NCBI GenBank assembly: GCA_028710605.1
Contig: JAQTTU010000003.1
Coordinates: forward strand, 1 to 64,000
Direction of reading: 5' to 3'
Source of the DNA: Sideroxydans sp.
Lineage (GTDB): Bacteria > Pseudomonadota > Gammaproteobacteria > Burkholderiales > Gallionellaceae
Length of the DNA: 64,000 nucleotides
Shown: positions 1-64,000 of the stretch, one piece after another
Layout of the letters: the number at the start of each line of letters is the position of its first letter
How positions within the stretch are numbered: the stretch's first letter is position 1
Notes under the pieces: generated by a model
What the model was told of the DNA's origin: nothing
Database searches by the model: none
The model's input: the letters and a program-made list of their open reading frames with translations, nothing else
Program-made: the position numbers and the translations under genes

Positions 1-100
1 CTTCGCCTAAGCAAGCTCGGTCTGCCCAAGTGCAGATACCCACACTAATCGGTTGTTTCTTCTATCTTTTAAAGAACTTTTTGCCGCTTTCTTCTGCAAC
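1..100 (-). other. Leader of an rRNA operon (16S gene lies beyond the left edge)
   Basis: Read on the minus strand this contains GTTCTTTAAAAG (66-77) followed by a GATTAGTGTGGGTAT-like stretch. Both resemble the antitermination/processing leader found just upstream of 16S rRNA in betaproteobacteria. It lies directly downstream of a strong promoter. The mature 16S sequence itself is not visible, so this is inferred from leader similarity. Confidence 0.6.
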
Positions 101-121
101 CGCAGCTGCGAAGAGGTGCGC

Positions 122-149
122 ATTATATAGAGTGAAAAACTTCCGTCAA
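122..149 (-). promoter_or_regulatory. rrn-type sigma70 promoter
   Basis: On the minus strand TTGACG (144-149) is followed after 16 bp by a perfect TATAAT (122-127) and then a GC-rich discriminator GCGCACC, typical of stringently controlled rRNA promoters. It drives the leader at 1-100. Confidence 0.75.
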
Positions 150-187
150 CTCATTTTTAAACACACCGCATTTAAATTTCCCTTATT

Positions 188-264
<77 letters not shown>

Positions 265-636
265 TCAGGGAAGGGGGCGAAATGTACAGAAGTTCGACGG
301 TCGCGTCAACAACTCTCTTCAACACCAGAAGCAAATGATGGCTCGAACGTCAGCCCAGCAGCAAATGATTACTTCAACTTCAATCAACACATAGATAGTA
401 AGACTCAAGTCAGGAAGACTGGCTATAGTTATATAGCTAACCAAGCAACCTATTCGCTATCATCGCAAATCCAATACATCCTTCGGGAATTTCCAATGAA
501 ACAAACATTCCGAAAATGTTAGACTTGTTCAGGTTGCAGGGCAGCATCGCCAGCGCCAAACACCCTATCTAAAGGGGATTGACACAAACAATGTCATAGG
601 CTTTATATTAAACAACCACCACTTGTGGAGATTTCA
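265..636 (+). other. Intergenic region tRNA-fMet / acs
   Basis: No gene is supported in these 372 bp. The only signal I can support is the acs promoter near its right end; the rest shows no clear repeat or structure. Confidence 0.5.
579..607 (+). promoter_or_regulatory. Probable sigma70 promoter of acs
   Basis: A consensus TTGACA (579-584) is followed after 17 bp by TTTATA (602-607), about 30 bp before the acs start codon. A short leader with GTGGAG as ribosome site follows. Confidence 0.6.
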
Positions 637-2604
637 ATGTCCAATATCCAATCCGTAATGCACGAAAATCGTGTGTTTAATCCGTCCGATGATTTCGTCA
701 AACAGGCCAACGTATCCGGCATGGACAGTTACCGCGCGATGTGCGATTCGGCCAGCAAAGACTATGAGGGTTTCTGGGCGAACCTCGCCCGCGAAACGCT
801 GCTCTGGCACAAGCCGTTCACCAAGACATTGGACGAAAGCAATGCGCCCTTTTACAAGTGGTTTGAAGATGGCGAACTAAATGTTTCTTACAACTGCCTG
901 GACAGACATCTGGCGACTCAGCCCGAAAAAACCGCAATTATTTTTGAAGCTGATGATGGCAAAACCACTCATGTAAGCTACCGCGAACTGCACGGGCGCG
1001 TATGCCAATTTGCCAATGGACTGAAATCGCGCGGCATCAAAAAAGGTGATCGCGTCATCATCTATATGCCGATGAGCGTGGAAGCCGTAGTAGCCATGCA
1101 AGCTTGCGCCCGCATCGGCGCAATTCACTCGGTAGTATTCGGCGGATTCTCCTCCAAAAGTTTGCACGAACGTATCACGGATGCTCAGGCAGTTGCTGTC
1201 ATCACGGCTGACGGCCAATTCCGGGGCGGCAAAGCAATGGCACTCAAACCGGCAGTGGATGAAGCGCTAAGTTTAGGCGGATGCGAGGGCGTGCATACCG
1301 TTGTCGTCTATCGCCGCACCGGGGGTGACGTGCAATGGAACAGCGATACCAATGTGTGGTGGCACGATTTGTTTAACGCCCAATCCTCGAATTGCGAACC
1401 GGAATGGGTGGGGGCAGAACACCCGCTATTCATCCTCTACACCTCCGGCTCGACCGGCAAGCCAAAAGGCGTACAGCATTCAACCGGCGGCTACCTGTTG
1501 GGTGCAATGGCTTCGATGAAATGGGTGTTTGACTACAAGCCAAGCGATATCTTCTGGTGCACCGCTGACGTGGGTTGGATCACCGGCCATAGCTATGTCG
1601 CTTACGGCCCGCTGGCCATGGGCGCAACCCAGGTCGTGTTTGAAGGCGTTCCGACCTATCCCGATGCGGGACGCTTCTGGAAGATGATCCAGGATCATAA
1701 GGTCACCACTTTCTACACCGCACCGACAGCGATCCGCTCCCTAATCAAACTGGGCGGCGAATTACCCAAACAATACGACCTGTCCAGCTTGCGCCTGCTC
1801 GGCACCGTGGGTGAACCTATCAATCCTGAAGCATGGATGTGGTACTACAACATCGTCGGTCAGGCACGCTGCCCTATCGTCGATACATGGTGGCAAACCG
1901 AAACCGGCTGCCACATGATTGCGCCGTTGCCGGGTGCGATGCCGATCAAGCCCGGCACTTGCACGCTTCCTCTGCCCGGCATCATCGCCACCATCGTCAA
2001 TGAAGCGGGCGACGAAGTGAACGACCAACATGGCGGCTTCCTCGTTATCAAGAAGCCGTTCCCCTCGCAGATTCGCACCATCTGGGGCGATCCCGAGCGC
2101 TACAAGAAAGGCTATTTCCCCGAAGAAATGAAGGGCGCATATCTGGCTGGTGACTCCGCACACCGCGATGAAGACGGCTATTTCTGGATCATGGGTCGCA
2201 TCGACGATGTGCTGAACGTTTCGGGACACCGCTTGGGCACCATGGAAATCGAATCCGCGCTGGTTTCCAATCCGCTGGTGGCGGAAGCTGCCATCGTCGG
2301 CAAGCCGCACGAAATCAAAGGCGAAGCCGTGGTTGCGTTCGTGGTGCTAAAAGGCGCGCGCCCGGCCGATGCGGCTGCCGCCAAGAAACTTGCGGAAGAG
2401 TTGCGCAACTGGGTCGGCAAGGAAATCGGCCCCATCGCCAAGCCGGACGAAATCCGTTTTGGCGAGAATCTGCCCAAGACCCGCTCCGGCAAAATCATGC
2501 GCCGTTTGTTGCGTGCCATTGCCAAGGGCGAAGAAATCACGCAAGATGTATCCACTTTGGAGAACCCGGCAATTCTGGAACAACTGAAAGAGGTTATACG
2601 TTGA
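637..2604 (+). CDS. acs: Acetyl-CoA synthetase
   Basis: AMP-forming acetate:CoA ligase of 655 residues, the usual length. It converts acetate, ATP and CoA to acetyl-CoA in the cytosol. The P-loop-like adenylation motif [11 protein letters not shown] is at residues 268-278. The C-terminal [10 protein letters not shown] carries the conserved catalytic lysine K619, the residue controlled by acetylation in Salmonella and E. coli. The ATG at 637 is chosen over an upstream in-frame GTG (625) because that GTG lies inside the Shine-Dalgarno GTGGAG. The stop overlaps the start of the next gene, so the two may be cotranscribed. Confidence 0.96.
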
Positions 2605-4178
2605 GCGATCAACTCCTGCATCACACCACAAAGACAGCACGGTTGGCCGTGCTGTCTTTGTTTTTTGCCACGGCAAATTTTTCGTCATCCGTTTTTGCCG
2701 CTGAAAACGGGATAGCAGCAAATGAACCCGTATTGATGCAAGCACCCGCCCCCGTGCGCGAAGCAATGATCCTCGCGCCGGAACATGCTATTGCCCTCCC
2801 TTCTGCCGAACAAGCGCAGCTACCGCCCAGCGCGGCAATTCCCCCTCAGGAAACAACGGGCGAGAACGACTACCCGTCTCTTTCCGCCCTGCCGGAAGAA
2901 AATGTCTGGCAACGCATCCGAGCCGGATTCGCCATGAATGAACTGAACAGTCCGCTGATCAAACGCCATGAAAAATGGTATGCGAGCCACCCGGACTATA
3001 TGTTGCGCATGAGCGAACGGGCGCAGCATTATCTGTACTACATCACGGAAGAAGTGAACCGGCGCGGCATGCCGTCAGAGATCGCATTGTTGCCCGTAAT
3101 CGAAAGCGCATTCAATCCCGGTGCCAATTCGGTGGCGCGTGCCTCCGGTATCTGGCAGTTCATCCCCTCAACCGGCAAGCATTTTGGAATGGAGCAAAAT
3201 TGGTGGTACGACGGTCGGCGCGATGTTATCGGCGCAACCAACGGCGCACTGGATTATTTGCAGAAATTGCACGACCAGTTCGGCGATTGGGAGTTGGCGC
3301 TGGCCGCCTACAATTGCGGCGAGAACTGCATTGCACGCGCACAGGCCAGAAATCTCAGACAGCACAAACCCACCGATTTCGCACACCTCAACATTCCGCG
3401 CGAAACCCGCAACTATGTACCCAAACTGCTGGCGGTCAAAAACATCATCAGCGACCCGGCAAGATACGGCATCGTGTTGCATGACATTCCAAACCGCCCG
3501 TACTTTGATGTGGTCACCACAACAAAACCGATGGACGTGAAGCTGGCCGCAGAATTGGCCGACATCTCCATGGAAGAATTTCTGGCACTCAATCCCGGGC
3601 ATAATCGCCCGGTCATCCTGCACGACAACGGCGAAGTCATACTATTGCCCGTGGATAAAGTGGCGACCTTCCGCGACAATCTGGAAAAGAACAATCAGCG
3701 TCTCGTTTCATGGCGCGCCTACAAAACCACCAAGGGCGAAACATTCGCCGAAGTCGCTTCGCAGTTCGATATTCGACTGGATCAGTTGCGTGCAGCGAAT
3801 GGATTGTCGAAGTATGCCACCCAAAGCAACGGACAGACCCTGCTGGTTCCGGCAAAAGAAGCCGATGCGAGCGAAGAGTTTTCCCCCTTCAATATGCACG
3901 CCACTGCGGTGCAGGAAATGTCGGGGTTCAGCTACGCAGTACACAAAGGCGATACAATTTCCTCCCTCGCTCGACGCTTCCATGTCAGCCAAGCCAGCTT
4001 GGTCGCCATGAATCACGGAAGCAAACGCCTGAGCATCGGGCATCGCTTCACCATTCTTCCCGGCAGCTCTGCCGTTCGTTACGCGAGCAAACGTTCGCCT
4101 CAGCGGCGCTCCTCCGCCCAAAGCAAAATCAAACGCGCCAGCATTAAACACAGCGAGCGACTGGCATCCAATCTCTAA
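2601..4178 (+). CDS. mltD: Membrane-bound lytic murein transglycosylase D
   Basis: 525-residue periplasmic peptidoglycan lytic transglycosylase. A hydrophobic signal segment ends near FAA at about residue 34; no lipobox cysteine is seen, unlike E. coli MltD. The SLT domain has the catalytic glutamate in PVIESAFNP (E168), then [12 protein letters not shown] and AYNCGE. Two LysM repeats follow (about 370-415 and 445-490) and a Ser/Lys/Arg-rich tail. The TTG start overlaps the acs stop. Its 3' end faces yejF with only 4 bp between. Confidence 0.93.
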
Positions 4179-4182
4179 TAAC

Positions 4183-6192
4183 TTAATACAAATGACAGCG
4201 CACGCCATGCGTCGCGCTGATGTTTGTGGTTTCTGGATATTGCGCGCAGACCGCCATCACCTGCGCACAACGCGGCGCGAAATGACAGCCTGAAGGCGGG
4301 TTTGCGGGTGACGGCAGATCGCCTTCCAGCTTGATGTACTTCCTCCCCTCGCCGTCGATACGCGGCACCGCAGCCAGTAACGCCTGCGTATACGGATGCT
4401 TGGGCGAACGCAACACTTCTTCCGACGTACCCTGCTCCACGATGCGTCCCAGATACATCACACACACTTCGTGCGCCATGTATTCCACCACCGCAAGATT
4501 GTGCGTGATGAACAGATAACTCAAGCCCAACTCTTCCTGCAACGCTTTCAGCAGATTCAGAATTTGCGCCTGCACCGACACATCCAGAGCACTGGTCGGC
4601 TCGTCGCAAATCAACAATTGCGGCGACACTGCCAAAGCGCGCGCGATGGCGATGCGCTGGCGCTGCCCGCCGGAGAATTCGTGCGGATAGCGCCATTTGC
4701 TGTCGCGCGCCAACCCCACCTTGTCCAGCAACTCATCAATATGCGCCTGCCGTGCCGCACTGTCGCCGCCGATGCGCAGCGCACTCATGCCCTCTTCGAG
4801 AATCTCCGCCACGCGCATCTTGGGATTGAGCGAAGCATAAGGGTCCTGGAACACCATCTGCATCTTCGCGCGCGCCAAGCGCGAACCGATCAACTCATCC
4901 CCGTCGAACTGCACACTGCCCGCCGTGGGCGGAATCAATTGCAACAATGCCTTGCCCAGTGTCGTCTTGCCGCAACCCGATTCCCCCACCAGCGCCAGCG
5001 TGCGCCCCGGCGCAATGGCCAGCGACACACCATCCACCGCTTTCACCTGCCCCACCACACGCTGCAACAGACCTTTGCGGATGGGGAAATGGACTTGCAG
5101 GTTTTCAACCTGCAAGAGAGAAGAGGGAAGGGTTAAGGGGGAAGGGGAAAACCGCAGCTCCGCTTCTACCCTTCTCCCGTCCCTCTTCTCCCTTCCCGCC
5201 TCCCCATAAAGGTGGCACCTCACCCCGCGCCCCTCCACCACCGTCCACTCCGGTGTCTGCGCACTGCACAGTTCCCAAGCCCGGTCGCAGCGCGGCGTGA
5301 AACGGCAGCCCTGCTGAAGGCTGCCCAGCGGCGGCACGCTACCGGGAATCGCCGCCAGGGTTTGTCCGCTATGTCGCGTATTCGGCAAAGCGGCGAAAAG
5401 TTTTTGCGTGTACGGATGCAAGGGTTGCGCAAACAACTGGTCGCGCGTGGCCTGCTCCACGATCTGCCCGGCATACATCACCCCGACACGGTGCGCCGTC
5501 TCCGCCACCACGCCGAGATCATGCGTGATGAGCAGCATTGCCATGCCGCTCCGGTCTTGCGTGTCGCGCAGCAATTGCAGCACCTGCGCCTGTATCGTCA
5601 CATCCAGTGCCGTCGTCGGCTCATCGGCGATCAACAACCTGGGATTGCCCGCCAACGCCATCGCGATCATCACCCGCTGCTTCATGCCGCCCGACATCTG
5701 GAACGGATATTCATGCACCCGCCGTGCCGCATCCGGGATGCCAACCTGATCGAGCAACTCGATGCAGCGCTCTTCGATTTCCCCCCTCTCCCCCCGGGAG
5801 AGGGCTGGGGTGAGGGAAGACTCGTTATTCCTTGAGCGATTTCCATGCAACGCCAGCACCTCAGCAATCTGCTGCCCCACCGTCATCACCGGATTCAAAC
5901 TCAGCCCCGGCTCCTGAAAGATCATCGCCATCGTGCCGCCGCGCACCGCGCGCATCTCATGCTCCGGCAACTCGAACAGCGCCGCATCTTCCATGCGCAC
6001 CGCCCCGCCCGCATTCACCACCCCGTCCGGCAGCAGCCGCATCAACGACAGCGCCGTCATCGACTTGCCGCAACCGGATTCCCCCAGCAGCGCAAACGTC
6101 TCGCCCGCCGCAATATCGAACGAAATGCCATCGACAATGCACGCGCCGTTGCGCAAGGCCGTGGTCAGGGATTGAACGGATAACAGGATCAT
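4183..6192 (-). CDS. yejF: Peptide ABC transporter, fused double ATPase (YejF/DppDF type)
   Basis: 669 residues with two complete ABC ATPase domains. Walker A motifs GESGCGKS and GESGCGKT are at about 37-44 and 403-410, signature motifs MSGGMKQR and FSGGQRQR, Walker B LLIADEP and LLICDEP. Each half ends in the Cys-containing oligopeptide-transporter domain ([28 protein letters not shown]). It would energise uptake with YejB, YejE and YejA, encoded on the same strand upstream but separated by about 4 kb. Two low-complexity stretches (about 121-137 and 330-358) coincide with palindromic repeats inserted in frame. Confidence 0.92.
5107..5210. repeat. Purine/pyrimidine-rich inverted repeat inside yejF
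   Basis: A GAGAGAAGAGGGAAGGG-like arm and a CCCTTCTCCCGTCCC-like arm face each other within the coding sequence and encode the linker between the two ATPase domains. The reading frame is kept. Confidence 0.6.
5780..5820. repeat. Short CCCTCTCCC/GGGAGAGGG palindrome inside yejF
   Basis: CCCCTCTCCCCCCGGGAGAG followed by GGCTGGGGTGAGGG. It encodes [12 protein letters not shown], a peptide typical of a widespread intergenic palindrome translated by chance, placed in the first ATPase domain. Confidence 0.65.
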
Positions 6193-6634
6193 GCCGCCAA
6201 CACCGCGCTGCGGGACTGCCCGCTCTTGGATTCATAAATCAATAATTCGCTCATCGCTTCACTGCGCCCTTGCCGCTTTTGTTGAAGCTGAGAGTGTAAA
6301 TCATCATGGCGCAAACATCCGAATGGCAGTTCCGCCATCATCGTTTACAGAAAAATCATGCAGCAAAGCGCCTGCCGCGCATCCGGGTATTGCGGACTGC
6401 CTCGCACACCAGCCAGCACGCCACTTTCCATCGTGCGTGCATCGTGCAGATCGCCTATTGACGGGCATCTTCACGAGGTATGTCTTTTAAATAACACCTC
6501 AAGTTTGAAAAGAACCCGCACTCATGTACTATCAAATCCGCCGAACTATTTCCAATATCGACAGGGCATGCGAATGTGCAAATTGAAACGCAGCAATGCA
6601 ATGCATAATCCTGTCGCCCCACTTTAGAACCTTC
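6193..6634. other. Intergenic region yejF / phosphatase-like gene
   Basis: These 442 bp hold one dispersed-repeat copy (6447-6479). No convincing gene is seen; the short frames have no ribosome sites and no recognisable product. Confidence 0.5.
6447..6479 (-). repeat. GTCAATA-loop repeat, copy 1
   Basis: On the minus strand this reads GAAGATGCCCGTCAATAGGC, then GATCTG. It is the core shared with copies near 9.0, 10.05, 20.1, 29.5, 32.05, 51.66 and 63.53 kb. Confidence 0.85.
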
Positions 6635-7120
6635 ATGGATGCCGAAAATACCCATCAAGTTTTCGACTGGCTGTGGACATCCGGTCAGCTTTCGCAACGT
6701 GATATTGCCAAATTGCCTGCATTGGGCATTGAGGCCGTCGTCAACCTTGCGCTGCCGACTTCTGCCAACGCCCTGGCGGGTGAGGCTGAGCTCGTCACTG
6801 GGCTGGGCTTAACGTATATCCAAATTCCCGTTGAGTGGGAACAGCCCGAGTCGGAACAGTTCGCCCAGTTTGTTGGCGTGCTCCACGTTTTTGCCGGGCG
6901 CAAGGTCTGGGTGCATTGCGCCATGAACAAGCGCGTGTCGGCCTTTATCTACCTCTACCGCAAGCTCGTGCTGGGCGAGAGCGAGGAACTGGCCACGTTT
7001 CCAATGCGCGAGGTCTGGATTCCAAACGCGGTGTGGCAGGAATTCATCAATCGCGTAGCGGAGATGCGTGCTATCCCTGCACTCCAGCAGGAAACGCTTT
7101 GGCTGCGTTCGCCCAATTAG
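6635..7120 (+). CDS. Tyrosine/dual-specificity phosphatase-like protein
   Basis: 161 residues, cytosolic. The order WTSGQLS...IEAVVNLALP...IPVEWEQP...VWVHCAMNKRVSAF matches the small bacterial cysteine-phosphatase-like family. The nucleophile region HCAMNKR has four, not five, residues between Cys and Arg, so catalysis by the classical C-x5-R mechanism is uncertain. The ATG at 6635 is chosen because the conserved domain begins there. It stands 10 bp before the OsmC-family gene, so the two are probably cotranscribed. The substrate is unknown. Confidence 0.7.
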   Translation: MDAENTHQVFDWLWTSGQLSQRDIAKLPALGIEAVVNLALPTSANALAGEAELVTGLGLTYIQIPVEWEQPESEQFAQFVGVLHVFAGRKVWVHCAMNKRVSAFIYLYRKLVLGESEELATFPMREVWIPNAVWQEFINRVAEMRAIPALQQETLWLRSPN

Positions 7121-7130
7121 AAAATCCATC

Positions 7131-7595
7131 ATGGCCCACTACACCGCAGAAGTGCTTTGGTTAAGGGAAGAACAGGATTTTCTCGATAACCGCTACAGCA
7201 GAAAACACCTGCTGCGTTTCGATGGCGGCCTGGAAATTCCGGGCTCGTCATCGCCTCACGTGGTTTCCCTGCCGATGTCCGATGCATCGGCGCTGGATCC
7301 CGAGGAGGCCTTTGTTGCCTCGCTGGCAAGCTGTCACATGCTGTGGTTGCTGTCCATCGCAGCCAAACAGAAGTTTCGCGTTGATCGCTACTTCGATGCT
7401 GCGCTTGGCGTGATGGGGAAAAATGCCGAAGGAAAAATGGCCATGACCGTGGTCACGCTGCGCCCTGAAGTGCATTTTTCAGGCGCGCGTTTACCCACGC
7501 GGGAGCAAATCCGGCAAATGCACCACGAAGCGCATGAGCTGTGCTTTATCGCCAACTCCGTAAAAACCGAGGTACGTTGTGAGCCGGTTCTCTAA
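7131..7595 (+). CDS. OsmC family protein
   Basis: 154 residues with the OsmC/Ohr fold pattern: a central LDPEEAFVASLASCHMLWLL helix containing the first redox cysteine and a later ELCFIANSVK segment with the second. Family members detoxify organic hydroperoxides or act in osmotic stress. The sequence cannot tell Ohr from YhfA-like members; the SCHM form resembles the general OsmC-like group. The ATG at 7131 starts the conserved MAHYTAEVLW. It follows the phosphatase-like gene closely. Confidence 0.85.
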   Translation: MAHYTAEVLWLREEQDFLDNRYSRKHLLRFDGGLEIPGSSSPHVVSLPMSDASALDPEEAFVASLASCHMLWLLSIAAKQKFRVDRYFDAALGVMGKNAEGKMAMTVVTLRPEVHFSGARLPTREQIRQMHHEAHELCFIANSVKTEVRCEPVL

Positions 7596-7613
7596 CCCTG
7601 TCAATCACATATT

Positions 7614-7763
7614 GGCATCTCTAATAATTCAAATTCCGTCATTCCGGCGCAGGCCGGAATCCAGCGGTTTTATTAAAAATGCCTTTTTGTCAGTGCGTTG
7701 CACTGCTCCTATATTTTTACTGGACACCGGCCTGCGCCGGTGTGACGAATTATTAGAGATGCC
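7614..7763. repeat. 150-bp MITE-like palindromic element
   Basis: Perfect 17-bp terminal inverted repeats GGCATCTCTAATAATTC (7614-7630) and its complement (7747-7763) enclose an inner pair of GTCATTCCGGC-type arms (7638 onward, ending near 7746). No coding capacity. It sits between the OsmC and VOC genes, and its right end is 12 bp before the VOC start. Confidence 0.8.
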
Positions 7764-7775
7764 CATATACCTGCC

Positions 7776-8207
7776 ATGACCGAAGTCACCGGAATCGACC
7801 ACATCTATATCGCCGTCTCCGATCTTGATCGTTCGGAGAATTTCTATGACCGGGTGTTATTGGAGGCGTTGGGTTTCCGCAAAAACAAGTTCACGCTGGG
7901 CGGCGATCCCCACATTCAATATTTCAACCGCCATTTCGGTTATGTGCTGCGGCCTGCGCGCAACCAAACCGCGCACGACCCGAATGCGCCGGGCCTGCAC
8001 CACTTCTGCCTGCGCGTCGATTCGGCGGAGGATGTCGCCGCCGTGGCGACCCGGCTTCGTCACTGCGGCATCGAGACATCGGACGCGCAGCGCTACCCCG
8101 AATACGCCCCGGACTATTGGGCAACCTACTTCACCGATCCCGATGGCATTCGCCTTGAGGTCACCAACTACCGGCAGGAACGCCGGGAGCGCCATGACAA
8201 TTGGTAA
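7776..8207 (+). CDS. VOC family protein (glyoxalase/dioxygenase fold)
   Basis: 143 residues. The beta-alpha-beta-beta-beta repeats of the vicinal-oxygen-chelate fold are recognisable: N-terminal GIDHIYIAVSDLDRSENFYD with a metal-binding His, middle GLHHFCLRV, and C-terminal FTDPDGIRLEVTNY with the terminal Glu ligand. Members include glyoxalase I, fosfomycin or bleomycin resistance proteins and dioxygenases; the substrate cannot be named here. It is preceded by the MITE-like element, which now forms its upstream region. Confidence 0.8.
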   Translation: MTEVTGIDHIYIAVSDLDRSENFYDRVLLEALGFRKNKFTLGGDPHIQYFNRHFGYVLRPARNQTAHDPNAPGLHHFCLRVDSAEDVAAVATRLRHCGIETSDAQRYPEYAPDYWATYFTDPDGIRLEVTNYRQERRERHDNW

Positions 8208-8297
8208 ACTCAGGGATCACTTTACAATCAGGACGGGCTGCGCAAATATTTCCTCGTACGAATCCTTTCTTCCACATTCCGACATTCACTTTCAAAC

Positions 8298-8633
8298 ATG
8301 AAAAAACCCACCCTGCAACAACGTTTGCGTGCCAAGAACCGTAGCCAAGCCATGCTGGTCGGCCTCACCTGGTACACCGCCGAAACCTGGGCCGAGGTGA
8401 AAGCCACCGCGACCGACCCCGACCGTTTCGAGAATTCATTTGCCGAATGGGAAGCGATGGCAACCAGGACGCGCCGGGAGTTTCAGCGTTCCGGGGTGAC
8501 CGCGCTCGAATGCCAGATCGTCCCGCAGGATTTCTTTGCGTGGTGCACGCTGCATGGCAAAGAGAACAACGCCGAAGCGAGAGCCGAGTTCGTGTCGGAA
8601 AAAATGCGTAATGCGCATGGCGGCAAAACCTGA
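8298..8633 (+). CDS. Hypothetical protein, 111 residues
   Basis: I do not recognise this family. It begins MKKPTLQQRLRAKNRSQ, has no signal peptide or membrane segment, and is rich in Trp/Thr/Ala (GLTWYTAETWAEVKATATDP) with an acidic-basic helical tail. Codon use resembles the neighbours and the frame is intact, so I consider it real. It lies 90 bp after the VOC gene on the same strand. Confidence 0.6.
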   Translation: MKKPTLQQRLRAKNRSQAMLVGLTWYTAETWAEVKATATDPDRFENSFAEWEAMATRTRREFQRSGVTALECQIVPQDFFAWCTLHGKENNAEARAEFVSEKMRNAHGGKT

Positions 8634-8693
8634 AGCTGTGCGCACACAGGACTGCCGGGAGTTGGCAGGTGCAGCCTCCGGGTTTGCCTAGGG

Positions 8694-8951
8694 ATGTGCG
8701 CCGGAACCGAACATGCCGCAGGCCACGAACCGGACGCGTGGCTGGTCAACTTCGGCGACAGCAGCCTGGATTTCGAACTGGTCGTGTGGCTGGGCGCCGA
8801 CCTGCTGGTGACACCGGGAAAGACCCATGCCAAATACCTGTGGGCAATCGAGGATGAACTGCGGAAACGCAACATCGAAATCCCGTTCCCGCAACGGGAT
8901 TTGCATATCAGGTCGGGGACGCTGGCGGTTTCGCGGAGCAAGGATGGTTGA
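8694..8951 (+). pseudogene. Remnant of an MscS-family channel (C-terminal end only)
   Basis: The translation PDAWLVNFGDSSLDFELVVW...KYLWAIEDELRKRNIEIPFPQRDLHIRSG matches the cytoplasmic C-terminal domain of MscS/KefA-type mechanosensitive channels. No membrane helices or beta domain precede it, and a stop codon (TAG at 8688) lies just upstream in frame. The fragment is about 85 residues and is most likely a decayed gene. Confidence 0.7.
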
Positions 8952-9352
8952 ATTCCCTGTGCCAATCCGCCCCGGAATTTTCAACACCCATCTGAAGATG
9001 CCCGTCAATAGGGCATCTTCATGAAGTGGCGCGATGGATTTGGGAATTTATTGTTTGTCAAAGTCAGGCGCTTGCCCAATAATCGTGGCGGACTGGGTTC
9101 GGCCAGAAGTGGACAGCCAAAATTTTTCTCCAAAGAATACATTCAGAGAAATATATAGGCAGGGTTTGGACTTTTGCTATTTAGTTTATTGCAGCCTAAG
9201 CTACGTCCGCCGTTGCACACTATGACCATGTTGGCTGTTTATTTCACCTTCTGAAATTTCATGAAAATGAACCAAAATTATTCTGCTCAATGTTTAGTGT
9301 CATGCGGACGCTGGCATCCATTTAATAATTGTTGGGTGTCTAGGAGTTACGT
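8952..9352. other. Intergenic region with one hairpin repeat
   Basis: About 400 bp, AT-richer than its surroundings after 9040. It holds the GTCAATA-loop hairpin (8994-9022). A 63-codon frame at 9034 has no ribosome site and no recognisable product. Confidence 0.45.
8994..9022. repeat. GTCAATA-loop hairpin, copy 2 (perfect short form)
   Basis: TGAAGATGCCC (8994-9004), loop GTCAATA, GGGCATCTTCA (9012-9022): a perfect 11-bp stem. The same short form recurs at 10057-10085. Confidence 0.95.
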
Positions 9353-9886
9353 GTGATACGCATATTTGCTTGCCTTGGAATGTTCGCGCTTACCATTTGC
9401 CCGGCGTTCGCTGCAGATCCAATTGTTTTACCGGCCACCTGTGGTGCGGCGCTTAGCGCTATGCACCCGGATTGGAAGCCATATGCGCCAGATGACAGCA
9501 ATGCGCCAAGATATAAGGGATTCTCGCCAAGAACGATTGTCTCGGTCGACCTCGATTCTGACGGGGTTGCGGATGTGGCGGTACTAGCGATGTTTCAGCA
9601 GCAGCACCCTGTACTCGGCATCACAAAGGGTGTGAGGATTTTTGCCTGTCTTTCCAGTCGTAATTATGAACTCATGGAGGTTGGGCACATCGCTACCGGA
9701 GATTCACTATTCGAACTCGAAGCTGTCAACAGTGCTCGAAAGAATAGGTTGCGCCCCCCCCCAGGAAATGGCCGCATTGGGAGATGGGGACTCATTTGGC
9801 ATCATAACTCCTATGCATGCATCGACTATTGGTATGTGGATGGAAAGTTCGTTGAAGGCGAGGTGTACTGTCCCAATGAGTGTTAA
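9353..9886 (+). CDS. Secreted hypothetical protein
   Basis: 177 residues starting with GTG. A clear signal peptide (IRIFACLGMFALTICPAFA, cleavage after AFA at about residue 20) predicts export. The mature part has several cysteines and a VDLDSDGVADVAVL segment that resembles FG-GAP-like calcium-binding loops. I cannot assign a function. A run of nine C (9754-9762) lies in the coding region and could slip. The GC content and codon use look slightly less biased than in the housekeeping genes, possibly a recent arrival. Confidence 0.65.
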   Translation: MIRIFACLGMFALTICPAFAADPIVLPATCGAALSAMHPDWKPYAPDDSNAPRYKGFSPRTIVSVDLDSDGVADVAVLAMFQQQHPVLGITKGVRIFACLSSRNYELMEVGHIATGDSLFELEAVNSARKNRLRPPPGNGRIGRWGLIWHHNSYACIDYWYVDGKFVEGEVYCPNEC

Positions 9887-10021
9887 GGACAACCTATGGG
9901 GGTAGTTCTGCTTCGTAATAGACTTGAACTGACGCAACGACCGCATTGGGTTAATACCCGCCGCTCATCCAGCCTCCAAATCTGGCGGCAAGAATTTACT
10001 GAAACCCCCACCTCGTGCAAA

Positions 10022-10085
10022 CGCCCGTCAATAGGCAATCTGCGATGATCGATGCATGAAGATGCCCGTCAATAGGGCATCTTCA
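10022..10085. repeat. GTCAATA-loop repeat, copy 3 (partial plus perfect hairpin)
   Basis: A partial copy CGCCCGTCAATAGGC starts at 10022. A perfect hairpin TGAAGATGCCC-GTCAATA-GGGCATCTTCA follows at 10057-10085. It lies just downstream of the end of yejE and may act as a terminator-like or RNA-stabilising structure. Confidence 0.9.
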
Positions 10086-10141
10086 TGGAGTGGTATATTT
10101 TAAAATCTGGCGACAGACTCCGGGCTCGCCTCGTTCAGACG

Positions 10142-11602
10142 CTAAGCCTCCGTCCGGTTCAACCTCGGATCAAACGCATCCCTCACCGCATCGGCAAACA
10201 GGTTGGCGGCCAGCACCAGCAGCAGCATGAAGCTGAACGCGGAGGCCAGCGCCCACCACACCACGGGCTCGCGCCCCATCTCCAGGCGCGCGGCGTTGAT
10301 CATGGTGCCGAAGGAAATCATGCTGGGATCGACACCCACGCCGACGTAGGACAGCACGGCTTCGGCCAGCACCAGCGCGGAGAAGTCCATCACCAGCGAG
10401 ATCAGCACGATGTGCATCACGTTGGGCATGATGTGGCGCGCGAGGATGCGCAAGGACGACACGCCGAACGATTGCGCGGCCTGGATGTATTCCATCTCGC
10501 GCAGCTTCAGCGTCTCGCCGCGCAGCAGGCGGCACAGCCCGGTCCAACTGGTCATGCCGAGGATCAAACACAGGAACACCAGCCGCAGGTCGGCGCGCGA
10601 GGCGGTGGTGGTGAACCATTGCGGGTGGGTGTCGATGGTCACCTGCATCATCAGCACCGCCGCCGCGATCAGCAGCACGCTGGGGATGGAACTGAGCACG
10701 GTGTAAATGTACTGGATCACATCGTCCACCCAGCCACGAAAATAGCCAGCCGCCACGCCGAGGAACAGGGCCAGCGGCAGCGTGACCAGCGTAGTCACCG
10801 TGCCGATGATGAGGCCGGTGCGGATACTTTTCAGCGAGAGATAGAGTACGTCCTGTCCGACCTTGTCGGTGCCGAGGATGTGATAGACGGTGGCGAGGTT
10901 GGCGACGATGCCGATGAGGGATGAGAGGACGAGAAGGGTAATAACAATAGACCGCCAGACTTTATGATCCGTCATTCCGGCGCAGGCCGGAATCCAGCGA
11001 ATTAGATTATCACCGCGTAGCGGTTCAACAGGGTTTTGTCCGCTTCGCGGAGTGTTTGATTTGCTGGATTCCGGCCTGCGCCGGAATGACGAAATTGCAG
11101 CAAGCAGCAACACACCAAAAATGAATCCCATCGCCGCCCCGAGCAATCCCCGCCGCACCACATCGCCTTCCCGCTGTGCCGCATCCGTCAGGTGCGCGCC
11201 ACCGTATAGCAGGCGCGGATACTCGCGCACGACGTGACCCTGCGCGTCGGTCGTGGTCTCTTTGGCATACAGCGTGAGCGCGAACGGGGCGGAATAGGTT
11301 TTTTCGGTGTGCGTGCGCAGCGGTGTGACCAGTTGGTCGAACACGCTCAGCACTTCGGGCGAATACACTTTTTCGCCGCCGTTCGCTTGCGGCAGCGCGA
11401 GGCGGAAGTGCAGCGTATCGAGCAAGCCGACTGCGAGGAACAGCGACAGCACCAGCAGCGACACCATCGCCACGCGGCTGCGCGCCACGCGCCGCCAGGG
11501 CAACAGCAGGTGTTCGTGCTTGCGCACATACCAGGCCGCCGCGATCCCCGCCGCGATCAGCAGGAACACCAGCGCGTCGCTCCACAGGATGACGGGAGTC
11601 AT
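10142..11602 (-). CDS. yejE: Peptide ABC transporter permease (YejE/DppC type)
   Basis: 486 residues. Inner-membrane permease with the family hallmark LGTDKVGQDVL, several transmembrane helices and the EAA loop around EYIQAAQSFGVSSLRILARHIMPN. An N-terminal helix pair (about 10-62) is followed by a periplasmic segment. Residues about 171-210 are encoded by a 120-bp palindromic repeat inserted in frame between two membrane helices. The start ATG at 11602 has GAGGAGG eight bases upstream. It forms an operon with yejB, from which it is separated by another palindrome. Confidence 0.9.
   Translation of the reverse strand: MTPVILWSDALVFLLIAAGIAAAWYVRKHEHLLLPWRRVARSRVAMVSLLVLSLFLAVGLLDTLHFRLALPQANGGEKVYSPEVLSVFDQLVTPLRTHTEKTYSAPFALTLYAKETTTDAQGHVVREYPRLLYGGAHLTDAAQREGDVVRRGLLGAAMGFIFGVLLLAAISSFRRRPESSKSNTPRSGQNPVEPLRGDNLIRWIPACAGMTDHKVWRSIVITLLVLSSLIGIVANLATVYHILGTDKVGQDVLYLSLKSIRTGLIIGTVTTLVTLPLALFLGVAAGYFRGWVDDVIQYIYTVLSSIPSVLLIAAAVLMMQVTIDTHPQWFTTTASRADLRLVFLCLILGMTSWTGLCRLLRGETLKLREMEYIQAAQSFGVSSLRILARHIMPNVMHIVLISLVMDFSALVLAEAVLSYVGVGVDPSMISFGTMINAARLEMGREPVVWWALASAFSFMLLLVLAANLFADAVRDAFDPRLNRTEA
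10971..11090. repeat. In-frame GTCATTCCGGC paired palindrome within yejE
   Basis: Exactly 120 bp. The outer arms GTCATTCCGGCGCAGGCC (10971 on) and their complement ending GGCCGGAATGAC-like at 11090 are nearly perfect. All 40 codons are open, so yejE is extended rather than broken. Confidence 0.9.
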
Positions 11603-11631
11603 TTTGAAAACCTCCTCACTTTTCCAACTGC

Positions 11632-11744
11632 GTCATTCCCGCGCAGGCGGGAATCCAGTGAAGTTACAAATAATGCCGTTGGTGTTGTCCTTGCTCCGCA
11701 AGGAGTTTTTTTATTAGCTGGATTCCGGCCTGCGCCGGAATGAC
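11632..11744. repeat. GTCATTCC paired palindrome between yejB and yejE
   Basis: The left arm GTCATTCCCGCGCAGGCGGG and right arm CCGGCCTGCGCCGGAATGAC are imperfect complements about 75 bp apart. It occupies most of the gap between the two permease genes. Confidence 0.9.
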
Positions 11745-11762
11745 GAATTCCCGACGATTCAT

Positions 11763-12740
11763 TCATTGCAACCTCACCCTCGGATCAACCACCGTATAAG
11801 ACACATCGGTCAAGATCAGCCCGACGATGTAAAGCACCGACCCCAGGAACACCATGGCGCGCACCACGCTGAAGTCCTGCGCATTGATCGCGTCGATGGT
11901 GTAGCTGCCGAGGCCGGGGATGCCGAAGAACGATTCGGTGAGCAGGCTGCCCATGAACAGCAGCGGGATGACCACCACCACGCCGGTCAGGATCGGGATC
12001 ATGGCGTTCTTCAGCACGTGGGTGAACAGCACGCGCAGTTCGGACAAGCCCTTGGCGCGCGCGGTGCGCACGTAGTCCTTGCCCATTTCTTCGAGGAAGA
12101 TGGTGCGGTACCAGCGACTGCTGGAGCCGATGCCCCCCGCCACGCCGATGACAATGGGCAGCACCACGAATTTGAAACTGTCTGCGCCGCCCGCGTAGCC
12201 GGAAATGGGTACCAGATGCCACAGCTTGCTCACCAGAAACTGTCCGCCGATGATGTAAAACAAAAGGGAAATAGACATCAGCAACACGCACAGCGCCACG
12301 CCCGCCAAGTCCAGCACAGTGGCACGGAACAACGCCAACAACAAAGCAAAACTCACAGACACCACTAATCCAATAACGAACGTCGGCAAAGCAATAACGA
12401 GGCTGGGCATCATGCGCACCACGATCTCGCGGCTGATGTTGCGCCCGTCGTCGGAATAACCGAAGTCGAACACGAACATGCTGGCGGACTTGTGCCAGAA
12501 AATCGTGTCGGTGAATTTGTCGCTGCCGCTGGCTGAGGAGTTGATGAACAACGGCTTGTCGTAGCCGTGCTGCTGCTCCCATTTGGCGATGGCTTCCGGC
12601 GTCACGCGCTTGATGCCGAGCTGCATGCGCGCCATGTCGTCCGGCGTGTTCACCACGAAGAACAGCGCGAAAGTGAGCAGGTTCACCCCGATCAGGATGG
12701 GTATTGCGTAAAGGATGCGGCGGATGAGGTAAGCGATCAT
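11763..12740 (-). CDS. yejB: Peptide ABC transporter permease (YejB/DppB type)
   Basis: 325 residues. The family start MIAYLIRRILYAIPILIGVNLLTF is clear, which fixes the ATG at 12740 although the frame is open to 12788. Six transmembrane helices and the EAA loop (SRWYRTIFLEEMGKDYVRTARAKGLSELRVLFTHVLKNAMIPI) are visible. It forms the inner-membrane channel with YejE for oligopeptide uptake powered by YejF. Confidence 0.93.
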   Translation of the reverse strand: MIAYLIRRILYAIPILIGVNLLTFALFFVVNTPDDMARMQLGIKRVTPEAIAKWEQQHGYDKPLFINSSASGSDKFTDTIFWHKSASMFVFDFGYSDDGRNISREIVVRMMPSLVIALPTFVIGLVVSVSFALLLALFRATVLDLAGVALCVLLMSISLLFYIIGGQFLVSKLWHLVPISGYAGGADSFKFVVLPIVIGVAGGIGSSSRWYRTIFLEEMGKDYVRTARAKGLSELRVLFTHVLKNAMIPILTGVVVVIPLLFMGSLLTESFFGIPGLGSYTIDAINAQDFSVVRAMVFLGSVLYIVGLILTDVSYTVVDPRVRLQ

Positions 12741-12865
12741 GAGTGGCGGTATTGTAAAGGCAAACCTTGAGCGACGGACAAACGGCAAGAGTAGAATGAG
12801 TCCGCCGCCACGATTCGAAGTGGCCCGTGTTATTCGTTCAAAGTAATTTGAAAAGGAGACACAAC

Positions 12866-13348
12866 ATGAACACGATCAAAGCCGAAGAATGTTGCCCGCG
12901 CTTCAATCCCGTGCCTTGGGACGAACAGGAAATCACCTGGATGAACAAGCTGTTTGTGCAAGACCGCGTGACCAGCCTGTTTCACATCCCGCTGAACTAC
13001 GGCGCGGTGATGACGCGCAACGACGAACTCATCCGCGCCGCCGATGCGCGCACCGAAACGCGGATCATTCTGACCGACGAAAATTCGCTGTGGGGCGCGG
13101 ATGTGTATATCGAGGTGAGCCGCGATATTGCGGATACCCGGATGACCTCTCTGTCCGGCACGTTCCTGTCCAAGGTGTTCGAAGGACCGTACCGTAACAT
13201 GCGCGTGTGGATCGAAGAAATGCAGGCCTACGTTGCGGCCAAAGGCAAACACAGCCGCAAGCTGTATTTCTATTACACAACCTGCCCCAAATGCGCGAAG
13301 AAATACGGGGAAAACTATGTGGTCATATTGGCGCAAGTGGATGCATGA
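12866..13348 (+). CDS. Conserved hypothetical protein with C-terminal CxxC
   Basis: 160 residues and a strong ribosome site AAAGGAG eight bases before the ATG. The N-terminus has a Cys pair (EECCPRFNPVPWDEQ); the C-terminus has TTCPKCAKKYGENYVVILAQV, a single CxxC that could bind metal. No signal peptide or membrane helix. The PVPWDEQ..TWMNKLFV pattern looks like a conserved cytosolic family that I cannot name with a function. It is inserted between yejB and yejA on the opposite strand, followed closely by the hemolysin III gene. Confidence 0.7.
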   Translation: MNTIKAEECCPRFNPVPWDEQEITWMNKLFVQDRVTSLFHIPLNYGAVMTRNDELIRAADARTETRIILTDENSLWGADVYIEVSRDIADTRMTSLSGTFLSKVFEGPYRNMRVWIEEMQAYVAAKGKHSRKLYFYYTTCPKCAKKYGENYVVILAQVDA

Positions 13349-13371
13349 ATAATGCAGAAGGATGAACGCCA

Positions 13372-14034
13372 TTGAATGAAGCAACCGCAGCCGATCCAAG
13401 CCCGGAACGCAAACAATCGCATAGCGAAGAAGTAGCCAACAGCATCAGCCACGCCATCGGCTTGCTGGCAGCCATCGCAGGCACACCGCTGCTCATCGCG
13501 CATGCACTGCAGCACGGCGATACGGGCTACCTCGTCGGTTGCTCCATCTTCGCCGCGACCATGATCCTGCTCTACCTCGCCTCCACCCTCTACCACGCGT
13601 TGTATCACTCGTCGCTAAAACGCGTGTTTCAGGTGATAGACCACGCTGTGATTTACCTGCTGATTGCCGGAACCTACACGCCGTTCACCCTGGGCGTGTT
13701 GCACGGTGCATGGGGTTGGTCGATGTTCGGCGTGATCTGGGGACTGGCTGCCATCGGCATTGTCCTGAAAGTGATCTACCGCATGGAACATCCATACATT
13801 TCGACCGCGCTGTATCTGGCCATGGGCTGGCTCATCCTGGTCGCCGTCAAACCGTTTTACACCAGCGTTCCGGCAGCAGGGCTGATCTGGCTACTCGTCG
13901 GCGGCTTAAGCTACACCGTCGGCGTGGCTTTTTTTGTGACCGACAAACACCTGCGCTACGGCCATTTCATCTGGCACTGGTTCGTGCTGGGCGGCACGGT
14001 GAGCCACTATTTTGCGGTGTGGTACGCGGTGTGA
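13372..14034 (+). CDS. Hemolysin III family membrane protein (YqfA/TrhA)
   Basis: 220 residues, seven predicted membrane helices. Family signatures are NSISHAIGLLAAIAGTPLLI with the conserved His, STLYHALYHSS, DHAVIYLLIAGTYTPF and GHFIWHWFVLGGTVSHYFAVW, whose histidines form the metal site of this PAQR-related family. The start is TTG, preceded by AGAAGG; no in-frame ATG is near. The 3' end overlaps the convergent DUF559 gene by 28 bp. Confidence 0.9.
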   Translation: MNEATAADPSPERKQSHSEEVANSISHAIGLLAAIAGTPLLIAHALQHGDTGYLVGCSIFAATMILLYLASTLYHALYHSSLKRVFQVIDHAVIYLLIAGTYTPFTLGVLHGAWGWSMFGVIWGLAAIGIVLKVIYRMEHPYISTALYLAMGWLILVAVKPFYTSVPAAGLIWLLVGGLSYTVGVAFFVTDKHLRYGHFIWHWFVLGGTVSHYFAVWYAV

Positions 14035-14384
14035 AACCACCGCTTCAACTTGTCCAGCAAATCGTCGTAAACACCTTCGAGATTGCGCATCACATCGTCG
14101 TTGGTATAGCGGACAACTGTGATGCCTAGAGCATCCAATGCGGCTGTTCGTGCCGCATCGTATTCAACGGATTCGGCATGGCTGTCGCCGTCAATTTCAA
14201 TCGCCAAACACAACTCGGCGCAATAAAAATCCACGATGTAACCGGCAATGGGTTTTTGTCGCAAAAATTTGTAGTCGGAAAAATGGCGCATGCGCAGCAC
14301 TTCGTTCCACATTTTGATTTCTGGGGCGGTGGGGTTCTTGCGGTTTTGGCGTGCAAGAGCGGTTAGTTTATTGTTGTAGGGAAT
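14007..14384 (-). CDS. DUF559 domain protein (Vsr-like nuclease fold)
   Basis: The translation IPYNNKLTALARQNRKNPTA...YKFLRQKPIAGYIVDFYC...LAIEIDGDSHA is a typical DUF559 protein, related to very-short-patch-repair endonucleases (PD-(D/E)xK-type core: D in VDFYC, E.D in IEIDGDSH). The domain begins at about 14384, but no ATG, GTG or TTG lies there; the frame stays open to 14633 only through a palindromic repeat and yejA. The true start is unclear: a rare ATT at 14384, or a start codon displaced by the repeat. Confidence 0.65.
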   Translation of the reverse strand: MPYNNKLTALARQNRKNPTAPEIKMWNEVLRMRHFSDYKFLRQKPIAGYIVDFYCAELCLAIEIDGDSHAESVEYDAARTAALDALGITVVRYTNDDVMRNLEGVYDDLLDKLKRWFHTAYHTAK

Positions 14385-14394
14385 AAAGCCTCTA

Positions 14395-14520
14395 ACCCCT
14401 CCCGGCCTCCCCTTATCAGGGGAGGAGTGGTGTTGCGCTTCGTCGATACGTTCGCAATCATTTGCAACCTGCCGCTCTGCCCCTCCCCTGACAAGGGGAG
14501 GTTGGGAGGGGTTTGGTTTT
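14395..14520. repeat. CCCCTCCC/GGGAGGGG inverted repeat
   Basis: AACCCCTCCCGGCCTCCCCT on the left faces AGGGGAGGTTGGGAGGGGTT on the right, about 80 bp apart. It fills the gap between yejA and the DUF559 gene and ends in a T-rich run, so it could form a terminator-like stem. Confidence 0.8.
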
Positions 14521-14527
14521 TTGCCTT

Positions 14528-16648
14528 TCACCTGGCCTCTTCCCGCTTCCTCAACACCCGCCGCATCCACCACCCAAACCCGGCCAGCAATAACGCCCCC
14601 AGCCACAGCGGCCAGCGCACCGGCTGGTTCCACTCGCGTCTGAGATCATCGCGCCGCGCACTATCCACGCGCCAGTATTTGAGTTTGTTGTTGGCCATGA
14701 TGTTGGGTTTGATGTTGTGCAGCCACCCGTGTTGCAGCACGTAATTCTTCGGGTGATAGCCCCACAGCCAGGGCGCATCGCGGCGCAGGATTTCCAGCAT
14801 CTGGTCGATGATGGCTTGCCGCGCCGGGGTGTTGTCCATGTTCTTCATCTGCGCGAACAGGCGGTCGAATTCCGGGCTGCTGTAGTTGCTGGTGTTTTCG
14901 CCGCTGAATTTCACCTTGGATTGCGGGCCGTGCAGCAGGAATAAAAAATTCTCCGGGTCGGGATAATCGGCATTCCACCCCATGAAGAACATCTGCGTAT
15001 CGCCGCGCCGTATCTTGTCCTGGAAACGATTCCAGTCGGTGCTGCGCACGTCGAGCTGCACGCCGATTTTTGCAAACTGTTTGCGCAGCCAGTCGAGGCG
15101 CGACTTGTTGCCCACGCCGGTGGCGGTGGTGTCGAGGTGGATCACCAATGGCTGTTTGGTTTTTTCATCCACGCCGTCGGGGTAACCCGCTTCGGCCAGC
15201 AGGCGTTTCGCCTCGGCAATGGATTTTCTTTTCGGCGCACCGGCCAACCAGTCATAAACATAACGGTTGATGCCCGCCTCGCCGTCGCGGTAGCCGAAGA
15301 TGCCGGGCGGAATCGGCGACTGCGCCGCAATACCGCGCCCGTTGGCGAAGATGGAAATAAACTCTTCGAAGTCCACCGCGATAGAGATGGACTGGCGCAG
15401 CTTTCTGGCTCGCTCAGTATTTCCCCCTACCACCGGATCGAGCATATTAAAGCCGGTGTACATGGTGGAAGTCGCCACCGAAGTTGAAAGCGTTATGTCC
15501 TGCGCCTTCATTGTGTCGCTGACATTCGCTTCACCGCCCACGCTCATTTGCACCGCTTGGTCGAAGCTGTCCGAACTGATGCCGGAGGCATCGTAATAGC
15601 CTTGCAAAAATTTGTTCCAGTACGGGATGGTTTCTTTTTCCAGCGAGAACACGATGCTGTCAATCAGCGGCAACGGTTTGCCCGCGTCGGCCAGCAAGCC
15701 TGCGGCAGCATCGCCCGCCTCACCTTCGCCCGGATAATGATCGCTGTCGTAATACGGGTTCTTCGTCAGCACCATGCGCTGGTTGGGATCGTTCTCGGAC
15801 AAGTAATAAGGCCCGCTGCCCAGCGGCCACCAGTCCAGCGACAGGTTGCGTTCTTTCATGCCCTCCTGTGCGTAGAATCTTTCCACCTCCTGCGGCATGG
15901 GCGCGAAGAACGGCATCGCCAGCCAGTAGGCAAACTGCGGATATTTGCCGTTGATAGTGATGCGATAAGTGCTGTCGTCCACCACTTGCACGCCCGGCAG
16001 CGGATATTGGTTCAGGTCGAGAAAGCCGTCTGGATGCGCCTTCGCGGCCTGTTCCAATTTGGCGGCGTAGTCCTTGAGGCCGACGATGTATTCGCCCATC
16101 ACACCCGCGATGGGCGTGTGCAACTGCGGATGCACCAAGCGTTTGATCTGGTAGGCGTAGTCCGCCGCCGTCACCGCGCGCGTGGCGGTTTTGGAAAAAT
16201 CGTTCAGCGCGTGGATGCCCGCCAGATCGCGCGCTTGCAGGCGCATGTTCTCCGCCACGAAAGCCGGATGCGGCTGGTAGCGCATGCCCGGCTTGAGGTG
16301 GATTTCGTACACGCTGTAGGCGATGCGTTCCGGCGCGGCGTTATCCGGCAAGGCTTGATGGTTCTTGTCCTGATAGCTGACCTTGGGCATTTCGCTGGCG
16401 GACAAAGGAACCAGTTGATACGGGCGTTTCAGGTAATGGTATTGCAGCGGCGGCGCGTAGATCAGCGCAATGAAATCGTATTCGTTTTCGCTGTAGGCCT
16501 GCGCCGGATCAAGATGTTTCGGGCGTTCGGTGAACGCGGTATAGAGGATGGACTTGCCTTCATCCGCCGCCGGATAAGGATTGTTCCACAGCCCGCCGTC
16601 GCAGGCGGCGAGCAACAACAAAGACAAGGCAACAAGCAGGGATTTCAT
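14528..16648 (-). CDS. yejA: Peptide ABC transporter substrate-binding lipoprotein (YejA type)
   Basis: 706 residues, SBP family 5. The lipoprotein signal MKSLLVALSLLLLAAC places a lipidated Cys near residue 16 and fixes the ATG at 16648. The family motifs LDPAQAYSENEYDFIALIY and the late STDWNRFQDKIRRGDTQMFFMGWNADYPDPENFLF are clear. A hydrophobic C-terminal segment (WPLWLGALLLAGFGWWM) followed by RRVLRKREEAR suggests a second, C-terminal membrane anchor, which is unusual for this family. It should deliver oligopeptides to YejB/YejE. Confidence 0.9.
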   Translation of the reverse strand: MKSLLVALSLLLLAACDGGLWNNPYPAADEGKSILYTAFTERPKHLDPAQAYSENEYDFIALIYAPPLQYHYLKRPYQLVPLSASEMPKVSYQDKNHQALPDNAAPERIAYSVYEIHLKPGMRYQPHPAFVAENMRLQARDLAGIHALNDFSKTATRAVTAADYAYQIKRLVHPQLHTPIAGVMGEYIVGLKDYAAKLEQAAKAHPDGFLDLNQYPLPGVQVVDDSTYRITINGKYPQFAYWLAMPFFAPMPQEVERFYAQEGMKERNLSLDWWPLGSGPYYLSENDPNQRMVLTKNPYYDSDHYPGEGEAGDAAAGLLADAGKPLPLIDSIVFSLEKETIPYWNKFLQGYYDASGISSDSFDQAVQMSVGGEANVSDTMKAQDITLSTSVATSTMYTGFNMLDPVVGGNTERARKLRQSISIAVDFEEFISIFANGRGIAAQSPIPPGIFGYRDGEAGINRYVYDWLAGAPKRKSIAEAKRLLAEAGYPDGVDEKTKQPLVIHLDTTATGVGNKSRLDWLRKQFAKIGVQLDVRSTDWNRFQDKIRRGDTQMFFMGWNADYPDPENFLFLLHGPQSKVKFSGENTSNYSSPEFDRLFAQMKNMDNTPARQAIIDQMLEILRRDAPWLWGYHPKNYVLQHGWLHNIKPNIMANNKLKYWRVDSARRDDLRREWNQPVRWPLWLGALLLAGFGWWMRRVLRKREEAR

Positions 16649-16717
16649 GCGCGAGAGTTTAGCCGAAAGGGTGCGCTTCGCGGTAAGATTGCACGACATT
16701 CAAGAACGGGCAAAGCA

Positions 16718-17749
16718 ATGAATCAGGATTGGCAAAACTTCCTCACCGCACAAGGCGCGCACATTCAGGACGGCGCAGTGCAGCATTTCGGCTCCGCCGC
16801 CGCCGAGCGCATCGCCGCGCGCGACGGCACGGTGCTGTGCGACTTGTCGCAGTTCGGCGCGCTGAAAGTTTCCGGCGACGACGCGCAACATTTCCTGCAC
16901 AACCTGTTCAGCAGCGACGTGAACGCGCTCACCCCGCAACAGGCGCAATACAGCAGCTTCAATACCGCCAAAGGCCGCGCGCTGGCGACGTTTCTGATCT
17001 GGCGCAACGAGTCGGAATTTTTCCTGCATCTGCCGCAAAGTCTGGTCGCCCCCATACAGAAAAAACTTTCCATGTATGTGCTGCGCGCCAAGGTGAAAAT
17101 CGAAAATGCCAGCGACAATATAGTGTGTCTCGGCATTTCCGGTGCGCATGCCGCAACCGTTTTGCAAAAAATTTTTCCGGCGCTGCCGCAACATCCGCTC
17201 GACGCTTTGCAGCATGAAGACTGCAAAATAATTCGTCTGGATGCCAACCGCTTCCAGATCATCACTACAGCGCAACAAGCCGCCGCGCTGTGGCAACAAT
17301 TAAACGTTGAAACAAAACCCGCCGGTTCACCCTGCTGGGACTGGCTCAACATCCGCGCGGGCATTCCTGTCATCCTGCCGCAAACGCAAGAAGCCTTCGT
17401 GCCGCAAATGGCCAACCTCGACCTGATCGGTGCGGTGAATTTCAAGAAGGGTTGCTATCCGGGACAGGAGATCGTGGCGCGCATGCAGTATCTGGGCAAA
17501 AACAAACGCCGCCTGTATCTCGCTCACGTTGACGTTGATGCCGCCCCGCAAGCGGGCGACGAATTGTTCAGCATGGAAACGGATGAGCATGCGTGCGGTG
17601 TCGTAGCCAACGTTGCCGTCTCGCCGGAGGGCGGATTCGACTTGCTGGCCGTGGTGCAGATCGCCAGCCACGATGCGTTCCCGGTTCACCTCGGAGCGCT
17701 GACCGGGGCGCGTTTGCAGTTTCAACCTTTGCCTTACCCGCTGCCGTGA
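16718..17749 (+). CDS. ygfZ: Folate-binding Fe-S cluster assembly/repair protein YgfZ
   Basis: 343 residues with the GcvT-like fold. The diagnostic K-G-C-Y-x-G-Q-E motif is present (KKGCYPGQEIVAR). Homologues help synthesis or repair of certain iron-sulfur enzymes in a folate-dependent way. The ATG at 16718 is the first codon of the conserved domain. It is divergent from yejA (69 bp) and its stop overlaps the GTG of the next gene (GTGA), so the two are translationally coupled. Confidence 0.92.
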   Translation: MNQDWQNFLTAQGAHIQDGAVQHFGSAAAERIAARDGTVLCDLSQFGALKVSGDDAQHFLHNLFSSDVNALTPQQAQYSSFNTAKGRALATFLIWRNESEFFLHLPQSLVAPIQKKLSMYVLRAKVKIENASDNIVCLGISGAHAATVLQKIFPALPQHPLDALQHEDCKIIRLDANRFQIITTAQQAAALWQQLNVETKPAGSPCWDWLNIRAGIPVILPQTQEAFVPQMANLDLIGAVNFKKGCYPGQEIVARMQYLGKNKRRLYLAHVDVDAAPQAGDELFSMETDEHACGVVANVAVSPEGGFDLLAVVQIASHDAFPVHLGALTGARLQFQPLPYPLP

Positions 17750-18414
17750 ACCTGCCCGCCCAACTATTCGTGAACGACTGGTTGGTGCTGACAAATTTTA
17801 TCTTCGGCTATTTTTTGTATCGCGCGTTGCGCTTCGCGCCCTGGCGCTCGCTGCTGAACAACGCCGTCATGGTGAACGCGCTGGTCGGATTGAGTTTCGG
17901 CGCGTTCGCATTGTGGCAGCTCAGCGCGGGCATCCGCCCCGGCTTCAATTTCCACATCCTCGGCTCCGCCCTGTTCATGCTGATGTTCGGCTGGCACATC
18001 GCCGCCGTTTCCATCACGCTGGTGATGCTCGCCACCTGGCTGCGCACCGATGCGGGGTTGATTACGCTGGGGCTGAACGGCTTGCTGATGATCGCCGTTC
18101 CGGTGTTGTTCAGCGACTGGCTGCTGCGTTTCAGCAAAAAGAATTTGCCGAAGAATCTGTTCTTGTTCGTGCTGTTTAACGGCTTCCTGTGCGGCGCGCT
18201 CACCATCGTGCTGGACACGCTGGCGACCTCCGTGGTTCTGCTGGGTTTTAGCCATTACACCTGGGCGGAGATACAGCACCATTACCTGCTCTCCATTCCC
18301 GTCCTCATCATCTCCGAAGCCTTCATCACCGGCGCGCTGATCACTTCATTCGTCGTGTTCCAGCCGCAGGCGGTGCTAAATTTCAGCGATGCGGAATATC
18401 TAGCCGGCAAGTAA
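17746..18414 (+). CDS. CbiM/NikM-like integral membrane protein (energy-coupling factor type)
   Basis: 222 residues, about seven membrane helices. The pattern HILGSALFMLMFGWHIAAVSITLVM and PVLIISEAFITGALITSFVVFQP resembles the S-component/permease domain of cobalt/nickel ECF transporters (PF01891-like). No dedicated ATPase or T-component lies nearby, so it is either a solo uptake component or uses shared ECF parts. The GTG start overlaps ygfZ by 4 bp. The 3' end overlaps the convergent GNAT gene by 15 bp. Confidence 0.75.
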   Translation: MNLPAQLFVNDWLVLTNFIFGYFLYRALRFAPWRSLLNNAVMVNALVGLSFGAFALWQLSAGIRPGFNFHILGSALFMLMFGWHIAAVSITLVMLATWLRTDAGLITLGLNGLLMIAVPVLFSDWLLRFSKKNLPKNLFLFVLFNGFLCGALTIVLDTLATSVVLLGFSHYTWAEIQHHYLLSIPVLIISEAFITGALITSFVVFQPQAVLNFSDAEYLAGK

Positions 18415-18837
18415 CTTCAGCTTCATTTTCTTGTGCGGCATACCGGCATCCATAAATTCCTTGCCGTATTCGACAAAACCGAACTTGTGATAAAACGGGA
18501 TAGCGAAAGTCTGCGCGTCGATATCGACTTGCGGGTAGCCGCGCGAACGCGCCTCGTCCAGCAACGCCTCCATCAGCGCCGTGCCCACCATTTTCTTGCG
18601 CCATTGCGGCAACACCGCCATGCGGCTGATATGCCCGTTCGGAAAAATGCGCCCGCAACCGATGGCATCGCCGTTCAGGCTCAAGGCCAGCGCATGGCGG
18701 CTGCTCTCGTCCATGCCGTCCCACTCCAACTCCACCGGAACATGCTGCTCGCGGATGAACACCGCTTCGCGGATGGCTCGCAACAGCGGCTCGCCGTCGT
18801 GCCAACAAACCAGACTTACCGTGAAAGGATTACTCAT
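18400..18837 (-). CDS. GNAT family N-acetyltransferase
   Basis: 145 residues with the acetyl-CoA fold: FIREQHVPVELEWDGMDESSRHALAL, ISRMAVLPQWRKKMVGTALMEALL (the R/Q-x-x-G-x-A-like CoA loop) and FYHKFGFVEYGKEFMDAGMPHKKM. It resembles the ElaA/YjcF-like group. The ATG at 18837 is chosen for AAGGAGGG nine bases upstream. The acceptor substrate is unknown. Confidence 0.88.
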   Translation of the reverse strand: MSNPFTVSLVCWHDGEPLLRAIREAVFIREQHVPVELEWDGMDESSRHALALSLNGDAIGCGRIFPNGHISRMAVLPQWRKKMVGTALMEALLDEARSRGYPQVDIDAQTFAIPFYHKFGFVEYGKEFMDAGMPHKKMKLKLLAG

Positions 18838-18869
18838 TACAGCCCTCCTTTTACTTGAGGCCATTCGGC

Positions 18870-19349
18870 CTAAGCTATGATTTCGACCCGTGTACCCACC
18901 TCGACCAAATCAAACAACTCCTCCAGTTCCGCGTTGCGCATACGCACGCAACCGCAGGATCCCGGCACGCCCATTTTTTGACTATCCGGCGTACCGTGGA
19001 TGTAAATATAGCGGCGCATAGTATCGCAAGAACCGCTTCTGTTGTAGCCGCTCTCGCACCCCGACAACCACAGGATGCGCGTCAGAATCCAATCGCGCCC
19101 CGGTCGCTCCGCGTCCAGTTGCGGCGTGTAAATCTCCCCGGTCGGGCGGCGTTTCACAAACACCGTGTTCGCAGGCATCCCCGCGCCGATCTTGGCGCGG
19201 ATGACATGCTTGCCGCGCGGCGTGCAGAAACTGCCGCTCTCTTCGCCGACACCGTTTGCACCCGTGGAAACCTGATAACTGCGCAACGCTTTGCCGCTAT
19301 CGTCGAACAGCTTCAACGTTTGCGTGGGGATGTGGATGGTGATGTTCAT
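18870..19349 (-). CDS. L,D-transpeptidase (YkuD domain)
   Basis: 159 residues. The YkuD catalytic motif IHGTPDSQKMGVPGSCGCVRMRN holds the catalytic His and Cys. The catalytic domain makes up nearly the whole protein. There is no clear signal peptide, so export is uncertain; comparable short YkuD proteins occur in many betaproteobacteria. Predicted to crosslink peptidoglycan peptides or attach proteins to them. Confidence 0.88.
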   Translation of the reverse strand: MNITIHIPTQTLKLFDDSGKALRSYQVSTGANGVGEESGSFCTPRGKHVIRAKIGAGMPANTVFVKRRPTGEIYTPQLDAERPGRDWILTRILWLSGCESGYNRSGSCDTMRRYIYIHGTPDSQKMGVPGSCGCVRMRNAELEELFDLVEVGTRVEIIA

Positions 19350-19370
19350 TGAACCAAAAAACCTTTGTTA

Positions 19371-19502
19371 GCCACGGATGAACACGGATATGCACTGATA
19401 AAACCGTGCATAACGCGAGAGATGCAACTCACCTGAATATTGAGTGCAGATTTGCCGTATTGGATATTGCTTATCCGTGTTTCATCTGTGTTCATCCGTG
19501 GC
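19371..19502. repeat. Inverted repeat with GCCACGGATGAACACGGAT arms
   Basis: The left arm GCCACGGATGAACACGGATA and right arm TCTGTGTTCATCCGTGGC are about 95 bp apart. It sits between the L,D-transpeptidase and tadA and holds no gene. Confidence 0.85.
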
Positions 19503-19520
19503 TCAATTATGTTTTTCAAG

Positions 19521-20152
<632 letters not shown>

Positions 20153-20266
20153 CATTACTGTAGATCGGGCCTCCCGTGCTACCGTATTTCATTCCGGTTT
20201 GACCTACATGAGTAGAACTGGAATACTGCTTCCCACTGCATTTCCATATTTGATCGGGAGGAAAGT

Positions 20267-20878
20267 ATGAATACCATTCTTCGCAATGCAGTTGTCACAT
20301 TTCTGCTGGCTGTTCACCTTCCTGCGTGGTCGCTGGATAACGCTGCCCCGGCAACCAACCCGCTGGCAAACACCTATTTTGCGCTGGGCTACGATGCCAT
20401 CAGTTTCAAGGCGAACCGGAGCGGGATTATCGCAGCCACGCCGTCGTTGTCGTCGGGCGCTACCATTGAGTCCGCCTCCTCGAATTTGTCCGGCGTTTTC
20501 GGATGGAAGATGGACGAGCATCTGGCGATGCAGTTCGATCTCGTCAGTTTCGGTTCGGTGCGCGCCACGGACAATGGCATTTCCAAGCAAATACTTTCAT
20601 CCACGATCTTTTCCGTTTCCGCCATCCTGTCGCAACAGGTATCCGACAACCTCAGCATATTCGGCAAACTGGGCGGAACTTATTGGGGGCTGCGTAATCA
20701 GGATAGCGACAAGTCGGTGAACGACGGTTTTGGCCCCAGCTTCGGTGCGGGAATCGATTTCAATCTTTACGGCGGCAAAGAGCGCATGCTGCGCCTGGAA
20801 TGGACGCACTACAAAATGGACGGCGTTTTCCTCAACAGCGCGGACGGTTTGTCTTTGGGCGCGCTGTTCAATTTCTGA
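20267..20878 (+). CDS. Outer-membrane beta-barrel protein (OmpA/OmpW-like)
   Basis: 203 residues with a signal peptide ending near AWS (about residue 23). Alternating hydrophobic strands follow: NTYFALGYDAISFKANRSG, LAMQFDLVSFG, LSIFGKLGGTYWGL, RMLRLEWTHYKMDGVFLNSADGLSLGALFNF, with the typical C-terminal aromatic Phe of barrel proteins. Ribosome site GGGAGG precedes the ATG. Exact role unknown. Confidence 0.8.
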   Translation: MNTILRNAVVTFLLAVHLPAWSLDNAAPATNPLANTYFALGYDAISFKANRSGIIAATPSLSSGATIESASSNLSGVFGWKMDEHLAMQFDLVSFGSVRATDNGISKQILSSTIFSVSAILSQQVSDNLSIFGKLGGTYWGLRNQDSDKSVNDGFGPSFGAGIDFNLYGGKERMLRLEWTHYKMDGVFLNSADGLSLGALFNF

Positions 20879-20971
20879 TCCGCCGGAGCTAAGACGGGTC
20901 GCATGCTCGTCGCGCTTGCCTTGCCGCGCGATTTTGACAACAATGCAACCATACAACAGGAGCTCCACTGG

Positions 20972-21427
20972 ATGTCACAACAAGCTGTCGCCGATTTCAC
21001 TTTGCCCGCCACGGGCGATACCGATTTCAAGCTATACCCGATCCGTACCAATTCGCTGGTGATCTATTTTTACCCCAAGGACGACACTCCCGGCTGCACC
21101 ACGCAGGCGCAGCAGTTCCGCGATTTGTACGCGGAATTTCTTGAGGCGGGCAGCGAGATCGTGGGCATTTCGCGCGACAGCATCAAGTCGCACGAGAAAT
21201 TCAAAACGAAATTTACTGTACCGTTTGCGCTGCTGTCCGATGCCGAGGAAAAAGTCTGCACGATGTTCGGTGTCCTCAAGCAGAAGAAGCTTTACGGTAA
21301 AGAAGTGCGCGGCATCGAGCGCAGCACGTTTGTGCTCGACAACAAAGGCATTGTCCGCCGCGAATGGCGCGCCCTCAAGGCGGACGGCCACGCACAGGAA
21401 GTTCTCGCTGTTGTCCAATCCCTGTAA
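20972..21427 (+). CDS. bcp: Thioredoxin-dependent peroxiredoxin (Bcp/PrxQ)
   Basis: 151 residues. The peroxidatic motif YFYPKDDTPGCTTQA contains the catalytic Cys. The usual second Cys five residues later is replaced (GCTTQAQQF), so this is likely a 1-Cys-type or atypical member. The ATG at 20972 has AGGAG nine bases upstream; an upstream ATG in frame (20903) lacks one. It is followed 8 bp later by phoH. Confidence 0.92.
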   Translation: MSQQAVADFTLPATGDTDFKLYPIRTNSLVIYFYPKDDTPGCTTQAQQFRDLYAEFLEAGSEIVGISRDSIKSHEKFKTKFTVPFALLSDAEEKVCTMFGVLKQKKLYGKEVRGIERSTFVLDNKGIVRREWRALKADGHAQEVLAVVQSL

Positions 21428-21435
21428 AGGTTTTT

Positions 21436-22851
21436 ATGAACGCACACAAAGCAACTTCGGATAAAAAAATCAAATTGTTCGTGCTGGACACCAACGTGCT
21501 GATGCACGATCCGACCAGCCTGTTCCGCTTCGAGGAACATGACATTTATCTGCCGATGTTCGTGTTGGAAGAGTTGGACAACAACAAGAAAGGCATGTCG
21601 GAAGTGGCGCGCAACGCGCGTCAGGCCAGCCGCTTTCTGGACAATCTGGTCAGCGGCAGCGAGAACAAGATCGACGACGGTGTGCCGCTGAATGCCTTGG
21701 GCAACAAGAACGCGACCGGACGTTTGTTCCTGCAAACCATTTTCATCAGCAACCCGTTGCCGGAAACGATGGCGCACGGCAAGGCCGACAACGCCATTCT
21801 CGGCGTGGTCAGCTATCTGCATTCGCAGCATGCCAAGCGTCAGGTAATTCTGGTCAGCAAAGACATCAACATGCGCATCAAGGCGCGCGCGTTGGGGCTG
21901 GCGGCGCAGGATTATTTCAACGACAAGGTGCTGGAAGACACCGATCTGCTCTATACCGGCGTGCGCGAATTGCCGCCGGATTTCTGGGACAAGAACGGCA
22001 AGGATATGAAGTCCGGCACCATCGCCGGACACACGTTCTACAACATCAAAGGCCCGATTTGCCGCGACCTGCTGGTGAACGAATTCGTGTACCAGGACGC
22101 GGCGGAAGTCGCGCCATTCTATGCCGTGGTCACCGCGCAGGAAGACAGCACCGCCACGCTGCGCACGCTGACCGATTACACGCACAGCAAGAACGCCATC
22201 TGGGGCATCACCGCGCGCAACCGCGAACAGAATTTCGTGCTCAACCTGCTGATGAATCCCGAAATCGACTTTGTCACGCTGCTGGGACAGGCGGGCACGG
22301 GCAAGACGCTGCTCACGCTGGCGGCGGGCTTGATGCAGGTGCTGGAACAAAAAATTTATTCTGAAATCATCATGACCCGCGTCACCGTGCCGGTGGGCGA
22401 AGACATCGGCTTCCTGCCGGGCACGGAAGAAGAAAAGATGTCGCCGTGGATGGGCGCGCTGGACGACAACCTCGACGTGCTGAACACGGCTGACGACGAA
22501 GGCGGAGAATGGGGACGCGCCGCCACGCGCGACCTGATCCGCAGCCGCATCAAGATCAAGTCGCTCAACTTCATGCGCGGGCGCACTTTCCTCAACAAAT
22601 ATTTAATCATCGACGAAGCGCAGAACCTTACGCCCAAGCAGATGAAAACCCTCATCACCCGCGCCGGCCCCGGCACCAAGGTGGTGTGCATGGGCAACAT
22701 CGCGCAGATCGACACGCCCTACCTCACCGAAGGCAGTTCCGGCCTGACTTACGTGGTGGATAGATTCAAAGGCTGGGCGCACAGCGGCCACGTCACGCTG
22801 CAACGCGGCGAGCGTTCAAGGCTGGCGGATCACGCGGGTGAGGTGCTGTGA
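21436..22851 (+). CDS. PhoH family ATPase with N-terminal PIN domain
   Basis: 471 residues. The N-terminal PIN nuclease domain (FVLDTNVLMHDP...NDKADNAI-like acidic residues) is joined to a PhoH ATPase with Walker A GQAGTGKT and Walker B YLIIDEAQNL. PhoH2/PIN-PhoH proteins act as RNA helicase/RNases in characterised cases. Cytosolic. It follows bcp closely and is probably in one transcript with it. Confidence 0.9.
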   Translation: MNAHKATSDKKIKLFVLDTNVLMHDPTSLFRFEEHDIYLPMFVLEELDNNKKGMSEVARNARQASRFLDNLVSGSENKIDDGVPLNALGNKNATGRLFLQTIFISNPLPETMAHGKADNAILGVVSYLHSQHAKRQVILVSKDINMRIKARALGLAAQDYFNDKVLEDTDLLYTGVRELPPDFWDKNGKDMKSGTIAGHTFYNIKGPICRDLLVNEFVYQDAAEVAPFYAVVTAQEDSTATLRTLTDYTHSKNAIWGITARNREQNFVLNLLMNPEIDFVTLLGQAGTGKTLLTLAAGLMQVLEQKIYSEIIMTRVTVPVGEDIGFLPGTEEEKMSPWMGALDDNLDVLNTADDEGGEWGRAATRDLIRSRIKIKSLNFMRGRTFLNKYLIIDEAQNLTPKQMKTLITRAGPGTKVVCMGNIAQIDTPYLTEGSSGLTYVVDRFKGWAHSGHVTLQRGERSRLADHAGEVL

Positions 22852-22869
22852 GCTCGATTATTCAATCAG

Positions 22870-22977
22870 CCATCACATCCCCTCCCCCTTGCAGGGGGAG
22901 GGCAAGGGAGGGGGTAGAAACGTTATCGTTCCACAACTCTACCCCCATCCTAACCTTCCCCCTGCAAGGGGGAAGGA
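22870..22977. repeat. CCTCCCCCTTGCAGGGGGAGG-type paired repeat
   Basis: Two palindromes, CCTCCCCCTTGCAGGGGGAG (about 22877) and CTTCCCCCTGCAAGGGGGAA (about 22955), flank an inverted GGGGGTAGA/TCTACCCCC pair. It fills the phoH-GST gap. Confidence 0.85.
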
Positions 22978-23005
22978 ACTGGTTTGGAGAAAACGGATTG
23001 TCTGT

Positions 23006-23614
23006 ATGAAACTGCTCGGCACCAACACCAGCCCCTACGTGCGCAAAGCGCGTCTGGTGCTGCTGGAAAAAAATATCGCGCACGACTACATCATCGACCC
23101 GCCCAGCGAACCGGGCAGCGACGTGCATCGCGTCAATCCGCTGGGACGCATCCCCGCGCTGATCCTCGATGACGGCGAGTGCATCTTCGATTCGGTGGTG
23201 ATCGCCGAATACGCCGACACATTGAACGACACGCCCAGCCTGATTCCGCGCGGCGATGCGCTGGCGAAGATGCGCGTCAAACGCTGGGAAGCGCTGGCCG
23301 ACGGCATCATGGATTCCGCCATCGTGGTGCGCAACGAGCACGTGCGCCCGGCTGAAAAGCAGCAGGCCGCCATCATCGAAATGCACACGCTCGCCATCAC
23401 CCGCGCGCTGGCGCATGTCGCCGCGCAACTGGGTCAACGCGAGTGGTGCGAAGGAAACAACATTTCTCTGAGCGATCTGGCGCTGGTCAGCGCGCTGGTC
23501 TATCTCGACCTGCGTTTGCCGGAAATCGATTGGCGCGGCGCGCATCCGAATCTGGCCGCTTTTTTTGAACGCATGAGCGCACGCCCCAGCGTGCAGGCCA
23601 CTCTAACTGAATAA
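23006..23614 (+). CDS. Glutathione S-transferase family protein
   Basis: 202 residues. N-terminal thioredoxin-like domain MKLLGTNTSPYVRKARLVLLEKNI with the active-site Ser/Thr region, cis-Pro in RIPAL, and substrate motif FDSVVIAEYAD; C-terminal helical domain contains LSLADL-type ISLSDLALVSALVYLDLR. Cytosolic conjugating or reductive enzyme of unknown substrate, similar to YibF. The ATG at 23006 matches the conserved start; the frame upstream is a palindrome. Confidence 0.88.
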   Translation: MKLLGTNTSPYVRKARLVLLEKNIAHDYIIDPPSEPGSDVHRVNPLGRIPALILDDGECIFDSVVIAEYADTLNDTPSLIPRGDALAKMRVKRWEALADGIMDSAIVVRNEHVRPAEKQQAAIIEMHTLAITRALAHVAAQLGQREWCEGNNISLSDLALVSALVYLDLRLPEIDWRGAHPNLAAFFERMSARPSVQATLTE

Positions 23615-23629
23615 CAAACCTACAACCTT

Positions 23630-23732
23630 CTCCCGCAGATTACACAGATTACGCAGATTTTCAGGCGACCAAGCATGACTAGTAATTACCCGGTTTTTAA
23701 TCTGCGTAAATCTGTGTAATCTGCGGGAAAAA
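23630..23732. repeat. Inverted repeat with CCCGCAGATTACACAGATT arms
   Basis: TCTCCCGCAGATTACACAGA on the left and TGTGTAATCTGCGGGA on the right. The same motif recurs at 42275-42402 and as a single arm near 30240. Confidence 0.9.
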
Positions 23733-23746
23733 AGTTTTTATAGACT

Positions 23747-24139
23747 ATGAACAACATCGACAAAACAGAAGAAGAATGGCGCGAAGAACTCACGCCGGAG
23801 CAATACGAAGTGTGCCGCAAATGCGGCACGGAACCGGCGTTTACCGGCGAATACTGGGACTGTCACGACTACGGCGTGTATCGCTGCATCTGCTGCGGCG
23901 CACCGCTGTTCGATTCGGAAACCAAATATGAATCCGGCACGGGCTGGCCCAGCTTCTGGCAACCGATCAGCGAAGACGCGGTCGAATACCGCGAAGACGA
24001 CCAGACCGATATGGAGCGCATCGAAGTCTGCTGCGCTGCATGCGATGCCCATCTCGGCCACGTGTTTGAAGACGGCCCCGAACCCACCGGGCTGCGCTTT
24101 TGCATCAACTCCGCATCATTGGCTTTAGACAGAAAGTAA
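23747..24139 (+). CDS. msrB: Peptide-methionine (R)-S-oxide reductase
   Basis: 130 residues. Repairs methionine-R-sulfoxide in proteins. Two Cys pairs for zinc (CICC and CCAAC), the family motif [11 protein letters not shown] and the catalytic RFCINSASL with the redox Cys are all present. It lies 2 bp before yciB, suggesting an msrB-yciB-yciI operon. Confidence 0.95.
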
Positions 24140-24141
24140 AC

Positions 24142-24687
24142 ATGAAACTGCTGTTTGATTTATTCCCCGTCATCCTGTTCTTCGTCACCTTCAAATTCGC
24201 AGGCGTGTTCGCCGCCACGGCCACCGCCATCGCCGCCACGTTCGCGCAAGTTGTCTGGACGAAATATCACCACGGCAAAGTCGATACCATGTTGTGGGTG
24301 AGTCTGGGCATCATCACCGTGTTCGGCGGCGCGACGCTGCTGCTGCACGACGAGAATTTCATCAAATGGAAACCGACGGTGCTGTATTGGTTCTTCTCGC
24401 TTTCACTGCTGCTGTCGCCCATCCTGTTCAAGAAGAATTTGATGCGCGCCATGTTGCAGGAGAAAATGAAACTGCCCGATGCGGTATGGGGCAACCTCAA
24501 TCTGGCCTGGAGTCTGTTCTTCCTCGCACTGGGCGTGGTCAACCTGTATGTCGCGTTCAATTTCTCCACCGATGCCTGGGTCAACTTCAAACTGTTCGGC
24601 GCGACCGGCATGATGCTGGTGTTCATCTTCGCGCAAGCGGCGATGCTGGCGAAGTATGTGGAAGAAGACAAAAAGGAAGACCAATAA
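24142..24687 (+). CDS. yciB: Inner-membrane septation protein A
   Basis: 181 residues, about five to six membrane helices. The start [21 protein letters not shown] and [52 protein letters not shown] regions are characteristic of YciB/IspZ, linked to cell-envelope integrity and septation. Its TAA overlaps the ATG of yciI (TAATG). Confidence 0.95.
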
Positions 24688-24989
24688 TGCTCTACGCAAT
24701 TTTCGGAAATGATGTCGCGGATAGTCTGGCAAAACGCCAAGCCGCGCGCCCCGCACACCTGGCGCGTTTGCAAGCATTGCAGAATGAAGGCCGCTTGTTG
24801 CTGGCCGGTCCTTTTCCCGCCGTGGATGCCAGCGATCCCGGCATGGCGGGTTTCAGCGGCAGCCTGATCGTGGCCGAATTCGCCACGCTGGCAGCGGCGC
24901 AAGCATGGGCGGATGCCGACCCTTACGTGGCAGCCGGGGTCTATGCCCAAGTCGCGGTAAGGCCGTTCAGGAAGGTCTTTCCGGCATAG
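24687..24989 (+). CDS. yciI: YciI family protein
   Basis: 100 residues of the YciI/YCII fold (PF03795): [29 protein letters not shown] with the conserved Asp/His positions, GRLLLAGPF and the [17 protein letters not shown] ending. Likely a small cytosolic enzyme related to muconolactone isomerase-type folds; function unproven. Translationally coupled to yciB. Confidence 0.92.
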
Positions 24990-25061
24990 TCGCCCGGCAT
25001 GCTATATTGCGCGCCGGGCAGTTTTTATCCCTCATAACTTCAACTTTCAAAGGAAAGAAAT

Positions 25062-25862
25062 ATGCTGAAATTTTCCAAATTCGCTCTGCTGTCCGCGCTG
25101 CTGGTCATCGCCGCCGGAGCGCAGGCTGCCGATGAAAAACCGGCTGCCGAGAAATCCGCCGCACTGGTGAACGGCGTTTCCATCCCGCAATCGCGCGTCG
25201 ATCTGCTGGTCAAATACGCCACCGCGCAAGGCGAGCAAACCGATACGCCGGAACTGCGCCAGCGCGTGCGCGAAGAGCTCATCACCAACGAAGTGCTGTC
25301 GCAAGCCGCCGTCAAAAACGGCTTGGACAAACAACCCGATGTCGTGCAGCAAATCGAGTTTTCCAGGCAAAGCATTCTGTCCAACGCCTTCGCGCAGGAC
25401 TACATCAAGAACCATCCTATCGGCGACGATGTGTTGAAGCAGGACTACGAAGCGTTCAAGGCGCGCATCGGCAGCAAGGAATACAAGATTGCGCACATTC
25501 AGGTCGCCACCGAAGCTGAAGCCAAAGCCATCGCCAAGCGCTTGAAGAAAGAAAAGTTCGCCAAGGTCGCCAAGGAAAAATCGCTGGATCCCGGAGCCAA
25601 GGAAAGCGGCGGCGATCTGGGTTGGACCGTACCTTCCAACCTGCCGCCCTCATTCGCGGAAGCCATCGTCAAACTGGGCAAAGGCCAAATCAGCGAACCG
25701 GCACAAACCCAGCGCGGCTGGCACATCATCAAGCTGGAAGATACGCGCGATGTGAAAATGCTGACCTTCGAAGAAATGAAGCCGCAAATCGAAAAAAGCC
25801 GCAAGCAACAAGCCGTCATGAAAGCCGTCGCCGAAATGCGCGAAAAAGCCAAGGTCGAATAA
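25062..25862 (+). CDS. Periplasmic peptidyl-prolyl cis-trans isomerase (parvulin type)
   Basis: 266 residues. A signal peptide ends at AQA (about residue 23). A SurA_N-like helical region is followed by a parvulin domain at about 140-235 (KIAHIQVATEAEA..., GGDLGWTVPSNLPPSFAEAIVKLGKGQISEPAQTQRGWHIIKLED). It should assist folding of envelope proteins. Good ribosome site AAAGGAAAG before the ATG. Followed by a rho-independent terminator. Confidence 0.92.
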   Translation: MLKFSKFALLSALLVIAAGAQAADEKPAAEKSAALVNGVSIPQSRVDLLVKYATAQGEQTDTPELRQRVREELITNEVLSQAAVKNGLDKQPDVVQQIEFSRQSILSNAFAQDYIKNHPIGDDVLKQDYEAFKARIGSKEYKIAHIQVATEAEAKAIAKRLKKEKFAKVAKEKSLDPGAKESGGDLGWTVPSNLPPSFAEAIVKLGKGQISEPAQTQRGWHIIKLEDTRDVKMLTFEEMKPQIEKSRKQQAVMKAVAEMREKAKVE

Positions 25863-25881
25863 TTCGACCGCTGCAAAAACA

Positions 25882-25913
25882 AAAAAGGACATCCGCGCGA
25901 TGTCCTTTTTTTT
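25882..25913 (+). terminator. Rho-independent terminator
   Basis: AAAAGGACATC-GCGC-GATGTCCTTTT stem with a T8 tail, 20 bp after the parvulin gene. Confidence 0.93.
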
Positions 25914-25916
25914 GCC

Positions 25917-26164
25917 AAAATATTCATCGCGCATAACCGCACATCCAGCTTCAATCTTCCCGATTGACAGCATTTCCGGCCTCCCCTAAAGTACATCCCA
26001 CTTGCAAATCCATCGGCATGCATACGACCCGCAAAGTCCGGAGCGTAGCTACCCGGCGAACCCCGCAGAACAGGAGGCTGGCGCAAGTGTTTCACACCAA
26101 AGATTTTCGTTCCGAACGGAAATCTTGCGCCAGCGGTATCTTTTGTTTGGGGAGGTATCACACA
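25917..26164 (+). promoter_or_regulatory. Promoter plus structured leader, copy A
   Basis: A 24-nt block (25917-25940) identical to copy B is followed by TTGACA (25964-25969), 17 bp and TAAAGT (25987-25992). The predicted transcript has a leader of about 165 nt. An 11-bp stem GCTGGCGCAAG/CTTGCGCCAGC (26077-26087/26124-26134) encloses a hairpin AGATTTTCGTTC/GAACGGAAATCT. GGGGAGG (26149-26155) then leads to the 52-codon gene. The conserved CAGGAGGCTGGCGCAAGT is shared with copy B. I cannot match it to a known riboswitch class. Confidence 0.7.
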
Positions 26165-26323
26165 ATGTCCATTGATCTTTCCATCTTTTCTGCGCGCCCT
26201 TGCGGCAAGTCGCGGTTTGAACCCTTTCTGTTTTTGAAAATTCCGAGCGCACTCAGTAATCAAATCGTCCATTTCCACGACCTTGCCGACCGCAAATTCC
26301 TCAAACGATTTATAGCAGCATAA
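26165..26323 (+). CDS. Small hypothetical protein, 52 residues
   Basis: ATG preceded by GGGGAGG with nine-base spacing, directly after the structured leader, which is why I accept it despite its length. The sequence MSIDLSIFSARPCGKSRFEP... has no signal peptide. Its end (LSNQIVHFHDLADRKFLKRF) faintly recalls the N-terminal region of 4'-phosphopantetheinyl transferases, so it may be a truncated remnant; this is a weak resemblance only. Confidence 0.5.
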   Translation: MSIDLSIFSARPCGKSRFEPFLFLKIPSALSNQIVHFHDLADRKFLKRFIAA

Positions 26324-26392
26324 GCAGTAGCAACGCAGGTGCAGTCAGTTGTCCCGAACGTCCATTCTTACTACCCACAAAGGAGAAACATT

Positions 26393-27271
26393 ATGGCAAC
26401 ACTCATTGGATACGCAGTCCCGTTAAGCCTTCCCATGCCAAAACTAAGCGAATTGGCGGATCACACTTATGTGCGCACTGCCGACGGTCGCGGCGTATGG
26501 GGATGCTGGGGCAGATCGGATGGCGGAGCAGAAATATGCCGGGGCGGCGGCAGTTCAAAACAGGCAGATTGCTATTCTCAACCTTGGGGAACGACGGGGA
26601 TCGTTTACGGCGTTACCGGAGTCTGCCATCAAACGGCCAACCGGATTTTGTATCCGGCCGGGGCAATCGTTTCTGGAGCCCACGGCTACTGGCTATCATC
26701 TGCCGTGTACGGCACTTACGGCGACGCGATCGGCTGGGCGGCTAAACGCTTGGCGTGCTATTGGACTGGCGGCGACAAATTGGCAAGAGCATCGCTGAAA
26801 GCCATGCCTGAAAAGGCAAGCGATGCCAAGCTGGCAACAGCTCAAAACAATGATGACGCGGAGTACACCAAGGAAATAATCGCCTTGTATGAAGAAGTCG
26901 CAAATGCACCGAACAATTTCGCCGCAAAAAAAGGGGCGGCACCTTCTTACTTGAGCAGAGAGCTGGAAATTGCGATGAAATACAAACTCGGCAAGAAAGC
27001 CAATTCGGACAATGCCAGTGCGGCAATTCAGATACAAAAGGAGTTGCATGCGGAATTGAACAAACTGGTCGATGGGCTATACAGCGAAGCACTTACCCCG
27101 GCAGAATATGCCAATCAGGCCAATGATCTTTTTAACAAGAAATTCAAATCGATCAACGGCGAGATTGGCAAAGCCAATTACCAGAAGTTGTTCAATATTG
27201 CGCCGGAGGTGAAGCTGTTGCTGATCAACCCCGAAGTAATGACCAAACCGCACAAGGCTATCGACCTGTAA
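26393..27271 (+). CDS. Hypothetical Cys/His-motif protein, 292 residues
   Basis: ATG with AGGAG seven bases upstream. The N-terminal half is rich in Gly, Trp and Cys: HTYVRTADGRGVWGCWG, EICRGGG, ADCYSQPWGTTGIVYGVTGVCHQTANRIL. The ordered Cys and CHQ with an early His suggest a conserved thiol-enzyme-like or metal-binding domain, but I cannot name a family. The C-terminal half (about 140-292) is charged and helical. No signal peptide. It is the main gene of cassette A, downstream of the leader. Confidence 0.7.
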   Translation: MATLIGYAVPLSLPMPKLSELADHTYVRTADGRGVWGCWGRSDGGAEICRGGGSSKQADCYSQPWGTTGIVYGVTGVCHQTANRILYPAGAIVSGAHGYWLSSAVYGTYGDAIGWAAKRLACYWTGGDKLARASLKAMPEKASDAKLATAQNNDDAEYTKEIIALYEEVANAPNNFAAKKGAAPSYLSRELEIAMKYKLGKKANSDNASAAIQIQKELHAELNKLVDGLYSEALTPAEYANQANDLFNKKFKSINGEIGKANYQKLFNIAPEVKLLLINPEVMTKPHKAIDL

Positions 27272-27329
27272 GCGCTTGGAGCGGCAACCGGTTTACCCGA
27301 CCGGTTGCCGTTATCAAAACGGAGATGCC

Positions 27330-27740
27330 ATGAATAAAATATCCGAGCAAGAATTTATACATAGAGTGGCAAACATACCGTTGACGGTTTTGCGGAACAC
27401 CAGTCTGCGCAATATATTCACCCCCTTTTCCAGGCGTTGTCAGGAGCAGGAATTTGAATTCACAATAGACCATAAATTGGGAACAGATTTTCCGGCGGAT
27501 AAACGCCAGCGCATGAGAGAGATATTCTGCCCCTTCAACATTAATAAAAATTCTCTTCTCAAGAAATACAAACAAGGGGCAGTATCCGGCGAGCAATTCG
27601 CGCAGCAAATGCAATTGCTGCTGGATGATTTGATCGCAAAATATTCGCAAGTTTTGTCCGCAGATGAATTAAATTCATTTTTGGGTGTTGCGCCAAACTC
27701 ACACGCATCCTTTCCGTTCGACCCTCACCAATCGGATTAG
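27330..27740 (+). CDS. Hypothetical protein, 136 residues
   Basis: ATG with GGAG five bases upstream, 58 bp after the Cys/His-motif gene. Charged, mostly helical, no membrane segment. Segments such as FPADKRQRMREIFCPFNINKNSLLKKYKQGAVSGEQFAQQMQLLLDDLIAKY resemble the charged C-terminal region of the preceding protein in character (long helices ending in a Leu-rich part), so the two may cooperate. Function unknown. AT-richer than the surrounding genes. Confidence 0.6.
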   Translation: MNKISEQEFIHRVANIPLTVLRNTSLRNIFTPFSRRCQEQEFEFTIDHKLGTDFPADKRQRMREIFCPFNINKNSLLKKYKQGAVSGEQFAQQMQLLLDDLIAKYSQVLSADELNSFLGVAPNSHASFPFDPHQSD

Positions 27741-27783
27741 ATAAACCTGTATTTTTTTGCAGCCTCTTTCAATAATTTCCCGC

Positions 27784-28015
27784 AAAATATTCATCGCGCA
27801 TAACCGCTCAACCCCCTTCAATCTTCCCGATTGACAGCTATTCCGGCCTCCCCTAAAGTTCACTCCACTTGCATTTCCGATCCACGCACATCGCGCCGCA
27901 CGCACGGCACGAGGCTACAGCGGAATCCCCGGTTCAGGAGGCTGGCGCAAGTCGAAATTCCCGCGCATAAGGGAATCATCGCCAGCGGCATCACTTGTTC
28001 CAAAGGGGATTCATC
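27784..28015 (+). promoter_or_regulatory. Promoter plus structured leader, copy B
   Basis: Shares with copy A the 24-nt upstream block (27784-27807), TTGACA (27831-27836), 17 bp, TAAAGT (27854-27859) and CAGGAGGCTGGCGCAAGT. The outer stem GCTGGCG/CGCCAGC (27941-27947/27980-27986) is kept. The inner hairpin is kept as a structure but with different bases, ATTCCC/GGGAAT. AAGGGG then precedes the DUF6765-like gene. Confidence 0.7.
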
Positions 28016-28495
28016 ATGCAAATCGATTTTCATCATGCCACCACGTATGTGGTCGCCCGCGATGCCGGGTTCAGCCACGACGATGCAAACGTCATCGCTT
28101 ACGCCGCGCAGTATGTGGACGATGCCACCAGTTCCGGCACTATCCTGTTCGACAACCGCGCCGCGTACAACCGCATCAGCTCCGCGCACAAGATGCTCGA
28201 TGCGCGCAACGCCGAAGAACTGGCCAACCATTACGTGTGGATGTCGTTTCACTTTCTGCCCGGCAACGGCGGCTTTGCGGCGGGCGAAAATCCCGCCGGA
28301 TCTTTCGATGCGATTCTGGCCAAAGGTTGCAGCTACGGCTGGCACCGGCTGGGCACCAGCCACGATCTGCCCGTGCATTGTTACAAACCCAACTTTTTGG
28401 GCAGCCATTGGAAACATTTCCATGACGCGATTCAGGCACACCGTTTCAACGTGGTTTACAACATCCTGCCCAAGTACGGCATCTGCGCCGCGTAA
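28016..28495 (+). CDS. DUF6765-like conserved hypothetical protein
   Basis: 159 residues. MQIDFHHATTYVVARDAGFSHDDANVIAYAAQYVDDATSSGTI...ISSAHKML...VWMSFHFLPGNGG is a pattern I associate with the uncharacterised DUF6765 group. The repeated His/Asp (FHHATTY, YVDDAT, SAHKML, FHFLPG) resemble a metal-dependent phosphohydrolase-like helical core; this is inference. ATG with AAGGGG seven bases upstream. First gene of cassette B, followed by the lipase 45 bp later. Confidence 0.7.
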   Translation: MQIDFHHATTYVVARDAGFSHDDANVIAYAAQYVDDATSSGTILFDNRAAYNRISSAHKMLDARNAEELANHYVWMSFHFLPGNGGFAAGENPAGSFDAILAKGCSYGWHRLGTSHDLPVHCYKPNFLGSHWKHFHDAIQAHRFNVVYNILPKYGICAA

Positions 28496-28540
28496 CGGAA
28501 TGCATACACACTCATATTGATTAGCAGAGGAAATAAAAAT

Positions 28541-29353
28541 ATGACAACAACGTGGGACGATTTGCTCTACCCCGGCAATGCCAACGACTTTTTTTCGCGC
28601 AGGACTTTCGCGCCGTTCGACCCTTCCAGCGGCGCGTACGACCAGAATAACGCGCTGTGGCTCGCCGAATTGAGCCGACTGGTTTACCGGCACGACATCG
28701 AAGAAAACGACCCGCCGCCGCACCCCACGCAGACCCATATTCTCGAACAGGCCGGATGCACGCGGCGACAATACTTCGGCTCGAACATCACCGGCACACA
28801 AGCCATACTGGCCGAATTCGGCGGCGCAACCCCCTTCGCCGTGCTGGCATTTCGCGGCACCGAACAAGAGCCACGGGATTTCGTCACCGACCTCACCCTC
28901 GGCAGATTGCGCCAGCGCGAAGGCAAGATCGACGTGCATGAAGGATTCAAAGCGGCGCTGGATTCCGTGTGGCGCGAAATCGAAAGCGCGCTGAAAGAAC
29001 TGCGCTGCCCGGTGTTCTTCACCGGCCATAGTCTGGGCGCAGCGTTAGCCACGCTGGCCGCCGCGCGCCGCACGCCGACCGCGCTCTACACCTACGGCTC
29101 GCCGCGCGTGGGCGATGCGGATTTCACGGCCTCGCTCAAAGACATCGCCGACATCATCCACCGCGTGGTGGACAGCGAAGACGGCGTAACCAGCCTGCCG
29201 CCCGAAGCGCTCGGCTACCGCCACATCGGCACACTGCACACGCTCTCCGCCCCGCCAGCGCACAACTCCTTCGCCACATGGTTAACCGGCTGGCGCAACC
29301 CGCCGAAATTTCTGGCAGACCACGCGCCGGTCAATTATGTGGACAGGATTTGA
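28541..29353 (+). CDS. Class 3 lipase family protein
   Basis: 270 residues, alpha/beta hydrolase. The nucleophile elbow TGHSLGAALATLAA holds the catalytic Ser, the oxyanion region is LAFRGTEQEPRDFVTDL, the Asp lies near DSEDGVTSLPP and the His near PAHNSF. The N-terminus has no classical signal peptide. Likely hydrolyses acylglycerols or related esters. Second gene of cassette B behind the structured leader. The stop is followed by two repeats. Confidence 0.9.
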   Translation: MTTTWDDLLYPGNANDFFSRRTFAPFDPSSGAYDQNNALWLAELSRLVYRHDIEENDPPPHPTQTHILEQAGCTRRQYFGSNITGTQAILAEFGGATPFAVLAFRGTEQEPRDFVTDLTLGRLRQREGKIDVHEGFKAALDSVWREIESALKELRCPVFFTGHSLGAALATLAAARRTPTALYTYGSPRVGDADFTASLKDIADIIHRVVDSEDGVTSLPPEALGYRHIGTLHTLSAPPAHNSFATWLTGWRNPPKFLADHAPVNYVDRI

Positions 29354-29371
29354 GAATCATCCAGAATTTTT

Positions 29372-29446
29372 GTAGGTCGGGCTTCAGCCCGACATGTCGG
29401 GTTACCCCGCAGGGGTTCTTGCACCCTTGGGTGAAACCCGACCTAC
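29372..29446. repeat. GTAGGTCGGG inverted repeat
   Basis: GTAGGTCGGGCTTCAGCCCG at the left and CCCGACCTAC at the right. A minimal copy is at 34746-34771. Located after the lipase gene. Confidence 0.85.
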
Positions 29447-29462
29447 CAACCAGCGGCATCAC

Positions 29463-29530
29463 GAAGATGCCCGTCAATAGGCGATCTACGCCAAGCGCAT
29501 AATGCAGATCGCCTATTGACGGGCATCTTC
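29463..29530. repeat. GTCAATA-loop repeat, copy 5 (inverted pair)
   Basis: Two head-to-head copies form perfect 25-bp arms (29463-29487 and 29506-29530) around an 18-bp spacer. It lies between the convergent lipase and yceH genes and could act as a bidirectional terminator. Confidence 0.95.
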
Positions 29531-29539
29531 ACGCGATGG

Positions 29540-30205
29540 TTATTTTGAAATTCCCAGCTCCGCGTACAGCTTGCCCACCAGCTCCCGCAGTTCGGTTATC
29601 TCCGCTTCATGCTTGGCGACGTTGGCTTTGAGTGCGGCGATTTCGCTTACGGAAATATCGCCCGAGGGCGCAGAAGAGAATGAGGTACGCGCTTCGATGA
29701 CGGGCGCGCCGGACAGCAAATGCATCCAGCGGTTTTCGCGCGAGCCGGGTTGGCGCGGCAATTCCACCACCAGCGCGCCCGCCGCGCGTTCGCTCAATTC
29801 CACCAGAAAACTTTCCACCGATGAAATGTCGGCGAACTTGTGCAGCCGTTCGCAATTGAGGCGCAGCTCGCCCGCCGTCTGCGGGCCGCGCAACATCAGC
29901 ATGGCGATCAGCGCGGTGGATTGCGTGGGGATGTGCTGCACGCGCTCGATGTTGTGCGCATAACGCGAAGCCCTGCCGCCGCTGCTTTCCACGATCAGAG
30001 ACAAACCGCGCAGCGTATCCAGCGCCAGCAACACCTCCGATTCGTCAGCCTCGATCACCGGATCGCGCGCGCTTTTTTGGTTGCAGCCGGAGACCAGCGA
30101 ATTGAGCGTCAGCGGATAACTGTCCGGCACGGTGCGCTGCTTCTCGGCGAGCACGCCGAGTACGCGGGTTTCGAGCAGGGAGAGGATGGGGAGTGTGGTG
30201 GTCAT
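29540..30205 (-). CDS. yceH: YceH family protein (DUF480)
   Basis: 221 residues. ETRVLGVLAEKQRTVPDSYPLTLNSLVSGCNQKSARDPV is the typical winged-helix start of YceH, followed by a second winged helix and a C-terminal coiled coil (SEIAALKANVAKHEAEITELRELVGKLYAEL). Cytosolic, possibly DNA-binding; role unproven. Confidence 0.93.
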   Translation of the reverse strand: MTTTLPILSLLETRVLGVLAEKQRTVPDSYPLTLNSLVSGCNQKSARDPVIEADESEVLLALDTLRGLSLIVESSGGRASRYAHNIERVQHIPTQSTALIAMLMLRGPQTAGELRLNCERLHKFADISSVESFLVELSERAAGALVVELPRQPGSRENRWMHLLSGAPVIEARTSFSSAPSGDISVSEIAALKANVAKHEAEITELRELVGKLYAELGISK

Positions 30206-30266
30206 GAATTATCTTTGAAGAAACAAAAAGTACTTTGCCCGCAGATTACGCAGATTAAGTAAGTAT

Positions 30267-30349
30267 CCCCCGGCAAAGCCGGGGCTTTAGTTTGTGAGCC
30301 GCTCAAAGCGGCTTAACGGGGTCGCTTACGCGCCCCATGAGGGCGTAAG
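30267..30349. repeat. Three consecutive hairpins next to the IS element
   Basis: CCCCGGC-AAA-GCCGGGG (30268-30284), AGCCGCT-CAAA-GCGGCT-like (30297-30313) and CTTACG...GGGCGTAAG (30325-30349). The third ends one base from the IS left inverted repeat. Confidence 0.75.
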
Positions 30350-30350
30350 A

Positions 30351-31666
30351 AATTTTGTGTAAACGGTCATTAGGCAGGAAACTGCCGCCACTTTGAAAGG
30401 AGTCGCAATGACCGTAGCACAAGCAGCCCCCGCAATCCCCGCCGACCTGATCGACAGCCTCATGGCGGGATACCAAAAACCGGAAGACCTGATAGGCGAA
30501 AACGGCCTGCTCAAACAGATCACCAAAGCCTTCGTCGAGCGCGCCCTGCAAGCCGAGATGGAAATCCACCTCGGGCACTCCAAGAACCGCAGCGTGGTCA
30601 ACCCGGACGGCAACACCCGCAACGGCAAGAGCCGCAAGACGCTCAAGGGCGAGTTCGGCGAACTGCCCATCGAAATACCCCGCGACCGCCACGGCAGCTT
30701 CGAGCAGCAGCTCATCCCCAAGCACCAGACCCACTGGCACGGCTTCGACGACAAAATCCTGTCGCTCTACGCCCGGGGCATGACGGTGCGCGAGATACAG
30801 GGGCATCTGGAAGAGATGTACGGCACCGAGGTTTCGCCCTCGCTCATCTCGTCCGTCACCGATGCCGTCATGGACGAGGTCAAAGCCTGGCAATCGCGCC
30901 CGCTGGACGCGCTGTACCCCATCGTCTATATGGACTGCATCCACGCCAAGGTGCGCGATGCGGGCGCGGTGCGCACCAAGGCCGTGTATCTGGCGCTGGG
31001 CATCAACATGGCGGGCGAGAAGGAACTGCTGGGCATCTGGATCGCCCAGACCGAGGGGGCGAAGTTCTGGTTGCAGGTGGTGACCGAACTGAAGAACCGG
31101 GGCGTGCAGGACATCTTCATCGCCTGCGTGGACGGCCTGAAAGGCTTCCCCGAGGCCATCGAAAGCGTCTATCCCAAGACCGCCGTGCAGCTGTGCATCG
31201 TGCATATGGTGCGTTACAGCTTGAACTACGTGAGCTGGAAACTGCGCAAGGAAATCGCCGCCGATCTGCGCACCATCTACACTGCCGCCACCGTCGAGGG
31301 AGCGGAGCAGCGGCTGGACGAGTTCGAAACCAAGTGGGGGAAAGACTATCCATCCATCGTCAAATCGTGGAGGGGCAACTGGGCGCGCATCATCCCGTTC
31401 TTCGATTACCCGCTGGAGATCAGGAAGGTGATCTACACCACCAACGCCATCGAGTCGGTGAACATGGGGCTGCGCAAAGTTTCCAAGAGCCGGGGATCGT
31501 TCCCCAGCGATGAGGCGCTGTTGAAGCTGTACTATCTGGCGCTGAAAAACATCAGCAAGAAATGGACGATGCCGATACGAGATTGGAAGGCCGCGCTAAA
31601 CCGGTTTAATATCCAGTTCGAGGATAGGATGCCGCAGCAGTTTTGAAATTCCGTTTACACAAAATT
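30351..31666 (+). mobile_element. IS256-family insertion sequence
   Basis: 1316 bp bounded by perfect 16-bp inverted repeats AATTTTGTGTAAACGG (30351-30366; complement 31651-31666). One transposase gene fills it. No matching 8-9 bp target duplication is visible at the borders, so a flank may have been deleted or rearranged. It cuts a toxin gene on its right side. Confidence 0.9.
30408..31646 (+). CDS. IS256-family transposase
   Basis: 412 residues, full length for the family, with the DDE residues in YPIVYMDCIHAKV (first D), IACVDGLKGFPEAI (second D) and TTNAIESVN (E). The frame is intact, so it may still be active. ATG preceded by AAAGGAG. Mutator-like motif HIVRY-type region CIVHMVRYSLNYV is present. 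Confidence 0.96.
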   Translation: MTVAQAAPAIPADLIDSLMAGYQKPEDLIGENGLLKQITKAFVERALQAEMEIHLGHSKNRSVVNPDGNTRNGKSRKTLKGEFGELPIEIPRDRHGSFEQQLIPKHQTHWHGFDDKILSLYARGMTVREIQGHLEEMYGTEVSPSLISSVTDAVMDEVKAWQSRPLDALYPIVYMDCIHAKVRDAGAVRTKAVYLALGINMAGEKELLGIWIAQTEGAKFWLQVVTELKNRGVQDIFIACVDGLKGFPEAIESVYPKTAVQLCIVHMVRYSLNYVSWKLRKEIAADLRTIYTAATVEGAEQRLDEFETKWGKDYPSIVKSWRGNWARIIPFFDYPLEIRKVIYTTNAIESVNMGLRKVSKSRGSFPSDEALLKLYYLALKNISKKWTMPIRDWKAALNRFNIQFEDRMPQQF

Positions 31667-31758
31667 CAGGACACCCTCAGGCCGACTTGTTGCCGCTCAA
31701 ACCAAGCGCACGCATCATTCAATTCATCATTCGCGGCTTCGGCAAAGCGCATCCGCAT
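31667..31758 (-). pseudogene. RelE/ParE-type toxin, truncated by the IS
   Basis: The start MRMRFAEAANDELNDACAWFERQQVGL matches the N-terminal helix-turn-helix of RelE/ParE toxins. The frame then runs into the IS256 right inverted repeat and stops after about 29 residues. The remaining two thirds are not found on the far side of the IS. Its ATG overlaps the antitoxin stop (TAATG), as in an intact module. Confidence 0.8.
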
Positions 31759-31964
31759 TACTTGCCGCCAAATACTTCTTCGAATGAAACTGTTTTCATG
31801 CGACCTGCATCGCATGCCTGCGCCCGGTGCAAAGCCTCTTCCGCCCACACACGATCAATTTCAGGATCGGATTTATCCAGACTTTGCATGATTTTCTCGA
31901 CGACCTCATAGCGCTCTGCCGCTTTTAATTGCAGCGCCATATCAATAATTTCGAGCTTGCCCAT
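31758..31964 (-). CDS. Addiction-module antitoxin (PF09720-like)
   Basis: 68 residues: MGKLEIIDMALQLKAAERYEVVEKIMQSLDKSDPEIDRVWAEEALHR..., the pattern of the small family of putative addiction module components (AL.L....R..+.E.++.SLD). The ATG at 31964 is preceded by GGGAGGTAAGC. Intact, but its toxin partner is broken, so it is an orphan. Confidence 0.85.
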   Translation of the reverse strand: MGKLEIIDMALQLKAAERYEVVEKIMQSLDKSDPEIDRVWAEEALHRAQACDAGRMKTVSFEEVFGGK

Positions 31965-32047
31965 GCTTACCTCCCTGATTGATCCGCTTTGCACCAGATG
32001 TTTCAATTCGGCGCAATAACGTTTGCGCGCCACGCGAACTGCCCCGC

Positions 32048-32123
32048 AACGCCCGTCAATAGCCGATCTACGCCATGCACTCGTTGCAGATGTCCGAATC
32101 TATTGGCTTGCAGGCAAGGTGGG
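32048..32123 (+). repeat. GTCAATA-loop repeat, copy 6 (long form)
   Basis: CAACGCCCGTCAATAGCCGA then TCTACGCCATGCAC, ending in TATTGGCTTGCAGGCAAGGT. The long form is shared with the copies at 51.66 and 63.53 kb. Confidence 0.85.
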
Positions 32124-32168
32124 CAAATGAAAAGCAGGGGATACGCAAAAGCGCCGCCCCTGCCCGCC

Positions 32169-34673
32169 TCACTCGTCGTGCGGTTGCACTTGCGGCAGCC
32201 GCCACACGTCGCGATTGTAGTCCATGATGGTGCGGTCGCTGGAGAATTTGCCGCTGGTGGCGGTGTTGATGATGCTCATGCGCGTCCAGTTTTCCTGATC
32301 CTGATAGGCTTCGCTCACTTTGCTCTGGGCATCGATGTAGCTGCGGAAGTCGGCCAGGGTCAGCCACGGGTCTAGCGGGTCGAGCAGGGCTTGCAGGATG
32401 GGGTCGAACAAGCCCGGCTCGAACAGGTTGAAGTGGTTGCTGCGCAGCAGGTGGATGACGCGTTGCAAGTCGTGGTCGCCCGCGACGATTGACTTCGGGT
32501 CGTAATGGCCGCGCGTGGCTTCGACTTGCTCGGCGGTCAGGCCGAACAGGAAGAAATTCTCGTCTCCGGCTTCCTCGCGGATTTCGATGTTCGCGCCGTC
32601 CAGCGTGCCTATGGTCAGCGCGCCGTTCATCATGAATTTCATGTTGCCGGTGCCGGAGGCTTCCTTGCCCGCCGTGGAAATTTGTTCGGACAAATCGGCG
32701 GCGGGGCAGATCACTTCCATCGCCGTGACGCGGTAGTCCGGCAGGAACACCAGTTGCAGTAAGCCTTTGGTGTCGGGGTCGTGGTTGATGACATCGGCCA
32801 CCGCCGTCACCAGACGGATGATGCGTTTGGCCATGACGTAGCCGGGAGCCGCTTTGCCGCCGATCAATACGCAGCGCGGTGTCCAGTTGGCGGTGTCGCC
32901 GAGCTTGATGCGGTCATACAGATGGATGACATGCAGCATGTTGAGCAACTGCCGCTTGTATTCGTGGATGCGTTTCACCTGCACATCGAACAGCGCCGCA
33001 GTGTCGAAGATCACCCCGCAGTCGCGTTGCACCATCGCGGCCAGACGCTGTTTGTTGCCCAGTTTGATCTCGCGCCATTTTTCGCAAAACGCCTTGTCGT
33101 CGGCGAACTGCAACAGCACATTCAATTTCGACAAGTCGGTGCGCCATTCTTCGCCGATGCTTGAGTCGATCAGTTCGCTCAGCTCCGGGTTGCTCCAGGC
33201 CATCCAGCGGCGCGGCGTGACACCGTTGGTTTTATTGTTGAACTTCAGCGGCCACATTTCGTAGAAATCGCGGAACAGATACTGCTGCAACAATTTTGAA
33301 TGCAGCTCCGCCACGCCGTTCACCGAACGGCAGGCCACCACCGCCAGATAGGCCATGCGCACCTGCTGCGTTTCGCCTTCCTCGATGATGGACATGCGGC
33401 GCTGGCGTTCCACATGGCCGGGCCAGCGCAATGAGACCTGCTCCAGAAAACGCGCGTTGATCTCGTAAATGATGTCGAGCAAACGCGGCAGCAATCGGCC
33501 GAACATGCTCACCGGCCACTTCTCCAGCGCCTCCGGCAACAGGGTGTGATTGGTGTAGGCCATGGTTTCGCCGGTGATGCTCCACGCTTCATGCCAGCCC
33601 AGCCCGTGCTCGTCCATCAACAGCCGCATCAGCTCGGCCACCGCGCAAGTGGGGTGCGTATCGTTCAGCTGGAACGCGTTCTTTTCGGCGAACTGCGAAA
33701 AGTCGTTGCCGTACTTGCGCACCCAGTGGCGCAACACATCCTGCAAACTAGCCGAAGCCAGAAAATACTGCTGGCGCAGGCGCAACTCTTTGCCGTTCTC
33801 GCTGGCATCGTTGGGGTACAGCACCATGGTGATGTGCTCCGCCGCGTTCTTCGCGGCCACCGCTTCGGTGTAGCTGCCCGCATTGAATTCGTCCAGATTG
33901 AATTCTTCGGTCGCCGTCGATTTCCACAGGCGCAAGGTGTTCACCGTGCCGTTGCGGTAGCCGGGTATCGGCATATCGAACGGCACCGCCATCACATCCT
34001 GCGTATCCAGCCAGCGCGCGTGCAGCTTGCCTTCCGCATCCGCGTGCAACTCGCTGCGCCCGCCGAATTTGACGCGCACCGCGTATTCCGGGCGCTCCAC
34101 TTCCCACGCGTTGCCGTTGCGCAACCAGTGGTCCGGGTCTTCAATTTGGCAACCGTGCTCCAGCCGCTGGCGGAACATGCCGTACTCGTAGCGCAAGCCG
34201 TAACCGGTCACCGGCAGTTGCAAGGTGGCGCAGCTGTCCAGAAAGCACGCGGCCAGTCTGCCCAAACCGCCGTTGCCCAGCCCCGCATCGCTTTCCTGAT
34301 CCTGCACATCTTCCAGCACCACGCCGAAATTGTGCATCGCCTCGGCCACCTCTTGCTGCATATCGAGATTGAGCATGGCATTGCCCATCGCCCTGCCCAT
34401 CAGAAATTCGAGCGAAAGGTAATACGCCTGTTTGCATTCCGACTCGTCGTAAGCGCGCTGGGTATGCCGCCAGCGCTCGATCAACCGGTCGCGTAGCGCG
34501 GCCGCCAGCGAGGAATAAACGGGGAAGCCGGATAAAGTGGATTTATCCCAGCCTAATGTGTGGCCGAAATAGCGGCGAAAATCTTCCATCACACTGATGG
34601 CATCCGTGCCCAGCGGCGGCATCTTGAGAATGCTGTGCTGTTTGGCGATGAAGGGTTTGTTGAGTGGGGTCAC
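32169..34673 (-). CDS. glgP: Glycogen phosphorylase
   Basis: 834 residues, family GT35. It releases glucose-1-phosphate from glycogen. Pyridoxal-phosphate site KEASGTGNMKFMMNGALTIGTLDGAN is clear, with the N-terminal AACFLDSCATLQLPVTGYGLRYEYGMF. GTG start at 34673, preceded by CAGGA; the following ATGs lie inside conserved sequence. Last gene of the leftward glycogen cluster. Confidence 0.96.
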   Translation of the reverse strand: MTPLNKPFIAKQHSILKMPPLGTDAISVMEDFRRYFGHTLGWDKSTLSGFPVYSSLAAALRDRLIERWRHTQRAYDESECKQAYYLSLEFLMGRAMGNAMLNLDMQQEVAEAMHNFGVVLEDVQDQESDAGLGNGGLGRLAACFLDSCATLQLPVTGYGLRYEYGMFRQRLEHGCQIEDPDHWLRNGNAWEVERPEYAVRVKFGGRSELHADAEGKLHARWLDTQDVMAVPFDMPIPGYRNGTVNTLRLWKSTATEEFNLDEFNAGSYTEAVAAKNAAEHITMVLYPNDASENGKELRLRQQYFLASASLQDVLRHWVRKYGNDFSQFAEKNAFQLNDTHPTCAVAELMRLLMDEHGLGWHEAWSITGETMAYTNHTLLPEALEKWPVSMFGRLLPRLLDIIYEINARFLEQVSLRWPGHVERQRRMSIIEEGETQQVRMAYLAVVACRSVNGVAELHSKLLQQYLFRDFYEMWPLKFNNKTNGVTPRRWMAWSNPELSELIDSSIGEEWRTDLSKLNVLLQFADDKAFCEKWREIKLGNKQRLAAMVQRDCGVIFDTAALFDVQVKRIHEYKRQLLNMLHVIHLYDRIKLGDTANWTPRCVLIGGKAAPGYVMAKRIIRLVTAVADVINHDPDTKGLLQLVFLPDYRVTAMEVICPAADLSEQISTAGKEASGTGNMKFMMNGALTIGTLDGANIEIREEAGDENFFLFGLTAEQVEATRGHYDPKSIVAGDHDLQRVIHLLRSNHFNLFEPGLFDPILQALLDPLDPWLTLADFRSYIDAQSKVSEAYQDQENWTRMSIINTATSGKFSSDRTIMDYNRDVWRLPQVQPHDE

Positions 34674-34745
34674 GCTATATTCCTGAAGGGTTGGTGACGC
34701 ATTGAGGTTTTGATTCTATCAAAGAACAGGGATGGGCAAGCTGCC

Positions 34746-34771
34746 GTAGGTCGGGCTTTAGCCCGACCTAC
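34746..34771. repeat. GTAGGTCGGGC palindrome
   Basis: GTAGGTCGGGCTTTAGCCCG followed by ACCTAC, a near-perfect 26-bp hairpin between glgP and the glucokinase gene. Confidence 0.85.
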
Positions 34772-34782
34772 AAAACCATTCT

Positions 34783-34899
34783 AGCCACAGAGATCACAGA
34801 GGACACAGAGAAAGAGGTGACTCTTCAATATTTCGATGGCTCGCCACAACAGAAAATCGCTCTGACATTGCATCTGTCTTCTCTGTGTCCTCTGTGGCT
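34783..34899. repeat. Inverted repeat with AGCCACAGAG...CTCTGTGGCT arms
   Basis: AGCCACAGAGATCACAGAGG on the left and CCTCTGTGGCT on the right. The right arm reaches the stop codon of the glucokinase gene. A related element is at 56638-56781. Confidence 0.88.
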
Positions 34900-35830
34900 A
34901 AATGTTTTTTTCTTCATTTGCCAACATCGCCGCACCGATGATGCCGGCCTGATCCTGCGCCCGCGAAACCGTCACGTGCAGCTTGCCGCGCAGGGCGGGA
35001 ATCAAGTCATGTTCGAGACGACGCTCGAAGGCGGGTTGCAGCAACGGCCACGCCGCGCTCATGCCGCCGCCTATCACCACTTCGCTCACATCGACGACCT
35101 TGGCGATGTGGGCGAGTGATGCGGCCAGATAGTCTCCGGCTTGCTCGAACGCACGCATGGCCGCGTCATCCTGGCATGCGGCCAACCTGGCAATTTCGGA
35201 GGCGGGCAATTTGATTCCGGTTGCAGCAAAATAACTTTGCTGCACACCGCTGGCCGAAGCGTATTGCTCCAGACAGCCGCGATTGCCGCAACCGCACAAG
35301 CGGCCAGCAGGCTCTACAATCAGATGGCCGATTTCCATCGCCACGCCATGCGCGCCGCCATGCAGTTTTCCGCGCAATACCAGCCCGCCGCCCACGCCAG
35401 TGCCCAGACCGAGGTAAACCAGATCGCCCCGCGTTTGGCCGGACAAAACATATTCGCCGAAAGCCGCCGCCGCCGCATCGTTTTCCAGCACCACGGGCAG
35501 GCCGCAAGCAGCACGCAACGGCGCGACTAGATCAACATTCAGCAAGCCGGGAAGATTGGGCGAGGACAGCACACAGCGCGTGTGCGGATCGATGAAACCG
35601 GGGAAGCCGATACCGATGGAACTGACTGAAGGATAAGCGGCACGCGCCTGGGCGATGGCATCGAGCAACGTCCGCAAAATGTTATCCAGCGCTTCACCGG
35701 AAGAAGACTGGCGGCACAGTCCGGCGAAGTCAGCCTGAAAGCGCTGTTCCCAAACCACTTGCGTGTCCCGCACCACGCCGAGCCGGAAATTCGTGCCGCC
35801 TACATCAATGCCGATCAATTCGTGCGTCAT
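34898..35830 (-). CDS. ROK family glucokinase
   Basis: 310 residues. ATP site IGIDVGGTNFRLGVV, catalytic Asp in LENDAAAAAFGEY, and ROK zinc motif H-x-CGCGNRGCLEQYAS (GHLIVEPAGRLCGCGNRGCLE). It probably phosphorylates glucose released from glycogen, fitting its place between glgP and the GH57 gene. The ATG at 35830 is preferred over the TTG two codons earlier. Confidence 0.88.
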   Translation of the reverse strand: MTHELIGIDVGGTNFRLGVVRDTQVVWEQRFQADFAGLCRQSSSGEALDNILRTLLDAIAQARAAYPSVSSIGIGFPGFIDPHTRCVLSSPNLPGLLNVDLVAPLRAACGLPVVLENDAAAAAFGEYVLSGQTRGDLVYLGLGTGVGGGLVLRGKLHGGAHGVAMEIGHLIVEPAGRLCGCGNRGCLEQYASASGVQQSYFAATGIKLPASEIARLAACQDDAAMRAFEQAGDYLAASLAHIAKVVDVSEVVIGGGMSAAWPLLQPAFERRLEHDLIPALRGKLHVTVSRAQDQAGIIGAAMLANEEKNI

Positions 35831-35871
35831 CGCCAAACCTATTCCATTTCTATTTCAATGCTTGAATTTCC

Positions 35872-35984
35872 TCCCTTCTCCCGCAGGCGGGAGAAGGGTT
35901 GGGGATGAGGGTCTATGTGAAAAAATATAACTTGGTTGTACCCAAAGACCCTCACCCTAACCCTCTCCCGCCTGCGGGAGAGGG
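35872..35984. repeat. CTCCCGCAGGCGGGAGA paired repeat
   Basis: Two palindromes (CTTCTCCCGCAGGCGGGAGA and CTCTCCCGCCTGCGGGAGAG) flanked by facing AGGGT/ACCCT arms. It lies between the glucokinase and GH57 genes. Confidence 0.88.
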
Positions 35985-36033
35985 AACTTGTATCTGGGGG
36001 CTGCTTCGCATCACTTTTGATCTGAAAATGGAA

Positions 36034-37779
36034 TTAAACACCTTCCGAGCGCCGCATCGTTCCGCCCGCCGCCGGAGCGCCGCTGCCGACGCTGATCGCG
36101 CGCTGCAAATCGACCGGCGCGGACAACTTGAGCAGCCGGTACAGGTTGGATAAATTCTGCCGGAACAAGGTGTCGAAGGAAGAAACACTCTGCGCCGAGT
36201 TGTAATCGCCGAACCACCAGAACCAGTCCGATCCTTCGCAGTCCGCCAGTTGCTCGGTGGCCAGACGCATCTCTTCCGCGTTCAAGCGCCCGCTGTTGAT
36301 CACGATGTCGTAACTGCGTTTGGCTTCGCACAGCAAATCCCAGCCCCGGTTCTTGTCGGGCGAGCCTATCCAGGTGCTGAACGTGCCATACACCCAACTG
36401 CCCGCCACCAGTTGCTTCAATTTGCCCGCCGCGAATTTCTCGGTGCCCGCTTCGATTTCCCGCACGCATTCGTCGTATGTCGTGGTGCGGATGAACGGAT
36501 GTTGTTCCAGCTTTGCGTACAGCTCAGACAGAAAGTAATAGCCGTTGTACGGGTAGTATTCCCACGCATTCTCACCGTCCAGCACCACGCTCACCACCGG
36601 TTCGTGTTCTCCGTGCGCATGGCGGTAAATTTCTTCCAGTTGATGCACGAAATCTGCCGCCGCGTCATCGCCCTTCCACTTGGCGTACTCAAAGCCGATA
36701 CGGTCCGACAGATGGTCGTCGCGGAAAAAGCAATACACGGGCTTGGTCACGTTCTCCAGCAGATAGGGTTTGTACAAATAAGCGGTCTTGTCCGGCAAGG
36801 GGTGACCGTGCATTTCGCGTTGCAAGCTGTGCGCCAGCACCGCCTGCCCGGTCGCCGTCCAGCGACAACCGGACTCGCCCAGCAGTTTCAACGTCGGGCG
36901 CGACACGCTGCCTTCGGACGGCCACATGCCTTTGGGTGTCATGCCGAAATGTTGCTGGTGGCTTTCCACCGCTTTAGTGAGATGCGACTGCGCGCGGCGC
37001 AAACCGCCGGGATAGAAACCCGCCTGCGGTATAGGCGCGCCGGGCTCGCTTTCGTGTGCCGCGCTGAAGTCCAGCAACAGCGGCAGAATGGGGTGGTTGT
37101 AAGGCGTGGTGGAAAGTTCGATCTGCCCGGATTCCGCCAGTTTGCGGTAACGCGGGATGATGCCCGCTATCAGTTCGCCGATCAGATGAAACAGCTCCAT
37201 GCGCTCGTCGTAAGTGAACTGGCTGCCCTTGGCCATCAGGCGCGCGATGACTTCGCTGCCGCGCCGCACGCTTTCGCCCATCCACACCAGGTGATACCAC
37301 ACCAGCAAATCGGCCAGATATTGCCCGGACAAATAAGTGACCGTTTCGCGCCCGCGCCCTTCCATCATTTTCTGCAAATCGAACAGGTGCTGGTAGGCGC
37401 GATACGGTTGCAGCATCTTGGTGTGGTTGCTCTTGAAGCAACTGTCCAGCACGTGCAGCCGCTCATCCTCATCCAGCACATCGAGCTGGTCGTGGCACAG
37501 CATCTTGAGCAGCACATCGTGGATCTGTCCCGACTTGAACTGCCGCTCGTAATCCAGCAATTGCTCCACCAGGATCGGCACAAAATTCACCACCGCTTTA
37601 GCTTGCGGGTGCTGCTCCAGATGGTAGGCCATGTCGGTGTAATCCTTCATGGCGTGCAAATACGTCCACGGCAAAACGTATTCGCCCGTGGCGTAATTGC
37701 GGTAGTCCGGCTGGTGCATGTGCCAGCACAGGATCAGATTCAGTTTCTTGTCTTTTTTGGTGCCGCTTGAGGGAGTCAT
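36034..37779 (-). CDS. Glycoside hydrolase family 57 protein
   Basis: 581 residues. N-terminal GH57 start LNLILCWHMHQPDYRN, predicted nucleophile Glu in KGMWPSEGSVS and acid/base Asp in FFRDDHLSDRIGFEYAKW. Family members are alpha-amylases, 4-alpha-glucanotransferases or branching enzymes acting on glycogen. Because a GH13 branching enzyme (glgB) is also present, an amylase/transferase role seems more likely. Starts ATG at 37779, 22 bp after glgC. Confidence 0.9.
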   Translation of the reverse strand: MTPSSGTKKDKKLNLILCWHMHQPDYRNYATGEYVLPWTYLHAMKDYTDMAYHLEQHPQAKAVVNFVPILVEQLLDYERQFKSGQIHDVLLKMLCHDQLDVLDEDERLHVLDSCFKSNHTKMLQPYRAYQHLFDLQKMMEGRGRETVTYLSGQYLADLLVWYHLVWMGESVRRGSEVIARLMAKGSQFTYDERMELFHLIGELIAGIIPRYRKLAESGQIELSTTPYNHPILPLLLDFSAAHESEPGAPIPQAGFYPGGLRRAQSHLTKAVESHQQHFGMTPKGMWPSEGSVSRPTLKLLGESGCRWTATGQAVLAHSLQREMHGHPLPDKTAYLYKPYLLENVTKPVYCFFRDDHLSDRIGFEYAKWKGDDAAADFVHQLEEIYRHAHGEHEPVVSVVLDGENAWEYYPYNGYYFLSELYAKLEQHPFIRTTTYDECVREIEAGTEKFAAGKLKQLVAGSWVYGTFSTWIGSPDKNRGWDLLCEAKRSYDIVINSGRLNAEEMRLATEQLADCEGSDWFWWFGDYNSAQSVSSFDTLFRQNLSNLYRLLKLSAPVDLQRAISVGSGAPAAGGTMRRSEGV

Positions 37780-37800
37780 AAAAATGTTATGCCGTATTTC

Positions 37801-39084
37801 TCAACGAACGTAATGGATGGATTGTCCAAGCATATCGGGAGTTACCAGCGTGACCCCGCCTTTGGACACATGGAAATGTTTGGCATCTTCCTCGCGGTTG
37901 AAGCCGATTTCCATATCGTCGGGAATCTCGCATTTGTTATCCAGCACCACCTTGTTCAACCTGACCCGCTCGCCGATGCGGCAGCCGGACAGGATCACCG
38001 AATCGGTGATCTCGCCGTGGCCGCCCACGCGGATGTCGGAGAACAGCACCGAATGCTGAACTCTTGAGCCGCTGATAATGCAGCCGCCGGAAACCATGGA
38101 GTCGATGGCAATACCGCGCCGGTCGTCGTCGTTAAACACGAACTTGGCGGGAGGCAATTGCTCCTGATAGGTCCAGATCGGCCAGCTCTTGTCGTACAGA
38201 TCCAGATCGGGCACCACGCTCACCATTTCCATATTGGCTTCCCAATACGCATCAATCGTTCCGACATCGCGCCAATAGGCATGCCCCTCGTCCGTCATGC
38301 CCACGCAGCTTTTCTCGAAACGGTGGGCATACACGCGATAGCGCTCGATCAGGTAAGGAATGAGGTCGTGGCCGAAATCGTGCGTGGAAGACTTGGTGTC
38401 CGAATCGCGCACCAGCTGTTCGTACAAAAATCTGGCGTTAAACACGTAGATGCCCATGCTGGCCAGCGCCCGCCCCGGCTTGCCGGGAACCTCGGTCGGA
38501 TTGGCCGGCTTCTCGGTAAATTTGACGATGCGGTCTTCATCGTTCACCGTCATCACGCCCAAAGAACTCGCCTCCTCCACCGGCACTTCGATGCAGCCCA
38601 CCGTCATGTCCGCTTCGCTGCGCACGTGCGCGGCCAGCATTTCGCCGTAGTCCATTTTGTAGATATGGTCGCCCGCCAGAATGACGATGTACTCCGGGTT
38701 GTAGCCGCGCAGGATGTCGATGTTCTGAAACACCGCATCCGCCGTGCCGCGATACCACTCTTCCTGAATGCGCTGCTGCGCCGGAAGCAAGGCGATGAAC
38801 TCGTTGAATTCGCCGCGCAGGAAACCCCAGCCCTTCTGGATATGTTCGATCAGCGTGTGCGCCTTGTATTGGGTGACCACGCCGACGCGGCGGATGCCGG
38901 AGTTGATGCAGTTGGACAACGGAAAGTCGATGATGCGAAATTTTCCGCCGAACTGCACCGCCGGTTTGGCGTTCCAGTCCGTCAGATTATGCAGGCGGCT
39001 GCCCCTGCCGCCGGCCAATACCAGTGCCACGGTATTTTTGGTCAGCGCGCTGATGAAACGTGGTGAATGCATGTCCTGTGCCAT
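37801..39084 (-). CDS. glgC: Glucose-1-phosphate adenylyltransferase
   Basis: 427 residues. Makes ADP-glucose, the committed step of glycogen synthesis. LVLAGGRGSRLHNLTDWNAKPAVQFGGKFRIIDFPLSNCINSG contains the nucleotide-binding and allosteric-site signatures; EEWYRGTADAVFQN is also typical. Usually allosterically regulated by glycolytic intermediates. Confidence 0.97.
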   Translation of the reverse strand: MAQDMHSPRFISALTKNTVALVLAGGRGSRLHNLTDWNAKPAVQFGGKFRIIDFPLSNCINSGIRRVGVVTQYKAHTLIEHIQKGWGFLRGEFNEFIALLPAQQRIQEEWYRGTADAVFQNIDILRGYNPEYIVILAGDHIYKMDYGEMLAAHVRSEADMTVGCIEVPVEEASSLGVMTVNDEDRIVKFTEKPANPTEVPGKPGRALASMGIYVFNARFLYEQLVRDSDTKSSTHDFGHDLIPYLIERYRVYAHRFEKSCVGMTDEGHAYWRDVGTIDAYWEANMEMVSVVPDLDLYDKSWPIWTYQEQLPPAKFVFNDDDRRGIAIDSMVSGGCIISGSRVQHSVLFSDIRVGGHGEITDSVILSGCRIGERVRLNKVVLDNKCEIPDDMEIGFNREEDAKHFHVSKGGVTLVTPDMLGQSIHYVR

Positions 39085-39102
39085 GGTGTCTCCCTGTGAT
39101 TT

Positions 39103-40557
39103 TTAAATATGCCCGGCTGGTTCATTCAAAATTGTTTTGTACAGATCAATATACAGTTGTGCGCTGTGTTTCCAGCCAACATCGTGATGCATGCCGTTGA
39201 GCTGGATACGGCGGAAATTTTTTGTATCGCGGTAACACTCTATCGCCCATTTGATGGTGCGCTGCAAGGAAATTGCGCTGGGTTCGTCAAACACGAAGCC
39301 GGTGCCTTCAGGTAAATTGGCATTGATGACCGAATCCGCCAGACCGCCGGTGCGGCGCACCACCGGAGGCGTACCGTAGCGCATGCCGTACATCTGGTTC
39401 AACCCGCACGGCTCGAAGCGCGACGGCATCAAAAATATATCCGCTCCCGCCATAATCTGGTGCGACAGCGCTTCGTTAAAACCGATGGTGACCGAAACGC
39501 GCCCGGCATAGCGTTGCGCCAAATGCTGATAGCGCCGCTCCAGCTCGGCCTCGCCGCTGCCCAGCACCACCAGTTGCGCGCCGCCCTCCATCAACGCGGG
39601 CAGGCATTCGAGCAATAAATCCAACCCCTTCTGGTGGGTCAAGCGGCTGACCACGCCCAGCAACGGCGCATGCTCATTCACTTCCAGCCCCAGCCGCTGT
39701 TGCAAGGCCAGTTTGCCACGGGTCTTGAGCGACAAGTCGCTATCGTCGTAACGCACTTCCAGATGTTTGTCGGTCGCCGGATTCCATTCGTTTTCATCAA
39801 TGCCGTTCAGAATTCCGCTGACATGCGCTTTGCGCGCGGTGAGCAAGCCCTGCATGCCGTAACCCATTTCGGTGCTTTGAATCTCGTGCGCATAAGTGGG
39901 GCTGACGGTCACGATGCGGTTCGCGTAGTGCAGGCCGGATTTTAAAAATGACAGGTTGCCGTGAAACTCGACTCCGTGCATGTCGAACACGTGCTGCGGC
40001 AGATTCAGCAGCTTCAACCAATCGCGCTCGAAGTTACCCTGAAACGCGAGGTTGTGCACGGTCATCACGCTCCTGGCATGCGCGCTTTTTTCCAAGTGCA
40101 AATAAGCGGGCGCAAGGCCGGTTTGCCAGTCGTTGCAATGCACCAGTTCGGCCTGCCAGTCCACGGGAGAACCGGCGCTGCCCAGCATCGCCGCAACTCT
40201 AGACAGCATGCCGAAACGCATCGGGTTATCCGGCCAATCGCCGCCCAGATGATATTGGTAAGGCCCGGCCACGCGGCAGAAGTATTGCGGCGCATCCAGC
40301 ACATAGACAGGCACTTTGGTATTAGGCATGCTGGCGCTCAACAAGCGCACCTCGGGCTGCCCCGGAAATACCGCAAACGTGGCGACCGTTTTTTTGTCGC
40401 TCAGACCATCCAGCACCTGACTGTAGCCCGGCACCAGCAAGCGCACATCCTGCCCCAATTCCTGCAAGGCGGCGGGCAAGGAAGCGCTGACATCGGCCAG
40501 CCCGCCGGTCTTGATCAGCGGATGCACTTCGGAGGTGGCGAACAGAATGCGAGTCAT
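39103..40557 (-). CDS. glgA: Glycogen synthase (ADP-glucose)
   Basis: 484 residues, family GT5. ADP-glucose-binding motif KTGGLADV at residues 16-23 and the late motif [33 protein letters not shown] are clear. Elongates glycogen chains. Its start overlaps the pgi stop (ATGA). Confidence 0.97.
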
Positions 40558-42212
40558 GATTTGCGGTTTAAAAATTTGTAATAGTTGATGAGGCCGTTGG
40601 TGGAAGCATCGTGCGCGTCAACCGGCAAATCGTTGCGCAGTTCCGGCTGGATATGCCCGGCCAATTGTTTGCCCAGCTCGACTCCCCACTGGTCGTAGGA
40701 ATTGATATTCCAGATGATGCCCTGCACGAATATCTTGTGTTCATACAGCGCGATGAGCCTGCCCAAGGTGCGCGGGGTCAGCTTGTCGAACAAGATGGAA
40801 TTGGTCGGCTTGTTGCCCTCGAACACCTTGTGCGGCAGCAGCGTTTCAATCGCGCTCACCTCCATATCACTGGCATCCAGCTCGGCGCGCGCCTCGGCTT
40901 TGGTCTTGCCTTTCATCAAGGCTTCGGTCTGCGCGAAAAAATTGGAAAGCAAGGTCAGATGATGTTCGCCCAGCGCATGAAAGCTGCGCGCCGGGGCGAT
41001 GAAGTCGGCCGGGATCATCTGCGTGCCCTGATGGATCAGCTGGTAATACGCATGCTGGCCGTTGGTGCCGGTGCCACCCCACAACACCGGGCCGGTCGCG
41101 TAATCCACCGCATGGCCTTGCCTGTCCACGCGCTTGCCGTTGCTCTCCATGTCGGCCTGCTGGAAATAGTCGGTAAAAAATTCCAGCGACTGATCGTAGG
41201 GCAGCATGGCGATGGTCGCCGCATCGTAAAAATTGCGATACCAGATGCCGAGCAGCGCCAGGATCACCGGCATGTTCTGCTCCAGCGGCGCGCTGCGGAA
41301 ATGCACATCCATGTCGTAGCCGCCGCGCAGCAATTCCTCGAACTGATCCATGCCGACATACAGCGCGATAGACAAGCCGATAGCCGACCACAAGGAATAA
41401 CGCCCGCCCACCCAATCCGAAAACTCGAACATGTTTGACACGTCGATACCGAACGCCGCCACCTTTTTCGCGTTAGAGGAAATCGCCACGAAATGTTTGG
41501 CGATATGTTGCGCATCACCCGCATGCTGCAAAAACCAGTCGCGCGCCGAACGCGCATTCATCAGCGTTTCCTGCGTGGTGAAGGTTTTTGAAGCCACGAT
41601 GAACAAGGTGGTTTCGGGATCAAGCAAGGCCAGTTTATTCGCCATATCGGCGCTGTCCACATTGGAGACAAAATGCGCGCGCAACTTCGGGCTGGCAAAC
41701 GGCTGCAAAGCCTGACACACCATCAGCGGCCCCAAATACGAACCGCCGATACCGATGTTCACTATATCGGTGATGACCTTGCCGGAATGGCCGCGCCATT
41801 CGCCGTTGCGCACGCTGTCGGAAAATCCGCGCATTTTAGTTAGCTCCCTGCGCACTTCAGGCAGCACATCTTTGCCATCCACCAGCATGGGCGCATGCGC
41901 CGGGTCAATCGCCGCGCGCAAGGCGCAATGCAGCACGGCGCGGTGCTCGGTGAAATTGATCTTGTCGCCCGCCAACATGCGCTCGCGCCAATCCTCCACC
42001 TTGGCCTGACGCGCCAAGGCGAACAGCAAAGGCATGGTGTCTTGTGTAATCAGATTCTTGGAATAGTCGAGCAGCAAGTCGTCAAAGCGCTGCGAAAAAC
42101 GTGCGAAACGCTGCGGATCGGCAACGAAGGCATCACGCAGCGAAAACTGCGTTAATGATTGACGATGTTTTTGCAGGGCTTGCCATGCCGGAGACTGCGT
42201 TAATTGGGACAT
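40554..42212 (-). CDS. pgi: Glucose-6-phosphate isomerase
   Basis: 552 residues, full length. Signature motifs [19 protein letters not shown] and [13 protein letters not shown]-region, plus [15 protein letters not shown]; active-site Glu in the FLGQ-like region. Links glycogen-derived glucose-6-phosphate to fructose-6-phosphate. Overlaps glgA by 4 bp; strong translational coupling within the glycogen block. Confidence 0.97.
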
Positions 42213-42274
42213 ATCAAAACCTATCTAACCCTGCACTCGATGTTGCTACAAATATTAAAACCAAAAACTGTTTG

Positions 42275-42402
42275 CCCGCAGATTACGCAGATTATTCAGA
42301 TTAACCCTTTACCAGCTTTGGAATACCGCCCCACCTTTTGGATGCAGCGATGCTCGCCAGCAACCTTCCCAATAATCTGCGTTAATCTGTGTAATCTGCG
42401 GG
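42275..42402. repeat. Inverted repeat with CCCGCAGATTACGCAGATT arms
   Basis: CCCGCAGATTACGCAGATTA left and TGTGTAATCTGCGGG right. It lies between glgB and pgi. Confidence 0.9.
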
Positions 42403-42436
42403 GAAAAAGGGTTTAGAAACTCCCGCACAATTTATT

Positions 42437-44608
42437 TCAGCGCATCCGCTCCAGCACAATTCCCGCCAGCGGCGGCAAGGTCACTTCGATGGACTGCTGT
42501 TCTCCATGCCATGCGATATCGCCCGAATATAAACCAAAACCATTACCCATATTCGAGCCTCCATAGTAATGCGAATCGCTGTTGAATATTTCGCGGTAGC
42601 CGCCCTTGTGCGGCACGCCCAGACGGTAAGCCACGCGCGGCACGGGAGTGAAATTGAGCAGCACGATCACATAAGAGCCGTCGCTCGCCATCCTGCGGTA
42701 AGCCAGCACCGATTGATCGGCGTTGTCGCAATCCATCCACGCAAAACCTTCGTGCGAAAAATCCAGTTCGTGCAACGGCTTCAATTCACGGTAAAGACGA
42801 TTGACATCGCCCAGCAAGGCTTTGACCCCGCTGTGCTCGCCGCGTCCCAGCAGATACCAGTCGATTTCCGCGCCCACCTGCCATTCCCGCCCCTGCGCGA
42901 TCTCGTTGCCCATGAAGTTCAGCTTCTTGCCGGGTGCGGTCATCTGATAGGTGAACAGCAGGCGCAGGTTGGCGAATTTCTGCCAGCCGTCGCCGGGCAT
43001 CTTGTCGAGCAATGAGCGTTTGCCATGCACCACTTCGTCGTGCGAGAAAGGCAGCACGAAATTTTCGGTGTAGGCGTACAACTGGCCGAAGGTCAGCATG
43101 TTCTGGTAATAGCGCCTGTGCACGGGATCGCGCTTGATGTAGTCCAGCGTGTCGTTCATCCAGCCCATGTTCCACTTCATGGAAAAGCCCAGCCCGCCCA
43201 GATAGGTGGGACGCGACACCATGGGCCACGAAGTCGATTCTTCGGCGATGGTCAGCGAGCCGGGGAAGCGCTCGTGGGTCATCACGTTCAAATCGCGGAA
43301 AAATTCCACCGCTTCGAGATTCTCGCGTCCGCCGAATTTATTCGGCAACCACTGACCCTGCTTGCGCGAGTAATCCAGATACAGCATGGAAGCCACCGCA
43401 TCAACGCGGATGCCGTCGATGTGAAATTCGTTCAGCCAGTAATGCGCATTTGCCATCAAGAAATTGCGCACTTCGTTGCGGCCGTAATTGAAAATCAGCG
43501 TGCCCCAATCCTGGTGCTCGCCCAGACGCGGGTCTTCATGCTCGAACAGCGCCGTGCCGTCAAACCGCGCCAGCGCAAACGCATCTTTGGGAAAGTGCGC
43601 GGGAACCCAATCGAGGATCACGCCTATGCCCGCGATGTGGCAGCTCTCGACAAAATAGCGGAAATCGTCCGGCGTGCCGTAGCGGCTGGTCACCCCGAAA
43701 TAGCCGGTAGTCTGGTAGCCCCACGATTCGTCCAGCGGATGCTCGCTGACCGGCATCAGTTCGATATGCGTGAAACCCATCTCCTGCACGTAAGGCACCA
43801 GACTCTCGGCCAGTTCGCGGAAGTTGTAGAAACGGCCATCCCAATGCCGCTTCCATGAACCGGCATGCACCTCATACACATTCAGCGGCTGATGCTGCCA
43901 GTCGAAAGCGGCGCGCTGCTCCAGCCATGCATGATCGCGCCATTGAAAACCGTCCAGCGCGGTGACCCGCGATGCCGTGCCGGGACGCATCTCGAAACTG
44001 AAACCGTAAGGATCGGTTTTAATCAGCAGCTCGCCGGTTTGGCGATTGCGGATCTCGAATTTGTAAAACTCGCCCAAGCCGATGTCGGGCACAAATATCT
44101 CCCACACACCGCTGCTGCCCAGCGCGCGCATCGGATACACGCGACCATCCCAACCGTTGAAGTCGCCGACCACGCTGACCCGTTCGGCATTCGGTGCCCA
44201 CACCGCAAAACGCACGCCCCACACGCCCTGCAACTCCAGATGGTGCGCGCCCAGCATGCGGTAGGACTGCTCCAGCCTGCCTTCTGAAAACAAATAGAGA
44301 TCGTGCTCGGTGATGCTGGACGCAAACGAGTACGCATCGTGTATCTCGATCACATGATTGAAGAAATTCAGTTGCAGATGACAGGGCGAAGGCGGTGCTT
44401 TCTTGCCGCGCCACTTGAATAGTCCGGCCGCATCGACGCGCGCCAGCGGCTGCCAGACAGCCCCGTCAAACACGGCCACATCGGTCGCATACGGATGAAA
44501 CACCCGCAACACCCACTCGGACTTGAGTTGATGCAAACCCAAGTATGAAAAAGGGTCATGGTGACGCGCCTCCAATATGGCGCGCTTGTGCTGGCTATCG
44601 TTCGGCAT
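42437..44608 (-). CDS. glgB: 1,4-alpha-glucan branching enzyme
   Basis: 723 residues, family GH13. Two carbohydrate-binding N-terminal modules, then the catalytic barrel with nucleophile Asp in GIRVDAVASM, acid/base Glu in LTIAEESTSWP and the transition-state Asp in LPFSHDEVVHG. The ATG at 44608 is preceded by AGGAGCG; the frame is open 33 codons further but without homology. First gene of the glycogen block, downstream of tRNA-Lys. Confidence 0.97.
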   Translation of the reverse strand: MPNDSQHKRAILEARHHDPFSYLGLHQLKSEWVLRVFHPYATDVAVFDGAVWQPLARVDAAGLFKWRGKKAPPSPCHLQLNFFNHVIEIHDAYSFASSITEHDLYLFSEGRLEQSYRMLGAHHLELQGVWGVRFAVWAPNAERVSVVGDFNGWDGRVYPMRALGSSGVWEIFVPDIGLGEFYKFEIRNRQTGELLIKTDPYGFSFEMRPGTASRVTALDGFQWRDHAWLEQRAAFDWQHQPLNVYEVHAGSWKRHWDGRFYNFRELAESLVPYVQEMGFTHIELMPVSEHPLDESWGYQTTGYFGVTSRYGTPDDFRYFVESCHIAGIGVILDWVPAHFPKDAFALARFDGTALFEHEDPRLGEHQDWGTLIFNYGRNEVRNFLMANAHYWLNEFHIDGIRVDAVASMLYLDYSRKQGQWLPNKFGGRENLEAVEFFRDLNVMTHERFPGSLTIAEESTSWPMVSRPTYLGGLGFSMKWNMGWMNDTLDYIKRDPVHRRYYQNMLTFGQLYAYTENFVLPFSHDEVVHGKRSLLDKMPGDGWQKFANLRLLFTYQMTAPGKKLNFMGNEIAQGREWQVGAEIDWYLLGRGEHSGVKALLGDVNRLYRELKPLHELDFSHEGFAWMDCDNADQSVLAYRRMASDGSYVIVLLNFTPVPRVAYRLGVPHKGGYREIFNSDSHYYGGSNMGNGFGLYSGDIAWHGEQQSIEVTLPPLAGIVLERMR

Positions 44609-44712
44609 GTGTTCGCTCCTGTGCCGCAATATAGCCTTTAAAGGCGGAATGAACAACGAGAATGAGACGGCAAAAATTGATTGGATGTAACAATTCAATT
44701 CGCACAAAACAA

Positions 44713-44741
44713 TAAGGCCCCGCTAAAACGCGAGGCCTTTT
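44713..44741 (-). terminator. Terminator downstream of tRNA-Lys
   Basis: On the minus strand GGCCTCGC-GTTTTA-GCGGGGCC followed by TTATTGTTTT. On the plus strand the same stem is followed by T7. Confidence 0.75.
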
Positions 44742-44746
44742 TTTGT

Positions 44747-44822
44747 TGGTGGGTCGTGCGGGGATCGAACCTGCGACAAACGGATTAAGAGTCCGCTGCT
44801 CTACCAGCTGAGCTAACGACCC
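44747..44822 (-). tRNA. tRNA-Lys (anticodon CTT)
   Basis: 76 nt with encoded CCA. Acceptor GGGTCGT pairs with ACGACCC; the anticodon loop reads CTCTTAA. T-arm GTTCGATCC. Minus strand, ahead of glgB. Confidence 0.97.
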
Positions 44823-44859
44823 GGAAGAGGCGCGCATTTTAGGGGAGCGGGCAAAATTG

Positions 44860-45984
44860 TCAAGGAATTTGTGCCTGTTTTCTTGGATATGAATGGCGCT
44901 GCAACGCCCATGCGACGTGCTCGCGCACCAATAGCGACGGATGTTGCGATCCGGCCTGCAAGGCCGTCAATACTTGCTTCGCGGCGGGTGCATTGCCCAA
45001 GGCCACGGCGATGTTGCGCAGCCATTGCTCGTAGCCGATGCGGTGAATGGCGCTGCCTGCCAGTTTGTGGTGAAAGGTTGCTTCATCCCACGCAAACAAT
45101 TCGGCAAGGGCGACATCATCCAAACCGTGGCGCACGGCGAAGTCCGGTTCTATGGTCTGTTGCGCGAAGCGGTTCCATGGGCAGGCGAGCTGGCAATCGT
45201 CGCAGCCATAAATTCGGTTGCCGATGAGCGGGCGCAATTCGACGGGGATGCTGCCTTTGAGTTCGATGGTGAGGTAGGAGATGCAACGCCGCGCGTCCAG
45301 TTGGTACGGCGCGGTGATGGCTTGGGTGGGGCAGATGTCCATGCAGGCGCTGCATGTGCCGCAGTGATTTTCTTGCGGCGCATCCACGGGTAGCGGCAAG
45401 TCGATGAATATCTCGCCTAAAAAAAACCACGAGCCTTGTTCGCGCGACAACAGCAAAGTGTGTTTGCCGCGCCAGCCCAGATGCGCTTTCTGCGCCAACT
45501 CCACTTCCAGCACCGGCGCGCTGTCGGTGAATACGCGGCATTGGCATGCAATTTCGCTGCGGATTTGCTGCGCCAATTTCTCCAGCCGGTGGCGCAACAC
45601 CTTGTGGTAATCGCGCCCCAGAGCGTAGCGCGAAATGAAGGCGCGGCTGCCGTCTGCCGACACTTCGTATGTGTCCTTTGCGTGTTGCGGGTAGTAGTTC
45701 ATGCGCAACGAGATGACGCGCAACGTGCCGGGCACCAGCTCCGCAGGACGCGCGCGTTTGGCTCCATGTTTTGCCATATAATCCATCGCGCCGTGTTGAT
45801 CGTCCGCCAACCATTGCAGCAGATGTTTTTCGGCAATATCGAGGTGCGTATCGCTGATGCCCACCGCCTGAAATCCGAGTGCCCTGCCCCACGCTTTGAT
45901 GCGCGCGGCGAGTGCGTCGTAATCCGTTTGAGGTGTCCCGTTTTGCATGAAGCGAATCATAGCCGAAGTGATGTAAGCAGGCAT
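44860..45984 (-). CDS. queG: Epoxyqueuosine reductase
   Basis: 374 residues. Final step of queuosine tRNA modification; cobalamin and two 4Fe-4S clusters. Cluster motifs CGTCSACMDICPTQAI and YGCDDCQLACPWN are intact, with the C-terminal HEAT-like repeat. The ATG at 45984 has GAGG close upstream; ATGs at 45960 and 45948 are possible alternatives. Its 5' end overlaps that of the divergent tsaE. Confidence 0.93.
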   Translation of the reverse strand: MPAYITSAMIRFMQNGTPQTDYDALAARIKAWGRALGFQAVGISDTHLDIAEKHLLQWLADDQHGAMDYMAKHGAKRARPAELVPGTLRVISLRMNYYPQHAKDTYEVSADGSRAFISRYALGRDYHKVLRHRLEKLAQQIRSEIACQCRVFTDSAPVLEVELAQKAHLGWRGKHTLLLSREQGSWFFLGEIFIDLPLPVDAPQENHCGTCSACMDICPTQAITAPYQLDARRCISYLTIELKGSIPVELRPLIGNRIYGCDDCQLACPWNRFAQQTIEPDFAVRHGLDDVALAELFAWDEATFHHKLAGSAIHRIGYEQWLRNIAVALGNAPAAKQVLTALQAGSQHPSLLVREHVAWALQRHSYPRKQAQIP

Positions 45985-46449
45985 TCCGCCTCAGAGCGGA
46001 AGCTCGCATTAAACCTGCCCGATGAGGCCGCCACGACGGCCTTGGCGGCTCGTTTCGCACGCACACTGCGACCGGGATTGATGATCTATCTGCGCGGCAA
46101 TCTTGGGGCGGGCAAGACCTCGTTTGTGCGCGCATTGTTGCAATGTCTGGGTTACACGGGACGCGTGAAAAGCCCGACCTACACGCTGGTCGAACGCTAC
46201 GAAGTGTCCGGGCTGCATTTGCTGCACTTCGATCTGTACCGCTTCCGCGACGAGGAAGAATGGGAAGGTTCTGGCTTCCGCGATGAATTCGACGGGCACA
46301 ATATTTGTCTGGTGGAATGGCCGGAACAGGCCACGGGATTGTTGCCCCCGGCGGACATCAGCCTCACTTTTGAAATACTTCAGGACGGGCGCGAGGTCTT
46401 GCTCCATGCCTACACCGCAGCGGGTCAGCAATGTTTGAACGCGCTTTAA
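45943..46449 (+). CDS. tsaE: tRNA threonylcarbamoyladenosine biosynthesis ATPase TsaE
   Basis: 168 residues. Walker A GNLGAGKTSF, switch region SPTYTLVERYE and the LVEWPEQ motif identify TsaE, essential for t6A37 formation with TsaBCD. No ATG exists near the N-terminus; TTG at 45943 has GAGGTG (45930-45935) seven bases upstream and is the best start. The stop overlaps amiC by 19 bp, the common tsaE-amiC arrangement. Confidence 0.9.
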   Translation: MHEANHSRSDVSRHSASERKLALNLPDEAATTALAARFARTLRPGLMIYLRGNLGAGKTSFVRALLQCLGYTGRVKSPTYTLVERYEVSGLHLLHFDLYRFRDEEEWEGSGFRDEFDGHNICLVEWPEQATGLLPPADISLTFEILQDGREVLLHAYTAAGQQCLNAL

Positions 46450-47732
46450 AATTCATTTCACTGCTATGCCTGCTGTGGATTCCCGCCGCCAGCGCGGAAA
46501 TCGCCATCAGCTCGGCGCGGATCTGGCCGGCGCAGGACTACACGCGCCTCACGCTGGAATCAAAACAGCCCATCCGCTACAACATGTTCACCCTCAAAAA
46601 CCCGGAACGGCTGGTGATCGACCTCGACGATGTAGCCATCAACGCCACATTGAATGAACTGGCAAGCAAGATAGGCAACGACGACCCTTACATCAAAAGC
46701 GTGCGCATCGGGCGCTTCAAACCCGGCGTGATCCGACTGGTGCTCGATCTCAAGGCAGAGATTAAACCGCAATTGTTCAACCTGAAGCCGGTTGCCGAAT
46801 ACGGCCATCGTCTGGTGCTGGACGTGTATCCCATGGTCGCCATCGACCCGCTGATGGCGCTCGCGCAGCAGGGCGAGACCAAACTGGCGGCAAGCGAGCC
46901 TGCGCCCGCCGCCACACTTATCCAAGAGCCCGACATCAAGCTCAAGCCCGTAACACCCGAAACGGTCGCGCCCGCCGTCAAACCTGCGCCTCTGGCTCGC
47001 AGCGAACTCGGCAATCGCATCCTGCTGGTCGCCGTGGATGCCGGGCACGGCGGCGAAGACCCCGGCGCGCGCGGCTATCGCGGCACGCTGGAAAAAGATG
47101 TGACACTCTCCATCGCGCGCAGGCTGAAAGCGCAGATCGACGACGTTCCCGGCATGCGCGCCATCCTCATCCGCGACGGCGACTACTTCATCCCGCTGGG
47201 CGGGCGCGTGGAAAAAGCGCGCAAAGCGCACGCCGATTTATTCGTCTCCATCCACGCCGATGCCTTCGTCAAATCGCATGCGCGCGGCTCGTCGGTGTTC
47301 GCCTTGTCCGAACACGGCGCGACCAGCGCCAGCGCGCGCTGGCTGGCCAAGAAAGAAAACGAGGCCGACCTCATCGGCGGTGTGAACCTCGCGGTAAAAG
47401 ACCCCTACCTCGCGCGCACCCTGCTCGACCTGTCGCAAACCGCCACCATCAGCGACAGCATGAAACTCGCCAAGCACGTGCTCAGGGAATTGGGCGGCAT
47501 CAACACCCTGCATCGCGGCCACGTCGAACAGGCCGGATTCGCCGTGCTGAAATCGCCGGACACACCTTCGATCTTGGTGGAGACCGCCTTCATCAGCAAC
47601 CCCAGCGAAGAACTGCGACTGAAAGACGATGCCTATCAGGAGAAAATGGCCCGCGCCGTTCTCGGCGGCATCAAACGCTACTTCGCGCAGAACCCGGCGC
47701 TAGCGAAACCCAGATTGGCACAGAACGAATGA
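46431..47732 (+). CDS. amiC: N-acetylmuramoyl-L-alanine amidase (AmiC type)
   Basis: 433 residues. Signal peptide to about ASA (residue 22), AMIN targeting domain at about 25-130, a Pro/Ala-rich linker and an Amidase_3 zinc domain (VAVDAGHGGEDPGARG, VSIHADAF, VLKSPDTPSILVETAFISN). Cleaves septal peptidoglycan during daughter-cell separation. Followed by a terminator. Confidence 0.95.
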   Translation: MFERALKFISLLCLLWIPAASAEIAISSARIWPAQDYTRLTLESKQPIRYNMFTLKNPERLVIDLDDVAINATLNELASKIGNDDPYIKSVRIGRFKPGVIRLVLDLKAEIKPQLFNLKPVAEYGHRLVLDVYPMVAIDPLMALAQQGETKLAASEPAPAATLIQEPDIKLKPVTPETVAPAVKPAPLARSELGNRILLVAVDAGHGGEDPGARGYRGTLEKDVTLSIARRLKAQIDDVPGMRAILIRDGDYFIPLGGRVEKARKAHADLFVSIHADAFVKSHARGSSVFALSEHGATSASARWLAKKENEADLIGGVNLAVKDPYLARTLLDLSQTATISDSMKLAKHVLRELGGINTLHRGHVEQAGFAVLKSPDTPSILVETAFISNPSEELRLKDDAYQEKMARAVLGGIKRYFAQNPALAKPRLAQNE

Positions 47733-47737
47733 ACCAA

Positions 47738-47763
47738 AAAAAGTGCCCAATATTGGGCACTTT
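47738..47763. terminator. Bidirectional rho-independent terminator
   Basis: AAAAGTGCCCAAT/ATTGGGCACTTTT, a perfect 13-bp inverted repeat between the convergent amiC and lipoprotein genes. Confidence 0.9.
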
Positions 47764-47794
47764 TCATCTCGATACAATTACACCTGATACGTGT

Positions 47795-48163
47795 TCAGTA
47801 AGCGTGATAAACAATATTCGGCTGGATCGCCGTCACCGCACCGTTCGAGCCAGTTGCCAGACTGTTTAAAGCATCTAGCCCGGGATCGCGCTCCAAGCGC
47901 ATTTCGTACTGATTGTTACCGAGAGCATTCACCTGCACTACACCATATTTGGCGAAGACACGCCGGATCGCCACCGCGCCGTCGCCCGGCGCGTTGACGA
48001 TATAGCTGCCCGGAACTATTTGTTCGCCCTGCGAACGCTCTTTGTTCACCACCATCGGCCTAGTGGATGCCACGGTCGGTATCGGTTTGGCTGTCTGCGA
48101 ACATGCAACCACTGTCGTCACGGTCAACAGGGCTGCGAAAGTGATCAGATATTTTGTACTCAT
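47795..48163 (-). CDS. Lipoprotein resembling a subtilase propeptide (I9-like)
   Basis: 122 residues. Lipoprotein signal with lipidated Cys21 (LTVTTVVAC). The mature part aligns by eye with the prodomain of the adjacent protease: GVVQVNALGNNQYEMRL / GVSTIQAVGNQSDVVLA and AVTAIQPNIVYHA / NVAYAQPNYIYHA. Such I9 domains fold and inhibit subtilases. Being separately encoded and membrane-anchored it may act as chaperone or immunity-like inhibitor. It starts 1 bp after the protease gene in the same direction. Confidence 0.75.
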   Translation of the reverse strand: MSTKYLITFAALLTVTTVVACSQTAKPIPTVASTRPMVVNKERSQGEQIVPGSYIVNAPGDGAVAIRRVFAKYGVVQVNALGNNQYEMRLERDPGLDALNSLATGSNGAVTAIQPNIVYHAY

Positions 48164-48164
48164 A

Positions 48165-49979
48165 TCATTGCACCGTTACCGAAATGCCAGTTGGGCGATT
48201 AATATAAGAGATCGTCCCCATGGCATCCACCGCCTTGCCGGTGGTAGTTTTTCCGTTCAAGGCGCTGATTGAGCGCCCACCATTCTTGATAGCGTTCGCC
48301 ACATCGGCATAGGTGTACAGCGGGTTATGCGCCCACACCAGAGCGGCGACACCAGCGACCTCCGGCGTGGCCATGGAGGTGCCGTTTATGGTGTTGTAGC
48401 TATTCGTCGTATTGGTAAGCGTCGTAATTTTAAAATTCGTCATCGTAATACCGTTATCCCTCAGCGAGAGGGGATCAGATAGCAACTGAGAACCGACAGT
48501 GCATGTTGTAGTGAGGCAGTTGGTGAGATTGATTTTCCCGGAATAATAGGCCGTTGAAATACCATCGTGCTGGTTCGTATAAGCTCTTGCGATTGTGCCT
48601 GTTGAGCCAACAAAATATGACGGATCACCACCTGCACTCTTGTAATTTATCAAGAAATAATCGCCGCTCTTGACATTGATTGCTGCAGCTCCTTCGAGGA
48701 CGGCAGCATTAACACCCGACAGGTTGAAGTTCTTGTATACACGATCATCCGTGTTTGCGTTGTACAGCGCCGCCCCCCAACCAGTCCCAGGTACCTCAAG
48801 CCATCCGCCGTTCGCTGCCCAGCCGCCACCAGCAGTCGTGCTGCTGTATGTCCAGCCAGAAACAAAAGTATCGGTGATCACACTGCTGGTGCCAGCCCAA
48901 GTGCTGTAGATATTGGTGCCCGGAGCGCCCACATCGACGCTGGTCGCCCCCCAGTTGGAAAAAGAGGCGAGCGCGTAATTCTGGTCTAGCGCAGCGACAC
49001 AAATGAGGTTCGGCTGAGTGTAGTTGCAAGGATAACTGGCGCTCGTGACATCATTGTCGTTCGTCTCGTTTCCCGCAGCCACCACTACCAAGACATTGCT
49101 GGTCTGCGCATTAGTGATGGCATCGCTGAAAGCTTGGTCAAAACCGCTCCCCCCCAAACTCATGTTAATCACTTTTGCTCCGTTAGTTACGGCGTAATTA
49201 ACTCCGGCGATGATGGAGGCGGTAGTGCCCGACCCGGTCGCCTCCAAAACGCGCACCGCCATCAAGCTCGCGTTCCAGCACACGCCGACACCGCCGATGC
49301 TGTTTCCGCCTGCCGCCCCGATGATGCCCGCGACATGGGTGCCATGACCGGCGAGATCCATCGGGTCGCTACCGATGCCAGTGGGGACATCAGCAGCAAA
49401 ATTCTGGCCGTGCATCGTATCCCCCCCCCACATATTGGCGACCAAATCTTCCGAGTTGTAGTTGATGCCTGTATCAACAACTGCGACCACCACCGTACTG
49501 CAATCGGTCTGGACATTCCAAGCAGGCTCAAGATTCAAGTCATCACCTGCTGTGCCAGCAGTAGGCAAATAGGAGCCAGTTACAATATTCTGCCCGGTAT
49601 TCTTTGCGGCCCAAGTTTGGCCGTACTGCGGATCATTCGGAATCGCCAAAGCGTGATAGATGTAGTTAGGTTGAGCGTATGCCACGTTCGGATCGCTGGC
49701 GTAAGCAGTGACCGCCTGCTCCACCGTTCGTCCCGGCACCAGATTAGCCAGCACCACATCGGACTGGTTGCCGACTGCCTGTATCGTCGAAACACCGTAG
49801 GTTTGCGCTATCTGCGAGCGAGATGCCGCTGCCACACCGGGTTTGAACTTAACCAATATTTGATCTTGGACATACTGACTGCCCGTTGCTGGTGTCCACG
49901 CCGTACCGGCGAGCGTCGGCGTTTGAGAAAGCAATGCGCCAATGCCGAACAACAGCGAAGCAAGTTTTGATTTATTCAT
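48165..49979 (-). CDS. Secreted S8 (subtilisin-like) serine protease
   Basis: 604 residues. Signal peptide to about residue 25, I9-type propeptide (about 38-110), then the catalytic domain with D169 (VVAVVDTGIN), H212 (GHGTHVAG), oxyanion N304 (AAGNET) and S535 (NGTSMATPEVAG). About 165 residues (365-528) are inserted between YSTWAGT and the catalytic Ser; they look like a beta-rich jelly-roll domain. Probably extracellular or periplasmic. Middle gene of a three-gene operon. Confidence 0.95.
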   Translation of the reverse strand: MNKSKLASLLFGIGALLSQTPTLAGTAWTPATGSQYVQDQILVKFKPGVAAASRSQIAQTYGVSTIQAVGNQSDVVLANLVPGRTVEQAVTAYASDPNVAYAQPNYIYHALAIPNDPQYGQTWAAKNTGQNIVTGSYLPTAGTAGDDLNLEPAWNVQTDCSTVVVAVVDTGINYNSEDLVANMWGGDTMHGQNFAADVPTGIGSDPMDLAGHGTHVAGIIGAAGGNSIGGVGVCWNASLMAVRVLEATGSGTTASIIAGVNYAVTNGAKVINMSLGGSGFDQAFSDAITNAQTSNVLVVVAAGNETNDNDVTSASYPCNYTQPNLICVAALDQNYALASFSNWGATSVDVGAPGTNIYSTWAGTSSVITDTFVSGWTYSSTTAGGGWAANGGWLEVPGTGWGAALYNANTDDRVYKNFNLSGVNAAVLEGAAAINVKSGDYFLINYKSAGGDPSYFVGSTGTIARAYTNQHDGISTAYYSGKINLTNCLTTTCTVGSQLLSDPLSLRDNGITMTNFKITTLTNTTNSYNTINGTSMATPEVAGVAALVWAHNPLYTYADVANAIKNGGRSISALNGKTTTGKAVDAMGTISYINRPTGISVTVQ

Positions 49980-49996
49980 GTCGATTGCTCCCTGTC

Positions 49997-50380
49997 TTAA
50001 TATGGTACTGAAAAGGAATATGTGGCAGAAGGCAAACTCGTGCTGCCCGAGGTTCCCAGTGCCGAGTAAGCGGTGATCGTAGCGGAATAGCTGCCGGACA
50101 TTAAAGTCGTTGAGAGCGTCGTTGGTGCTGCAACACCTGACGCATAAGGCACAGTGATCGGCGTTTGTCCGCTGATCGCGACGATGTAACCGCCGCCCAA
50201 ACTATTGACCGCCGCCTCACGATTTGCCGTCCAAGAAATATTCACCGCGTGCGATGTGGGTGTCGGCGTAGGTGTCGGCGTAGGTGTACTGCCTCCGCCT
50301 CCGCCTCCGCCTCCGCCACAAGCAGACACAAGCAGCACTATAAGTGCAACTAACGGATAACGACCGATACTAAATTTCAT
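49997..50380 (-). CDS. Lipoprotein with Gly/Thr-Pro linker and Ig/FN3-like domain
   Basis: 127 residues. Lipoprotein signal ending LLVSAC (Cys21), a poly-Gly stretch, a TPTPTP linker, then VNISWTANREAAVNSLGGGYIVAISG...[25 protein letters not shown], which looks like a fibronectin-III-type beta sandwich. The linker is encoded by tandem 6- and 12-bp repeats. First gene of the protease operon, 17 bp before it. Confidence 0.75.
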   Translation of the reverse strand: MKFSIGRYPLVALIVLLVSACGGGGGGGGGSTPTPTPTPTPTSHAVNISWTANREAAVNSLGGGYIVAISGQTPITVPYASGVAAPTTLSTTLMSGSYSATITAYSALGTSGSTSLPSATYSFSVPY

Positions 50381-50687
50381 GAATAGCCCCTTTGCGAGTT
50401 AAATGTATAAATATTTCCAGTCTTCCTCCGCACAGCAGTATTGGCTGTGCTTGTTTTTATTTACTACACGAACTTTGTTTTTTGATGGCCGCGATAATAA
50501 TGTGAAAGACAATGTCGAGGGAAGGGAGAGCACCCATCTTCAAACAATATTTTCAGTATCCAGAGCAAGCATCGCTCGTACTTCTACCAGCGAAATTGTG
50601 TCTGAAGAGGGGTGCGCGGACGCATGAATGCAGCCGATCATCAATACTGCGAACCAGGACAGACATCATAATGAATCCGCATAGCCG
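50381..50687. other. Intergenic region upstream of the protease operon
   Basis: About 300 bp, AT-rich, with no supported gene. It must hold the promoter of the leftward protease operon; AAGGGG, the ribosome site of its first gene, is at the left border. I see no clear -35/-10 pair. Confidence 0.4.
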
Positions 50688-51575
50688 CTATTCGGGAAAC
50701 ACCCCAGTCGAAAGATAGCGATCCCCGCGATCACAGACGATGAACACGATGGTGGCGTTTTGCACTTGGTGTGAAATGCGTAGCGCCACGCTCAGCGCGC
50801 CGCCGGAGGAGATACCACAAAAGATGCCTTCTTCGCGCGCCAGCAGGCGCGTCATTTCTTCGGCGGCTTGCTGTCCGACGCTCTCCAGCCGGTCCACATT
50901 TTTCGGATTGTAAATTTTTGGCAGATAGGCTGCGGGCCATTTGCGGATGCCGGGAATTTGCGCGCCCTCTTCCGGTTGCGCGCCTATGATCTGGATGGCG
51001 GGATTCATTTCCTTGAAGAAACGCGAGCAGCCCATGATGGTGCCGGTGGTGCCCATACTGCTGACGAAATGCGTGATCTTGCCCTGCGTATCGCGCCAGA
51101 TTTCCGGCGCAGTTCCTTCGTAGTGCGCCAGCGGATTATCGGGGTTGGCGAACTGGTCGAGAATGATGCCGCGTCCCTCGTCGCGCATTTTTTCCGCCGT
51201 GTCGCGCGCCAGTTCCATGCTGCCCGCTTTCGCGGTGAGCACCAGATCCGCGCCGAACGCGCGCATGCTCTGGCGGCGTTCCACGCTCTGGTTTTCCGGC
51301 ATCACCAGAATCATCTTGTAACCGCGCATCGCCGCCGCCATCGCCAGCGCGATGCCGGTATTGCCGCTGGTCGCCTCGATCAGCGTATCGCCCGGCCTGA
51401 TCTCGCCGCGCGCTTCGGCATGGCGGATCATCGACAGCGCGGGACGATCTTTCACCGAACCGGCAGGGTTGTTCCCTTCCAGCTTGGCCAGAATGACATT
51501 GGATGTATTGCCGGGAATGCGTTTGAGTTTGACCAGCGGAGTGTTGCCCACACAGTCGTCCAGAGTTTTGTACAT
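50688..51575 (-). CDS. cysM: Cysteine synthase B
   Basis: 295 residues, PLP enzyme. Lys in GSVKDRPAL forms the Schiff base; [12 protein letters not shown] binds phosphate; GTTGTIMG is typical. Motifs RKWPAAYLPKIY and the C-terminal CDRGDRYLSTGVF are those of CysM, which can use thiosulfate or sulfide with O-acetylserine. Confidence 0.95.
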   Translation of the reverse strand: MYKTLDDCVGNTPLVKLKRIPGNTSNVILAKLEGNNPAGSVKDRPALSMIRHAEARGEIRPGDTLIEATSGNTGIALAMAAAMRGYKMILVMPENQSVERRQSMRAFGADLVLTAKAGSMELARDTAEKMRDEGRGIILDQFANPDNPLAHYEGTAPEIWRDTQGKITHFVSSMGTTGTIMGCSRFFKEMNPAIQIIGAQPEEGAQIPGIRKWPAAYLPKIYNPKNVDRLESVGQQAAEEMTRLLAREEGIFCGISSGGALSVALRISHQVQNATIVFIVCDRGDRYLSTGVFPE

Positions 51576-51655
51576 CTGCTGCTTTCAATCACGGGATTGC
51601 CGAATGATAAACGCTGGCATCCCGTGCTGCCGAAAAATTTGCGCACCTGCCCTTC

Positions 51656-51730
51656 AACGCCCGTCAATAGGCGATCTGCACCATGCACTTGATGGAGAGG
51701 CCCGTATTTACTGGCTTGCGGGCAAGGTAG
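51656..51730 (+). repeat. GTCAATA-loop repeat, copy 7 (long form)
   Basis: CAACGCCCGTCAATAGGCGA then TCTGCACCATGCAC and CCCGTATTTACTGGCTTGCG, GGCAAGGTAG. Located between cysK and cysM. Confidence 0.9.
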
Positions 51731-51768
51731 CGTTTTACTTTCACGAAAAACACATTAGGGAAAATCCC

Positions 51769-51892
51769 GTCATTCCGGCGAAGGCCGGAATCCAGTCATA
51801 AAAATACTCCGCGAAGCGGACAAAGCCATGATGCTGTCCCACTTGCGTGGGGATTTGTTAATCATCTGGATTCCGGCCTTCGCCGGAATGAC
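51769..51892. repeat. GTCATTCCGGC paired palindrome
   Basis: GTCATTCCGGCGAAGGCCGG left; CCGGCCTTCGCCGGAATGAC right. It lies between cysK and cysM, just after the long-form repeat. Confidence 0.92.
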
Positions 51893-51916
51893 GGCCATTT
51901 GAGTTATCTGGATTTG

Positions 51917-52891
51917 TTAAATCGCAATCCCCGATGCATCGAACAAACCTTCAAACAATATCGAGCTGAGATAACGCTCGCCCGAATCCGGCAGGATGAC
52001 GACGATGGTCTTGCCCGCGTTCTCCGGCTTGTGCGCGAGGCGCACGGCGACGGCCACTGCCGCGCCGCTGGAAATGCCGGAGATGATGCCTTCTTCGCGT
52101 GCCAGTCGGCGCGCGTACAGCACGGCATCTTCGTTGCTCACCAGTTCGATGTCATCCACCAGCGACAAGTCCAGCGCGCCTGGCACGAAGCCCGCACCTA
52201 TACCTTGAATCTTGTGCGGCGCGGGTTTGAGTTCCTGCCCCGCGCGTTTCTGCGTGAGGATGGGGCTGGCGCTGGGTTCGACCGCGACCGACTTGATCGC
52301 TTTGCCTTTAGTCTTTTTGATGTAGCGCGTCACGCCGGTAATCGTGCCGCCCGTGCCCACGCCGGAAATAAAAATATCGACTTTGCCGTCGGTGTCGTGC
52401 CAGATTTCCGGGCCGGTGGTGGCTTCGTGGATCGCCGGATTGGCGGGGTTTTCGAACTGTTGCAGCAGCACATATTTCGGGTCGGAGCCGGCGATTTCCT
52501 GCGCTTTGGCGACCGCGCCGCTCATGCCTTTTGCGCCTTCGGTCAGCACCAGTTTCGCGCCGTAGGCCACCAGCAGTTTGCGCCGTTCGATGCTCATCGT
52601 TTCGGGCATGGTCAGCGTGAGCGGAATGCCGCGCGCCGCCGCGACGAAGGCCAGCGCGATGCCGGTGTTGCCGCTGGTGGGTTCAACGATCTCCTTGCCC
52701 GCACCCAGTACACCGCGCTTTACGGCATCGTCAATCAACGCCACGCCGATGCGGTCTTTCACCGAGTACGCCGGATTGCGCCCTTCGATCTTGGCGAGAA
52801 TGGTGGCGTGCGCGCCGTCGGTGATACGGTTGAGTTTGATGAGCGGCGTGTGGCCGACGGACAGCGAGTTATCTGCGAACTGCTTGGACAT
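51917..52891 (-). CDS. cysK: Cysteine synthase A
   Basis: 324 residues, O-acetylserine sulfhydrylase. PLP Lys in [32 protein letters not shown] and the C-terminal [17 protein letters not shown]. The ATG at 52891 has GGAGAACCAG upstream. Uses sulfide; forms the cysteine pathway with CysM. Confidence 0.96.
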
Positions 52892-53000
52892 CTGGTTCTC
52901 CTTGGACACGTTCAATATTGTCGCTGCATTATATGAAAGCATTGCGCACCGACAAAATCACCTCTTGCTATTTCCATATTCTGCATCGGTATAAGTAACA

Positions 53001-53027
53001 AACCCGCCCGGCTTGCACCGGACGGGC
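53001..53027 (-). terminator. Terminator after comEA
   Basis: On the minus strand CCCGTCCGG-TGCAAG-CCGGGCGGG then TTTGTTACTT. Confidence 0.75.
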
Positions 53028-53052
53028 TTGTTATAGCGCAACCAGCTATTGC

Positions 53053-53367
53053 TTATTTCTTCGCGGCTGCCGGTTTCGCACCCTTCTTTTTGGAAGTGGC
53101 GACAGGAGCTGGATTTGCAGCGACCGTCAATTCCTTGCTCAATTTCTTGACACTCTTCTTGCCGAAACCTTTGACGTTATCCAGCTCATCCACACTTTTA
53201 AAATTACCATGAGCCTGACGGTATTCAACGATGGCCTGTGCTTTTTTCTTGCCGATTCCTTTCACCGATTGCAGCTCTTCCTGCGTAGCGGTGTTCAAAT
53301 CAACATTGGCATACGCAATACCATTTAATGCAAACAACGCAATCACCAGTAAAATCAGCTTCTTCAT
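53053..53367 (-). CDS. ComEA-like helix-hairpin-helix protein
   Basis: 104 residues. Signal peptide to about AYA (residue 20), then two HhH motifs (LNTATQEELQSVKGIGKKKAQAIVEYR; VDELDNVKGFGKKSVKKLS) and a Lys/Ala-rich tail. Periplasmic double-stranded DNA-binding protein of the competence-type. The ATG at 53367 begins the signal peptide. Confidence 0.92.
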   Translation of the reverse strand: MKKLILLVIALFALNGIAYANVDLNTATQEELQSVKGIGKKKAQAIVEYRQAHGNFKSVDELDNVKGFGKKSVKKLSKELTVAANPAPVATSKKKGAKPAAAKK

Positions 53368-53426
53368 GTGTTTCCCCTTTTTCAAAGTTAAGCGACGGAT
53401 GTCGCGGATCCACACTCTTCTCCTGT

Positions 53427-54419
53427 TTACTTCCCCAGCATGTAATTCACGTAGCGCGCCGTACCCTGCTCCACCGTCAGGAACGGCTCGGCATATCCGG
53501 CCTCGCGCAAGGCCGAAATGTCGGCCTGCGTGTAGCTTTGATATTTGCCGCGCAAGGCATCCGGAAAATCGATATAGCGGATGATTTGTTGCGCGTGCAT
53601 CTGTTCCAGCGTCAGCGCGCTTTCGCCTTTGGCGGCGCGCAGCGTGTTGATGGTAGCCACGGCCACGTCGTTGAAACTTTGCGCGTTACCCGTGCCGAGA
53701 TTGAAGATGCCGGATTTGTTTGGATGGTCGAGGAAGTGCATGTTGACTTTGACCACATCCTCGATCGAAACGAAGTCACGCAACTGGCCGCCGTTGGTGT
53801 AGCCATCGCACCCCTCGAACAGTTTCACGAAACCGTCGGCGCGATACTGGTTAAAGAAATGGTAGGCCACCGAGGCCATGCGCCCTTTGTGCTGTTCGCG
53901 CTTGCCATAAACGTTGAAGTAGCGGAAGCCGACGATCTGCGAAGTGCGATCCGCCCAACGACGGCGCACCACCTGGTCGAACAGGAATTTGGAGTAGGCG
54001 TAAACGTTGAGCGGTGACTCATACTCGCGGCTTTCCTTGAACACGCCGCCGCCGCCATAGACCGAGGCGGAAGAGGCGTACAGGAAAGGCACTTCCTCGT
54101 TCTGGCAGTGGTTCAGTATCTCCAGCGAGTAGCGATAGTTGTTCTCCATCATGTAGCGCCCGTCGGTTTCCATGGTGTCGGAACACGCGCCCTCGTGCAG
54201 CACGGCAGAAAGAATGCCGTCGAACGAACCGTCTTGCAGCTTGCCGATGAAGTCTTCCTTGTCCATGTAATCGGCGATCTCGCAATCGGTCAGATTCTTG
54301 AACTTGTCGGCCTTCTTCATATTATCGACCGCGATGATGTTCGTCTCGCCGCGCTCGTTCAGCGCCTTAACCAAATTCGATCCGATGAAGCCAGCGGCTC
54401 CGGTGACTACGTAGTACAT
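53427..54419 (-). CDS. hldD: ADP-L-glycero-D-manno-heptose 6-epimerase
   Basis: 330 residues, SDR fold. NADP site [16 protein letters not shown], catalytic YxxxK in [13 protein letters not shown], and [20 protein letters not shown]. Last step in making ADP-heptose for LPS core. GGAGAAACAC precedes the ATG. Confidence 0.95.
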
Positions 54420-54448
54420 GTGTTTCTCCAAATATGGGTGAATTCTGA

Positions 54449-54676
54449 TTACGCGGCAGCGTATCTTCTAACATCTATTTCTACGCCGCCTTTGGCAGCT
54501 TGATCGGCCTGCTGCAACAGTAAACGGGTGACCTTGGCATCGTGATATACCTCGCCACAGTTTTCGCATATTTCTGCCGGAACTCGTTTGAACACCATGG
54601 TGCTGCCTTCACGCTCAAGCGTAATGCTGGCAATTCCCGCGTGTGTATTTCCGTGTTTGCAAATAGGGCATTTCAT
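54449..54676 (-). CDS. YgiT-type zinc-finger protein
   Basis: 75 residues. Two CxxC pairs ([15 protein letters not shown]) form a zinc finger followed by [10 protein letters not shown] and a basic tail, as in the N-terminal domain of MqsA-type antitoxins. It overlaps the preceding DUF4258 gene by 4 bp (ATGA). Probably an antitoxin-like partner. Confidence 0.85.
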
Positions 54677-54951
54677 TTTTGCCTCCTTGTCTTCAGGTCA
54701 TCGCACCAGATTTTCAAATCCGGCTCATAGACCGTAATGATGATTCTCGTGTCTTCTTCGACATCATCGGCATAGACAACATGCACTGCTTTACTTCCTG
54801 CGTATCCCAGCAACAACGCACTTGAAAACGGCAAGTCATTCGGATAACTCTCGATGATTTCACCATCGGCAATCGCATGTTCAACATCTTCTTCCGATAT
54901 GCATCGCTCGTGCATTCGTTTCACTGCGTGTTGTCTGTATGTCAGCTTCAT
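54673..54951 (-). CDS. DUF4258 domain protein
   Basis: 92 residues: MKLTYRQHAVKRMHERCISEEDVEHAIADGEIIESYPNDLPFSSALLLG, HVVYADDVEEDTRIIITVYEPD. DUF4258 proteins often pair with YgiT-type zinc fingers as toxin-like partners. The overlap with that gene supports a toxin-antitoxin unit. Confidence 0.85.
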   Translation of the reverse strand: MKLTYRQHAVKRMHERCISEEDVEHAIADGEIIESYPNDLPFSSALLLGYAGSKAVHVVYADDVEEDTRIIITVYEPDLKIWCDDLKTRRQK

Positions 54952-55003
54952 GGTCGTTAGAGTTTAAGCCGTTTCCATTACCGTCCGCAACGTAAACTCT
55001 TTC

Positions 55004-55924
55004 CTACAACTCATCCCGGCTCACCACCGCCGTGCCCAGCTTGCCCACCACCACGCCCGCCGCGCGGTTGGCGATGCGTACGGCATCGGCCATGTCCGCA
55101 CCGCTGGCCAGCATCACGGCCAATGTGGCGATGACGGTGTCGCCCGCGCCGCTCACGTCGAACACTTCGCGCGCCTGGGTCGGTTCGTGCAACACGTCCT
55201 GTTCGCGGAACAGCGACATGCCTTCTTCGCTGCGCGTGACCAACAAAGCTTCCAGATTTAATTCGGCACGCAACTGCTGCGCCTTGGCGGACAGCTCCGC
55301 TTCGTTCTTCCAGCTGCCCGCCACATCGCGGAACTCGCTGCGGTTGGGCGTGAGCAGCGTCGCGCCCTGATAGCGCGCGTAGTCGTCGCCCTTGGGATCG
55401 ACCAGCACCGGCTTGCCTGCGGCGCGCGCCGCTTTAATCATCTCGGCGATATGCGCCAAGCCGCCTTTGCCGTAATCGGACAGCACCACTACATCGGCGT
55501 GCGGCAATTTGGTGTGGAAATCGGCCAGTTTGGCGTTCAGCACTTCGTGGCTGGGCGGTGTCTCGAAGTCGATGCGCAGCAGTTGTTGCTGGCGCGCGAT
55601 GGCGCGCAGTTTGACGATGGTGGAAATACTTTCATCGCGGTGCAGCATGGCATCCACGCCGCCCTGCTCGGTGAGCAAGCGTTGCAGGCAATCGCCCGCT
55701 TCATCCGCACCGACCACCGACAACAAAGTGCAGTGCGCGCCCAATGACGCGATGTTGCGCGCCACGTTGGCCGCGCCGCCGGGACGCTCTTCCACTTTGT
55801 TCACTTTCAACACCGGCACCGGAGCTTCCGGCGAGATGCGCGTCACATCGCCGAACCAGTAACGGTCCAGCATCACATCGCCCACCACCAGAATGCGCGC
55901 CTTGTCGAACGATGGCAGCTTCAT
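55004..55924 (-). CDS. rfaE1: D-glycero-beta-D-manno-heptose-7-phosphate kinase
   Basis: 306 residues, PfkB/ribokinase family. [11 protein letters not shown] substrate region and catalytic [16 protein letters not shown]. This is the kinase half of HldE only; the nucleotidyltransferase half is not fused here. Its start overlaps the pyrF stop. Confidence 0.95.
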
Positions 55925-56628
55925 GCCATGTCTCCTATTTCCAGATTAATTTCCCGCAACGCCAATAACGGATCGGCAGCCTGCGTGATCGGTCGGCCGA
56001 TCACCAGATAACTTGCTCCGTTCTCCAGCGCCGCGCGCGGGGTCATGATGCGCGACTGGTCGTTCGCTGCCGCATTCGCCGGACGAATGCCGGGGGTGAC
56101 CAGACAAAATTCCTTGCCGCATTGCTGGCGCAATAGCGGTGCTTCCTGCGCCGAACACACCACGCCATCCAGACCGCTGTCGTGCGCCAATTGCGCGAGA
56201 CGCGACACCATCTGCGCCGGAGTGTCGTTGATGCCGATGCCCAATAAATCTTTCTGCGCCATGCTGGTGAGCACGGTCACCGCGATCAATTTTGGGCGGC
56301 GCTCGACATTCGCCAACGCCTCGCGTGCCGCATCCAGCATGCGTTTGCCGCCCAGCGCATGCACGTTCACCATCCACACGCCGAGCGCCGCTGCGGCTTT
56401 ACAGGCTTGCGCCGTGGTGTTGGGGATGTCGTGAAATTTCAAATCAAGAAATACCTCGAAGCCGCGCCGTTGCATTTGCTCGACCAAATGCGGTCCGGCG
56501 GCGGTAAACAATTCCTTGCCCACTTTGAGGCGGCACAGCGACGGCTCCAGTCTTTCCACCAAGGCCAGCGCGGGCGCTGCCTGCGCGTAATCCATTGCGA
56601 CAACAATCTTCGGATCGTTACTAATCAT
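55921..56628 (-). CDS. pyrF: Orotidine 5'-phosphate decarboxylase
   Basis: 235 residues. Catalytic DxKxxD in [12 protein letters not shown], and [18 protein letters not shown]. Final step of UMP synthesis. The ATG at 56628 starts the domain ([14 protein letters not shown]). Overlaps rfaE1 by 4 bp. Confidence 0.96.
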
Positions 56629-56637
56629 TAAAAACCT

Positions 56638-56781
56638 CACCACAGAGACACAGAGGCACAGAGAAATGCAAATTCAAACCGAATGCCTTTATTCGGCATG
56701 TCGCCAGATCAGAAATACACCGTGTTAACCCTTTATTATGTTTCGTCTCGGTTTCCTCTGTGTCTCTGTGTCTCTGTGGTG
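56638..56781. repeat. Inverted repeat with CACCACAGAGACACAGAG arms
   Basis: ACCACAGAGACACAGAGGCA left, TGTGTCTCTGTGTCTCTGTG then GTG right. Between lapB and pyrF. Confidence 0.9.
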
Positions 56782-56799
56782 AAAGGTTGTCTTGCCGCC

Positions 56800-57975
56800 T
56801 CATATCGCCACTCCATTCTCTTCGCTACGCTTGGGCGAATAACTTTCCCAACTGTGACATGCGGGACAATGCCAATAAAATTGGCGCGCCTTGAAACCGC
56901 AATGTTTGCAGCGGTACATCGCCAATCCGCGCGTGCGGTTGTGGATCAAAGACTTCACCAGTTCGACATCGCTGCGGCGGTCATCGCTCATTTTAAGAAG
57001 TTGCGCTTCCAGCAATTTGTCCAAGCCGAGCAAGGTCGGATTGCGCTTCAATTCGTTGCGTACCAGCAAATAAGCCGCTTCCGCGCCGTCGCGCTGCACC
57101 ACCACGCCGAACAGCACGTTCATCAAATCCAGCGACGGATATTTTTCCAGCCAGGCTTGCAGCAAAGTCACGCCGCCCGTTTCATCGCCGTTCTGGCGGT
57201 AGGCTTGCAGAACGCGCTCCGCCACCAGCGGTAGGTATTGCGCGTCCTGCTGCTCGACGCGTTTCCAGATTTCAATCGCGCGCGGCGCATGTCCCTCCGC
57301 CAGTTCGATGTCGCCCAGCATGATGCTGGCGCGCACGCCGTGCGGGTTGGCGACCAGCGCTTGTTCCAGATGCACCACGGCAGCGTCGGTTTGCTTGTGC
57401 GCCAGCTCTTTGGTCGCCAGTTCGCAGAAGAAAAAGGCGGCTTCCTTGCCGTGCGATATTCCGGTCAACGCGGTGAGGCGCTGGCTGATGTCAATCGCCC
57501 TGAGCCAATCCTGTTCTTTCTGGTAAATCTCCAGCAGAAAATCCAGCGCTTGTTTTTCGTAGGGCGTGCCGTGCAATTCATGGAACGCCGCTTCGGCTCT
57601 GTCCAGAATGCCCGCTTTCAAATAGTCCTGCGCCAATTCAAACAGCGCCTGCTGTTTTTTGTCTTCGTCCAGATCGGCGCGTTCGACTAGATTGAGGTGC
57701 ATGCGGATGGCTCTGTCCACTTCGCCGCGACGGCGGAACAGACTGCCCAAGGCGAAGTGCAGCTCGACCGTTTGCGGATCGACCTTGACCACTTCGATAA
57801 AGGCTTCGATGGCCTGATCCTGCTGCTCGTTGAGCAGGAAATTCAGGCCTTGAAAATACGAGCGCGGCAGCGCGCTAGACTCGGTGAGCAGCTCTTTGAT
57901 GTCGATACGGGCGGCCAGCCAGCCCATGCCGAAAAAGAGCGGGAACACCAACAACATCCATGGTTCGAAATCCAT
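56800..57975 (-). CDS. lapB: Lipopolysaccharide assembly protein LapB
   Basis: 391 residues. N-terminal membrane anchor MLLVFPLFFGMGWLAARID, about eight TPR repeats (FLLNEQQDQAIEAFIEVVKVDP...), and a C-terminal rubredoxin-like zinc domain YRCKHCGFKARQFYWHCPACHSWESY. Regulates LPS synthesis via LpxC turnover in E. coli. Overlaps lapA by one base. Confidence 0.96.
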   Translation of the reverse strand: MDFEPWMLLVFPLFFGMGWLAARIDIKELLTESSALPRSYFQGLNFLLNEQQDQAIEAFIEVVKVDPQTVELHFALGSLFRRRGEVDRAIRMHLNLVERADLDEDKKQQALFELAQDYLKAGILDRAEAAFHELHGTPYEKQALDFLLEIYQKEQDWLRAIDISQRLTALTGISHGKEAAFFFCELATKELAHKQTDAAVVHLEQALVANPHGVRASIMLGDIELAEGHAPRAIEIWKRVEQQDAQYLPLVAERVLQAYRQNGDETGGVTLLQAWLEKYPSLDLMNVLFGVVVQRDGAEAAYLLVRNELKRNPTLLGLDKLLEAQLLKMSDDRRSDVELVKSLIHNRTRGLAMYRCKHCGFKARQFYWHCPACHSWESYSPKRSEENGVAI

Positions 57976-58280
57976 CAGGTCACTATCTCGGGAGGTTGGA
58001 CAAGATCACGCTGCGCGTCAATTTCCGCCAGCTTGTTTTTCAATTTGAGTTCGCGTTTGGCGGCAGCCAGTTCACGATGCTGGCGAAACAGAGTGCCGAA
58101 CATCGCCAGCAAACCGATGGCGACCCCGAGCGTAAAGAAACACAACAGCACCACGACCAGCGAGGTTGACCATTCGTAACCGAAGAAGTACTTCAACACA
58201 ACGGGTTGGTCGTTCTTCACCGCGAAGCCCAGCAACAGCAGGAACAGCACGGCACGCAGTGACCAGATCAGGTATCGCAT
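57975..58280 (-). CDS. lapA: LapA family inner-membrane protein
   Basis: 101 residues. Two membrane helices (ALFLLLLGFAVKND; STSLVVVLLCFFTLGVAIGLLAMFG) and a cytosolic coiled coil, as in LapA (YciS), partner of LapB in LPS assembly. Confidence 0.92.
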   Translation of the reverse strand: MRYLIWSLRAVLFLLLLGFAVKNDQPVVLKYFFGYEWSTSLVVVLLCFFTLGVAIGLLAMFGTLFRQHRELAAAKRELKLKNKLAEIDAQRDLVQPPEIVT

Positions 58281-58330
58281 GATGACTTTAAATAGGCTAG
58301 TAAAACGGTGTGCAACGATAACATGAACGG

Positions 58331-58369
58331 CAAAAAAATTGGCGGCACATCTTGCGATATGCCGCCAAT
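58331..58369 (-). terminator. Rho-independent terminator after ihfB
   Basis: Minus strand ATTGGCGGCA...TGCCGCCAAT stem with a T7 tail, 21 bp after the ihfB stop. Separates rpsA-ihfB from lapAB. Confidence 0.93.
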
Positions 58370-58389
58370 CGATTCACTTCAAAACAACA

Positions 58390-58677
58390 TCAGGCTTGAG
58401 AATAATCCACCCGTTCGCGCAACTCTTTTCCGGCCTTGAAGTGCGGCACGTATTTGGCGGGCACTTGAACCTTGTCGCCGGACTTGGGGTTACGCCCCAG
58501 GCGCGGCGGACGATAGTTCAGAGTAAAGCTGCCGAATCCGCGAATCTCGATACGTCCGCCGCCAGACAAGGTCGCAGACATGCTGTCCAGAATCACCTTG
58601 ACAGCCAACTCGGCATCCTTGCCCAACAGCTGCGTGTAACGCTCCGCAAGTTTGGCGATGAGATCAGAACGGGTCAT
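58390..58677 (-). CDS. ihfB: Integration host factor subunit beta
   Basis: 95 residues, DNA-bending HU/IHF fold. [30 protein letters not shown], then [26 protein letters not shown] with the intercalating Pro arm. Usual position after rpsA. Confidence 0.97.
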
Positions 58678-58689
58678 TGCTCCTCCTGC

Positions 58690-60396
58690 TTATTGTGCTT
58701 CAGCCTTGCTGGAATCCATCTTCGCCTTGAGCAACGCGCCCAGATTGGTGGTGCCGGCGATGTTGGTGTTTTCCGCTGCAAATTTCTGCATTGCCGCTGC
58801 CGTGTCCGCCTTGTCCAACGCCTTGATCGACAGATTGATACCACGGTTCTTGCGATCCACATTGATGATGACGGCCTTGACGGTGTCGCCTTCTTTCAGG
58901 TGGTTGCGGATGTCTTCCACGCGGTCGGCGGAAACTTCGGATGCCTTCAGATAGGCTTCCACATCGCCCTCCAGCATGACCACTGCGCCCTTGGCATCCA
59001 TCGACTTCACGGTGCCGGTAACCACTGCGCCCTTGTCGTGGCCGGAAACGAAGCCGCCGAACGGATCGCCTTCCAGTTGCTTGATTCCCAGAGAGATGCG
59101 CTCGCGCTCAACATCAATCGCCAGCACCACGGCTTCCAGTTCGTCGCCCTTCTTGTAGTTGCGCACGGCTTCTTCGCCGGGGATGGACCAGGACAGGTCG
59201 GACAGGTGTACCAATCCGTCGATGCCGCCGTCCAGACCGATAAACACGCCGAAGTCGGTGATGGACTTGATCGCGCCCTTAACTTTGTCGCCCTTCTTGT
59301 GGTTGAGCGCGAAGTCGTCCCAAGGATTGGACTTGCACTGTTTCATACCCAGGGAGATACGGCGGCGAGCTTCGTCGATTTCGAGGATCATTACTTCGAC
59401 TTCATCGCCCAGGGAAACCACCTTGGACGGATGCACGTTCTTGTTGGTCCAATCCATTTCGGACACGTGTACCAGACCTTCGATGCCTTGCTCGATTTCC
59501 ACGAAAGAACCGTAGTCGGTCAGGTTGGTCACCTTGCCGAACAGACGTGTTCCTTGCGGGTAACGACGTGCCAGACCATTCCAAGGATCGTCGCCCATTT
59601 GCTTGATACCCAGAGAAACACGATTCTTCTCTTGATCGAACTTGAGGATTTTGGCTTCGACTTCGTCGCCGACCGTCAACACTTCGGACGGGTGCTTCAC
59701 GCGACGCCATGCCAGGTCGGTGATATGCAACAGGCCGTCGATACCGCCCAGGTCAACGAATGCGCCGTAGTCGGTGATGTTCTTGACGATACCCTTGACG
59801 ATCGCGCCTTCTTTCAGGTTTTCCAGCAGGGATTCGCGGTCGGCACCTTGCGTGGCTTCCAGCACAGCGCGGCGGGAAACCACCACGTTGTTGCGCTTGC
59901 GATCCAGCTTGATGACCTTGAGTTCCATGGTCTTGTTTTCGTAGGGCGTGGTGTCCTTGACCGGACGTGTATCCACCAGCGAACCGGGCAGGAATGCGCG
60001 GATGCCGTTCACCATGGCAGTCAGACCGCCCTTGACCTTGCCGCTCACGTAACCTTCGACGATGCGACCTTCTTCCATCGCTTGTTCCAGATCGATCCAC
60101 GCGGCCAAGCGCTTGGCTTTTTCACGCGACAAACGCGTTTCGCCGTAGCCGTTTTCCAGGGATTCGATAGCGACGGTAGTGAAATCGCCCGCTTTAACTT
60201 CGATGTTGCCCGCTGCGTCTTTGAATTCTTCAACGGGGATATAACTTTCGGACTTCAATCCGGCATTAACCACGACCACGTTCTGCTCGACGCGAACGAC
60301 TTGTGCGGTGATCAATTCACCCGCGCGCATTTCTTTGCGGGTAAGGCTCTCTTCAAACAGGGAGGCAAAACTTTCCATATCGGCTACTGCGTTCAT
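58690..60396 (-). CDS. rpsA: 30S ribosomal protein S1
   Basis: 568 residues, six S1 repeats (e.g. [49 protein letters not shown]). Binds mRNA on the small subunit. Twelve bp ahead of ihfB. Confidence 0.98.
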
Positions 60397-60466
60397 TTTT
60401 CGGTTTACTTTCAGGACAAAACCCGTTGTGAGCGGGGGTTAGTTAGTCAACCCAAACAGAAAGGCT

Positions 60467-62434
60467 CTATTTGGACTCCAGCACTCGGTAGCGGCTTAGC
60501 ACTTCCTGCACCGCCTGCTCGATGTTCAGAGGGGTCGTGTCCAGCAAGCTCGCACCTTGCGCCTGTTGCAGAGGAGCCGCACTACGTTGGGTATCCCGCT
60601 CGTCGCGCGCCTGTATATCCTGCAAAAGGGCGGCGATATTAGCACTCATGCCCTTCTCTTTCAACTGCTTATATCTGCGTTCGGCACGTGCCTCGGCGCT
60701 GGCGGTCAAAAATATCTTCAGCACCGAATCGGGGAACACCACCGATGCCATGTCGCGCCCGTCCGACACCAGCCCCGGCGCACGGCGGAAAGCACGCTGT
60801 TTGTCGAGCAAAGCCGCACGTACCAAAGGCAACGCTGCAACCTTGGAAGCCGCCGAACCCGCTTCTTCGGTACGCAACTCGTCGCCCACCAGCGCCCCGT
60901 CCAGCCAGATGTCCGCCCCTTCAAAGCGAATATCGACCTCGCCCGCCAAGGTTGCCAATTGCGCTTCCGCATCCAGCGCGATGCCGCGCTTTTGCGCCGC
61001 CAACCCCAGCAAACGGTACAGCGCGCCGCTGTCCAGATAATGCCAACCCAGCGCCGTCGCCACGCGCTGCGCCACGGTGCCCTTGCCGGAAGCGGACGGA
61101 CCATCGATGGCGATGACGGGAACGGGTTGAGTGACTCGTGCGAACATTTTGAAATAATCCGGGAAAGTTTTTGCCACGCATTTCGGGTCGTTGATGCGCA
61201 CACCCGCACCACCGAATGCGGCCAGCGAGAAGCACATCGCCATGCGGTGATCGTCGTAAGTATCTATGCCGGATTGAGGATTAAGGATTGAGGATTGGGG
61301 CGGCGTGATGCGAATGAAATCCGCGCCCTCTTCCACCGTCGCGCCGACCTTGCGCAACTCGGTCGCCATCGCCGCGATGCGGTCGGTTTCTTTCACGCGC
61401 CAACTGGCAATGTTGCGCAGCGTGGTCGTACCGTCGGCGAACAACGCCGCCACCGCCAGCGTCATCGCCGCATCGGGGATGTGGTTGCAGTCGAGATCGA
61501 TGGCCTTCAGCTTTCCGCTTTCGGGCGCATGAGCAATCGTGAAGTTAGAACCATGCGCGATGCGGGCACCCATCTGTTCCAGCGCCTCGGCAAAGCGCAC
61601 ATCGCCTTGAATACTGCCGCGCCCCATACCTTCCACCGACAACGGCCCGCCGCCTATCGCACCTGCCGCAAGAAAATACGAGGCAGAAGAAGCATCGCCT
61701 TCAACGTGAATTGCACCGGGCGAGATATAGCGACTGCCCGCCATCACCGTAAAACTGCGCCAGCCGTCGCGCTGCACAACAACGCCAAAACGCGCCATCA
61801 TCGCCAGCGTAATTTCGATATAGGGCTTGGAAATCAGCTCGCCCACCACCTCGATCTTCACCGTGCGCTTCAGCAACGGCAATGCCATCAACAAGCCGGT
61901 AAGAAATTGGCTGGACACATCGCCGCGCACTTGCGCCGTGTCTCCAGCCAACTTCGCAGGAGATATTTGCAGCGGAGGGAAACCCTCATTGCCCAGATAG
62001 CTGATGTCTGCACCGAGTTGACGCAGTGCGTCCACCAAGTCCCCGATGGGACGCTCGTGCATGCGCGGCACACCGGACAATTCATAGCTGCCGCCGGATA
62101 AGGCCAGCGCCGCCGTCAGCGGACGGAACGCCGTGCCCGCATTACCGAGAAAAAGTTTGGCATTCTTATTGGAAAAATCGCCACCACAACCCGTCACAAG
62201 GTACACGCGAAATGCCTCATCGCCCGCCTGTTCAATTTTTACGCCCAATGTAACCAGCGCTTCCAGCATGCGCTTGGTATCGTCGGATTCCAGCAGGTCG
62301 CGCACTTCGGTCGTGCCCTGCGCCAGCGCCGCCAGCAGCAGCACGCGATTGGAAATACTTTTTGAACCGGGAAGGCGCACCGTGCCGTGCGCAGACATCA
62401 AGGGAGGGAGATCAATATATTCGTGTTGGGTCAT
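60467..62434 (-). CDS. aroA-cmk: Fused EPSP synthase / cytidylate kinase
   Basis: 655 residues. Residues 1-437 are AroA (shikimate pathway) with [30 protein letters not shown] and YDDHRMAM. Residues 438-655 are cytidylate kinase, starting [16 protein letters not shown] (P-loop) with the [12 protein letters not shown] motif. No stop or start separates them. The ATG at 62434 is used; the upstream frame is a palindrome. A short SSILNPQSG segment in AroA comes from a GGATTGAGG repeat. Confidence 0.95.
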
Positions 62435-62453
62435 GTAACACTTTCCAGATTCC

Positions 62454-62566
62454 GTCATTCCGGCGTAGGCCGGAATCCAGTCATAAAAAAACAATTCCCG
62501 CAACGCGGGTCAAAATCAAAAGCATATTTATTTAATACGCTGGATTCCGGCCTGCGCCGGAATGAC
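62454..62566. repeat. GTCATTCCGGC paired palindrome
   Basis: GTCATTCCGGCGTAGGCCGG left, CCGGCCTGCGCCGGAATGAC right, between tyrA and aroA-cmk. Confidence 0.92.
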
Positions 62567-62573
62567 GATCAAT

Positions 62574-63437
62574 TTATTGTTGCTTCCACGCGCCGCGCAC
62601 TTCGCGCGCCAGACTGAAAATCTCCTCCAGCTTGGCGGCATCCGCTTCCGCTAGCGCCTCGTGGATATTTTCTAGCTCCTGCATGTAGCGCCCCAGTTCA
62701 TCCAGCAACGCATCGCGGTTGGCCATACAAATGTCGCGCCACATCTCCGGCGAACTGGCGGCGATGCGGGTGAAATCGCGGAAACCGCTGGCAGCGAAAG
62801 ATAGCAATTGCTCGCGGTTGTCGCGCTGCGCCAGATCATGCACCAGCGCGAACGACAACAGGTGCGGCAGATGACTCACGGCGGCGAATACTCCATCGTG
62901 CTGTTGCGGGGTCAACTCGCTCACCACCGCGCCGCACAACTCCCACGCCTTGCGCACACGCGCCACGGAATCCGGCGAGTTTTCGGCCAGCGGAGTCAGC
63001 ACCACTTTCTTGCCTTGATAAAGATCGGGCAACGCCGCCGCTGCGCCGCTCTTCTCCGCACCTGCGATGGGATGCGCCGGAATGAATTGCGCAATCTTGT
63101 CGCCCAGATTCGCGCGCGCCGCCGCCACCACATCGCTCTTGGTACTGCCACCGTCGGTCACCAGCGTATGCACGCCCAGATGCGGCGCAATGCGTGCGAA
63201 CAGCTCCGACATTTGCGCCACAGGCGTAGCCAGCAACACAATATCAGCATCGCTTACTTCGCGCGCAACATCAGCCCCGATGCGATCTAGGATGCCGAGT
63301 TCTTTGGCTTGCTCCAGCGTCGCCGTACTGCGCCCGAATCCCACGACTTCATTCACCGCGCCCGCCTTGCGCAAGGCCAGCGAGAACGAGCCGCCAATCA
63401 AGCCGACACCAAAGATAACAATCTTATTCAATTTCAT
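62574..63437 (-). CDS. tyrA: Prephenate dehydrogenase
   Basis: 287 residues. NAD site VIFGVGLIGGSFSLAL; HPIAGAEKSG contains the catalytic His. Makes 4-hydroxyphenylpyruvate for tyrosine. The ATG at 63437 begins the domain; a short upstream frame overlaps the start by one base. Confidence 0.95.
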   Translation of the reverse strand: MKLNKIVIFGVGLIGGSFSLALRKAGAVNEVVGFGRSTATLEQAKELGILDRIGADVAREVSDADIVLLATPVAQMSELFARIAPHLGVHTLVTDGGSTKSDVVAAARANLGDKIAQFIPAHPIAGAEKSGAAAALPDLYQGKKVVLTPLAENSPDSVARVRKAWELCGAVVSELTPQQHDGVFAAVSHLPHLLSFALVHDLAQRDNREQLLSFAASGFRDFTRIAASSPEMWRDICMANRDALLDELGRYMQELENIHEALAEADAAKLEEIFSLAREVRGAWKQQ

Positions 63438-63528
63438 TTTTTCACTTCGACTTTGGCGAAGAACAGTCCCATGTCGTTCTCCTTGAGGATCATCCATCAA
63501 ACAAATTTATAAACCACCTTCATCGCAA

Positions 63529-63600
63529 GCCGCGCCAATAGGCGATCTACATTGTGCACCGCGTGTAGATTCCCGTATTTACTGCCTTGCGATCAAGGTG
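63529..63600 (+). repeat. GTCAATA-type repeat, copy 8 (long form, diverged)
   Basis: GCGCCAATAGGCGATCTACA then CCCGTATTTACTGCCTTGCG and AAGGTG. It has lost part of the CCCGTCAATA core. Confidence 0.75.
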
Positions 63601-63617
63601 CATTTTCAAAAAAATAA

Positions 63618-64000
63618 TTACAGCGTGCGCCCTATCGCTTGGGCAATCGCGCCTGCCGTACCCATCAGCTTCTTCAACTCCGCCGGGGTCAGCGCCTGAT
63701 CGGCATCGCACCATGCGTCGCACGGGCTGGGGTGCATTTCGACCAGCAGGCCGTCGGCTCCGGCGGCGATGGCGGCGTGCGACAGCGCGGGAACCATCCA
63801 CGCTTTGCCGCCCGCGTGCGAGGGATCGACGATCACCGGCAGGTGGGTTTCTTTTTTCAGCACGGCGATGGCGGTCACGTCCAGCACGTTGCGGTAGGCG
63901 GTTTCAAACGTGCGGATGCCGCGCTCGCAGAAGATGATGTTGTGGTTGCCGCCCGCCGCGATGTATTCCGCCGACATCAGCCATTCGCTGATGGTGGCCG
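63618..64000 (-). CDS. aroF: DAHP synthase (AroF, B. subtilis type), partial
   Basis: The C-terminal 127 residues are visible; the gene continues past the right edge. NHNIIFCERGIRTFETAYRN, VIVDPSHAGGKAWMVPALSHAAIAAGADGLLVEMHPSP are hallmarks of the type I-beta 3-deoxy-7-phosphoheptulonate synthase. First step of the shikimate pathway, next to tyrA and aroA. Confidence 0.93.
   Translation of the reverse strand, partial: ATISEWLMSAEYIAAGGNHNIIFCERGIRTFETAYRNVLDVTAIAVLKKETHLPVIVDPSHAGGKAWMVPALSHAAIAAGADGLLVEMHPSPCDAWCDADQALTPAELKKLMGTAGAIAQAIGRTL

Follow-up and report, generated by a model that had tools for sequence, protein, structure and literature searches.

The window analyzed here is a 64,000-nt stretch of DNA (positions 1 to 64,000 of contig JAQTTU010000003.1, assembly GCA_028710605.1) from Sideroxydans sp., an iron-oxidizing member of the Gallionellaceae. 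It harbors two copies of a promoter followed by a structured leader, A (~25964-26164) and B (~27831-28015). An apparent peptidyl-prolyl isomerase gene lies upstream of A. The genes behind the two leaders are the following.

26165..26323, + strand, short ORF of 52 codons plus stop, after leader A
26393..27271, + strand, 292-aa protein behind A, no match in Pfam (E ≤ 0.001) or PADLOC (E ≤ 1e-5)
27330..27740, + strand, 136-aa protein, no Pfam match
28016..28495, + strand, DUF6765 protein of 159 aa behind B, covering only positions 1-94 of the 325-position profile
28541..29353, + strand, class 3 lipase (Lipase_3) by Pfam

An earlier note on this DNA described the genes behind A and B as unrelated, and their Pfam assignments agree. 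The single-sequence structure model of the 292-aa protein is of low confidence (mean pLDDT 40.6) and was left unused.

Copies A and B

The elements of the two copies are listed below; states 1 and 2 denote the alternative folds described in a later section.

25917..25940, + strand, 24-nt block of copy A, exact repeat; flank of the site, outside the RNA family
25964..25992, + strand, promoter of copy A, TTGACA-17-TAAAGT, of a type also found before other copies
26000..26164, + strand, leader RNA of copy A, divergent; putative start 7 nt after the -10 hexamer
26001..26005, + strand, P0 5′ strand CUUGC of copy A; partner 26083-26087 in state 1
26077..26087, + strand, shared switch strand GCTGGCGCAAG of copy A
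26100..26126, + strand, inner hairpin AAGATTTTCGTTCC...GGAAATCTT of copy A
26128..26134, + strand, CGCCAGC of copy A; state-2 partner of the switch strand
26149..26152, + strand, GGGG of the ribosome-binding region of copy A
27784..27807, + strand, 24-nt block of copy B, exact repeat
27831..27859, + strand, promoter of copy B, TTGACA-17-TAAAGT
27867..28015, + strand, leader RNA of copy B, putative start; covariance model E 2e-37
27868..27872, + strand, P0 5′ strand CUUGC of copy B; partner 27947-27951 in state 1
27941..27951, + strand, shared switch strand GCTGGCGCAAG of copy B
27957..27976, + strand, inner hairpin ATTCCC...GGGAAT of copy B
27980..27986, + strand, CGCCAGC of copy B; state-2 partner of the switch strand
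28005..28008, + strand, GGGG of the ribosome-binding region of copy B; paired with the upstream CCCC in state 2

Both leaders lie where the earlier note had placed them, and its account of their parts holds: the TTGACA-17-TAAAGT promoters are shared, the 24-nt block is identical in A and B, the outer stem GCTGGCG/CGCCAGC is conserved, and the inner hairpins differ in sequence. A and B are related by three direct-repeat blocks of 96, 33, and 20 nt (89%, 79%, and 85%, respectively) at a spacing of 1852-1867 nt, and their alignment has a mean column identity of 83%. The segment CAGGAGGCTGGCGCAAGT, at 26071-26088 in A and 27935-27952 in B, occurs in exact form nowhere else in the 3.36-Mb genome. 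The minimum free energy of copy A lies 3.4 sd below its own shuffles (0/200 as good), and that of copy B 1.95 sd below (7/200 as good).

In a covariance model built from relatives, with B included and A left out, the scores are 147 bits for B (E 2e-37) and only 43.8 bits for A (E 1.7e-9; 58 bits in a scan of the own genome), more than chance would give. B is a typical member of the leader family; A, among the weakest of the 12 copies that the model finds in this genome, is a divergent one.

No intrinsic terminator is present on the + strand in 25850-28100, and the alignment consensus contains no U run. An attenuator of the intrinsic-terminator type was thereby ruled out, as the leader has no stem followed by a U run. 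A match to isrD at 25881-25926 on the - strand falls below the gathering score, lies on a terminator-like hairpin beside the upstream gene, and was rejected.

Distribution of the leader family

A and B are two of the ~160-nt 5′ leaders that make up a family recurring, in several copies per genome, within the Gallionellaceae. The first search for relatives, with copy B as the blastn query against 61 genomes, detected copies in 31 of them, namely 30 of the 34 genomes of the genus (the own genome included) and one of another genus; many of the matches begin right after the -10 hexamer and extend to near the start codon. Twenty-nine of 38 places were aligned by sequence only (alignment A2, with B as row L018 and without A), and this alignment is the basis of the covariance model. 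Five places with insertions, an odd layout, or a weak match were dropped, as were L036, L043, L046, and L030:2545. At E ≤ 0.01, the model matches 31 of 34 Sideroxydans genomes, 68 of 120 Gallionellaceae genomes (a few of these with matches near the threshold only), and 9 of 15 genera. Homologous leaders, the absence of which the earlier note had named as contrary to its proposal, are thus present in many other genomes. As copies were found with B or with the model of state 1, the set is biased toward those that fit.

Beyond the family, under strict filters, one weak match (G180) was obtained at the level of the order (349 and 399 sampled genomes, family members included), and at the level of the class the own genome was the sole match among 274 sampled genomes. 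An exact core pattern, much less sensitive than the covariance model, recovered 10 stretches in species-genome contigs. Nine are Gallionellaceae-like: five from Sideroxydans, one from an uncultured Gallionellaceae, and three in two Gammaproteobacteria records. The tenth, an alphaproteobacterial match, lies in apparent coding sequence without a leader and was rejected. Viral contigs gave no match to the exact core pattern, and plasmids and phages none by blastn with one copy as the query.

Promoter and upstream region

A promoter precedes 130 of 147 distinct copies. It consists of TTGACA (125 copies) or a variant, a spacer of 17 or 18 nt, and TA[A/C/G]AGT, TACATT, or TAGTGT. On the basis of this promoter and the usual 7-nt distance, the transcript is predicted to start at or beside ACUUGC. 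In three of the 17 exceptions, the model match begins after an insertion and the promoter is located farther upstream. Four others are copies before PAS-GGDEF-EAL-type genes (one labeled by Pfam, the other three by sequence cluster), which have a different upstream region and keep the RNA, supporting a conserved RNA over a copied promoter.

The 24-nt block had been suggested to be an activator site, a proposal that finds no support. It is not a feature of the family: of the loci compared, A, B, and the orthologous locus in the relative G017 are the sole ones to contain it, and it therefore looks like a flank of this site.

Two mutually exclusive folds

The strand GCUGGCGCAAG is common to two mutually exclusive folds. 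In one it pairs near the predicted 5′ end, in P0 and P3; in the other, its partner lies ahead of the ribosome-binding site. State 1 comprises P0, in which CUUGC of the predicted 5′ end pairs with GCAAG, along with P1, P1b, P2, and P3. State 2 comprises P1, P2, a CCCC/GGGG helix at the ribosome-binding region, AACAGG/CUUGUU, and GCUGGCG/CGCCAGC. On A2, state 1 has 90.7% of cells paired and double changes at 13 of 30 pairs, and none of 500 shuffles is as high on both measures; state 2 has 87.4% paired and double changes at 16 of 39 pairs.

Because the structures of the two states came partly from A2, 46 further copies were tested. Alignment A6, made by sequence, contains these copies from outside A2 and one reference. 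The 46 copies, which had been found with the model of state 1, represent 46 of 66 model matches; left out were seven already in A2, eight that are long, partial, or degenerate, and five others without a structural reason (L216, L217, L221, L224, and L213:4295). On A6, state 1 is paired in 87.8% of cells with double changes at 19 of 30 pairs, and state 2 in 85.0% with double changes at 22 of 39 pairs, compared with 31-46% paired in slid controls. Some of these controls equal state 2 in the number of pairs with a double change (22 for the control slid by +1), but the cells with such changes are far fewer in the control than in state 2 (56 versus 98). For individual helices on A6, pairing reaches 97.4% in P0 and 92.3% in CCCC/GGGG, which show double changes at two and three of their five pairs, respectively. 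Variation in GCUGGCG/CGCCAGC is mostly an exchange of G-C for G-U, and only 2 of 7 pairs on A2 and 1 of 7 on A6 have double changes. On A3 (103 distinct rows), P0 has double changes at 3 of 5 pairs, a count that rests on a structure-fitted alignment, as the rows of A3 were fitted to state 1.

The switch strand was also compared with the 3′ region of its own copy against dinucleotide shuffles in 96 copies. The mean z is -1.8, with p ≤ 0.05 in 54 of 96, and in seven of 96 the 3′ complement is poorer than most shuffles (p > 0.5); as the copies are related, these tests are not independent. Judged from the alignments, both folds are backed by covariation, also in the 46 copies outside their derivation. 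The proposal of a conserved RNA rather than merely a copied promoter is thus sustained by homologous leaders and by compensatory changes in the alignments of relatives. The second exclusive fold, the family-wide spread, and the cargo go beyond that note.

Predicted energies and conserved loops

By predicted energy, 86 of 90 copies favor state 2 (median difference 6.65 kcal/mol), and P0 is present in the overall best fold of three of 90. When only the 5′ part is folded, P0 forms in 57 of 90 and P3 in 43 of 90. This combination is consistent with a switch whose 5′ junction assembles early and later gives way if nothing stabilizes it. The GGGG is predicted to be paired in 68 of 85 copies in state 1 and in 82 of 85 in state 2; it is free in state 1 yet paired in state 2 in only 15 of 85. 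Since it is mostly paired in both states, it is the covariation that points to a gate at the ribosome-binding site.

The pairing of the ribosome-binding region in the predicted ground state would also be expected of an RNA thermometer or of a ligand-free kinetic switch responding to temperature or to the speed of transcription or translation, and TTGACA followed by CCCCTAAAGT presumably resembles heat-shock promoters. However, RNA thermometers rarely need invariant unpaired loop letters, while here the loops of P2 and P3 are nearly invariant, and the leaders match no Rfam family of any kind. Such a switch is considered quite unlikely.

The P2 loop, C-A-n-G-n-A, and several letters of the P3 loop, which holds a conserved AACAGGAG, are nearly invariant and unpaired, as might be expected for a binding site. 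What binds could be a protein or a small RNA that recognizes these conserved loops (e.g., the AACAGGAG loop) and switches the leader in trans, in place of a small molecule. A large mixed regulon would be accounted for if the copies shared one trans factor. In 80 of 96 copies, a GGA lies in a hairpin loop no more than 14 nt upstream of CTGGCGCAAG, an arrangement also seen at CsrA sites. However, CsrA (PF02599) was found in none of 41 genomes (25 from the genus) by a search that was positive in 3 of 14 control genomes, and a CsrA-controlled leader was consequently rejected. Switching in trans in general is possible, albeit somewhat unlikely.

Repeat-like insertions are also found in the leaders: 14 in 12 copies, with eight in the P3 loop, three in the P0-P1 joining region, and three in the loop of the inner hairpin. 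These sites were placed by eye in 14 copies chosen for a long or weak match, and copies broken by an insertion could escape detection. Two of the copies examined depart from the pattern: the degenerate copy L207:1407 no longer has P3, and L016 carries additional sequence in place of the inner hairpin.

Downstream genes

A same-strand gene of ≥100 aa follows within 1.7 kb of 131 of 147 copies, compared with 78 of 160 control places. The first called gene lies ≤5 nt from the leader end in only 28 of 131, and at a median of 120 nt, so that a short ORF or coupling would be required in many copies. The cargo is very diverse and consists mostly of accessory genes. Pfam assigns lipases, phospholipase A1, peptidases, transglutaminase, methyltransferases, HDOD, MCP, ORF6N, and others, as well as GGDEF/EAL proteins with CHASE, PAS, or Cache domains, and several cargo proteins have no Pfam match. 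This mixture points to no particular ligand. One methyltransferase cluster neighbors 16 of 103 copies.

The GGDEF/EAL proteins behind some copies, and pieces resembling CGCAAAG in copy A, raise the possibility of a divergent c-di-GMP-I (GEMM) riboswitch, a resemblance that the earlier note had remarked upon. The Rfam search recommended there speaks against it. No family of Rfam 15 matches the leaders at the gathering score or at permissive E-values; A and B have no match even at E ≤ 10, and the leaders in six strong-copy loci have none at E ≤ 5. The absence of a known riboswitch match accords with the earlier note, while the c-di-GMP-I resemblance of A is not sustained. In addition, the CGCAAAG-like pieces are not conserved in the family, and no GGDEF gene is found among the Pfam-scanned genes behind the copies of the own genome. 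A c-di-GMP theme would leave the remaining cargo unexplained and was rejected; a divergent riboswitch of this class is highly improbable.

Part of the cargo matches anti-phage systems. In the own genome, GajA of Gabija lies 87 nt after a leader (PADLOC, E 6e-216). Other PADLOC matches are AriAB (1e-210), Old (6e-196), PD-Lambda-5_A (7e-121), and Hp1 (3e-65), with two of ten scanned in the set that includes these and GajA lacking a match; KwaB (1e-126) and PDC-S08 (9e-138), with five of ten of that set unmatched at 1e-5; and SIR2, Orf5, PDC-S06, PDC-S60, and an Old/AriA-like protein, with 15 of 20 of the set unmatched at 1e-25. At E ≤ 1e-30, 56 PADLOC families are matched by 103 case clusters and four by 86 control clusters. 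Ten case members were identified, and at least five more were deduced from matched families that can only stem from further proteins (PD-Lambda-5_B, HamA, LmuA/LmuB, MTase_II, and a second PDC-S06). Strong anti-phage profile matches thus amount to at least 15 of 103 case protein clusters versus 1-2 of 86 controls (Fisher p 0.001 to 0.004), or at least about one in seven downstream protein clusters; the controls being random rather than accessory genes, this excess may reflect accessory genes generally. The gene caller missed some real genes, and the Kiwa pair of L184 stands outside the 103 clusters. In the reverse direction, the 120 family genomes contain two Gabija, six Kiwa, and five Hachiman loci, three of these 13 with a leader. 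As those three led to the choice of these defence families, they were set aside, and a leader is present at none of the other 10 Gabija, Kiwa, or Hachiman loci, a result that lends the defence link no further support.

History of the site

In G017, a single leader lies between the gene upstream of A and DUF6765; compared with it, the window genome has an additional 1.87-kb unit composed of leader A and two unknown genes. In another relative, G025, a leader-lipase arrangement is followed by a match to window 29463-30223 and looks to occupy the same site as that of the window. In 20 loci with several matches, all 32 neighboring pairs are co-oriented (one pair being a single split copy), while one wider pair (G025 C36), 18 kb apart, is on opposite strands. 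From the co-oriented leaders and the extra unit relative to G017, it appears that the leader is copied with its cargo or serves as a landing place for cargo.

The common orientation and the extra unit, together with the mostly accessory cargo, would suit a repeat that is mainly a DNA element, i.e., a recombination or insertion site or a mobile promoter exchanging cassettes, with a structure that serves DNA recombination. However, the position of the repeat is fixed relative to the promoter and the start region, its variation retains G-U pairs, which suits RNA, and the copies without the promoter retain the RNA. No attC-like core was recognized by eye, and the C36 pair departs from the common orientation. 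A DNA element is therefore regarded as unlikely.

Proposed mechanism

A and B probably belong to an undescribed Gallionellaceae family of bistable 5′ leader RNAs that act in cis as a riboswitch-like translational switch and are copied in front of accessory genes. As in riboswitches, the family is a conserved, structured 5′ leader with covariation, its transcription as a leader being suggested by promoter and position. The covariation supports two exclusive folds, one of which reaches the ribosome-binding site, without clean gating in the energy models.

It is hypothesized that the first ~95 nt, which would emerge first, close as a junction of P0 (CUUGC/GCAAG), P1, P2 with its C-A-n-G-n-A loop, and P3 (CC[A/G]G/CUGG) with its AACAGGAG loop. 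Once the 3′ part is made, GCUGGCGCAAG would leave the junction and pair with CGCCAGC to form a long hairpin, the base of which would join CCCC to GGGG beside the start codon. Stabilization of this junction by a signal would leave the ribosome-binding site accessible and turn translation on. The candidate signal is a metabolite and, less likely, a protein or sRNA. The module of promoter and leader would have been copied in front of many accessory genes.

A further, speculative reading, on balance doubtful, is that this lineage-specific RNA switch is a shared plug-in regulator of immunity, such that one signal, perhaps an infection- or stress-linked metabolite, releases many unrelated defence and effector genes, and new defence genes land behind a copy of the leader. 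How bacteria silence many costly defence systems and then activate them jointly is poorly understood. If this reading is true, a common RNA leader before unrelated defence genes would mean that RNA provides a layer of control, and probing a single RNA would be a way to look for its signal. Even without the defence link, the leaders form a regulatory RNA family that is large and apparently undescribed, with covariation in both folds, in hard-to-culture organisms.

Comparison with known systems

The accessible part of the literature on riboswitches, conserved RNA motifs, noncoding RNA, and defence in Gallionellaceae or Sideroxydans, as well as on surveys of candidate structured RNAs and on riboswitches in combination with anti-phage functions, yielded nothing comparable. 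The main text of two surveys of new noncoding RNAs (PMC11109978, PMC8632094) does not name the genera Gallionella or Sideroxydans.

The family shares with riboswitches that have translational platforms a junction-like 5′ domain, invariant loop letters, a position before start codons, a leader strand common to two exclusive folds, and an anti-RBS helix. Unlike those riboswitches, its range within the sampled genomes is a single bacterial family, and its 12 copies in the own genome precede unrelated accessory genes rather than one pathway. The c-di-GMP-I riboswitch likewise occurs in many copies before unrelated genes; in contrast to it, the leader family has no Rfam match.

Two published systems invite comparison, as far as the consulted portions of the sources describe them. 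In Vibrio cholerae, the cobalamin riboswitch upstream of btuB houses an inserted island with defence genes (PMC12409358), which likewise ties defence genes to a riboswitch locus. However, the riboswitch in that case is the insertion site of one island, whereas here the leader is repeated before each cargo. WYL-domain transcriptional regulators co-localize with diverse phage-defence systems (PMC9122601) and are likewise one type of regulator across unrelated defence systems. WYL is a protein regulator of transcription, whereas the common element here is an RNA leader.

The DUF6765 Gene behind Leader B

Two features lie in the window beyond the second copy of the structured leader RNA.

28016-28495: DUF6765 gene, downstream of leader B, encoding a product of 159 aa
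30393-31646: ORF resembling, by eye, an IS256-type transposase, 3′ of the lipase locus

The product of the first gene covers only positions 1-94 of the 325 in the DUF6765 profile, and two relatives are longer (354 aa at leader locus L019 and 340 aa at L109, vs 159 aa in the window). The window gene looks altered or shortened.

Leader Copies and Their Neighbors

A small protein family whose members start MEMKKINSGKLRAIGYDAR... is found near 23 of the 103 leader copies (L101, L030, L022, L035, and L039, among others). Its members resemble KTSC-domain proteins.

The genome containing the window harbors a weak leader copy about 230 nt upstream of a Cas9-like gene.

C3:222177-222358: leader copy L017, E 1.7e-7

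In several genomes, the leader loops carry insertions of a GC-rich hairpin repeat that reads GGGTGGCGGCGCAGCCGCCGGGCACCC... or a variant of this sequence (L102, L079, L111, L040, L112, L104, L188, L172, L213, and L042).

Outside Gallionellaceae, in genome G180 from a different family of the same order, locus L131 has kept, ahead of an ORF, the leader's 3′ half together with a similar promoter. By eye, this ORF is similar to the peptidase behind leader L108:8696.

Co-oriented Arrays

Leaders also occur in arrays (L015, L109, L117, L101, L108, L106, and L112), in which successive copies share the same orientation at a spacing of a few kb, with different downstream genes behind each. In having co-oriented copies, each with its own cargo, the leader arrays are akin to a cassette array.
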